Source of the DNA: Acidobacteriota bacterium
GTDB lineage: Bacteria; Acidobacteriota; Terriglobia; Bryobacterales; Bryobacteraceae
NCBI GenBank assembly: GCA_016870915.1
Contig: VFZY01000040.1
Coordinates: 1-37,309 of the forward strand
Reading direction: 5' to 3'
Length of the DNA stretch: 37,309 bases
In this document: piece after piece, positions 1 through 37,309 of the stretch
How the letters are laid out: the number at the start of each line of letters is the position of its first letter
How positions within the stretch are numbered: position 1 is the stretch's first letter
The notes under the pieces: model-generated
Databases searched by the model: none
What the model saw: only the letters and a program-made list of their open reading frames with translations
Told to the model about the DNA's origin: nothing
Program-made: the position numbers and the translations under genes

Positions 1-292
1 TCAGCCGGAAGGTTGGATCCTGCGAGAGCCGCTCGGCATCGTTGACATCCTCGTAGCCGGCAATCCGGCTGTAGACGGACTGGCGCAGTAGGTCCGCCAG
101 CGGAAGCTGGGTATTCTTGCCGCGCCGTGAGTCAGTCAGGTGTTGGGCAATGAGAGCACCGAAGCCCAGCCGTTCATCCAACTCACGCACCAGGATCAGA
201 CCACCATCGGAAGTAACGCGCGATCCCTGGAAGTCGATCTTGAGAAGGCCGTTGAACGAGAGCTGAAAGGGCTGGTTTTGTTTGTCACCCAT
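1..292 (-). CDS. IS1380 family transposase, N-terminal part (cut by window edge)
   Basis: The minus strand from the ATG at 292 reads MGDKQNQPFQLSFNGLLKID, followed by residues with SRVTSDGGLILVRELDERLG, LTDSRRGKN, LADLLRQSVYSRIAGYEDVN and DAERLSQDPTFR. This is the characteristic N-terminus of IS1380/IS4-superfamily DDE transposases, including the conserved GYEDVNDAERL segment. About 97 codons are present; the family is usually around 430-470 residues, so the catalytic DDE region lies beyond the window. The gene acts in cut-and-paste transposition of its own element. It is on the same strand as the truncated permease next to it. No frameshift is visible in the part shown. Confidence 0.93.
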   Translation of the reverse strand, partial: MGDKQNQPFQLSFNGLLKIDFQGSRVTSDGGLILVRELDERLGFGALIAQHLTDSRRGKNTQLPLADLLRQSVYSRIAGYEDVNDAERLSQDPTFRL

Positions 293-400
293 TGGGTGCT
301 GTCCTCCGCAGGGGTCTTCGCTGCCTTCAAACCCCTATCGATATTGATGCGGACGAGCATCCAGGAGATTCGCACGCGCGGCTCAAAACGGAAATGTGGG
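1..400 (-). mobile_element. IS1380-type insertion sequence, left end only
   Basis: The transposase start at 292 is preceded (on the minus strand) by about 100 bases that fit an IS leader. The reading frame of the neighbouring ABC permease loses membrane-protein character at about position 400, where minus-strand bases read CCCACATTTCCG. I infer that the IS end lies near there. The other end is outside the window, so the terminal inverted repeats and target duplication cannot be checked. Confidence 0.6.
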
Positions 401-1628
401 TCCAGTTGGCCCGCAACTCCACCGGCAGCCGGAACAGGTACACGTACCCGGCCAGCCCGAACAGTGTCAACGCCAGCGGAGCTGAAAACGCCGCGTGGCG
501 AATGGCAAACGAGCGCACGGCCAGATTCCCCAGCCCCGCGGAAGCAAACCCGCTCACCACCAGCGCCGTCGCCACCGCCACAAACAGCGTCAGTACCATC
601 CGGTGCTGCCGGCTGCGTCCCAGCGTCGCCGTCAGGAACTCATACACCGCCCGTTCGCCCGGCTCCAGATTCCGGTTCACGAACTCTCGCACCGCGCCCG
701 AGTTCCCGGCCATCCCCGGCTCCACCGGAGTCTCGATCAGCCGCACACGGTGCTTGCGATAACTCCACACATAGGCAAGTCCGGCGAACAACATCGCCGC
801 CAACAACGCCCACAGTCCGCGTTCGGCCAGACGCGGCGCGAGGGGATCGGCGAATCCCAGCATCGCCTGCCCCAGCCCCATGAACCAAAGCGGCGGCGCC
901 CACACCGCCCAATGGGGCCGCGTCGCCATCTCCGCCGTCCAGCCCGGAATGCTCAGCACCAGCGGCAGCGCGGCCAGCAGCATGAAGAACAGGCCCCCCT
1001 GCGCAACCAGCGAAATGCGCTGAAACTGCCGGGCCGGAACCAGGTTCAACAGCAAACCCTGCAATGCGACCAACGCAAAGAAGACGAAGAACCCGGCCGC
1101 CACCGTCGACACCAGCAGGATCATGAACCGGTGGCCGCCGTGCACCTGATAGCGCCCCGCCATCACCGCCGGCAGCATGATGGCCGGCAGCAGGTTGATC
1201 GCCACAATGAACGTCCCCACGAACACGCCAAGCGCCGTGAACTTCGCCGTGAAAATCTGCCGCGGACGCACCGGCAGGCCTGCCAGCACCAGATAGTCGC
1301 GCAGGCCCGGAAACAGCGCCGGCCACTGTAGCGCCGTCATCAGGCCGGTCAGCGTCATCGATAGCGTCACGAAGAATAGATGGTCGGCCAGCCATGCCAG
1401 GTTGTACAGCTCCGGCGTCTCCATCTCGATCAGCGCCAGATACTTCGAGTAGTAGGCCTGCGTCAGCACGATCACCAGCGAAGCGACGATGCCCATCGTT
1501 CCGTAAGCCACCACCTGCCACTGCCCCTGCGAAGCCACCAGTTCGCTATCGAAGAAACGGGCGAAGAAGTGACGCCGCAGTTCGAACCCCGCCGAATGGG
1601 TCTCCTCCAGCCACTCGCGCACCCTCAC
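327..1628 (-). CDS. ABC transporter permease, 3' end replaced by IS sequence
   Basis: A 433-residue multi-spanning membrane protein read from a GTG start that overlaps the stop of the upstream ATPase gene by 4 bases (GTGA). Hydrophobic segments are clear at about residues 43-60, 85-105, 132-155, 168-200, 208-226, 270-288, 343-365 and 380-400. The pair with the ATPase suggests a type-2 ABC exporter. The natural frame runs to ELRANWT and then continues as a low-complexity basic/serine tail (HISVLSRACES...) that looks like translated IS end. Only about 24 residues are foreign, but the true C-terminus, probably with further membrane spans, is missing. The transporter is therefore likely inactive. 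Substrate cannot be told. Confidence 0.8.
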   Translation of the reverse strand: MRVREWLEETHSAGFELRRHFFARFFDSELVASQGQWQVVAYGTMGIVASLVIVLTQAYYSKYLALIEMETPELYNLAWLADHLFFVTLSMTLTGLMTALQWPALFPGLRDYLVLAGLPVRPRQIFTAKFTALGVFVGTFIVAINLLPAIMLPAVMAGRYQVHGGHRFMILLVSTVAAGFFVFFALVALQGLLLNLVPARQFQRISLVAQGGLFFMLLAALPLVLSIPGWTAEMATRPHWAVWAPPLWFMGLGQAMLGFADPLAPRLAERGLWALLAAMLFAGLAYVWSYRKHRVRLIETPVEPGMAGNSGAVREFVNRNLEPGERAVYEFLTATLGRSRQHRMVLTLFVAVATALVVSGFASAGLGNLAVRSFAIRHAAFSAPLALTLFGLAGYVYLFRLPVELRANWTHISVLSRACESPGCSSASISIGV

Positions 1629-2395
1629 GCGTACGCCTCCACCGCATTCAGAATGCGCCCGGCGCGGACATCCGGGTCCTCCTGTTCGGTTAGCTGCGCG
1701 AACACCCCCTCCAGGCTCTCCTTCCGCAGCACCGTTCTCAGGTTCTCCACCCGGTCATGCGCCACCGCGCGCCCCTGCCGCAGGATCACCACCCGATGGC
1801 ACACCTTCTCCACCACCTCCAGCACATGGGAACTGTAGAGAATCATCCGGCCCGACGCCGCCAGCCGCCGAAGCAGCGCCCGCAGCACCAGCGCCGTGTT
1901 CACGTCCAGCCCCGAAAACGGTTCATCCAGGATCAGCAATTTCGGATCGTGCAGCATCCCCGCCGATAGCAGGACCTTCTGGCGCATGCCCTTTGAGTAC
2001 GCCGAAAGTGGAGAATACCGGTCCTCCCACAGACCGAACTCCTTCAGCAGTGCGTCGATTCGCGCCTCCAGCACCGCGCGCCCCAACCCGCGCAGCCGCC
2101 CGGCAAGCTGCAGATACTCGCGCCCCGATAAGTGCGGATACACATGCGCCTCTTCGGGGACATAGCCAGTCATCCGTTGAAATGCCGTGAAGTCCGCCTT
2201 CACGTCCACGCCGTTCCAGAAGATCTCGCCGCTGGTGGCATCCATCAACCCGGTCAGGATTTTCACCGTCGTGCTCTTGCCCGCGCCGTTCGGGCCCAGG
2301 TAGCCCAGAATCTCGCCCGGCGCGATGGTGAAGCTCACGTTGTCCAGAGCCGGAATGCGATTGTAGCGTTTGGTCAGGCCGCGCACGTCAAGCAT
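1625..2395 (-). CDS. ABC transporter ATP-binding protein
   Basis: A 256-residue cytoplasmic ATPase subunit. Visible motifs are Walker A GPNGAGKST (about residues 35-43), a signature-like YSKGMRQKV in the middle, Walker B LLILDEPFSGLD, and the H-loop in YSSHVLEV. The degenerate signature SKGMRQ is typical of CcmA/NatA-type ABC-2 exporters. The C-terminal 50 residues form the usual small extension of this family. It starts at ATG 2395, is divergent from the gene to its right and overlaps the permease start by 4 bases, so the two were translated as a coupled pair. With the permease cut by an IS, the ATPase has probably lost its partner. Confidence 0.93.
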   Translation of the reverse strand: MLDVRGLTKRYNRIPALDNVSFTIAPGEILGYLGPNGAGKSTTVKILTGLMDATSGEIFWNGVDVKADFTAFQRMTGYVPEEAHVYPHLSGREYLQLAGRLRGLGRAVLEARIDALLKEFGLWEDRYSPLSAYSKGMRQKVLLSAGMLHDPKLLILDEPFSGLDVNTALVLRALLRRLAASGRMILYSSHVLEVVEKVCHRVVILRQGRAVAHDRVENLRTVLRKESLEGVFAQLTEQEDPDVRAGRILNAVEAYA

Positions 2396-2470
2396 AGGCC
2401 GTTAGACACAAAGCCTCCGGCGCGGGTTCCCGGGAACTTTCAACGCGTTCCGGTTGTCCAAACCCAGGAA

Positions 2471-3337
2471 TTGACCGGCCCAGCGGCACTGCGGTTCCTG
2501 CAATACCTTGGCGTCGGGCTCGCCGCCGTGGGCGCCGCCTGGACCGCCTGGCCCCCCGACGCCGATTCGGACTACTTCCCAACCCTCCGCTTCGGGCCCA
2601 CCTACACCTGGCCCGGCCCGAATGTCGTGTTCGATGAGGCGCACTGGAACTCACACACCACCGGCGGACGGTACAATCCGTTCGCCCGCCTCCTCAGCGC
2701 CGATGGCTACCGCGTCCACCCCACCCGGCAGCGTCTGGTCATGGCTTCGTTTCGCAACGTCCACGTGCTCATCTCAGCCAACCCGATGGGGTTCCAGGGG
2801 TGGGCCGCCCGGGCCGGTCTGGACACCCCTGGCGGGTCAGCCTTCGATCAGGACGAGCTTGACGTGGTCACCGAATGGGTCCGGAACGGCGGCGGGCTGC
2901 TGCTCATTGCCGGGCCCGAATCCGCCGCCGGGGCTGCCGGCCTGGCCGCCCGTTTCGGTGTCCGTTTCAGCCGTCAACCGGTTGCCCTGGGCCGCTTCAT
3001 CCCATTGAATGGATTAGGCTTACATCAATCCGTGGCGGGCCGTGCCGAATACCCTGAGACCGTGGCCTGGGTTCGTTCCTTCGGAGGTCAGGCCGTCACC
3101 GCTAGCCACGGAACGCCGCTGGTGGAACGCCCCGGCGAAACCCTGGCCGTCGCCCTCGAACACGGCCGCGGCCGCGTGGTGGTGGTGGGCGACCCGGAGA
3201 TCTTCGGCGCCCGCGTCCGCATGGAGAACGGCCGTCAGGTCCGTCTCGGCATCAACGAGATTCGCGGCCGGACAACGGTGGATGGGAATCGCCAGTTCGC
3301 TCTGAATGTAGTCCACTGGTTGACGAAGCTGATGTAA
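2471..3337 (+). CDS. DUF4350/GATase-like protein
   Basis: About 288 residues. The recognisable core is DEAHWNSHTTGGRYNPFARL, then LSADGYRV, VLISANPMG, an AFDQDELDVVTEWVRNGGGL helix, LLIAGPES and later GRVVVVGDPEIFG. This layout matches the DUF4350/IFT52-type, glutamine-amidotransferase-like fold seen in secreted or membrane-anchored proteins. No catalytic Cys-His pair is evident, so a binding role is as likely as catalysis. There is no in-frame ATG close to the core: I chose TTG 2471, which leaves a hydrophobic N-terminus (signal peptide or anchor); GTG 2528 is an alternative. Its last 86 bases overlap, on the opposite strand, the end of the next gene. Confidence 0.72.
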   Translation: MTGPAALRFLQYLGVGLAAVGAAWTAWPPDADSDYFPTLRFGPTYTWPGPNVVFDEAHWNSHTTGGRYNPFARLLSADGYRVHPTRQRLVMASFRNVHVLISANPMGFQGWAARAGLDTPGGSAFDQDELDVVTEWVRNGGGLLLIAGPESAAGAAGLAARFGVRFSRQPVALGRFIPLNGLGLHQSVAGRAEYPETVAWVRSFGGQAVTASHGTPLVERPGETLAVALEHGRGRVVVVGDPEIFGARVRMENGRQVRLGINEIRGRTTVDGNRQFALNVVHWLTKLM

Positions 3338-4166
3338 AGCGCCCGATCACCGCCTTGGCGACTGCCTTGCCGCGCTCATACGACTCATCGAACGCCGCCC
3401 GCCGCTCGGCCCTCGTGTAGGCGTAACCCAGCCGGTAGAAGCGGTCAAGCGAAAGCCCCGCCGCGTACGTGCCCGCATAGGCGATGGCAGCCTTGGGCAG
3501 CAGCCCGCCGCCGAACGGCACCTTGCCCGCCAGTTCCCGGGCCACCGCCCGCCACCCGAACGCCCCTGCCACAATCCCTGCGATCTCGCCCCGCTGCTCC
3601 CCGAACCCGGCCGGCCGGTCATTGGCCGCCGCCAGAAGGAACGCGAGCCGCACTTGATTCGCGGTCAGAACCGCGGTGTCCCCGGCGAACTCAGCCACCG
3701 CCGTGCCCAGGCCCAGAAACGGAGCCACGCCCGGCAGCGCCGTGGCCAGAGCGAACAGAGCATTATCGCGGGCCGCCTCATGAATGGCGCGGCGGGTGTA
3801 GGCTCCCCGGAACGGCTCGAACTGCCGGGCTAATGCCAACGCCAGATCGGGCCGCGCCGCCACCGCCGCCCCGGGCAGCCGCTCCGTGTCAAACGGGAAA
3901 GACGAGTCCGGCGCTAACGTGCCCGGAATGTGGATGTCGAGATCGTAAGGGCCGGTCCCGGCGTCCGCCGCCCGGAACAACCGCCGGGCCGCCTGGGCCC
4001 GCCGTGCTGGCGTAAGCTGCTCAGGAATCAGGAAGCACTCAATGGCTCCATAGCCCGCCTCATCCGGGCTCCACAACCCGATGCGAAGACGCTGCTCAGC
4101 CGCCTGCCGCACCTCGTGCGGGTTGAGCTGGCTCACCATCTTCCGGATCTGGTTGAAAATACTCAC
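3252..4166 (-). CDS. Uncharacterised protein, DUF697/EcsC-like hydrophobic domain
   Basis: A 304-residue protein of unknown function. The N-terminal third is charged. The central part has Ala/Gly-rich helices (ALATALPGVAPFLGLGTAVA, LTANQVRLAFLLAAA, EIAGIVAGAFGWRAVAREL, then GLLPKAAIAYAGTYAAG), which recall the membrane-associating DUF697/EcsC type; this is a weak resemblance. The GTG start at 4166 overlaps the upstream nuclease-like gene by 71 bases; ATG 4139 just after GGAAG would cut this to about 44. The last 30 residues (from GRFTSASS onward) are read antisense to the end of the convergent gene and look unstructured, suggesting that an original stop was lost. Same strand as, and probably co-transcribed with, the nuclease-like gene. 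Confidence 0.68.
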   Translation of the reverse strand: MSIFNQIRKMVSQLNPHEVRQAAEQRLRIGLWSPDEAGYGAIECFLIPEQLTPARRAQAARRLFRAADAGTGPYDLDIHIPGTLAPDSSFPFDTERLPGAAVAARPDLALALARQFEPFRGAYTRRAIHEAARDNALFALATALPGVAPFLGLGTAVAEFAGDTAVLTANQVRLAFLLAAANDRPAGFGEQRGEIAGIVAGAFGWRAVARELAGKVPFGGGLLPKAAIAYAGTYAAGLSLDRFYRLGYAYTRAERRAAFDESYERGKAVAKAVIGRFTSASSTSGLHSERTGDSHPPLSGRESR

Positions 4167-5412
4167 CGCTCTGTACGCGTCCGTGCCGGAACAGCACCGA
4201 GAATCCGGCCGGCGGCCGGCTCACGCCAATCCGTTCCACCGGAATCTCCGGTGAGAAATAGCGTAGCACCGCTTCGTTCGCCGGGTGAAAGTCCAGTGCC
4301 GGCGCCACCAGGAACAGCCGCGGCGCCCTGTCCGGAAGGACGCGGCCGGGGAAGTAGCCGTTCCGCCCGAAATCCCCTTGCTGTAGGTGCCACCGGATCC
4401 GCATCCAGTAGTCCAGCGCCTGCAACGGCAGGTGGATATCCTCCGAGGCCTTCAACTCAATCACCGCCAGACGGCCCTCGTGGTCCACCGCCACCAGATC
4501 CGCAATGCCCCGGTCCAGCCCTGAAAGCGCCAGCACCTGCCCATACACCGGCGAAGGCTCCAGCGCCGGATGCAGCGCCCGCAGGTCCGCCCGCACGGCT
4601 GCTTCCAGATGCAGTTCCGGGTGTGAGCCGCGCGGCGGTGGCGGCGCCGCCAGTTGTCCCGGCCGGTTCAGAACCGTCTCCAGATTGCCCGTGTCAGCCA
4701 GATTGGCCTGCCAGCAGGCGCCCTCAGAAGTGTAGAGATACAGCCCGAATTGGGCAGTCTGCGTGTCCAGGTGCCGCATCCGCAGCGCCAGCGAATGATG
4801 CCGGTCCTCGGGCGCCAGCACCACCAGACCCTGCATCGTCAGGCGCTGTTCCTGGCGGCGAAGATAGTCGAGCCAGATCAGCCCGTAGGTCAGCGCGCCG
4901 TCCGGATTGCCGGTCTCAGGCGCCCCGATCGCCGCCCAACCCGTTGATCCCAGCCGTAACAAGGCCCTGGGAAACACGGCTGAAAGGCGGCACTCCAGGT
5001 ACTGCCCGCTGGACACCCTCTCCACCTGCCAGCCGGGAAACTCCCGTCCCAGCATGCGCCGGAACTGCTCCTGGAAAACCTGCCGCACCATGGTCCGCTC
5101 GCGGGGGATGGATTGCACCCGGGCCAAATCCGTCAACACAATCCGGCTGGGCGGCTGGCCCCACCGCTCCACCTTCACTTCGAGCAGCCCCGGCTTCAAC
5201 GGCTTGGCATGCACCGCGCGGCGCACCAGATTCCGGGTTTCGTCCCAGACGTGGATCTGCACCCGGGTCCCAACCGTCGAAATCGCGTGGTTATCGGGCT
5301 TCAGCGGGAACGTCTGCTCGCCCGGTTCCAGAATGGCCGGCAGCCGCGCCGTCTCAATGAAACCCTGGATGGTGGCCAGCAGTCCGGCGGCGGATTCCTT
5401 CGGTTCTGGCAT
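4096..5412 (-). CDS. PD-(D/E)XK nuclease-like protein
   Basis: A 438-residue protein starting at ATG 5412 (MPEPKESAAG). The C-terminal third holds GIADLVAVDHEGRLAVIELK followed by ASEDIHLPLQALDYW. The acidic residue in GIADLV plus E-L-K reads as the PD-(D/E)XK metal site used by NucS/DUF91-type and related endonucleases. The first 300 residues carry no motif I recognise, though they contain RTMVRQVFQEQFRRML and a VVLAPEDRHHSLALRMRHL stretch. The target nucleic acid and pathway are unknown. It is divergent from yggS with only 18 bases between the start codons. A longer open frame upstream (to 6636) runs antisense through yggS and was not accepted. Confidence 0.75.
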   Translation of the reverse strand: MPEPKESAAGLLATIQGFIETARLPAILEPGEQTFPLKPDNHAISTVGTRVQIHVWDETRNLVRRAVHAKPLKPGLLEVKVERWGQPPSRIVLTDLARVQSIPRERTMVRQVFQEQFRRMLGREFPGWQVERVSSGQYLECRLSAVFPRALLRLGSTGWAAIGAPETGNPDGALTYGLIWLDYLRRQEQRLTMQGLVVLAPEDRHHSLALRMRHLDTQTAQFGLYLYTSEGACWQANLADTGNLETVLNRPGQLAAPPPPRGSHPELHLEAAVRADLRALHPALEPSPVYGQVLALSGLDRGIADLVAVDHEGRLAVIELKASEDIHLPLQALDYWMRIRWHLQQGDFGRNGYFPGRVLPDRAPRLFLVAPALDFHPANEAVLRYFSPEIPVERIGVSRPPAGFSVLFRHGRVQSGEYFQPDPEDGEPAQPARGAAGG

Positions 5413-5430
5413 TGCTCCTAGAATGTAAGT

Positions 5431-6114
5431 GTGTCCACGGAGCCTTTTGCTGCAATAAAAGATCGCCTGGAGGTGGTGGAATCGCGCATTGCGCGGGCCT
5501 GCCAGCGCGCCGGACGCCGCCGGGACGAGGTCACGCTGGTGGCGGTGTCGAAGGTCTTTCCGGCGGAGGCGATCCAGGAAGCCTATCAGGCCGGTCTGAG
5601 GGTGTTTGGCGAAAACTACGTCCAGGAGTTCGAAGCGAAAAAGCCGCTGCTTGGCGATCTGCCGGGCGCCGTTTTCCACTTGATCGGCCACCTCCAATCC
5701 AACAAATCGGCCCGTGCGGCTGAGCTGTTTGACGTCATCCAGACGGTGGATTCGGCCCGCCTGGCCCGGAGGCTCTCCGGCTCCGGGCGCGTTCTTGAAG
5801 TCATGATCGAGGTGAAGCTGTCCGGAGAAGAGGCCAAGCATGGCGCTGCCCCTGATTCCCTGGCGGAAGTGGTGGACGCGGTGCGCGCCTGCCCGGACCT
5901 GCGCCTCACCGGTTTCATGACCATGCCGCCCTGGACCGAGGACCCGGAGCCCTCCCGCCCCTACTTCCGGCGCCTGCGGGAACTCGCCGAACCGTTCGGC
6001 GCCCCGGCCCTGTCCATGGGCATGTCCAACGATTTCGAGGTGGCCATCGAAGAGGGCGCCACCCACATCCGCGTAGGCACGGCGCTCTTCGGGCGGCGCC
6101 GGCGGCCGGAGTGA
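5431..6114 (+). CDS. yggS: YggS/PROSC family pyridoxal phosphate homeostasis protein
   Basis: A 227-residue cytoplasmic PLP-binding protein of the alanine-racemase-like TIM-barrel fold. It buffers free pyridoxal 5'-phosphate and affects amino-acid and vitamin B6 balance rather than catalysing a known reaction. The PLP lysine is K41 in LVAVSKVFP; other family marks are FGENYVQEF, FHLIGHLQSNK, DVIQTVDS, GFMTMPPW, SMGMSNDFEVAIEEG and HIRVGTALFG. Length is normal. The start is GTG 5431, which fits the family N-terminus; no ATG is available. Its TGA overlaps the GTG of the downstream glycosyltransferase by 4 bases, so the two are translationally coupled. Confidence 0.95.
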   Translation: MSTEPFAAIKDRLEVVESRIARACQRAGRRRDEVTLVAVSKVFPAEAIQEAYQAGLRVFGENYVQEFEAKKPLLGDLPGAVFHLIGHLQSNKSARAAELFDVIQTVDSARLARRLSGSGRVLEVMIEVKLSGEEAKHGAAPDSLAEVVDAVRACPDLRLTGFMTMPPWTEDPEPSRPYFRRLRELAEPFGAPALSMGMSNDFEVAIEEGATHIRVGTALFGRRRRPE

Positions 6115-7217
6115 CCGCCGGCTTCCACGCCCCCATGCCCCCGGCGCGCACCGGGGTGGCAGCCTATGCTGCTGAGATGCTGGCCGAACTGCGCAAGCTT
6201 GGAACCGTCGAGGCGGGCGCCACGGCCGCCGATGTCCACCTCTATCACATTGGAAACAATGGCCTGCATCGGGAGATCTACCAGCGCGCGCTGAGCCACC
6301 CGGGCGTGGTGCTGCTGCACGACGCCGTTCTGCACCACCTGCTCCTGGGAACGCTCTCCCAGACGGACTATATCGCCGAGTTTGAGTACAACTACGGCGC
6401 CTGGCACCACGGTCTGGCCGGTGATCTCTGGGCTGGCCGGGGCCGCGCGGCCAGTGGCCATCACTACTTCGCCTATCCCATGTTGCGGCGCCTCGCCGAG
6501 CGGTCCCTGGCTGTGCTGGTGCACAATCCCGGGGCCGCGCACATGGTGCGAAAACACGCCCCAAACGCGGAAATTCACGAAATCCCGCACCCCTTTTCAC
6601 CTCCCACGCACCTCCCGGACGCCATGGACACCGCACGCACCCGGGCCCAGCTTGGCGTGGGCCCCAACGAAGTTCTGTTCGGGCTCTTCGGCCACCTGCG
6701 GGAAGCCAAGCGTGTGCAACCCGTCCTGCGAGCCTTTGCCCGGCTCCGCAACCGCCGTCCCAACCTGAAACTGCTGCTGGCCGGGGCGTTTGCCTCGACG
6801 GACCTGGAGCGGGCCGTCATTCCGTCTCCGGGTGTCATCCGCACCGGCTACCTCAGCGAATCCGCCTTCTGGCGCCATGCCGCCGCCGTCGACGTCTGCC
6901 TCTCGCCCCGATTCCCGGGGGCGGGCGAGACCTCCGGCATCGCCATCCGGTTCATGGGCCTCGGCAAGCCTGTCATCGTTACCAGAAACGAGGAAAACTC
7001 ACGATTTTCCGCCGATATCTGCCTTCAGGGCGATGCCGGGGCCGCCGAAGAGGCGATGTACGAGACGATGATGGACCTGCTGGTGGCGGAGCCCGCCGTG
7101 CGGCAACGGCTGGGCCGGAACGCGGCCCGCTACATCGCGGAGCAACATAGTCCTGGAACCACCGCCCGTCTCGTGTGGGACGTGCTTCGGGTACACTCGA
7201 TTAGAAAGCCCCTCTGA
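6111..7217 (+). CDS. GT4-type glycosyltransferase
   Basis: A 368-residue cytoplasmic glycosyltransferase of GT-B fold. The N-terminal Rossmann half contains HPGVVLLHDAVLHHLLLG and AYPMLRRLAERSLAVLVHNP, typical of acidobacterial GT4 proteins; the C-terminal half has VLFGLFGHLREAKRVQPVLR, LKLLLAGAF, RTGYLSESAFWRHAAAVDVC and the donor-binding RFPGAGETSGIAI. The ExxxxGI arrangement in the last motif corresponds to the nucleotide-sugar phosphate-binding acidic site of GT4. Sugar and acceptor are unknown. It starts at a GTG overlapping the yggS stop (GTGA) and ends 14 bases before the next gene. A tie to yggS beyond co-transcription is not evident. Confidence 0.88.
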   Translation: MTAGFHAPMPPARTGVAAYAAEMLAELRKLGTVEAGATAADVHLYHIGNNGLHREIYQRALSHPGVVLLHDAVLHHLLLGTLSQTDYIAEFEYNYGAWHHGLAGDLWAGRGRAASGHHYFAYPMLRRLAERSLAVLVHNPGAAHMVRKHAPNAEIHEIPHPFSPPTHLPDAMDTARTRAQLGVGPNEVLFGLFGHLREAKRVQPVLRAFARLRNRRPNLKLLLAGAFASTDLERAVIPSPGVIRTGYLSESAFWRHAAAVDVCLSPRFPGAGETSGIAIRFMGLGKPVIVTRNEENSRFSADICLQGDAGAAEEAMYETMMDLLVAEPAVRQRLGRNAARYIAEQHSPGTTARLVWDVLRVHSIRKPL

Positions 7218-7231
7218 CTCATCGCTTTGCC

Positions 7232-8923
7232 ATGATTCGCGCCGCCGCCGTCCTGGTTGCCCTGACCCTCCGCGCGCAAGCGGAGATCGATCAGCGGCTT
7301 GGCGTCCGCATTCCGATGCGCGACGGCGTCCGGCTGAGCGCGAACATCTTTCTGCCGGCGCCTGAGGGCCGCTGGCCGGCCTTGCTGGTGCGCACGCCGT
7401 ACAGCAAGGGCAGGGAACCCCCGCCCCAATACCGGCCGTTTGCCGGCCGCGGGTATGTCGTTGTGGTTCAGGATGTGCGTGGACGTCACGAATCGGAAGG
7501 GGCGTTTCGCCCGTTTGAACAGGAAGCGCCGGACGGCGATGACACCTTGAACTGGATGGCCCGTCAGCCCTGGTGCAACGGACGGATCGGCATGCTGGGC
7601 GGGTCTTATTCCGGCATGGCCCAGTGGAAGGCAGCCACCACGGCGAACCCTCACCTCAAGGCGATTTTCCCGGTGGTTTCGGGCGTTGACGACTACACGG
7701 ACCGCTTCTATTCCACCGGCGGCGCCATCAAGCTGGGTCACCGGCTTCAGTGGCTGGCCGAGAACCTGCGCGCTCCCGGATTCCCGCTCCCCGGGTTTTC
7801 GCAGTTCGTGCACAGCCTGCCGGTGCGGAACGCCGATCGCGCGGCCACCGGCCAAAGGCTGGATATCTTCCAGGCGGCGCTCGATCACCCGCACTATGAC
7901 TCGTTTTGGCGCGCCTTCAGCGTGCGGGAGCAGTTGCACAAGGTACGCGCGGCGGTGTTCTCCGTGGGTGGCTGGTTTGACAACAACGCTCAAAGCGAAC
8001 TGGAGGCGTTCGCCGCCATGCGCCGGATGGGGCGCCCGCACCGGATTCTCATCGGACCTTGGCCTCACAACATGTCCCAGAAGTTTCCCAACGCCGACTT
8101 CGGGCCGGAAGCCATGGAGCCCATCCGCCGCTACCAGTTGGAATGGTTCGACTACTGGCTGAAGGGCGAACAGAAAACGGTCCCGCCGCCGGCTCCCGCC
8201 GCCCGGTTTTTCCTGATGGGCGAGAACCGCTGGCATCACGAAACCGATTGGCCGCCCGCCCGCAGCGTGCCCACCGCCTTCTATCTGGATTCCGCCGGCC
8301 AGGCGAACACCGCCGACGGCGACGGCAGCCTGTTGACGCGCCCGGCGCGCCGCGACACCCAGGATGCCTACACGTACAACCCCCGCGACCCGGTGCCCAC
8401 TGAGGGCGGGCCGGTGTGCTGCAACCCCCAGGTGTTCCCGTGGGGCCCCCGGGATCAGCGAAAGGTGGAGGCCCGCCGCGACGTCCTGGTCTATTCCTCA
8501 CCCGTGCTTCGCGAAGGCGTCGAGGTGACCGGCCCGGTGCGAGCCGTGCTCTGGGTTTCCACTTCTACGTCCGACACCGATTTTACGGCCAAGCTGGTGG
8601 ATGTCATGCCCAGCGGCGAGTACCGCGGCATCACCGATGGCATCCTCCGCCTGCGGTATCGCGAGGGGCTGGACCGCGCCGTGCTCGCCAAGCCCGGGGA
8701 AGTCTACCGGATTGCCCTCGATCTGGGCGTGACCAGCCATCTGTTCGAGGCTGGACACCGGATTCGCGTCGAGGTCTCATCCAGCAATTTCCCCCGGTTT
8801 GACCGGAACCCCAACACCGGCCGGCCCATCGCCGATGAGACGGAGCTCCGGCCGGCCTCCCAGGTTCTTTACCACGGGCGGAAGTATCCTTCCCACCTGA
8901 TGCTTCCGGTGGCGCCACGATAG
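7232..8923 (+). CDS. Secreted CocE/NonD family alpha/beta-hydrolase
   Basis: A 563-residue hydrolase of the cocaine esterase / X-Pro dipeptidyl-peptidase class. The first 17 residues (MIRAAAVLVALTLRAQA) are a signal peptide, so it acts in the periplasm or outside the cell. The N-terminal part shows IPMRDGVRLSANIFLP and LVRTPYSKG, then YVVVVQDVRGRHESEG, and the nucleophile elbow GGSYSGM with Ser125. The catalytic Asp and His are expected in the middle region with HRILIGPWPHN (family knowledge). The C-terminal 200 residues (TGPVRAVLWVSTSTSDTDFT... VEVSSSNFPRFDRNPNTG) form the jelly-roll domain of this family. Full length. Substrate (acyl ester or peptide) cannot be told from sequence. Confidence 0.93.
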   Translation: MIRAAAVLVALTLRAQAEIDQRLGVRIPMRDGVRLSANIFLPAPEGRWPALLVRTPYSKGREPPPQYRPFAGRGYVVVVQDVRGRHESEGAFRPFEQEAPDGDDTLNWMARQPWCNGRIGMLGGSYSGMAQWKAATTANPHLKAIFPVVSGVDDYTDRFYSTGGAIKLGHRLQWLAENLRAPGFPLPGFSQFVHSLPVRNADRAATGQRLDIFQAALDHPHYDSFWRAFSVREQLHKVRAAVFSVGGWFDNNAQSELEAFAAMRRMGRPHRILIGPWPHNMSQKFPNADFGPEAMEPIRRYQLEWFDYWLKGEQKTVPPPAPAARFFLMGENRWHHETDWPPARSVPTAFYLDSAGQANTADGDGSLLTRPARRDTQDAYTYNPRDPVPTEGGPVCCNPQVFPWGPRDQRKVEARRDVLVYSSPVLREGVEVTGPVRAVLWVSTSTSDTDFTAKLVDVMPSGEYRGITDGILRLRYREGLDRAVLAKPGEVYRIALDLGVTSHLFEAGHRIRVEVSSSNFPRFDRNPNTGRPIADETELRPASQVLYHGRKYPSHLMLPVAPR

Positions 8924-8980
8924 ACGCCGGGAGGTCCCCGCCGGGGCTGCACGGATTGGCCGGCGGCAGCGTCATACCGT

Positions 8981-10627
8981 ATGAAGGAGTGCCCTCGGGG
9001 CCCGATGACGGCCGACAAAGCGAAACAGCAGCAGCTTGAACAGGAGACGGCGGAGGCGCGCCATCTCGCCGGGCGCTACCGGTGCGACTTTGTCGACCTG
9101 CGGGAAGCCAAGATCGATCACGACCTGCTCAAGACCGTCCAGGTGGACCTGATGTTCCGCTACAACTTCGTTCCCCTGGCGGCGCAGAACGGCACTCTTG
9201 AGATCGCCCTGGCGGACCCGCGGAACCTGCATCTGGTCGACGAACTGACGCTGCTTCTGGGCAAGAAACTGCGGGTGAAGGTGGCCACGCTTTCGCAGAT
9301 TTCGGACCTCCTCAAGAAGACCGAGCAGTCGCAGCGCGTGCTGGAAGAGGTGACTGAAGGCTTCACGCTCGACGTGGTGGGCGACGAGGAGAACCGGGAA
9401 GAGACGCTTTCCATCGACCGTCTGGCGGCCGAGGACAGCGACATCGCGCCGGTGATCAAGCTGGTGGACACCACCATCTTCAACGCCCTTGAGCGCCGTG
9501 CCTCCGACATCCACATTGAGACCCGCGACCAGGAAGTGGCGATCAAGTACCGCATTGACGGCGTGCTGCATTACGCCATGCCGCCCATCGCCAAGGATTG
9601 GCATTCCACCATCATCAGCCGCATCAAGGTGATGAGCGAACTCGATATCGCCGAGCGCCGCGTGCCCCAGGATGGCCGTTTCCGCGTGCGGTACAAGGGC
9701 CGTCTGATCGACTTTCGCGTCTCGGTGATGCCGACGATTCATGGCGAGGACGCCGTGCTGCGCGTGCTCGACAAGGAGTCGATGAGCGAGAAGTTCTCGA
9801 AGCTTTCGCTCGATGTGGTGGGTTTCTCGGACGACGACCTGGTGAAGTTCCGGCGCTACATCAAGGAGCCGTATGGAATGGTGCTGGTGACCGGGCCCAC
9901 CGGGTCCGGCAAGACCACCACGCTCTACGCCGCCTTGAGCGAAATCAAGAATGACGAGGACAAGATCATCACCATCGAGGATCCCGTCGAGTATCAGATC
10001 AAGGGCATTACGCAGATTCCGGTGAACGAAAAGAAGGGGCTAACGTTTGCCCGCGGGCTGCGGTCCATTCTGCGTCATGATCCCGACAAGGTGATGGTGG
10101 GCGAAATCCGCGACCAGGAGACCGCCCAGATCGCCATCAACGCCGCGCTCACCGGCCACCTTGTGTTCACCACGGTTCACGCCAACAATGTGCTTGATGT
10201 GTTGGGGCGGTTCCTCAACATGGGCGTTGAGGCGTATAACTTCGTTTCGGCGTTGAACTGCATTCTGGCCCAGCGCCTGGTGCGCATGATCTGCCCGCAC
10301 TGCAAGACGTTCGTCCGGTACCCGGATTCCCTGTTGATCGAAAGCGGCCTCGATCCCGCCGAATGGCGAGAGATCGACTTCGCCGAGGGTGCGGGTTGCT
10401 TTGAGTGCGGCGGTACGGGTTTCCGCGGCCGCACCGCGATCCATGAACTGCTCGACCTGACGGAGCGCATCCGCGAGATGATCCTTGACCGGCGGCCCAC
10501 GTCGCAGATCCGGACCATGGCGCGCGAGGAGGGGATGACGTTCCTGCGTGAGTCGGCCGTGGAGAAGGTGCGGCTGGGGATCACGACCCTGCGCGAGATC
10601 AACAAGGTGACATTCATTGAGGCTTGA
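8981..10627 (+). CDS. GspE/PilB-type secretion or pilus assembly ATPase
   Basis: A 548-residue traffic ATPase that powers pilus or pseudopilus assembly at the inner membrane. The N-terminal domain is of the MshEN/GspE-N type (VPLAAQNGTLEIALADPRNL). The ATPase core has Walker A GPTGSGKTTT near residue 305, an Asp box DPVEYQIKGITQIPVNEK, a His box and LRSILRHDPDKVMVGEIRD. A zinc site is made by C438/C441 (CPHC) and C473/C476 (CFECGG). The start could be ATG 8981 or ATG 9005 (MTADKAKQQQ); I kept the longer one. It opens a six-gene operon with spacing of 3 bases to the next gene. B/PilB assembly type is favoured over PilT because of the N-terminal domain and zinc site. Confidence 0.95.
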   Translation: MKECPRGPMTADKAKQQQLEQETAEARHLAGRYRCDFVDLREAKIDHDLLKTVQVDLMFRYNFVPLAAQNGTLEIALADPRNLHLVDELTLLLGKKLRVKVATLSQISDLLKKTEQSQRVLEEVTEGFTLDVVGDEENREETLSIDRLAAEDSDIAPVIKLVDTTIFNALERRASDIHIETRDQEVAIKYRIDGVLHYAMPPIAKDWHSTIISRIKVMSELDIAERRVPQDGRFRVRYKGRLIDFRVSVMPTIHGEDAVLRVLDKESMSEKFSKLSLDVVGFSDDDLVKFRRYIKEPYGMVLVTGPTGSGKTTTLYAALSEIKNDEDKIITIEDPVEYQIKGITQIPVNEKKGLTFARGLRSILRHDPDKVMVGEIRDQETAQIAINAALTGHLVFTTVHANNVLDVLGRFLNMGVEAYNFVSALNCILAQRLVRMICPHCKTFVRYPDSLLIESGLDPAEWREIDFAEGAGCFECGGTGFRGRTAIHELLDLTERIREMILDRRPTSQIRTMAREEGMTFLRESAVEKVRLGITTLREINKVTFIEA

Positions 10628-10630
10628 CCG

Positions 10631-11518
10631 ATGAGCTTCGCACGAAAGCTGATGCGGCTGATCGAGGACCCGCCGCCCTCACATATCTTCGAGATCTCGG
10701 AGTCCGGCATCGCCTACGCTGTTCGCCTGCCCACGTTGAAGACAGGCTTTGAGCCGTTTCCGGAGCCGATGGTTTCGGTTTCGCCGCTGCACGACAATGT
10801 CACGGCGCCCGACGCGCTGGAGGAGTTTGTGGCGTCCCGTTTTGGGGGACAGGCCGGGCGCAAGCGGCCTGCCGTGCTGATTCTGCCCGATTTCTGCGGC
10901 CGCGTGGCGGTGCTGGATTTCGACAGCTTTCCGGCGGACCCGGCCGAGCAGGCCGAGTTGGTTCGGTTCCGGGTGAAAAAGAGCGTTCCCTACGATCTGG
11001 ATTCGGCGGCGGTGGCGTTTGCGCCCCAGGGCGGCCGCGGCAAGCAGCAGGAAGTGGTGGTGGCGCTGGTGGCGATGGAAGTGGTGTCCCGGTACGAGGC
11101 GCCGTTCCGGGCCGCCGGTTTCCATCCCGGGTTTGTGACCACTTCGGCGCTGGCCTCGCTGGCCCTGGCGCCAAGGACCGGTGTGGCGATCATGGCGCGC
11201 CTGCATGGCCGGTTAATGACGGTTTCGGTGACCGATCGCGGTGCGGTGAAGCTCGTGCGGTCCGTGGAGTTGCCGGAGTTGAACGAAGAGGAAGCCTCGG
11301 CGGTGCTGTTCCCGACGATGGCCTTTATCGAAGATGAGTTGAAGAGCCGGCCGGACGTGGTGCGGCACTGTGGGTTCGAGCCCTGGAGCGGCACGCTGCT
11401 CGACCTGCTGGGCCGCGAGTTCGGTGTGGCGACGGAGCCGCTCAGCACACCCATGGGCCTGGCGAAGCCGTACAACTGCGGGCTGCTGGGACAACTCGCC
11501 GCCGGGGAGGCGATGTAG
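10631..11518 (+). CDS. PilM/GspL-like pilus assembly protein
   Basis: A 295-residue cytoplasmic protein placed where PilM sits in pilMNOP operons. It reads as a reduced actin-like (ASKHA) fold: FEISESGIAYAV near residue 17, VLILPDFCGRVAVLDFDSFP, then LVRFRVKKSVPYDLDSAAVA, which is a clear counterpart of the PilM segment ending in K-x-x-P-Y. The second half has LMTVSVTDRGAVKLVRSVEL. It lacks a membrane segment, unlike GspL, so PilM is the closer match. It starts 3 bases after the ATPase stop and is followed at 2 bases by the PilN-like gene. Expected role (from the family): dock the N-terminus of PilN and link it to the ATPase. Confidence 0.82.
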   Translation: MSFARKLMRLIEDPPPSHIFEISESGIAYAVRLPTLKTGFEPFPEPMVSVSPLHDNVTAPDALEEFVASRFGGQAGRKRPAVLILPDFCGRVAVLDFDSFPADPAEQAELVRFRVKKSVPYDLDSAAVAFAPQGGRGKQQEVVVALVAMEVVSRYEAPFRAAGFHPGFVTTSALASLALAPRTGVAIMARLHGRLMTVSVTDRGAVKLVRSVELPELNEEEASAVLFPTMAFIEDELKSRPDVVRHCGFEPWSGTLLDLLGREFGVATEPLSTPMGLAKPYNCGLLGQLAAGEAM

Positions 11519-11520
11519 CG

Positions 11521-12090
11521 ATGGCGCAGTTGCGCATCAATCTGGCCAGTGAGCCGTTCCGGCGCGACCGCCCGGTCCTTGTGGCCGGGGCGGCCATGGC
11601 CGTGGCGTTGACTGGTCTGCTGACCCTGCTGATCCTATTGGTTCTGGGCGAACGCGACCATTCGCGCGATGCCCGCGAGACCCTGGCATCGCTTGAAACG
11701 CAGACGGCCAAGGTAACCCAGGAGCGGGCGCGTCTGGAAGCCGTGCTGCGCCGGCCGGAGAATGCCGAGGTGTTTGACCGCAGCGTGTTCCTGAACGCCC
11801 TGCTGTCGCGCAAGGGGATCAGTTGGACGCGGCTGTTTGCGGACCTGGAGAGCGTGATGCCGCACAACGTACGCCTGGTGTCCATCCGGCCGCAGGTGAC
11901 ATCGCAGAACCAGGTGGTGCTGGACATGGTGGTGGCGGCGCAGGCCACAGAGCCGGTGATCCAGTTCACGATGAAGCTTGAGGGGTCGCCGGTGTTCGGA
12001 TCGGTGGCGGTGGCGAACTCATTGCCGCCGTCACAGACGGATCCGCTGTACCGGTACCGCATCACGGTGAACTATGCCCAGAAACTTTAG
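11521..12090 (+). CDS. PilN-like fimbrial assembly protein
   Basis: A 189-residue bitopic protein. The N-terminus RINLASEPFRRDRP is the PilN cytoplasmic tail (consensus INLLP-type) that binds PilM. One membrane segment follows at about residues 20-42 (VLVAGAAMAVALTGLLTLLI). Then comes a coiled coil (SLETQTAKVTQERARLEAVL) and a small periplasmic alpha/beta domain with WTRLFADLESVMPHNVRLVS. Length and layout match the family. It overlaps the PilO-like gene by 17 bases, so the two products are probably made in equal amounts, as expected for PilN/PilO heterodimers. Confidence 0.87.
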   Translation: MAQLRINLASEPFRRDRPVLVAGAAMAVALTGLLTLLILLVLGERDHSRDARETLASLETQTAKVTQERARLEAVLRRPENAEVFDRSVFLNALLSRKGISWTRLFADLESVMPHNVRLVSIRPQVTSQNQVVLDMVVAAQATEPVIQFTMKLEGSPVFGSVAVANSLPPSQTDPLYRYRITVNYAQKL

Positions 12091-12742
12091 CCTTCTTCCG
12101 GGCGGTCTGGCGGGGCTGCGCAACCCCCGGGCGGCGGTGCGGGTTCTGATCGCCGTGCTGGTGTTTGCCAATCTGGCTGCGTTTGCGCTGGTTCTGTATC
12201 CCCCCGGGGGGTCCGCCGAGGACCTGGAGCGCGAGATCAACTCGCAGCGGAAGGCCATTGCCGCCGGCGAGCGCCGTAATCGGGAGTTGAAGGCGCTGGC
12301 CGACAAGGTGGAGGCGGCCCGCAAACAGGGCGACGGCTTCATGCTGAAGTACTTCATCGATCGGCGGGTGGCCTCATCCACCATCGTTTCCGAACTGGCG
12401 AACGCGGCCAAGGAAGCTGGCATGAAGCCGAAGGAACATGCCTTCATTTTCGATGCCGTGGATGGCAGCGACACGGTGACCATGATGAACATCACGGCGA
12501 ACTACGAGGGCACGTATTCGGATCTGATCCACTTTGTGAACCGGCTGGACCGCTCGCCGCGATTTCTCATCATCGACAGTCTGACCGCGGCGCCGCAGCA
12601 GCAGGGCGGCCAGTTGAATGTCGCGGTGCGGATCAACGCGTTTGTCGAAGAGCATGCGGCGCCACAGGGGCTTCCCACCCTTACGCCCGCGGCGGTGACG
12701 GCGCCCGTTGAGCCGCCGGCGCCGGGAGGTCCCACGCAATGA
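12074..12742 (+). CDS. PilO-like pilus assembly protein
   Basis: A 222-residue inner-membrane protein with a short cytoplasmic N-terminus, a membrane segment at about residues 24-43 (VLIAVLVFANLAAFALVLYP), a coiled coil (EDLEREINSQRKAIAAGERR) and a periplasmic ferredoxin-like domain (VNRLDRSPRFLIIDSL is the family's typical strand-helix part). The last 35 residues are Pro/Ala-rich. The ATG at 12074 lies inside the end of the PilN-like gene, and its TGA overlaps the ATG of the next gene by 4 bases (ATGA). Such coupling supports a stoichiometric PilN-PilO-PilP complex. Confidence 0.85.
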   Translation: MPRNFSLLPGGLAGLRNPRAAVRVLIAVLVFANLAAFALVLYPPGGSAEDLEREINSQRKAIAAGERRNRELKALADKVEAARKQGDGFMLKYFIDRRVASSTIVSELANAAKEAGMKPKEHAFIFDAVDGSDTVTMMNITANYEGTYSDLIHFVNRLDRSPRFLIIDSLTAAPQQQGGQLNVAVRINAFVEEHAAPQGLPTLTPAAVTAPVEPPAPGGPTQ

Positions 12743-13497
12743 CGCTCGGCGCGGAACCGAAGAAAATCGCGGCGCTTGTGGTGCTGATGGGCGTGGCGGC
12801 AGGGGTGTTGTACATCAACGTCTTCTCGGACGAGGAGCCTGCGCGGCCGGTAACGGCGCCTTCCGCGGCCCCGTCGAACGCGGCTGCACCGCCGGTCACT
12901 CCGGCGCCGGCGTCCGGCGCGGCGGCCAATCCTCCGGCGGCGGGACCCAACATCTCGCGCGGCACCGCCCGCGGGGGACGCGGCGGCGCGGAGTTCCGGC
13001 CGTCGCTGCGGCCCAAACGGCCCGAGGATCGCGCCGACCCCACAACGGTGGACCCGACGCTCCGCATTGACCTGATCAGTCGGCTGGAGACCGTGCTTGC
13101 GGGTAGCGGCGGACGGAGTCTGTTCGAGTTTTCCACCGCCCCTCCACCGCCCGCGGTGGCCGCCAAGCCGGCCAAGCCGGAGCCGAAGATCATTCCCGGC
13201 CCGGTGTCGCCGGTGAAACTGGAACCGGCCGACACGGCCAAGGTGGATCCCGGTCCGCCGCCCAAGGCCAAGGCGCCGCCCATTCCGTTGAAGTACTACG
13301 GCTATTCGTCGGGCCGGGGGTCCGGACGGCGTGCCTTCTTCCTGGATGGCGAGGACATACTGGTCGCTGGGGAGGGTGAGATAATGAAGAAGAAGTACAA
13401 AGTGGTTCGCATCGGCGTGAATTCCGTCGAGATGCAGGACGTTGATTTCGAGGATGACCGGCAGACGCTGGTGCTGGAAGAACAAGCCGGTTTTTGA
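12739..13497 (+). CDS. PilP/GspC-like periplasmic protein
   Basis: A 252-residue protein with one N-terminal membrane segment (about 10-28, KIAALVVLMGVAAGVLYINV), a long Pro/Ala/Gly linker (about 32-190), and a small beta domain at the C-terminus: PLKYYGYSSG, then RAFFLDGEDILVAGEGEI, KKYKVVRIGVNSVEMQDVDF and QTLVLEEQ. This order is the homology-region fold of GspC and PilP, which contacts the secretin. The membrane anchor resembles GspC, the operon position resembles PilP. A secretin gene, its expected partner, is not in the window. The downstream gene follows after 126 bases. Confidence 0.78.
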   Translation: MTLGAEPKKIAALVVLMGVAAGVLYINVFSDEEPARPVTAPSAAPSNAAAPPVTPAPASGAAANPPAAGPNISRGTARGGRGGAEFRPSLRPKRPEDRADPTTVDPTLRIDLISRLETVLAGSGGRSLFEFSTAPPPPAVAAKPAKPEPKIIPGPVSPVKLEPADTAKVDPGPPPKAKAPPIPLKYYGYSSGRGSGRRAFFLDGEDILVAGEGEIMKKKYKVVRIGVNSVEMQDVDFEDDRQTLVLEEQAGF

Positions 13498-13623
13498 GGC
13501 GGATTGTGTGAAGCGGTTCCCTGAGAGCTTGGTCGAAACTCCGGGCCAGCCGGCGCTCCCTTGCGGTCGCGGCCCGGAACGCGGGGCAGGTGTCCGGGGC
13601 GCGCGGGCCAGCGAGGAAGTGCT

Positions 13624-15432
13624 ATGAACGTGCGGCGAACAAGGCGGAACCAGGGTGGCTTCGCGCTGTTGCTGGTGTTTGCGATGTCGGCCGCGATCGC
13701 GGTGCTGCTCTACACCGAGATGCCCCGGGTGCTGTTCCAATCCGTGCGTGTGAAGGAGCAGACCCTCATCGACCGCGGCGAAAGTTACAAGCGCGGCATC
13801 CAGCTTTTCTACCGTAAGTTCCGGCGCTATCCGGCCACGCTCGACGAACTTGAAAAACAGGGCGAGCAACGCTTCCTGCGCCGCCGGTACAAAGATCCGA
13901 TGACGGATAAGGACGAATGGCGCCTCATCAACATCGGCCCTGCCGGGCTGACGAATTCGAAGGTTCAGAAGCCTGGTCAGGGTATGGGTCAAGGGGCGGG
14001 CCAGGAAGGCCAGAAAGACCAGAAGGCCGAGAACCGGAATACATTTACCAGCGAAGGCTCGATTGTGGGCGGCGGTCTGCCGAACGGCCAGCAGCCAGTG
14101 AATCTGGCGCTGCAGAGGCGGGGCAGCGATCGGGGGCCCACCAGCGGCGCGAGCGGCTTTCCGGGCACCGGCCAGGACTTGCAGCCCGGCCTGCCTCAGC
14201 AGGACCCACTCAGTAATCCAGCCAATCCCGGCCAGCCGTTTCCTCCCGGAACGTTTCCCGTGAATCCGCAGCAGTTTCCCGGCGATCAGCAGGGTGCTCC
14301 CGGCCAGAACATGCCCGGGCAGGGCTTCCCGGGTCAGAATCTTCCGGCGTTCCCTGGACAGCAGCCATTTCCGGTTCAGCAGCCGTTCCCGGGCCAGCCG
14401 TTCCCGGGCCAGCAGCCGTTTCCAGGCCAGCAGCCGTTTCCAATAGTTCAACCCGGTCAACCGCAGCCGTACCCTGGGCAACAGCCCTTCCCGGTGGTGC
14501 AACCGGGCCAGCCGCAGCCATATCCGGGCCAGCAACCTTACCCTGGCCAGCAACCTTACCCTGGCCAGCAGCCCTACCCTGGCCAGCAGCCCTACCCTGG
14601 CCAGCAGCCCTACCCCGGCCAGCAGCCGTATCCTGGACAGCCTGCTCAGCCGTTTCCCGGAGGGCAGCCCTTTCCGCTGAACCAGCCGAGTACCCAACCG
14701 TATCCCGGCAGCCAACCATACCCTGGCGGCCAGCCTTACCCGGGGGCTCAGCCGCTCCCGGTGATTCAGCCGGTGCAGAATCAGCAGCCCTTCCCGTATC
14801 CGGGCCAGGCGCCGAACCCGCAGCAGGGGTTTCCGCAATCGTATCCGGGAGTCGCCAGTTCCCAAACCGGCGGGCAGGTTGCGACCCCGGTCGCGACCCC
14901 GGGCGGCAACGCCGGGCTCGACATGATCCGGAACCTGCTCACCACACCGCGCCCGGGTGGCGCGCCGCCTGGATTGACCGGCGGCCCGGCGGCGCCCGTG
15001 ATGAGCGGCATTGCCGGCGTGGCCAGCAAGTACGAATCCGAGGGAATCAAGGTCTACAACGAGCGGTCCAAGTACGATGAGTGGGAGTTTGTCTACGACT
15101 ATTCGAAGGACAAGTCGATGACGGGCGGCGGGTTCAACCCCGGGGGGCAAGGGTTTGGCACCACACCGGGCGCCGCGCAGGGCTTCGGTTCGGGTGCTCA
15201 ACAAGGCGGGGGCGGATTCGGTTTCGGGAACAGTTCGTCTTTTGGAAACAGTTCAGGCTCAAACAGTTCGGGTGGGAACAGTTCCGGTGGAAACAACAAT
15301 CAATCGCAATCGTCGGGAAGCTCGGGAACCGGCTCCATTGGAACCGGGTCAACGGTGGGCGCCCCGGCGGCACCGCCGCCCAAGACACCCACCGAGCCCG
15401 TCCCGTTCGGGCCCTCCCGCCGCAATCAATAG
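13624..15432 (+). CDS. Pseudopilin-like protein with inserted Pro/Gln-rich repeat domain
   Basis: A 602-residue protein with a prepilin-type N-terminus: basic NVRRTRRNQGG followed by FALLLVFAMSAAIAVLLY. The cleavage would fall after G, and position +5 is Leu rather than Glu, as in GspK-type minor pseudopilins. A conserved globular part follows (RGESYKRGIQLFYRKFRRYP, RFLRRRYKDPMT, DEWRLINIGPAG) up to about residue 115. Residues about 190-430 are Pro/Gln/Gly-rich with PYPGQQ and PFPGQQ repeats. Then a conserved-looking block returns (GIAGVASKYESEGIKVYNER, EWEFVYDYSKD, about 455-500), and a Gly/Ser/Asn-rich tail ends the protein. ATG 13624 is preceded by GAGGAAG. Its stop touches a 93-bp repeat array. 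The role is inferred to be a pilus subunit or surface-exposed tip component. Confidence 0.85.
   Translation: MNVRRTRRNQGGFALLLVFAMSAAIAVLLYTEMPRVLFQSVRVKEQTLIDRGESYKRGIQLFYRKFRRYPATLDELEKQGEQRFLRRRYKDPMTDKDEWRLINIGPAGLTNSKVQKPGQGMGQGAGQEGQKDQKAENRNTFTSEGSIVGGGLPNGQQPVNLALQRRGSDRGPTSGASGFPGTGQDLQPGLPQQDPLSNPANPGQPFPPGTFPVNPQQFPGDQQGAPGQNMPGQGFPGQNLPAFPGQQPFPVQQPFPGQPFPGQQPFPGQQPFPIVQPGQPQPYPGQQPFPVVQPGQPQPYPGQQPYPGQQPYPGQQPYPGQQPYPGQQPYPGQQPYPGQPAQPFPGGQPFPLNQPSTQPYPGSQPYPGGQPYPGAQPLPVIQPVQNQQPFPYPGQAPNPQQGFPQSYPGVASSQTGGQVATPVATPGGNAGLDMIRNLLTTPRPGGAPPGLTGGPAAPVMSGIAGVASKYESEGIKVYNERSKYDEWEFVYDYSKDKSMTGGGFNPGGQGFGTTPGAAQGFGSGAQQGGGGFGFGNSSSFGNSSGSNSSGGNSSGGNNNQSQSSGSSGTGSIGTGSTVGAPAAPPPKTPTEPVPFGPSRRNQ
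14518..14643 (+). repeat. Seven 18-bp tandem units encoding PYPGQQ
   Basis: Seven consecutive 18-base units encode Pro-Tyr-Pro-Gly-Gln-Gln (the last reads PYPGQP). Units 2-6 differ only at wobble positions, which points to recent slippage or recombination. Looser PFPGQQ/PYPGSQ copies extend the tract to roughly 14340-14850. Confidence 0.95.
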
Positions 15433-15709
15433 CGCAAAGGCCCCTCCGTCGCGGCTCCAAACGTCCAGGAACAAGCGACTTAACGGAGAGCCGGAGCGAG
15501 TCCGTCTTGCGCGGTTCCTCAAAAGCGCAAAGGCCGCTCCGGCGCGGCTCCAAACGTCCAGGAACAAGCGACTTAACGGAGAGCCGGAGCGAGTCCGTCT
15601 TGCGCGGTTCCTCAAAAGCGCAAAGGCCGCTCCGGCGCGGCTCCACACGTCCAGGAACAAGCGACTGAACGGAGAGCCGGAGCGAGTCCGTCTTGCGCGG
15701 TTCCTCAAA
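15431..15709. repeat. Three tandem copies of a 93-bp element
   Basis: Units begin at 15431, 15524 and 15617 with AGCGCAAAGGC and end in GCGGTTCCTCAAA. The first differs at a few bases; the second and third are nearly identical. Within units 2 and 3 there are nested inverted repeats: GCGCAA near the start with TTGCGC near the end, and inside them GCTCCGGC with GCCGGAGC, so each unit could fold into a long hairpin. The first unit overlaps the stop codon of the pseudopilin-like gene, and the array ends 5 bases from the stop of the convergent slipin-like gene. The 93-base period keeps all frames open, so antisense open frames through it are artefacts. Confidence 0.95.
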
Positions 15710-15714
15710 AGCGA

Positions 15715-16104
15715 TCAGGCGGCGAGGGCCGCTGCGCGCCGCTTGCGAGGCCGCTCGATCAGATCCACCGCCTGGCTGGTCACCTGCACCAGGCCCTTCC
15801 AGTACAGCACCTGACGGCCGGGCACCTCCACGCGGTCGAGCACGCCGTTCACGTAGATGTACAGCACCTCGAACGGATCGCCCGCGACGCGGTGGAAGTA
15901 ACGCGCAACAACGTCCGGCCGCTCGCGGGGCAGGCGCTCCGCCCACCGTCCGCGCAAGGGGCAACGGACGTCGCAGATCTGGACATCGAATCCCAAGCCG
16001 CACAGGCGCGTCAAGCCTGGTTCGAGCACACGCACAAACCGCCCGTCGCGCGCAACGATGGCTCGTTCAGCGCTGCCAAGCTGGATCCGGGTATGAAACA
16101 GCAT
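15715..16104 (-). CDS. Mini slipin-like protein (N-terminal domain only)
   Basis: A 129-residue protein from ATG 16104, with an excellent AAGGAGG 6 bases upstream. The sequence alternates RAIVARDGRFVRVLEPGLTR and, later, DPFEVLYIYVNGVLDRVEVP with GRQVLYWKGLVQVTSQAVDL. This doubled pattern is the N-terminal region of acidobacterial/planctomycete slipin (SPFH/Band 7) proteins, in which it precedes the SPFH domain. No SPFH domain and no membrane segment follow; the protein ends in a basic Arg/Lys/Ala tail. It may be a stand-alone domain, or a gene whose rest was lost at the repeat array that begins 5 bases past its stop. The strong ribosome-binding site argues that it is still translated. Confidence 0.7.
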   Translation of the reverse strand: MLFHTRIQLGSAERAIVARDGRFVRVLEPGLTRLCGLGFDVQICDVRCPLRGRWAERLPRERPDVVARYFHRVAGDPFEVLYIYVNGVLDRVEVPGRQVLYWKGLVQVTSQAVDLIERPRKRRAAALAA

Positions 16105-16474
16105 GGGCTTCCTCCTTGGGGAAACGGAAACGGTGGAGAGGTCAGGCCGCTGCTGGTTGGGGGAAGGGAAACGGCCAAGAAGAAAAAGACAATCGCGGTT
16201 TCGGGGAACCTGAGAGGGTAACGGACTTCTAACGGAGCAGTACCGTCAGAATCTGGCCGGTGCCGCGGCTACCAGACGCGATCGGTCTGCGCAGCCTGCG
16301 CCGGGATCGTTGACCCGAGACAAGCCACGCGCCCGGCTTTGCGCCGTGGTGGTGTGGACTGGAAGCCACTGTGTCTGGGTCACCATGAGGATAGATCTCC
16401 GTTAGGAAGAGAGTACCACCCACGGCGGTGTGGTGTCAAGTGAAAAATCCTTCTGATTCTTCCACCACCCTTGA
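16105..16474. other. Long noncoding leader between mini-slipin gene and terminator
   Basis: About 370 bases without a convincing gene. A 64-codon open frame (16229-16423, minus, GTG start) has no recognisable features. The stretch carries a promoter-like pair at 16410-16439 and the ribosome-binding site at 16111-16117. If that promoter is used, the mini-slipin transcript has a leader of about 300 bases. No known riboswitch was recognised. Confidence 0.5.
16410..16439 (-). promoter_or_regulatory. Candidate sigma70-type promoter
   Basis: On the minus strand TTGACA (16439-16434) is followed after 18 bases by TACTCT (16415-16410). The -35 is perfect and the -10 moderate. It points toward the mini-slipin gene, about 300 bases downstream. 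Confidence 0.45.
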
Positions 16475-16475
16475 T

Positions 16476-16512
16476 TCAAAAACACAAAGAGCCCGACCGT
16501 GGGGCCGGGCTC
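16476..16512 (-). terminator. Rho-independent terminator
   Basis: On the minus strand GAGCCCGGCC and GGTCGGGCTC form a 10-bp stem (one G-U pair) with a 4-base loop at 16512-16489, followed by TTTGTGTTTTT. It lies 120 bases past the stop of the PEP-CTERM gene, so it probably ends that transcript. Confidence 0.85.
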
Positions 16513-16534
16513 CTGATCGAGAGTCTGCCTGTCC

Positions 16535-16629
16535 TTTCGAGGAACCGCACAAGACGGCCTCGCTCCCGCTTTCTCTTAAGTCGCTTGTTTCTCGACTTTT
16601 GGAGCCGCGCCGGAGCCGCCTTTGCGCTT
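16535..16629. repeat. Fourth copy of the 93-bp element, inverted
   Basis: Reads as the reverse complement of the units at 15431-15709 with scattered substitutions (GAGGAACCGCACAAGACGG at one end, CCGCCTTTGCGCTT at the other). It sits 2 bases past the stop of the PEP-CTERM gene, so on that gene's strand the element again begins with AGCGCAAAGGC directly after the stop. Confidence 0.92.
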
Positions 16630-16631
16630 TA

Positions 16632-17166
16632 TCACGCCTTGCGGAACCGCCGCAGCGCGAGGGCGCCGGCGCCCACAGCCAGCAACGCCAGCGTGGACGG
16701 CTCAGGCACGGCGCCGGTCACGAATTCGAGGGTCGAGACCGCCGTGAAACCGCGGGCGCCATCAAGCTCGAGACGCGCGATGTTGGTGGCTGCGAAGGTG
16801 TAAGTAAGAACCCAGCAGGTGGCCGCCGGTGGCGGCCACGATCAACTGATCCAGCAGATTGTTGCCCGCGTCGTACACGCGGTACGTCCCTGTATGACCG
16901 CCGAGCACAAGGTAGTCCATCCGCAGGCTCGATGCCACGCTGGTGAAGGACACCTGGCCTGGGGCTCTATCGATGGAAATGCCCACCTGGTCGAACGTGT
17001 CGCGGCCGTCCGAGTACCAGTAGACGTCACTCATTGTGATTCCATAGGCAGCCCACTCGGTGGTGACCGGCGGGCAGCAGGACATCGGCACCTCCTGAAA
17101 CGTCACGGTGGTCGCGGCGGTGGCCATGCTGATGCCGGCAAAGGTCAAAGCAAGCAGTTTTTTCAT
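16632..17166 (-). pseudogene. PEP-CTERM sorted protein, broken by a one-base frameshift
   Basis: From ATG 17166 (GGAG 8 bases upstream) the frame gives a signal peptide MKKLLALTFAGISMATAAT and a beta-rich domain ending VYDAGNNLLDQLIVAATGG. Around 16820 the frame shifts: the annotatable frame runs on as HLLGSYLHLRSHQHRASRA and stops at 16762, while the +1 frame continues with WVLTYTFAATNIARLELDG, GFTAVSTLEFVTGA and the sorting signal VPEPSTLALLAVGAGAL plus RRFRKA, ending at 16632. One surplus base in GGCGGCCACCTGC explains it. Intact, the protein would be about 177 residues, exported and processed by an exosortase (none in the window). As read, it would be released without its C-terminal anchor signal. 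A sequencing error is possible. Confidence 0.87.
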
Positions 17167-17194
17167 TGTTTTTACTCCTCAACTAGTGATGTAA

Positions 17195-17210
17195 CGGGCT
17201 GGTGAGCCCG
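17195..17210. other. Perfect hairpin in the 5' leader of the PEP-CTERM gene
   Basis: CGGGCT-GGTG-AGCCCG is a perfect 6-bp inverted repeat about 30 bases upstream of the ATG at 17166, without a T-run on either strand. It could shape the leader or slow transcription coming from the receptor operon. Confidence 0.4.
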
Positions 17211-17312
17211 GAGGCTGGTTGTTGCCAAGCCACAAGAGGAATGTATCCCGCCGCCACCGGGCGTGTCCACCTAAACTCTGACTATTTGGTACTGGTACCC
17301 GATCGCTCTGGC

Positions 17313-20300
17313 TCAGTACCAGAACTTCATCCCGAGTTGGATCGTCCTCGGCAGCCGGGCGCTGGTGATCCGGCCGAAGGTGGGTGTTCCGAAGCTTCCG
17401 CCCGGGGCGCCGAAGTTCACGCGGTTGATGGCGTTGAAGAAGTCGCCGCGAAGCTCCAGTTTCATCCCCTCTCTCCCGGGGATTGGGAAGTAGCGGATCA
17501 GGGAGGCGTCGACGCTCACCAGCCCCGGCCCCTGGATATCGGGGAACTTCGCGCTGTTGCCCAGCGTCAGCGGCGCCGGCGCCGAGAATGCCGCGGTGTC
17601 GAACCAGCGGCCGATGGAACGGTCCGCTGCGGGCAGCGCCCCATGCCGCGTGCGGTTCGGCCGGAACTGCCGGCTGAAGGTCCCCGTGGTGATGGCCGGC
17701 TGCTGGATCCACACCTGATCGCCGCTCTGCAGCGTCAGGATGTTTGACACCTGCCAGCCGCTGGTCAACCAGTGCCGCCGCGGTAGGTCATACACCAGGG
17801 CCGACACGAAGCGGTGCGGGTAGTGCGATTGGGAAAGCCCGCGTTCCAGGCGCAGGTTGTAGGGGTCCATCGGGAACATGGACGAGAAGTTGTCCTCGTT
17901 GTAGTCCAGGAACTTCGAGAAGGTATAGGAGACGGACCAGAACAGACCCCCGCGGTACCTCCTCTCCAGGCCCAGTTGCAGAGCATTGTAGCTGGAATTC
18001 TGCAACTCGCAATGGCAGAGGATGAAGCCGTAGTCGGGATAAGGGCGCATCTGCTGCGTGCCGCGTCCGGCTCGTTGCACATCCTCGATCCGGATGACGT
18101 TGTAGTCCTGGTTGAGCATCAGATGGTGGCCCTGGCTGCCCGCGTAGGAGGCCTCGAAAAGGAACCCCCGCCACTCCTGCTGAAGGTCGAAGTTCCACTG
18201 GTTGAAGCTGCCCAGTTTCGCCCGCTCGATCTTGGTGTCGATGGCAAAGCCCCGGCCGTCGGCGCTGGGCACAATCGGGGGCGTGCGCGAAAGCACCACC
18301 GCCGCGTTCACGCCATCGCTTTGCAGCCCCAGCCGCTGATCCACTGGAAAGCGCGCAAACGCCGATGTCGCCCGCCCGGTGAGCGGGATAAAGAACATCC
18401 CGAAGTGGCTGCGGATCACCGTGCCCTTCGTTCCCGGCGGACGCCACGCCAGCCCCGCGCGCGGCGCGAAATTCACCCGGTCCGTGTACTGGATGAAATC
18501 ACGGCCCAGTTCACGCATCGTTCGCGGCCGGCCCAGCGCAAGATCGAAGTTCGACCCCTGCTGACGCGTCTCCCTGGGGTTCTGCTCCACGTCATAGCGC
18601 AGTCCCAGGTTCAGCGTCAGCGAGCGGTGCAGTTTGAAATCATCCTGCGCGAACACGCCCAGATAGCCGGACCGGTAATAGAACCGCCCCCGCAGCGTGC
18701 TGTTGTTGAACGTGTTCGCCTGCCCCAGCAGAAGGCTTGCGATGGGGTGGCCGGTGATGCCCGCATTGGACGGGTCTGCCGTCTGGTTCTGCTGGAAGGT
18801 GTACTCGCCGGTGAACTGAAGCTGCAGGTCGTTGATGGGGAACTGCCGGTAATCCACGCCGGTTTTGATGATGTGCCGCCCGCGGACGAAGGTGGTGATG
18901 TTCTGAATCTGATACTGATTCTCCACCGGGTTGAACGCCTGCGAGTCGCCAATGCCCGCGAAGCCGGCAACCGCGATGCTCGGCAGACCCACGATGTTCA
19001 GGTTCGGAATTCCCAGTTGATCGCCCGCGCCCTGGCTGAGCAGCCGCTCCTGAATGCCGCGGAACATCGATACCCGCGCGTCATTCAGCGTGGTGGGCGT
19101 GAGAGTGCGTGTCCAGGTGACAGCGCTGGTGAGGTAGCGGTTGAAGTTGCCATTGTTACCGCCGTTGCTTGAGCCCGGAAAGGGCCGCGCCGTTCCGCCG
19201 AACTGGTGATCCCAGGAAAAGCGGCCAAACAGCAGGTCTTTGTTCGAAGCACGCCAGTCGAGCCTTGTGTCGAACTTGTTGTTCCTGGTTGCGTTGGGGA
19301 TGAGGCGCTGAAAGTTCTGTGCCAGCCCGGCGCCGTTCGGTTCCGGATAGATGGCCGCGATGCGGGTGCCCGGAGTGTCGAAACGCGCCGCCGGAATCAT
19401 GTTGCCGGGGAAGGGATCCCGCAGGAAGCGCCTTCCGTCCGCCGCCAGGCGCGTCGAACCCGGGTCAAAGATCATCCCGCGCTGCACCGGGCGTCCGGCC
19501 GCGTCGGTGCCTGCGTTGGCGCCCAGCACTTCGCCAAAGTCGCCGCGTTTCATGCGCGAGGTGGGCAAAGTGAGGTTGAACAGTGCCTCTTCGGCCTGCC
19601 GGAAGCTTTCGAAATCGGCGAAGAAGAACAGCCGGTCACGCACCACCGGACCGCCAATCATACCGCCGAACTGATTCTGAATCAGCTTGGCGTTGCGGGC
19701 CGCAAACCAGTTGCGGGCGTTGATGCTGTTGTTGCGATGAAACTCGAACAGGTTGCCGGTGACGCGGTTGCCGCCGGATTTGAGTGTTGCGTTCACCACG
19801 CCGCCCACCGTTCGCCCGAACTCGGCCGACAGGCCGCTGGTTTGCACCTTGAACTCCTGAATCGCATCCAGATTCGGCTGTGTGAACAGTTGCCCGCGCC
19901 GCGGTGTGGTGATGGAGCCGCCGTCCAGCACGAACTCTCCCGTCCGCGCCCGCCCGCCGCTCAGCCGGGGCAGTTCGTCGTCCCCGCGCTGCTGCGCGCC
20001 CGGGGTAAGCAGCACCAGTTCAAACGCATTGCGGCCGCGCAGGGGCAGCTGCTTCATAGTCCGCTCATCAACCACCCGGCCCAGAGTATTGTTCTCGGTC
20101 TGAATCAGTTGTGCTTCGGCGCGAACCTCAACGCTCTCCGACACCTGCCCAAGCCGCAGCGTCACATCCACACGCAGGCGGTCTTCCACCCGAAGCGTCA
20201 CCCCGCGTTGCACATAGCGCTGGAATCCGGACGCCTCCACCTCCAGATCGTACGGCCCCGGCCGCAGTTCGCCCAGAAAGTAGAGGCCCGCCTCATTCGC

Positions 20301-20480
20301 CGCCGCCCGCCCTTCCAGGCCCGTGTTCGTGTTGCGAGCCTTCACCGTGGCGCGGGGCACCACCGCCCCGCTCTCATCCGTCACCACGCCTTGAATCGAT
20401 CCGAAGATCGATTGGGCCATCGCCGCGGAATGCGCCAGCAGCCACGCCGCCAGCACGGCCCGGCCCGCGCGGCCTACCAC
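17313..20480 (-). CDS. Oar-like TonB-dependent receptor-type outer-membrane protein (second in operon)
   Basis: About 1055 residues from GTG 20480, which overlaps the stop of the upstream receptor gene by 7 bases and yields a signal peptide (VVGRAGRAVLAAWLLAHSAA, then MAQ). After it comes a CarboxypepD_reg/CNA-B-like domain (IFGSIQGVVTDESGAVVPRA to VTLRLGQVSESVEV), a plug-like region (GRVVDERTMKQLPLRGRNAF, ELVLLTPGAQQ, EFVLDGGS, LDAIQEFKVQTSGLSAEFGR) and a very long beta-barrel ending in the aromatic residue of GMKFWY, as outer-membrane barrels do. No clear TonB box. Such proteins are expanded in Acidobacteria and probably bind large glycans or peptides. An extended frame to 20603 is antisense-like leader and was not used. 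Confidence 0.9.
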   Translation of the reverse strand: MVGRAGRAVLAAWLLAHSAAMAQSIFGSIQGVVTDESGAVVPRATVKARNTNTGLEGRAAANEAGLYFLGELRPGPYDLEVEASGFQRYVQRGVTLRVEDRLRVDVTLRLGQVSESVEVRAEAQLIQTENNTLGRVVDERTMKQLPLRGRNAFELVLLTPGAQQRGDDELPRLSGGRARTGEFVLDGGSITTPRRGQLFTQPNLDAIQEFKVQTSGLSAEFGRTVGGVVNATLKSGGNRVTGNLFEFHRNNSINARNWFAARNAKLIQNQFGGMIGGPVVRDRLFFFADFESFRQAEEALFNLTLPTSRMKRGDFGEVLGANAGTDAAGRPVQRGMIFDPGSTRLAADGRRFLRDPFPGNMIPAARFDTPGTRIAAIYPEPNGAGLAQNFQRLIPNATRNNKFDTRLDWRASNKDLLFGRFSWDHQFGGTARPFPGSSNGGNNGNFNRYLTSAVTWTRTLTPTTLNDARVSMFRGIQERLLSQGAGDQLGIPNLNIVGLPSIAVAGFAGIGDSQAFNPVENQYQIQNITTFVRGRHIIKTGVDYRQFPINDLQLQFTGEYTFQQNQTADPSNAGITGHPIASLLLGQANTFNNSTLRGRFYYRSGYLGVFAQDDFKLHRSLTLNLGLRYDVEQNPRETRQQGSNFDLALGRPRTMRELGRDFIQYTDRVNFAPRAGLAWRPPGTKGTVIRSHFGMFFIPLTGRATSAFARFPVDQRLGLQSDGVNAAVVLSRTPPIVPSADGRGFAIDTKIERAKLGSFNQWNFDLQQEWRGFLFEASYAGSQGHHLMLNQDYNVIRIEDVQRAGRGTQQMRPYPDYGFILCHCELQNSSYNALQLGLERRYRGGLFWSVSYTFSKFLDYNEDNFSSMFPMDPYNLRLERGLSQSHYPHRFVSALVYDLPRRHWLTSGWQVSNILTLQSGDQVWIQQPAITTGTFSRQFRPNRTRHGALPAADRSIGRWFDTAAFSAPAPLTLGNSAKFPDIQGPGLVSVDASLIRYFPIPGREGMKLELRGDFFNAINRVNFGAPGGSFGTPTFGRITSARLPRTIQLGMKFWY

Positions 20481-23400
20481 TGAAGCCGTCCGGCGATCTG
20501 CAGAATACGCGGATCGGCCGCGGCTGTCACTCGCCCGAACGTCGGCGCATTCTGCGTCCCAATGGGGTTGAAGAACTGCGTGTGGTTGAAGAAGTTGAAC
20601 CATTCGAACCGCAGTTGCAGCTTCCCGGCCTCACCCAGCGGCGTGAACGCGAAGTTCTTGGCCAGCGACACGTCCCATTGGTTGACGCCGAAGCCAGGCT
20701 GCGTGTTGCGTGACGCCGAACCGAACGTGCCGAAGGCCGGTGTCGAATAGGCCGCGCGGTCCAGCCCGATCAGGCCGTTTGTCCGGGGATTCACCTTCTG
20801 CGCCTTCACACCGGTCGCATTCGGCCGCTGGGAGCCGCTGCCCACGCGCGCCAGATCGCCGGCCGTGCTCACCGAAAACGGCGCGCCCGTCCGCATGTTG
20901 ACAATGCCGTTCAACTGCCAGCCGCCCAGCACCGCGTCGAGCGCCCTGTTCCGAAGATCGATCTTGCGCCCTTTGCCCAACGGCAGTTCGTTCACGAACC
21001 CAAGGATGAAGTTGTGGCGAATGTCGTTGTCCGCCAACGCCCGTTCCGGCCGCCGGTTGTACATGTTCTGGCCCGCCGCGCCGCTGTCGATTACCTTGCC
21101 GAACGTGTAGGCGCTCACCATCGAAAGGCCCTTCCACACACGCTGCTCCACGCGCACGAACGCCGCGTTGTAGTTCGACCACTGATAGTTGGTGGTCTGG
21201 CTAAAGCTTGGCAGGGCGCGCGGGAACGGTGACCGCTGGCCGAACGGTTCAGGATTGGCGGGGTTTGCGGGCAGCCGCGGCTGATTCACCAGTACTCCAC
21301 CCACCTGCTTGTGGCCCGTGTTGCCCATGTATCCCACCTCAACCATCAGGTTGTTGCCCAACTGATGCTGGATGTTCAGGTTGTAGGAGTACATGTAGCC
21401 ATCGCGGCGGCGCAGGTCATTGTTGCTTCCCACGCTGCCGGCCAGTTCGGCCGCCGTGGGGAAGAGATCCGTAAGCAGGCGCGGTGTCGCGTTCGGCAGG
21501 TTGATCACCGTGCCCTGCACGAAGAACGGCACCGTGCTGGTCATCGCCACCAGGGTCGCGCCGCCGGTGTTGAGCAGGGAAAACACACCGCCGCCCGCGC
21601 GCAGCACGGTGCGGTTCGAAACGCGATAGGCCAGCCCGAAGCGCGGCATGAAGTTGTTCTTGTCGGTGGCAATGGGCCGCTCCGGCAGCGCGAGTCCGTT
21701 GCTCTCACGCAGGCCCACGCCGGGTTCGTAGTAGCGGTTCTGGCCCGCCAGCAACTGGCGGTTCGTGCCCAGGTCAAAGTTGGCCAGGCGGCCGCGCCAG
21801 TTCTGAAACACCTCATACCGCACGCCGATGTTGAGCGTCAGCCTGCTTGTGATCTTCCAGTCGTCCTGAAAGAAACCCTGGTAGCGCGTGCCGATGGAGT
21901 ACTTCGCGACGCCGCCAAAGGTGGGAGAAATGCTTCCCAGGCCGCCCGTGGCCGATTGCGGCATCCCAAGCAGGTAGTCCGCGAAGCTCTCGTCGGTGTA
22001 AAAAGCGTTCTGGAAATTGAAAATCCCGTTCTGGTTCGATCCCTGGTCGTAGCCCACCATCAGCCGGTTCACGTCACCGCCGAACTTCAGCGAATGGTTG
22101 CCCTTGATGTAAGTGAACGTCTCGGCCAGACGGTAGTAGATGTTGTTCTGCACAATGCGCAGGCCATAGCCCGCGAACCCCGACGAGGCGCGCCCGGCGC
22201 CCGGATTCCAATCCGGAAAATTCACGCTCGGCTCGGTGTAGTCCCCGGGGATGGCCGCCAGATTGCGCAATCCCAATTCCGCCGCGTAGTTCTTACTGAA
22301 GCGGTCACCATCGCTCACGCGCGCCAGGTACGCCTTGGTGAAGCCCAAACGCGTTTCGCTGATCAGATTCGCTCCAAACGTGTGTGTGTAACCCAGAGCC
22401 GCGTTCTGCGACCGGTCCGGCCGGATCACACCCTTCCCCACCCGGTAAGACGCATCCACAAGGCCGTTGTCGGCAAAGCTCCAGCGGCCGAACAGATGGC
22501 CGCGATCGCTCACCCGGTGATCGATACGGATGGTGAACTGATCCCGGCGTTCCTTGTCCGGGGGCGTCGTGATGTAGTTCAGATTGCCCGCCAGAGGCAC
22601 GTTCGGGTCCGGGAAGAACTGAAGCAGTTCATTCGAGATCCGGTTGAAGCGCGTACGCGGAATCATGTTGCCTGGAAACGGCGTGCGGTTGTTGTTCGGA
22701 TCGCGGACGACAACGGTGGGCTTGTTCGGAACCGCCGTGAAATCGCCCTGCTTCATTGCCTGCGTGGGCACCAGGCCCAGCAGGATGTTCCCGGTGCGCC
22801 GCCGCCGGGCTTCGTAGTTGCCGAAGAAGAACGTGCGGTCTTTCTTGATCTTGCCGCCGAACGCTCCGCCAAACTGGTTGTAGGTGAAGCGCGGCGCGCC
22901 GCGGGCCGGCCGGAAGAACTGCCCCGCCTGCAGGGCGCGGTTGCGCACATAGTCGTACACCACGCCGTGATAGCTGTTGGTTCCGCGTTTGCTCACCATA
23001 TCGATGCCGGCCGCGCCCTAGCCGTAGCTGGCATCCATGAAGTTGGTCTGCACCTTGAACTCATCCAGCGCGTCCAGCGACAGCGCAATGGCCGGATTAT
23101 TGATGTTGGCCACCGAGAAATCGACGCCGTCAAGCATCGCATTGGTCGACGTGTTCCTGACGCCGCCGATCTCAATCGACCGTTCATCCATCACCGACGA
23201 CGCGCCGCGCACCTTCACCGCCCCCGGCGTCAACGCCACCAGATCATAGAAGTTGCGGGCGTTCAGCGGCAACTCGATCATGGTCCGGTTGTCGATCACC
23301 GTGCCCATCGCGGCCGTGTTCGTCTGCAATTGCGGCGCCACGGACTGCACGGAAACGGTCTCCGACACCGCGCCCAGTTGCAGCACGATATCCACGCGCG

Positions 23401-23692
23401 CCTGCGAGTTCACGCGCAGTTCCACGTCACCAACGCTCGCCGTCTTGAACTGCCCCGTGGATGTCGCCGTGACGGAATAACGGCCGCTGAGCAGCGCGTT
23501 GAACTGATAGTTGCCGCTCTCGTCGGTGGTGAACTCGCGGGCCTCGTTTGAGCCCAGGTTGCGAGCAGTCACCTTGATGCCCGGCACCACCGCCCCCGTG
23601 GGGTCGGTGACCGTGCCCAGTAGAGTGCCGCGTCCGTACTGCGCATGCAGCGCAGCGGCGAAGGTAATGGACAGAGCCAGCGTTCGTTTCAT
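20474..23692 (-). pseudogene. Oar-like TonB-dependent receptor-type protein interrupted by in-frame TAG
   Basis: ATG 23692 with GAGGTGA upstream gives signal peptide MKRTLALSITFAAALHA, the CarboxypepD_reg domain (GTLLGTVTDPTGAVVPGIKV to DIVLQLGAVSETVSV) and the plug (MGTVIDNRTMIELPLNARNF, SIEIGGVRNTS, LDALDEFKVQTNFMDASYG). Directly after ASYG comes TAG (23020-23018), then the same frame resumes with GAAGIDMVSKRGTNSYHGVV and runs 847 residues through the whole beta-barrel to AGRLQW. Homologues normally have a sense codon here, so CAG to TAG is the simplest change. As read, only 224 residues without a barrel are made. The total frame (1073 codons) is the family's normal size. Downstream receptor translation starts inside this gene's end and may suffer. 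Confidence 0.9.
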
Positions 23693-23727
23693 GATTCACC
23701 TCGTGAGTGAGGGAATCATATCACCGC

Positions 23728-24474
23728 TTACCCCCTTCCGACGAGAGGCATGGTGGTGGCCATCACCGTGATAAACAGAACATTGGCGTCCAGCGGAAGG
23801 CTGTCCATGTACAGGATGGCGCTTGCCACGTTGCCCACGTCCATTCGCGGCTCGATCATCGTTGTTCCGTTGGCCTGCGGAACGCCCTGCACCATGCGCG
23901 CAGTCATCTCCGTGGCGGCGTTGCCGATGTCGATCTGCCCGCAGGCGATGTTCCACGGCCGTCCGTCGAGCGCGATGCACTTGGTGAGCCCGGTGATGGC
24001 GTGCTTGGTGGTCGTGTACGGCGCCGAATTCGGCCGTGGCGCGTGCGCCGAAATCGAGCCGTTGTTGATGATCCGGCCCCCTTGCGGCGATTGCTCCTTC
24101 ATCAGCCGCATCGCTTCCTGCGCGCACAAAAAGGACCCGGTGAGGTTCACGCCCACAACCCGGCTCCACTGCTCGAACGTCAACTCGTCCATCGGCACGC
24201 CGGGAGCGGTGGCCCCCGCGTTGTTGAACAGCAGATCCAGCCGTCCGAACTCCGCGCGGATGCGTGCGAAGAGCGCCTTCACCTGGTCGGGCTGGCTCAC
24301 ATCCGTCGCCACCGCGATCATCGGTCCCGCGGCCTGTGCCACAGTCTTTTCCAGTTCCTCGGCCCGGCGCCCGGCCACAGCCACGCGGTAGCCCGCGCCC
24401 GACAGGGCCAGCGCCGCTGCCCTTCCAATTCCGCTGCCTGCGCCCGTCACGAGCGCGATCTTTGATGTACTCAC
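23728..24474 (-). CDS. Short-chain dehydrogenase/reductase
   Basis: A 248-residue NAD(P)-dependent oxidoreductase of the classical SDR family. It shows the dinucleotide motif TGAGSGIG near residue 11, the [12 protein letters not shown] stretch with [20 protein letters not shown] with the catalytic Ser, and YTTTKHAI with the Tyr-x-x-x-Lys pair. Start is GTG 24474 with AAGGA 8 bases upstream; the preceding gene ends 10 bases before. The next gene, an Oar-like receptor, begins 35 bases downstream. The substrate is unknown; the place in an apparent glycan-use operon suggests a sugar or sugar-acid derivative, which is an inference only. Confidence 0.92.
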
Positions 24475-24484
24475 AATTGGTTCC

Positions 24485-25546
24485 TTATCTCAAAACGACA
24501 TCCCAAACCTTGGACCGTCGCGACTTGCCCTTCGGGCCTTCCACATACAACGTCACCACGAACTCGCCGCCTTGCTTATAGGTGTGCACCGGATGCCGCT
24601 CTGTGGAACTTTCGCCGTCGCCAAACTCCCAGCGCCAGGCGGTGACCTCACCCACGGACTCGTCGCGAAATGCCACCACCCGCCGCGCCATGTCGGCCAC
24701 CCGGAATGACCATTCCGCCTCGATCGTCTTGCGCTGATCCGCCTCCAGCGGCATCAGGCGGAATGCCACCAGGTCGCTGGCGTTGCCGTACATCGTCGTC
24801 TTGTGCGACAGGTTCCAGAAGGACCGGTAGCGCGGCGACTCGCGGTCGTCATAATCCAGGATCGCCCATGAAAGGCCGATCACCTTGTTCTCCCACAGCT
24901 TCGATTCCACGCTGCGTTCCGGCCCCTCATAGGCCGCGTAATCGAAAGGCGTGATGAAGAACTCAAGCGTGTACTTGCCGCTTTCACCCGGCTTGAACGC
25001 GTAGCGCTGCGCCGAGTTGGCGTACGGCAGGCTCTTGATCCAGGGCTGGCAGCCCCAAACCATCGTCCAGTCCTTGCCTTCGGCCGGGGTGAAGATGTGA
25101 TAGTTCTGCGCGTGGATGCCGTGGAACTGATAATGCGCGTCGGCGCGCTCAAGCCCCGCGTGCGGGTGCATCTGCTTGATGAACGGGCCGCCCGAGAGAT
25201 CGCCATCCACCACCACTTCGAAGATGTCGTTGTGCAGATCGGTGCTGGCGAAGTCCCAGTAGTTGTCCGTCGCTTCGTAAAGAAAATAGAGCCGGTTCAG
25301 GCCTTTCACCCAGCCCACCTTCACGGTGACGTTCAGGTCGGCTGAGTCCGGCTTGGTGCCGTTCACGTTGTCTTTGAGCTGATCGCTGCCAATCGCGTAG
25401 GAGGCCGGTACACTCCGCCAGTCCGACGCGTCGCCATCCACGCGCGGAATCTTGTCCGAGGGAAACTGGTACACCTTGAACTCCACCCCCGGCCGCTCCA
25501 GGGCGGTCATCAGGACTGGAAGAAGCAGGAATAGTGCGTGGCGCAT
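24485..25546 (-). CDS. Secreted CBM9-like and PKD-domain protein
   Basis: A 353-residue exported protein; ATG 25546 gives signal peptide [19 protein letters not shown]. Residues about 25-250 read as a CBM9-like beta-sandwich: [20 protein letters not shown], then [34 protein letters not shown] and a [15 protein letters not shown] strand pair. The C-terminal 80 residues are a PKD domain with [20 protein letters not shown]. This combination fits a cell-surface or periplasmic carbohydrate-binding protein. It is the first gene of a minus-strand operon with the SDR and two Oar-like receptors, and is divergent from the CE15-like esterase with only 27 bases between the starts. A longer open frame reaching 26227 is antisense to that esterase and was rejected. 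Confidence 0.85.
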
Positions 25547-25573
25547 GTCGTTCTGCCATTCTACAGCCGCCGG

Positions 25574-26866
25574 ATGATACCCTCGAAACTGATGCTCCGC
25601 CCGATGTTCCTGTTCGCACTCCCGGTGTGGCTGGCCGCCCAGCCCACCGGCCCTGGAATCAACTACGACGAAGCCAAGGTCAAACCCTACACGCTGCCTG
25701 ACCCGCTTGTCTACCAGGATGGAACGCGCGTCAAGTCGCGTGCGGGTTGGGCCAGGCGCCGCGCCGAAATCCTCCAGGCGTTTGAGACACAGGTCTATGG
25801 CAAAGGGTATCCCAAGCTGAAGAGCACGGTCTTTGAGCCCACCGATGTCGATACCAGGGCGCTGGGTGGCAAGGCGGTTCGCAAGCAGGTGCTGGCGCTG
25901 TTTTCCGGCAAGAAAGATGGACCCAGGATGGAGATCCTGCTCTACCTGCCCGCGGGCGTCTCCAAACCCGTGCCCGTCTTCGTCGGCCTGAATTTCATGG
26001 GCAACCACGCCGTCCACGCCGATCCGGCCATTCACGTCCCCGATGCCTGGGTGCGGAACAATGCCCAACTCGGCATCACCAACAACCGGACCACGGAGAA
26101 GCAGCGCGGCGCCGAGGCCAGCCGCTGGGCGATTGAGAAAATCCTTGCCCGCGGCTACGGCGTAGCCACCGTCTACTATGGCGACATCGACCCCGATTAC
26201 GACGACGGCTTCGCCAACGGCATTCATCCGCTCTTTTACAAGCCCGCCCAGACGCGCCCTGCGCCCGATGAAGGCGCCACCATCACTGCCTGGGCCTGGG
26301 GCATCAGCCGCATCGCCGATTATCTCCAGACCGACAAAGCCGTCGACGCAAGCCGGTTAGCTCTGATGGGCCATTCGCGCCTGGGCAAGGCTGCTCTCTG
26401 GGCCGGCGCGCTCGATGACCGGTTCTCCCTCGTCATTTCGAACAACTCGGGCGAAGGCGGCGCCTCGCTCGCCCGGCGCTGGTTTGGCGAGACCACCGAG
26501 CGCATCAATACCTCCTTCCCCCACTGGTTCGCCGGAAACTTCAAGCAGTACAACACAGCCGTCGACAAACTGCCCGTCGATCAGCACATGCTGATGGCGC
26601 TGATCGCCCCGCGCTCCGTCTATGTCAACAGCGCTCAGGAGGATACATGGGCCGATCCTCGCGGCGAGTTCCTGGGCCTGCGCTACGCCGATCCCGTGTT
26701 TCAACTCCTTGGCAAACCCGGCCTAGGTGTCGAGGAGATGCCTGGCATCCACCAGCCCGTGGGCCGCTCAAACGGCTACCACATCCGGGCCGGCAAACAC
26801 GACGTCACCGATTACGACTGGGAGCAGTGGATGAACTTTGCCGAACGCCTGTGGGGCCGCCGGTAA
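25574..26866 (+). CDS. CE15-like glucuronoyl esterase
   Basis: About 430 residues, with ATG 25574 (MIPSKLMLRPMFLFALPVWL, a signal peptide; ATG 25592 is an alternative). CE15 enzymes cleave the ester between lignin alcohols and 4-O-methyl-glucuronic acid of xylan. Supporting motifs are LPDPLVYQDGTRVKSRAGW, PVPVFVGLNFMGNH, YGVATVYYGDIDPD, the nucleophile elbow LMGHSRLGKAALWAGALDDR, the acidic-site strand VISNNSGEGGASL, HWFAGNFKQYN and C-terminal HIRAGKHDVTDYDWEQWMNF with the likely catalytic His. All expected residues are present. The neighbour set (CBM9/PKD protein, receptors) supports a plant-polysaccharide role. It is followed after 2 bases by a D-aminoacylase gene. Confidence 0.87.
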   Translation: MIPSKLMLRPMFLFALPVWLAAQPTGPGINYDEAKVKPYTLPDPLVYQDGTRVKSRAGWARRRAEILQAFETQVYGKGYPKLKSTVFEPTDVDTRALGGKAVRKQVLALFSGKKDGPRMEILLYLPAGVSKPVPVFVGLNFMGNHAVHADPAIHVPDAWVRNNAQLGITNNRTTEKQRGAEASRWAIEKILARGYGVATVYYGDIDPDYDDGFANGIHPLFYKPAQTRPAPDEGATITAWAWGISRIADYLQTDKAVDASRLALMGHSRLGKAALWAGALDDRFSLVISNNSGEGGASLARRWFGETTERINTSFPHWFAGNFKQYNTAVDKLPVDQHMLMALIAPRSVYVNSAQEDTWADPRGEFLGLRYADPVFQLLGKPGLGVEEMPGIHQPVGRSNGYHIRAGKHDVTDYDWEQWMNFAERLWGRR

Positions 26867-26868
26867 CC

Positions 26869-28431
26869 ATGCGCCGTACCACCTTTCTCCTGGTTCTTCT
26901 TTCACCTCTCGCCGCGGCCGATTTCGATCTTCTCATCGTCAACGGCCGCCTGGTCGATGGCATGGGCAATCCCTGGTTCCGCGGCGACCTCGGCGTCCGC
27001 GCCGGGCGCATCGCCGCCATGGGTAACCTCGCGGGCAAAACGGCGGACCGCACACTCAACGTCGACGGCCGCATCGTCGCCCCGGGGTTCATCGACGTGC
27101 ACACGCACATCGAAGGCGACGTGGAGAAGCTGCCCGCCGCGGCCAACTTTGTGCTCGACGGCGTCACCACCATGGTCACCGGCAACTGCGGCGGTTCCGT
27201 CACCGCTGTCGCCGAATGGTTCGAACGCCTCACAAAACTTGACCTGGGAGCCAATGTCGCCACCCTCATCGGCCACAACGCCGTGCGCCGTGCCGTCATG
27301 GGCGACGCCAATCGCGACGCGACGCCGGAGGAATTGGACCGCATGCGAGCCCTCATCGATCAGGCCATGCGCGATGGAGCCGCCGGCTTCTCCACCGGAC
27401 TCATCTACATCCCCGGGACCTATTCCAACACCGCCGAAGTCGTCTCGCTCGCCGCGGCCGCCGCCCGCCACGGCGGCGTCTACGCCAGCCACATGCGCGA
27501 TGAAGGCGAGCACGTCCTGCAGGCCATTGAGGAAGCCGTGCGCGTTGGCCGCGAAAACGCCATGCGCGTCCAGCTTTCGCACTTCAAGATCGACAATCGC
27601 AAGCTCTGGGGCGCCTCGGAAAAGAGCCTCGCGCTCGTCGAGAAGCACCGCGCCGAAGGCGTCGACGTCGTGGTCGATCAGTATCCCTACGACCGTTCCA
27701 GCACCAACCTCGGCATCACTCTGCCTAGTTGGGCGCTGGCCGACGGCCAGGAAAAAATCCTCCAGCGTCTCAACGATCCGCTGGCCAAAGCCAAAATCAA
27801 GGACGACATGGCCAGCATGCTCGATCAGAAGGGCTTGAAGGACTATAGCTATGCCATCGTCGCCTCCTTTCCGCCGGACCGGTCCTATGACGGCAAGACC
27901 ATCAGCGAAATCAACCGTCTCAAGGGCCGCGAATCCACGGTTTCCGCCGAAATCGAGACCATCCTTGAAATGATGGCCGCCGGCCGCGCCCAGATGGTGT
28001 ACCACTCCATGGGCCAGGACGATGTCGATCGCATCATGAGATATCCCTGGACCGCCGTTGCCAGCGATGGCGGCATCCAGGAAATGGGCGTCGGCGTGCC
28101 CCATCCCCGCTCCTACGGAACGAATGCGCGAGTGCTCGCGCGCGCCGTACGCGAGCGTAAGCTGCTCACCCTGGAAGATGCCATCCGTCGAATGACCTCG
28201 CTGCCGGCCCGGACCTTCGGTCTGCGCGATCGTGGCGTGCTGCTGGAAGGCGCGGCCGCCGATCTTGTGATCTTCGATCCCGAAAAGGTGGAGGACAAAG
28301 CCACGTTCGCCGAACCGCACCAGTATTCGGCCGGTTTCCAGTGGGTGATCGTCAACGGCGTGATCACCGCCGAAGAGAGCCGTCTCACCGGGGGCCGCGG
28401 CGGGAAAGTGCTGCGGCATGCGGTTGAGTAG
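26869..28431 (+). CDS. Secreted N-acyl-D-amino-acid deacylase (D-aminoacylase), copy 1
   Basis: A 520-residue amidohydrolase starting at ATG 26869 with signal peptide MRRTTFLLVLLSPLAAA. The metal-dependent core shows GFIDVHTHIEGD (His-x-His), the D-aminoacylase-type VTGNCGGS with the metal-ligand Cys, YASHMRDEG and LSHFKIDN with the two later His, and AVASDGG with the catalytic Asp. It would remove acyl groups from D-amino acids or dipeptide-like compounds in the periplasm. The N-terminal LIVNGRLVDGMGNPWFRGDL and C-terminal AADLVIFDPEKVEDKATF form the small beta domain. It follows the esterase gene by 2 bases and overlaps copy 2 by 14 bases. Confidence 0.92.
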   Translation: MRRTTFLLVLLSPLAAADFDLLIVNGRLVDGMGNPWFRGDLGVRAGRIAAMGNLAGKTADRTLNVDGRIVAPGFIDVHTHIEGDVEKLPAAANFVLDGVTTMVTGNCGGSVTAVAEWFERLTKLDLGANVATLIGHNAVRRAVMGDANRDATPEELDRMRALIDQAMRDGAAGFSTGLIYIPGTYSNTAEVVSLAAAAARHGGVYASHMRDEGEHVLQAIEEAVRVGRENAMRVQLSHFKIDNRKLWGASEKSLALVEKHRAEGVDVVVDQYPYDRSSTNLGITLPSWALADGQEKILQRLNDPLAKAKIKDDMASMLDQKGLKDYSYAIVASFPPDRSYDGKTISEINRLKGRESTVSAEIETILEMMAAGRAQMVYHSMGQDDVDRIMRYPWTAVASDGGIQEMGVGVPHPRSYGTNARVLARAVRERKLLTLEDAIRRMTSLPARTFGLRDRGVLLEGAAADLVIFDPEKVEDKATFAEPHQYSAGFQWVIVNGVITAEESRLTGGRGGKVLRHAVE

Positions 28432-29962
28432 CCTGCCAGTCTGGGCCCTCTGCGCGGCGGCCTTTGCCCAGGATCACGATATCGTCATTCGCGGCGCCCG
28501 TGTCGTCGATGGCAGCGGCAACCCCTGGTTCCACGCCGATGTCGCCGTGAAGGATGGCGTCATCTCGCGAGTCGGCCGGCTGGCAAGCACAGGCGCCGCG
28601 CGCATCGTCGATGCCGGGAGCCGGATTCTGGCCCCCGGATTCATCGATCTCCACACTCACATCGATGAGTCGATCGAGGAGCATCCCTCAGCCCTGAACT
28701 TCCTGCGTGACGGCGTTACAACGGCCGTCACCGGCAACTGCGGAAGCTCGCACCTCGACCTTGCGGCGTTCTTCGGCCGTCTCTCGAAGTCTGGCGCTGG
28801 CATCAACGTGGCATCGCTTATCGGCCACAACAGCATCCGGCGTGATGTGATGGGCAGCGCGGATCGGGCGCCCAGCGCCGATGAGTTGGCGCGCATGCGC
28901 GGGCTTGTCGCCACAGCCATGCGTGATGGTTCCATGGGCCTGTCCACAGGCCTGGAGTACACGCCGGGAACCTACGCCTCCACCGGCGAAATCATCGAAC
29001 TCGCATCCGAAGCCGCGCGCGCCGGGGGCCTCTACGCCACACACATGCGCAGCGAGGACGCCGGTCTTATCGCCGCCCTGGAGGAAGCGGCGCACATCTC
29101 CGAAAAGAGTGGAGCCCGCCTTCACATCTCGCATCTGAAGCAGGACGGAAAGGCTTTCTGGGGTTCAGCCCCGCGGCTCCTTGGCATGATCGAAGGCTTC
29201 CGCGCCCGCGGTCTCGACGTCACGCTCGATCAGTACCCCTACGATGCCTGGTCCACCGGGCTCTCCCTCCTGCTGCCCAACTGGGCGCTTGCCGGCGGAT
29301 CCACGGAACTGAAGAAGCGCCTCGCCGATGCCACCACGCGCGCCAGGCTTGCGCGCGAGATTGTCGAACACAACCGCACCCGCGGTAACGATGACTTCTC
29401 CTACGTGCGAATCGCCCGCATGGCGGCCCTGCCGGAGGTGGAAGGCATGACGCTCGCCGCCGCCGGCCGCCGCCTGGGGAAGGCGGACGAAGCGGAAACC
29501 ATTCTGTTCCTTGCCGGCCTCGGCGGCGCATCCATCATTGGCCGTTCGATGAGCGAGGCGGACGTGGAGCGCATCATGGCATATCCCAACACCGCCGTTG
29601 CCAGCGACGGCCGTGTGGCTGTGCCGGGCCAGGGGTCGCCGCACCCGCGTTCCTACGGGACCAATGCCCGTGTACTGGCCGAATACACGCGCAAACGCGG
29701 CGTGCTGCGTCTGGAAGACGCCATCCGCCGCATGACCTCGCTGCCGGCGCGTGCGTTCGGCCTGCGGGACCGCGGCCTCATCCGGGAAGGCCTTGCGGCG
29801 GACCTCGTCCTGTTTGACCCGGCCTCTGTCGCGGACCTCGCCACCTTCGAGCGTCCGTACCAATACTCCAAGGGATTCGATTACGTCATGGTGAACGGAC
29901 GCTTCGCCATCGACAACGGCGCACCGGCGGGCCTCCACGGCCGGCCCCTGCGGCGCCGCTAG
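28418..29962 (+). CDS. Secreted N-acyl-D-amino-acid deacylase (D-aminoacylase), copy 2
   Basis: A 514-residue paralogue of the preceding gene, starting within its last codons. Signal peptide MRLSSLPVWALCAAAFAQ. It keeps GFIDLHTHIDES, VTGNCGSS with the Cys ligand, YATHMRSED, ISHLKQDGKAFWG and AVASDGRVA, so all metal and catalytic positions seem intact. Long blocks match copy 1 (SYGTNARVLA, LEDAIRRMTSLPAR, FGLRDRG), which supports an old tandem duplication with divergence. The changed residues after the His-x-His motif (DES in place of EGD) hint at a different substrate, which cannot be named. An ABC-F gene follows 9 bases downstream. Confidence 0.92.
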   Translation: MRLSSLPVWALCAAAFAQDHDIVIRGARVVDGSGNPWFHADVAVKDGVISRVGRLASTGAARIVDAGSRILAPGFIDLHTHIDESIEEHPSALNFLRDGVTTAVTGNCGSSHLDLAAFFGRLSKSGAGINVASLIGHNSIRRDVMGSADRAPSADELARMRGLVATAMRDGSMGLSTGLEYTPGTYASTGEIIELASEAARAGGLYATHMRSEDAGLIAALEEAAHISEKSGARLHISHLKQDGKAFWGSAPRLLGMIEGFRARGLDVTLDQYPYDAWSTGLSLLLPNWALAGGSTELKKRLADATTRARLAREIVEHNRTRGNDDFSYVRIARMAALPEVEGMTLAAAGRRLGKADEAETILFLAGLGGASIIGRSMSEADVERIMAYPNTAVASDGRVAVPGQGSPHPRSYGTNARVLAEYTRKRGVLRLEDAIRRMTSLPARAFGLRDRGLIREGLAADLVLFDPASVADLATFERPYQYSKGFDYVMVNGRFAIDNGAPAGLHGRPLRRR

Positions 29963-29971
29963 CGGAGAACG

Positions 29972-31876
29972 ATGATCACACTGAACAATGCGGGGAAGCG
30001 GTACGGCCACAAGCTGCTGTTTGAAGGCTGCAACTGGATGATCACCCCGAATGACCGCGTGGGCCTGGTGGGCGCCAACGGAACCGGCAAGTCCACGCTG
30101 CTCAAGATTCTGGGCGGATTTGAGACGCTCGACATGGGCGACCTCAACGTCACCAAGGGCATCGATATCGGGTACCTCCCGCAAGACGGGATGCAGGCAA
30201 GCGGACGCACCGTGTTCGACGAATGCCTCAGCGTCTTCGCCAACCTGCGCGAGATCGAGCGCGAACTGGAAGAACTGCTCCATCGCATGAGCGACGTCGA
30301 CCACACCAGCGCCGAATACGAGGCCATCGCCGACCGTTTTGCCCGGCTCGATACCGAGTTTCGCAATCGCGACGGCTACGCCCTGGAAGCCCAGGTGGGC
30401 ACCGTCCTCGCCGGCCTCAGCTTCCGCAAGGAAGACTGGACGCGGCCCTGCGAAACCTTCTCCGGCGGCTGGCAGATGCGTATCGCCCTCGCCAAGCTCC
30501 TGTTGCGCCGGCCGAACCTCCTGCTGCTCGATGAGCCGACCAACCATCTGGATCTTGAAGCCCGCAACTGGCTGGAGGAGTATCTCACCAGCTATCCCAA
30601 CGCCTACCTGCTCATCTCGCATGACCGCTACTTTCTGGATGTCACGGTCAAGCGCGTCGTCGAGTTGTGGAACAGGCAGATCCACTTCTTTGCCTCGAAC
30701 TACTCACGCTATCTGGTGCTGAAGCAGGAGCGCCTGGAACAACTGCAATCCGCGGCCCGCAATCAGAATGACCGCATCGAACAACTGGAAGCCTTCATCA
30801 ACCGCTTCCGCTACCAGGCCACCAAAGCCAAACAGGTGCAAAGCCGCATCAAGGAACTGGAGAAAATCGAGCGCATCGAACTGCCGCCCGAAGAACGCAC
30901 CATCCACTTTTCGTTCCCCCAGCCCAAGGCCAGCGGCCGCATCGTCGCCGAGTTTCAAGGCGTGGCGAAATCCTATGGCGAAAAGCTGGTGTTCTCCAAC
31001 GCCTCCTTCTTCATCGAGCGCGGCGATCGCATCGCCCTCGTTGGAGTCAACGGGGCGGGGAAGTCCACGCTCATCAAACTGCTGGCCGGCGCCGAGCCCC
31101 TCACCGCCGGCTCCTACACCCTGGGCCACAACGCCCAGCCGGACTACTTCGCCCAGGATCAGTACAAGGAACTCGACACCGATGCCCGCCTCATCGACGA
31201 CATCGGCCGGGTCGCGCCGCGCAGCGGCGAAACCGAACTGCGCAACCTGCTCGGGTGCTTCCTGTTCAGCGAGGACGACGTCTTCAAACGCATCGGCGTG
31301 CTCAGCGGCGGTGAGCGGAACCGCTACGCGCTTGCAAGGATGCTCCTCCAGCCGTCGAACTTCCTCCTGCTCGATGAGCCCACCAACCACCTCGACATGC
31401 GCGCCAAGGACGTGCTGCTCAAGGCACTCGAAGACTATACCGGCACCGTCGTCTTCGTCAGCCACGACCGCTACTTCATCGACCGGTTGGCAACCCGGGT
31501 CTTCGAGATCGGCGAGGGCGAAGTGCGGCTCTACCCCGGCAACTACGAAGATTACCTCTGGCGCAAACAGGGAATGCCCCTTGATGTCGCCGCGCCGGCA
31601 GCCACGGAGGCACCCGCTCAGCCGGCACAAACCGCCGTCAAGCGCGCCAACCCCCAAAAACTCAAGTCCGCCGAAGACCAATGCGCGAAGCTCGAACAGC
31701 AGGTGGCCGCCCTGGAAGCCGAAATCGCCCGGACGGAAACCGGCCTGGCAAGCTTCGTCAGCGTGGAAGAGACGCTGCGCCTCACCGGCCGCCTCGACGA
31801 ACTAAGAACGTCGCTTGAACAGGCCATGGCCGGCTGGGAAGCCGCCCAGGCCGCCGTCGAAGCCTTGCGCGCCTGA
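29972..31876 (+). CDS. ABC-F family ATPase
   Basis: A 634-residue soluble protein with two ABC domains and no membrane segments, the ABC-F layout (Uup/YbiT/EttA class, ribosome-associated translation factors or resistance proteins). Domain 1: LVGANGTGKSTLLKIL, FSGGWQMRIALAKLLL, LLLLDEPTNHLDLEARNWLE. The linker (about 245-320) has FRYQATKAKQVQSRIKELEK, the P-site tRNA interaction motif region. Domain 2: LVGVNGAGKSTLIKLLAGAE, LSGGERNRYALARMLL, FLLLDEPTNHLDM. A C-terminal coiled coil (about 555-630) recalls Uup. The coding start at ATG 29972 is 9 bases after the D-aminoacylase. Housekeeping or antibiotic protection cannot be separated from sequence alone. Confidence 0.95.
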   Translation: MITLNNAGKRYGHKLLFEGCNWMITPNDRVGLVGANGTGKSTLLKILGGFETLDMGDLNVTKGIDIGYLPQDGMQASGRTVFDECLSVFANLREIERELEELLHRMSDVDHTSAEYEAIADRFARLDTEFRNRDGYALEAQVGTVLAGLSFRKEDWTRPCETFSGGWQMRIALAKLLLRRPNLLLLDEPTNHLDLEARNWLEEYLTSYPNAYLLISHDRYFLDVTVKRVVELWNRQIHFFASNYSRYLVLKQERLEQLQSAARNQNDRIEQLEAFINRFRYQATKAKQVQSRIKELEKIERIELPPEERTIHFSFPQPKASGRIVAEFQGVAKSYGEKLVFSNASFFIERGDRIALVGVNGAGKSTLIKLLAGAEPLTAGSYTLGHNAQPDYFAQDQYKELDTDARLIDDIGRVAPRSGETELRNLLGCFLFSEDDVFKRIGVLSGGERNRYALARMLLQPSNFLLLDEPTNHLDMRAKDVLLKALEDYTGTVVFVSHDRYFIDRLATRVFEIGEGEVRLYPGNYEDYLWRKQGMPLDVAAPAATEAPAQPAQTAVKRANPQKLKSAEDQCAKLEQQVAALEAEIARTETGLASFVSVEETLRLTGRLDELRTSLEQAMAGWEAAQAAVEALRA

Positions 31877-31924
31877 CCGGGTCCACGTGCCCAGCCGCCC
31901 GCTCACTCGTGTGACAATACGGCA

Positions 31925-32170
31925 GTGACGAACTTCGAGCGAATCACAGTCGATCCAGCCCAGATGGGCGGTGTCCCGTGCATCCGCAGCATACGCATCC
32001 CCGTGGCAACTGTTCTTCGTCTGTTGGCCGGCGGTTGTTCCGAACGGGAGATCCTCGAAGAGTACCCAGATCTAGAACCAGCCGACCTTCGTGAGTGCCT
32101 GCGGTTCGCCGCTGCCTCCGCCATGGAACGCGAGTTCCCGCTGCTCCGCATCTCCCGACATCGATGTTGA
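31925..32170 (+). CDS. DUF433 family antitoxin-like protein
   Basis: An 81-residue protein, GTG start at 31925. It reads RITVDPAQMGGVPCIRSIRI followed by PVATVLRLLAGGCSEREILE and EYPDLEPADLRECLRFAAAS: the DUF433 pattern (D-P-x-x-x-G-x-P-x-I-x-x-x-R-I-P, helix-turn-helix, then YPxL). DUF433 proteins are usually the antitoxin partner of DUF5615 PIN-like toxins and sit directly upstream of them. The last residues (RISRHRC) look non-native, consistent with a deletion joining this gene to the toxin remnant. An intact toxin is absent. Confidence 0.87.
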   Translation: MTNFERITVDPAQMGGVPCIRSIRIPVATVLRLLAGGCSEREILEEYPDLEPADLRECLRFAAASAMEREFPLLRISRHRC

Positions 32171-32369
32171 GGAACGCGCTCGCGAGGAGAACCTGTCGGC
32201 GAACTCGGATTTCGGCGCGATACTTTCAAGCGGCCTCGCCGTCTTTCATTCTGTTCCGAGGACCCACCTTGCCGCGGGCCCAAGACTACATTAACCGCTC
32301 CCGCCCTTGAACCGGAACTGACAACCGGAGGAAAGGCCGTCTGCGGATCCGCAAGGCTACCGTTCTAAT
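32160..32369 (+). pseudogene. Remnant of a DUF5615 (PIN-like) toxin gene
   Basis: Pieces of a DUF5615 protein follow the antitoxin in broken frames: VEERAREENLSANSDFGAIL in one frame (the D-F-G segment of the PIN-like site), SPSFILFRGPTLPRAQDYIN in the next, PALEPELTTG in the third, then GRLRIRK back in the second. The order matches the C-terminal two-thirds of the family; the N-terminal start with its conserved Asp is missing. Several indels are required, so this is a decayed gene, not a sequencing slip. Confidence 0.75.
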
Positions 32370-32390
32370 GACCCGTGCGTTCGGAGGCCC

Positions 32391-33011
32391 CTACCGGACC
32401 TCAAATCGCGAGTTCCGCTCCACCGCCTCGAACCCCGCCTCTTCAATCAACCTCACGCACTCACGCCGCCGAGCCTCACCGCTCTCCAACAGGTTCCGCG
32501 ACGCCGCCTCCAGGTCGCTAGCCCCAAACCGCAGCGCAATCTGAGCCACTCGTGGCGTCATCAGCCCCCTGTGAGCCGAAACATGCGGAACCCTCAGAAA
32601 CAGCCGGGCCACCGCAACACTCTTCATATCCTCAAATCCGGACCCCAGCTCAATCGCCCCGTCGGCCACCGGATTCGCCGCCACCGGAACAACCGAAATC
32701 AACCCGTCCATCTCCCGCCACGCGGCAAATCGCGAGATCTTCCTTGCCGCCGTGTCGTCGCCCGCCTCCAGCATCGGGGGCTCTGCCCCGTCACTCGCCA
32801 TGTGAAAGGTCACCTGCCGGCCATGACGTGCCGCGCGCACCCGATCCGCCATCGCGCCCAGCGCCAGCAGGTCCGTCGTCCCAAACAGCGCCACGCCTTC
32901 GGACTCGGTCAGCGCCCGGCCGGCCTCCACGGCTTCGAAAATCGGAACAAGCCGTGAATCGGAAATCGCAATCCCGTTAAACAAGCGTGCTTCCCTCCAG
33001 CAACAGGGCAT
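32391..33011 (-). CDS. MqnE-like protein lacking the radical-SAM core
   Basis: About 206 residues. The N-terminal part (LVPIFEAVEAGRALTESEGV, then LFGTTDLLALGAMADRVRAA, RHGRQVTFHMA) matches the start of aminofutalosine synthase MqnE. The C-terminal part (GLISVVPVAANP, GFEDMKSVAVARLFL, PHVSAH, RVAQIALRFGASDLEAASRN, CVRLIEEAGFEAVERNSRF) matches its end. The roughly 180 residues between, including the CxxxCxxC [4Fe-4S] site and the TIM barrel, are absent; about 30 linker residues replace them. It cannot carry out radical-SAM chemistry. The frame is clean and translationally coupled to the MqnP gene upstream. ATG 33011 overlaps that gene by 35 bases; TTG 32984 would overlap by 8 and may be the true start. 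Confidence 0.77.
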   Translation of the reverse strand: MPCCWREARLFNGIAISDSRLVPIFEAVEAGRALTESEGVALFGTTDLLALGAMADRVRAARHGRQVTFHMASDGAEPPMLEAGDDTAARKISRFAAWREMDGLISVVPVAANPVADGAIELGSGFEDMKSVAVARLFLRVPHVSAHRGLMTPRVAQIALRFGASDLEAASRNLLESGEARRRECVRLIEEAGFEAVERNSRFEVR

Positions 33012-33885
33012 CCCCGGCCCAGAACAGAAAGAACAGCACGCCGATCCACCCGTTCACTGTGAAGAAGGCCGCGTTCACGCGCGACAAGTCGCCCGGCCGT
33101 ACCAGGCTGTGCTCATACACCAGCAGCGCGGCGGCCACCGCCACGCCCGTCACCGCCAGCCAACCCATATGGAATGCCGCCACCAGCGCCACCAGCGCGC
33201 CCAGCATCAGAACATGCAGCCCCCGCGCGATCGCCAGTGCCCGGGCCTCTCCAAACCGCTGCGGTATGCTGTGCAGTCCCGCTGCGCGATCAAACGCAAT
33301 GTCCTGGCAACTGTAGATGATGTCGAACCCGGCCGTCCAAAGCGTTACCGCCGCCGTCAACCAAAGGATTCGCCCATCCAGCGACCCAGTCACCGCGATC
33401 CAGGCCGCCGCCGGCGCAATGCCCAGCGCGAATCCAAGCACCACATGGGCCAGCGCCGTAAAGCGCTTGGTGTAGGAGTAGAAGAACACAATCGCCAAGG
33501 CCACAGGCGATAACTCGAAACACAGCGGGTTCAACATCCGCGCCGCCATCAGGAACACGAATGCCGAAACACCGGTAAATCCCCACGCGAATCCGCGCGA
33601 CAACAGCCCGGCCGGAATGTGCCGCCCCGCCGTCCTCGGGTTCCTTCCATCGATCTCCGCGTCTAACAGCCGGTTGAACGCCATCGCCGCGCTCCGCGCG
33701 CCCACCATCGCCAGTACAATCCACGGCAGCTTGGCCCAGAGAGCCCGGTCGAAGCCAAGCTCCTTCCACCCAAGAAGCGCTCCCGTCAACGCAAACGGCA
33801 GCGCAAAGATCGAGTGCTCGAACTTGATCATGTCCAGCGTCAGGATGAGCTTCCGCCAGGGGCTGGTTGGAACATTGGAGGTCAT
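32977..33885 (-). CDS. mqnP: UbiA-family prenyltransferase, MqnP type
   Basis: A 302-residue integral membrane prenyltransferase. It begins with IKFEHSIFALPFALTGALLG, the mark of the putative futalosine-pathway (MqnP) and 4-hydroxybenzoate-type UbiA enzymes. The first Asp-rich motif is NRLLDAEIDGRNPRT and the second is DIAFDRAAGLHSIPQRFG; both would bind Mg-diphosphate. Eight to nine hydrophobic spans follow. It would attach a polyprenyl chain to a menaquinone ring precursor in the cytoplasmic membrane. The MqnE-like gene immediately downstream favours MqnP over UbiA proper. Divergent from a DUF192 lipoprotein gene, with 28 bases between the starts. Confidence 0.88.
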   Translation of the reverse strand: MTSNVPTSPWRKLILTLDMIKFEHSIFALPFALTGALLGWKELGFDRALWAKLPWIVLAMVGARSAAMAFNRLLDAEIDGRNPRTAGRHIPAGLLSRGFAWGFTGVSAFVFLMAARMLNPLCFELSPVALAIVFFYSYTKRFTALAHVVLGFALGIAPAAAWIAVTGSLDGRILWLTAAVTLWTAGFDIIYSCQDIAFDRAAGLHSIPQRFGEARALAIARGLHVLMLGALVALVAAFHMGWLAVTGVAVAAALLVYEHSLVRPGDLSRVNAAFFTVNGWIGVLFFLFWAGDALLLEGSTLV

Positions 33886-33913
33886 TCGGTGGGATCGTCT
33901 ACCATCTTAAGTG

Positions 33914-34372
33914 ATGCGCGAGACAACGCGGCGAAGCCTGCTTCTCACACCCGTGCTCATGGCTGGCTGCGCGGGCGGCCGCACTGACGAGAACGGCGAT
34001 CTTGCCCTCCGCCGCGTCAAGCTCCCCAACGGCGTTGAACTGCGTTGCGAAGTCAGAATCACGCAGGAAGACATGGCCCGCGGCATGATGTTCCGCGACG
34101 CCCTGCCGGAAGGCCGCGGCATGCTGTTCGTGCACCAGACGGAAGGCCGCTTCTCCTATTGGATGTTCCAATGCCGCGTCCCGCTCGACATCATTTGGAT
34201 GGATGCCTCGCGCCGCATCGTTGAGATTGCGGCCAACACGCCGCCCTGTGCCGGTCCGGCGCCCACATGCCCCAGCTACGGCGGGAATGCGGCTGCCCGG
34301 TTCGTCCTTGAACTCAACGGCGGCCAGGCCGCGCGCTACGGCCTCAGGAACGGCGACCTGCTCGAGTTCTGA
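33914..34372 (+). CDS. DUF192 family lipoprotein
   Basis: A 152-residue exported protein. A signal peptide ends in the lipobox LMAGC (Cys about residue 18), so it should be lipid-anchored. The DUF192 domain follows: VELRCEVRITQEDMARGMMF, RDALPEGRGMLFVHQTEGRF, SYWMFQCRVPLDIIWMDASR, IVEIAANTPPC and FVLELNGGQAARYGLRNGDL. The motif RGMMFR...GMLFV...WM is the family's hallmark. Function of DUF192 is unknown. ATG 33914 was chosen over GTG 33911, which lies one codon upstream. It converges on the cupin-DUF1080 gene with a 4-base gap. Confidence 0.9.
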   Translation: MRETTRRSLLLTPVLMAGCAGGRTDENGDLALRRVKLPNGVELRCEVRITQEDMARGMMFRDALPEGRGMLFVHQTEGRFSYWMFQCRVPLDIIWMDASRRIVEIAANTPPCAGPAPTCPSYGGNAAARFVLELNGGQAARYGLRNGDLLEF

Positions 34373-34376
34373 TCGC

Positions 34377-36002
34377 CTACTTCCGCAACAGCGGAGTGAC
34401 AACAACGTTGCGGAATTCCACGCCGCCGTGATCGCCCTGCAAGGAAATCGGGCCGGGCTGCTCTTCGTTGGGATTCTCCGCCATTCCAGTCAGCCCGCGG
34501 ATGGGTGCGTGGTCCATCACCGTGATGCCATTGAGCACAACCGTCAGGTCCCGCCCCACCAGCGTAAGATCCACACTCTGCCACTCGCCGGCGCGCCGGC
34601 TTGCGTTCACGCGCGGGGCGATCTGGCTGTACAGAGACACATTGCCATGCAAGTCCGGAGGCTCCCCGAAGTCGTCCGCAAGCTGCAGTTCGTAGTGGTT
34701 CCGCAGCCCGATTCCGCTGTTGCCCCTTTTGGGCAGCCGGAACTCCGTGTGCAGCCGGAAGTTCGTGAACCGCTCCCGCGAAACCAGCGCGCTCGCTCGC
34801 GCGGACGTATTGAAGAGCACCCCATCGGCGCGGCGCTGCCAGCCCTGCGGCGGTTGGCCGGCGAACAGCTTGACGGGCTGTCCCTCGTGCCACGTGCCGT
34901 CATCCCCATCCGGCAACGGCCGTGTGCGCCATCCTGTCCACGCGAACGAGCGGCCGCCTTCAAGTTCCGTCGTTCCCTCAATCTGGGAGTCACCCTTCAA
35001 CCGCACACGGCTCAGCGCCCGCACCGTCCGCGGCGGCGAGCCCTCGAACGTACGCTCCACCCGAAACGTCAGTTCGCCATCGCGCTCCCGGGCGTCTTGA
35101 ATGGACGCGAGCCGCCCGCCCGTCACGCCGAAGAAATTGCCCGAAGCCGGTGACGACCCGAAAATCTCCATCCAGAACACCTTGCCCGCGGCTGCCGTCC
35201 CTGTCACGGCCTGCATCGTCCACCGGCCCGCGAACGGCGTGCCCGCGGCGGGCGGCGCTTGCGCATGGATCACGACGGCCTCCGAGCCGCCCGTGTTCTT
35301 CAAATCCACACGCTCCGCCCCCTGCACGAAAACACTATCCCGCGCCCCGGCCGCAAGCGCGCCATTGGCCGTCACGGAGCCCTTCCAGACGAACAAAAAC
35401 TGCTCAGAGTCCGCCGCGGACTGCACCGTGAGTTCAGCGCCGGGCGCAAGCCGATGATGCGCGGCCTTAACCTGCACCGCCCCAATCGAACCATCCACGA
35501 AGAGCCCGTTGCGCGCGGCGAATTCAACGAACCGCACAGCTCCCGGCGTGATCACCCCCTCCGGCCGGCCCGCGCCCGGCTTCAACGAATCCCGAGCACC
35601 GGTGTACAGCACCAGGTCAGGCGGGGTCTGGAAACTGATCATCACCGTGTTGTCGTCAGCCGTCACCGTTCCGTGGACCTGGCCGGCCGGGACGAACGCC
35701 GCCTGGCCCGCGGGCATCCGCCGAAGCGAGGCGCCCTGGCGAAGGTTGGCCGCGCCGCGCAGCACCAGAATCGTATCGTCCGATGTGCCGTGAACGTGCG
35801 GCGAGAACTCATCGCCCCGGTTCGATTCGGAAAGGTTCAGCGTGATCCGCTTGGCGCCCATCCCGGGATGGATGATGCGGTTCGAGGTGACCTGTCCCAT
35901 CCGGAACGGCGTCGCCTCCCGGAAACGGATCAGCCGCACCTCGGCCGTTGCGGGGGCCATCGCGGCGGCTGCCATCAGCGGTACAATCAGGACCCGTCGC
36001 AT
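34377..36002 (-). CDS. Secreted bicupin-DUF1080 fusion protein
   Basis: A 541-residue exported protein with signal peptide MRRVLIVPLMAAAAMAPATA. Residues about 40-125 form a cupin with the metal-type motif FSPHVHGTSDDTILVLRGAA and a second His in VHGTVTADD. Residues about 150-250 look like a second cupin without its His ligands (ELTVQSAADSEQFLFVWKGS). A lipocalin-like strand region follows (about 255-360, FAGRWTMQAVTGTAAAGK). The end (about 370-541) is a DUF1080/3-keto-disaccharide-hydrolase-type sandwich: LFAGQPPQGWQRRADGVLFN, FTNFRLHTEFRLPKRGNSGI, HYELQLADDFGEPPDLHG, RAGEWQSVDLTLVGRDLTVV. It follows the stand-alone DUF1080 gene by 19 bases. It probably acts on sugars outside the cell; the reaction is unproven. 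Confidence 0.83.
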   Translation of the reverse strand: MRRVLIVPLMAAAAMAPATAEVRLIRFREATPFRMGQVTSNRIIHPGMGAKRITLNLSESNRGDEFSPHVHGTSDDTILVLRGAANLRQGASLRRMPAGQAAFVPAGQVHGTVTADDNTVMISFQTPPDLVLYTGARDSLKPGAGRPEGVITPGAVRFVEFAARNGLFVDGSIGAVQVKAAHHRLAPGAELTVQSAADSEQFLFVWKGSVTANGALAAGARDSVFVQGAERVDLKNTGGSEAVVIHAQAPPAAGTPFAGRWTMQAVTGTAAAGKVFWMEIFGSSPASGNFFGVTGGRLASIQDARERDGELTFRVERTFEGSPPRTVRALSRVRLKGDSQIEGTTELEGGRSFAWTGWRTRPLPDGDDGTWHEGQPVKLFAGQPPQGWQRRADGVLFNTSARASALVSRERFTNFRLHTEFRLPKRGNSGIGLRNHYELQLADDFGEPPDLHGNVSLYSQIAPRVNASRRAGEWQSVDLTLVGRDLTVVLNGITVMDHAPIRGLTGMAENPNEEQPGPISLQGDHGGVEFRNVVVTPLLRK

Positions 36003-36021
36003 CCAGCCTCCCCGTCAACTT

Positions 36022-36642
36022 CTACCGCACGCTGATCTCGCGAAAATACACAGTCGACTTCGCATCGTGATTCTGCAGGCCAATGTAGCCCACGTCCGGC
36101 CGCGGCCCCCGCACCGGCTCATACCACTGCTTCCGCTCTGGCACCGCCTGGCTCCCATGGAACCGGTTGATCACATGCCCGTTCAGCCTCACCGTGGTCT
36201 GTTGCCCCTTCAACACGATCTCCATGGTGTTCCACTCACCGGCCGGCTTCTGGCGGCCCTTCTCCGCCTTCGCCAGCGAGTACAAAGCGCCCGTGCAATG
36301 CCACTCATCGCCGGCCGCATCAATCTGCACCTCGTATCCGTTGTGGACTCCGTACCAGGGATCGTTCGGACGCTCCGGCAGCCGGATAAACACCCCGGAG
36401 TTCGAATGCTCTCCCGTGGTCTTGAAAACCACCCTCACCGTCGCATTCCCAAACGCCTTGCCCTCGAAGAAAAGCAACCCCATCCCGCCCACGGTCTTCA
36501 GCGCCCCGTCTTCCACCTCAAAGCGCCCCGGGCCCACCATCTTCCACCCGGAAAGGTCCCGGCCATTGAAAAGCTGAACAGGCTCTGCGGCCTTGAGTAA
36601 TCCAAGCAGAACAAAGGAAGAAAAGAGGCTGAAACGGAGCAT
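36022..36642 (-). CDS. Secreted DUF1080 (3-keto-disaccharide hydrolase-like) protein
   Basis: A 206-residue exported protein. ATG 36642 gives signal peptide MLRFSLFSSFVLLGLLKAAE. The DUF1080 jelly roll reads VQLFNGRDLSGWKMVGPGRF, GLLFFEGKAFGNATVRVVFK, NSGVFIRLPER, YGVHNGYEVQIDAAGDEWHC, GEWNTMEIVLKGQQTTVRLN and GYIGLQNHDAKSTVYFREIS. The LFNGxDLxGW start and GxIxLQxH end are standard. Some DUF1080 proteins hydrolyse 3-keto-glycosides. First gene of a two-gene operon with the cupin-DUF1080 fusion. A longer open frame to 36783 lacks a leader and was not used. Confidence 0.9.
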   Translation of the reverse strand: MLRFSLFSSFVLLGLLKAAEPVQLFNGRDLSGWKMVGPGRFEVEDGALKTVGGMGLLFFEGKAFGNATVRVVFKTTGEHSNSGVFIRLPERPNDPWYGVHNGYEVQIDAAGDEWHCTGALYSLAKAEKGRQKPAGEWNTMEIVLKGQQTTVRLNGHVINRFHGSQAVPERKQWYEPVRGPRPDVGYIGLQNHDAKSTVYFREISVR

Positions 36643-37120
36643 TCGTCCATTGTAGCGGGCGCGCGCGCCCGGTCCTGTCATTCCATGGAACCAGCCGCCT
36701 GCCTTGTGAGCCCCCGCAGTGCCCCGAACCGCAAGAAAGAACTCGCCAGTCGCTAGGCGAGACGGCCCATGCTGGAATCTCAAGGCGGGATGGTGTGGGC
36801 TTGTTCCGTTCGAAGGGGCCTGCGTTTGTACGATGCCGCTCGAATCGGTCAGTCAGCGCAACGGGTCTTGGCTGGACGCTGATGCTCCTACCGCCGCTGC
36901 GTAGCGCGCGATGAACCTCGGTGGACCGCAATCCTCTACCCGCTCCGGACTAGCCACCAGGATGAAGCTTTCCAGCATGCGGCCATTCGCGGCCGGTTCC
37001 ACCATCCCGAAGCAGGACACCCTCACGTCCTCCGCAGCGTCCGCCGAAATCGATAAAGCTCGCGATTATATTAGAGTTGTCCTCCTCAAGCACCCTGACG
37101 TAGAGTTGTGTCACGGCCAC
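36643..37120. other. Region without recognisable gene
   Basis: About 480 bases between the DUF1080 gene and the right-hand IS. Several short open frames occur on both strands but none shows a known domain or a ribosome-binding site. It may hold the promoter of the DUF1080 operon and the debris of an older insertion. Confidence 0.5.
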
Positions 37121-37309
37121 GTGAAAAGTTCCTAATCGAGCCAAGTAGAAAGTTCCTCTTGACAGCCTTTAATGGCAGAAGGATGGAACGAATAGCGATG
37201 AGCCAGAGGGAGCGAGACGAACTGCACTGGTTAAAGCAGGCGCAGCAGAGAACGGTGACCCAGCAGGAAGCAGCCCAGCGGATCGGTGTGAGCGAGCGGT
37301 GGGTACGGA
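37121..37309 (+). mobile_element. ISNCY-type insertion sequence, left end (cut by window edge)
   Basis: Two near-identical 13-base direct repeats, GTGAAAAGTTCCT (37121-37133) and GTAGAAAGTTCCT (37145-37157), lie 24 bases apart just before the transposase gene, as at the ends of IS elements that bind their transposase at repeated sites. TTGACA at 37159-37164 could be part of a promoter. The exact boundary is uncertain. Confidence 0.6.
37183..37309 (+). CDS. ISNCY family transposase, N-terminal part (cut by window edge)
   Basis: From ATG 37183 the frame reads MERIAMSQRERDELHWLKQA, then QQRTVTQQEAAQRIGVSERW and VR. This is the helix-turn-helix N-terminus of the ISNCY/ISDol1-like transposases (MSQRERD, T-Q-x-x-A-A, G-V-S-E-R-x-V-R). 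ATG 37198 is an alternative start. Only 42 codons are present, so the catalytic part lies outside the window. Direct repeats at the IS end sit immediately upstream. Confidence 0.82.
   Translation, partial: MERIAMSQRERDELHWLKQAQQRTVTQQEAAQRIGVSERWVR

Follow-up and report, generated by a model that had tools for sequence, protein, structure and literature searches.

A clean reading frame without a radical-SAM core

Why does a gene for a homologue of the aminofutalosine synthase MqnE still have a clean reading frame behind mqnP when most of its radical-SAM core is missing? The gene in question lies on the minus strand of the window, which is the whole stretch of 37,309 nucleotides that was analysed and corresponds to contig C40 of genome G000 (assembly of 6.6 Mb in 367 contigs). 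Its frame (32391–33011) has 206 codons between the ATG at 33011 and the stop codon at 32391–32393, zero internal stops, and a product of 206 aa. An alternative TTG start at 32984 would give 197 aa; nine bases upstream of it stands GGAGG (32994–32998, minus strand, inside mqnP), which, judged from the sequence, may be its ribosome-binding site. The upstream gene, mqnP (32977–33885, minus strand), overlaps the frame by 35 nt if translation starts at the ATG and by 8 nt if it starts at the TTG. Its product matches UbiA-type prenyltransferases (6e-53) and, below their cut-offs, the MqnP models (280.8 bits vs 420 for NF041584), and the gene marks the mqnP-mqnE locus of relatives. The clean frame and the overlap had both been described in a first-pass annotation of this DNA and are borne out; the coordinates given there, 32391–33885, hold as the span of both genes but not for the MqnE-like gene alone, which ends at 32391 and starts at 33011 or 32984.

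The protein is indeed an MqnE homologue in two pieces, as had been recognised from the letters alone. Residues 14–71 (32799–32972, minus strand) form an N-terminal part that ends at the strand preceding the Cys loop of MqnE, residues ~72–79 (32775–32798, minus strand) form the junction at which most of the radical-SAM core is missing, and residues ~80–206 (32394–32774, minus strand) form the C-terminal part. In an alignment of the window protein with 17 full-length MqnE, the break falls after VTFH and the re-entry near the conserved TMLYGH region; CX3CX2C is absent together with its entire segment. The C-terminal part retains 'MTPRVAQIALRFGA', which is found in the MqnE of relatives, and has lost the D-G-T..EE..AGA segment; its indels are in frame. 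Both terminal segments are homologous to MqnE: the best NCBIfam model is TIGR03700 (MqnE; E 3.8e-18), with a match that is split in two stretches and whose 65.5 bits do not reach the curated cut-off of 434.55 bits. The better stretch aligns residues 121–204 with model positions 257–349, and the models for MqnC and CofH rank next. Pfam CofH_C (PF19288) is matched with 13.8 bits (E 0.054), below its gathering score of 27 bits, and the sole PDB sequence match (phmmer) is MqnE 6xi9, to which residues 27–70 and 124–170 align as separate pieces. The GC content by codon position (0.69/0.51/0.75) is coding-like; that of mqnP is 0.62/0.48/0.80.

Elsewhere in the window, a short DUF433 gene (31925–32170, plus strand; PF04255, 4.9e-23) and two adjacent genes for OMP_b-brl_4 outer-membrane beta-barrel proteins of 1096 and 841 aa (17313–22999, minus strand) were observed. 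DUF433 genes are often paired with a toxin gene. In the OMP_b-brl_4 pair, CarboxypepD_reg is matched only by the 1096-aa protein.

Relatives at the mqnP-mqnE locus

In relatives, the position behind mqnP is that of mqnE. The first-pass annotation had set full-length MqnE in all relatives against its own reading, and for MqnE this is what the locus presents: the 29 best-scoring loci of the window's family, f1, all encode a full-length MqnE with CX3CX2C, and 27 of them have mqnP immediately upstream, the remaining two being cut by contig ends. The family of similar-length homologues next to mqnP that had been looked for did not appear. Among the matches listed for 237 family genomes, eight of which gave no match at all, a search with a two-row profile returned no MqnE of similar length beside mqnP, and G000 was the only genome with a core-less MqnE. 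No other case was among the matches listed when the window protein was the query (200 family genomes, and the genus, represented by one species in the genome set) or when a three-row profile was run against 399 genomes of the class. The two-row profile gave weak MqnE matches in some family genomes, for example G056, G070, G110, and G140.

Three short frames were considered as further core-less MqnE and rejected. In G006 a run of N lies inside the gene, and in G129 the gene runs off the contig. The 147-aa frame behind mqnP in G198 (L072, contig C599) looks broken, its N-terminal and C-terminal portions being encoded in separate frames. Short frames are also listed for G074 and G039, among others.

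The window protein shares 34 to 42% identity with the MqnE of other lineages and 38 to 42% with that of its own family; identity thus hardly separates the two, and orthology therefore rests on the position behind mqnP. In a wider tree of the ends, the window protein has a long branch and groups weakly (0.71) with Geothrix, not with its own family.

A second, full-length mqnE in the same genome

A full-length mqnE, whose presence elsewhere in the genome had been proposed as a check, was found on contig C31 of G000. It encodes the motif SNVCYLSCQFC, adjoins an mqnA-like gene, and exceeds the TIGR03700 cut-off (454.8 vs 434.55 bits). Furthermore, a full-length mqnC is present on contig C163. In a FastTree phylogeny, the C31 MqnE sits next to the MqnC outgroup on a long branch, apart from the MqnE of the family, and the ends of the window protein are only 25% identical to it, compared to 38 to 42% for the family's MqnE. 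MqnE of the C31 type was recovered at E ≤ 1e-115 in 2 of 395 other genomes of the phylum, with 52 to 53% identity; nothing closer was found in this search of 396 genomes, and the MqnE case is without replicate. The C31 gene was probably acquired from elsewhere, before the core of the native gene was deleted.

The mqnE and mqnA-like genes on C31 (L068, 5608–7445) share 4 nt, and the two may have been acquired together. Beside the native mqnC, the stretch of C163 examined showed no mqnA match; in the family genomes that were read, mqnA precedes mqnC. The model matched by the mqnA-like genes, PF02621, covers MqnA and MqnD alike, and which of the two these genes encode is presumed from their position.

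Disarmed MqnC in related genomes

Cyclic dehypoxanthinyl futalosine synthase (MqnC; TIGR03699) offers a parallel within the window's own family. Two species of genus g51 have a core-less MqnC (G050, contig C79, 162 aa; G213, contig C95, 171 aa) whose gene shares 26 nt (G050) or 4 nt (G213) with an mqnA-like gene. The same site in 11 of 11 genus mates examined holds an mqnA-like gene, a full-length mqnC, and an antisense TPR gene, and in the seven whose flank reaches that far, the row is preceded by a radical-SAM gene that we read as QueE-like. In both core-less MqnC, the junction lies at a point equivalent to that of the window protein, although the parent enzyme is different.

This recurrence bears on the suspicion that a misjoin in the assembly removed the core from a normal mqnE. 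G000 is in 367 contigs and is the one genome to show a core-less MqnE, both of which would fit an assembly error; but an equivalent junction in the MqnC of two other genomes, and retained ends that are strongly diverged and carry in-frame indels, are not what a misjoin is expected to leave, and we consider such an error very improbable.

G050 and G213 each have, elsewhere in the genome, a divergent full-length MqnC with NVCVAQCDYC, which we term type-2. Type-2 is a distinct MqnC-like group that stays below the curated cut-off of TIGR03699 (312.9 vs 428.1 bits for G050). Because the motif is present and no other intact MqnC was found, within a genome that in the case of G213 is 62% complete, type-2 is probably the working MqnC. 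The type-2 proteins of f1 and f10 (L154, 1590–2687; relatives at L199–L213) are 73 to 81% identical to that of G050, and since the genus mate G213 (81%) is no closer to G050 than are f10 genomes (up to 81%), the sequences suggest transfer of type-2 MqnC. Another g51 genome, G195, has two type-2 MqnC (contigs C53 and C622; L249 and L250), which share 81 and 80% identity with the G050 protein.

A class-wide profile search first flagged a second set of cases in family f10, which appears to be Acidobacteriaceae-like. Here, 17 distinct shortened MqnC of 266 to 325 aa were found, and CX3CX2C is present in 0 of 17. A glycosyltransferase-2 gene (PF00535) stands beside all 18 Cys-less loci, the protein of G319 repeating that of G288; such a gene also lies within 1.5 kb of 11 of 26 full-length f10 mqnC loci and directly adjoins the intact mqnC in G271, G346, and G362. 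This shared neighbour supports disarming in place, which we regard as well supported for some of the Cys-less MqnC and as likely for the rest. No mqnA-like gene was seen in the flanking stretches examined around Cys-less mqnC, and operon coupling is therefore no obvious reason for retention of the gene. In a tree of the Cys-less proteins of f10, those of g100 form one clade, apart from intact g100 sequences, and those of g119 and of g120/g154 form others; the cysteines were lost at least once.

The disarmed and the divergent forms go together. In a draw of 180 f10 genomes, type-2 MqnC was present in 12 (G466, G288, G293, G265, G621, G359, G458, G571, G588, G557, G310, and G595), and 12 of 12 hold a Cys-less native-type MqnC, a pairing that is counted from the type-2-positive genomes, native MqnC having been read in part of the type-2-negative ones; the Cys-less MqnC of G595 lies in two pieces, each at a contig end. 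Three of 237 f1 genomes have type-2: G050 and G213, which encode the core-less protein, and G195, which is 79% complete and in 840 contigs and in which neither a core-less MqnC nor any MqnE was detected. In a set of 19 genomes whose state was known when they were selected, type-2 is present in 15, and the four without it (G000, G271, G462, and G470) have an intact native MqnC. Short MqnC frames were also among the matches listed for G544, where the frame starts 35 bases from a contig start, and for G610.

Selection on the disarmed proteins

The Cys-less MqnC are constrained throughout, core included. For ten Cys-less proteins of g100 (45 pairs, with 2, 6, and 10 pairs left out for the N-end, core, and C-end where dS was saturated or <0.05), the median dN/dS is 0.061 in the N-end, 0.158 in the core, and 0.079 in the C-end, with mean amino-acid identities of 0.92, 0.77, and 0.87. 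Values in the same order are 0.065, 0.143, and 0.109 for three further g100 proteins and 0.076, 0.233, and 0.127 for all 17 Cys-less proteins; the g119 Cys-less pair stands at 0.31 to 0.38. Among full-length MqnC, dN/dS is 0.107/0.109/0.056 (N-end/core/C-end) for a set of 13 and 0.048/0.077/0.031 for those of g119, in which identity is 0.94/0.94/0.97. Invariant columns, in a tally that counts gaps as change, make up 38/9/25% of the N-end/core/C-end in the 17 Cys-less proteins vs 71/76/81% in the 13 full-length ones, and gaps fill 0/17/6% of these regions in the Cys-less MqnC.

The idea that selection is concentrated in the two ends had to be weakened: compared to full-length MqnC, substitutions in the Cys-less proteins clearly spare the N-end more than the core, whereas the ratio of substitution in core and C-end is about the same in both, and the N-end alone is distinctive. 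The case for a special role of both ends therefore rests mainly on the N-end, on the placement of the deletions, most of which in Cys-less MqnC affect the core, and on the core-less pair. For that pair, a codon model gives an omega of 0.18 on the terminal branches, 0.29 on the stem, and 0.02 on the background, with saturated synonymous distances, one background branch at its bound, and a fixed tree. On the terminals, which date entirely from after the core loss provided that the pair shares it, omega = 1 is rejected (2dL 42.6, p = 6.7e-11, 114 codons), and so is equality with the background (p = 1.6e-7).

It is imaginable that the disarmed proteins bind a metabolite of the pathway and act as a regulator or sink, and not as a scaffold. 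Constraint on the whole remaining fold of the g100 Cys-less MqnC fits a kept pocket and a kept surface equally. Against a pocket, the stretch that aligns with DGT..EE..AGA is shortened or lost in most Cys-less MqnC and in every one of the three core-less proteins, whose remaining barrel is, moreover, too small to make one readily; this renders metabolite binding unlikely in our estimate.

The first-pass annotation had proposed a conserved non-catalytic protein. Disarmed proteins of the CofH type in relatives, and the purifying selection on them, speak for this part of the proposal; a family of core-less MqnE was not found among the matches listed. Nothing ties the window protein to MqnP as an assembly partner, as had also been suggested, and the disarmed MqnC adjoin an mqnA-like or a glycosyltransferase gene instead.

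Divergence of the window protein

A core-less MqnE was found in one genome only among the matches listed, and the argument for a function of this gene is one by analogy, resting on the MqnC parallel. The window protein is 39 to 41% identical to relatives that themselves share 67 to 79% with L006. The branch of the window protein has an omega of 0.157 against a background of 0.042, and omega = 1 is rejected (p = 1.3e-7) on a branch that is saturated, lies at its length bound, and includes the time before the deletion.

These data have to be weighed against decay, in which the native mqnE became redundant after arrival of the second copy, lost its core in frame, and has been drifting since with a frame that is still open. 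In favour of decay, a core-less MqnE was found in a single genome among the matches listed; its divergence is accelerated, with an omega about four times that of the background; and conserved residues are gone, among them the DGT..EE..AGA segment and the tryptophan (W) of KAYW. Moreover, in simulated neutral drift (400 runs each), 52% of runs still had an open frame at 90% identity, as did 7% at 57%, which corresponds to the full excess divergence of the gene, so an open frame fits decay to an extent that depends on the amount of drift. On the other hand, omega = 1 is rejected on the branch of the window protein, saturated as it is, the indels of the C-terminal part are in frame, codon-position GC is coding-like as in mqnP, and the parallel proteins of MqnC descent are constrained. 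Decay is the main rival reading for this gene, though we hold it to be less probable than not.

Predicted fold

Whether the two parts could pack together as in MqnE had been raised as a check on structure, and in the models they do, with an input alignment of full-length MqnE. AlphaFold2 with 17 aligned MqnE gave a model of the window protein with a pLDDT of 83.9 and a pTM of 0.85. The solved structures nearest to it are MqnE 6xig and 6xi9 (Foldseek TMq 0.67–0.71), and superposition on MqnE yields a VIA Z of 17.2 over 200 aligned residues with an rmsd of 4.0. The model of the core-less MqnC of G213 has a pLDDT of 86.1 (Z 17.6, rmsd 2.3 over 167 aligned residues). For both, the input alignments are rich in full-length enzymes, and the MqnE-like packing is partly suggested by the input.

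A model for retention of the disarmed protein

In sum, we propose, with a probability of roughly 55%, that the native mqnE of this genome was disarmed in place, that a divergent mqnE took over, and that the remnant was retained for a non-catalytic role. The window gene would be the genome's own mqnE at its native place behind mqnP, from which the radical-SAM core was lost in frame, and the divergent full-length mqnE beside the mqnA-like gene on C31 would now perform the chemistry. A compact module is predicted to form from the N-terminal helices together with the last beta/alpha units, and this module may work in the futalosine pathway as a scaffold or binding subunit, its partner being, for instance, the newcomer MqnE or the next enzyme in line. 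This scaffold role is our best guess and the least supported part of the model. Retention of the window protein for a function free of catalysis is supported by the MqnC cases, in which a disarmed native-type protein recurs alongside a divergent intact one and is under purifying selection.

A broader version of the model is more tentative, and we hold it to be less probable than not. Here, MqnC and MqnE would both have a second, catalysis-independent function that resides largely in their ends; after takeover by another copy, the Fe-S loop and then the barrel could be lost while the ends must stay, and the window protein would be the end point of this process for MqnE.

The window protein resembles MqnE (PDB 6xi9 and 6xig) in its N-terminal helices, its C-terminal segment, its site behind mqnP, and the predicted packing of its ends; it differs in having no core, no CX3CX2C, and little of the barrel, and in the resulting score (65.5 vs 434.55 bits). 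With the disarmed MqnC it has in common that the Cys loop or core is lost, that the ends are kept, and that another site in the genome encodes an intact divergent enzyme, but those proteins are of MqnC descent, are found in several species, and are encoded next to an mqnA-like or a glycosyltransferase gene. Pseudoenzymes, catalytically dead relatives that are kept for binding or scaffold roles, are a known kind, and the proteins described here are like them in having lost catalytic residues with selection on the rest. Unlike in pseudoenzymes in general, most of the catalytic domain is gone here, and it is the native copy that is disarmed, catalysis having probably passed to a divergent one.

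No core-less, truncated, or Cys-less MqnE or MqnC was found in the open-access literature by title or start of abstract. The portion of PMC3914697 that was available has a row for five Acidobacteria proteomes, and in that portion the terms "paralog," "inactive," and "truncat" do not occur. Takeover by a divergent copy, followed by dismantling of the radical-SAM barrel with the rest kept, is a variant that we did not find described in the open-access literature.

If the model is true, the futalosine pathway has a non-catalytic component that has gone unrecognised. The disarmed proteins would be a natural separation of function: loss of the Cys-less protein in a type-2 strain spares the catalytic enzyme, so that a second job of the native protein is directly testable. 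The series from Cys-less to shortened to core-less proteins may furthermore indicate to what extent a radical-SAM barrel can be taken apart with the rest still under selection.
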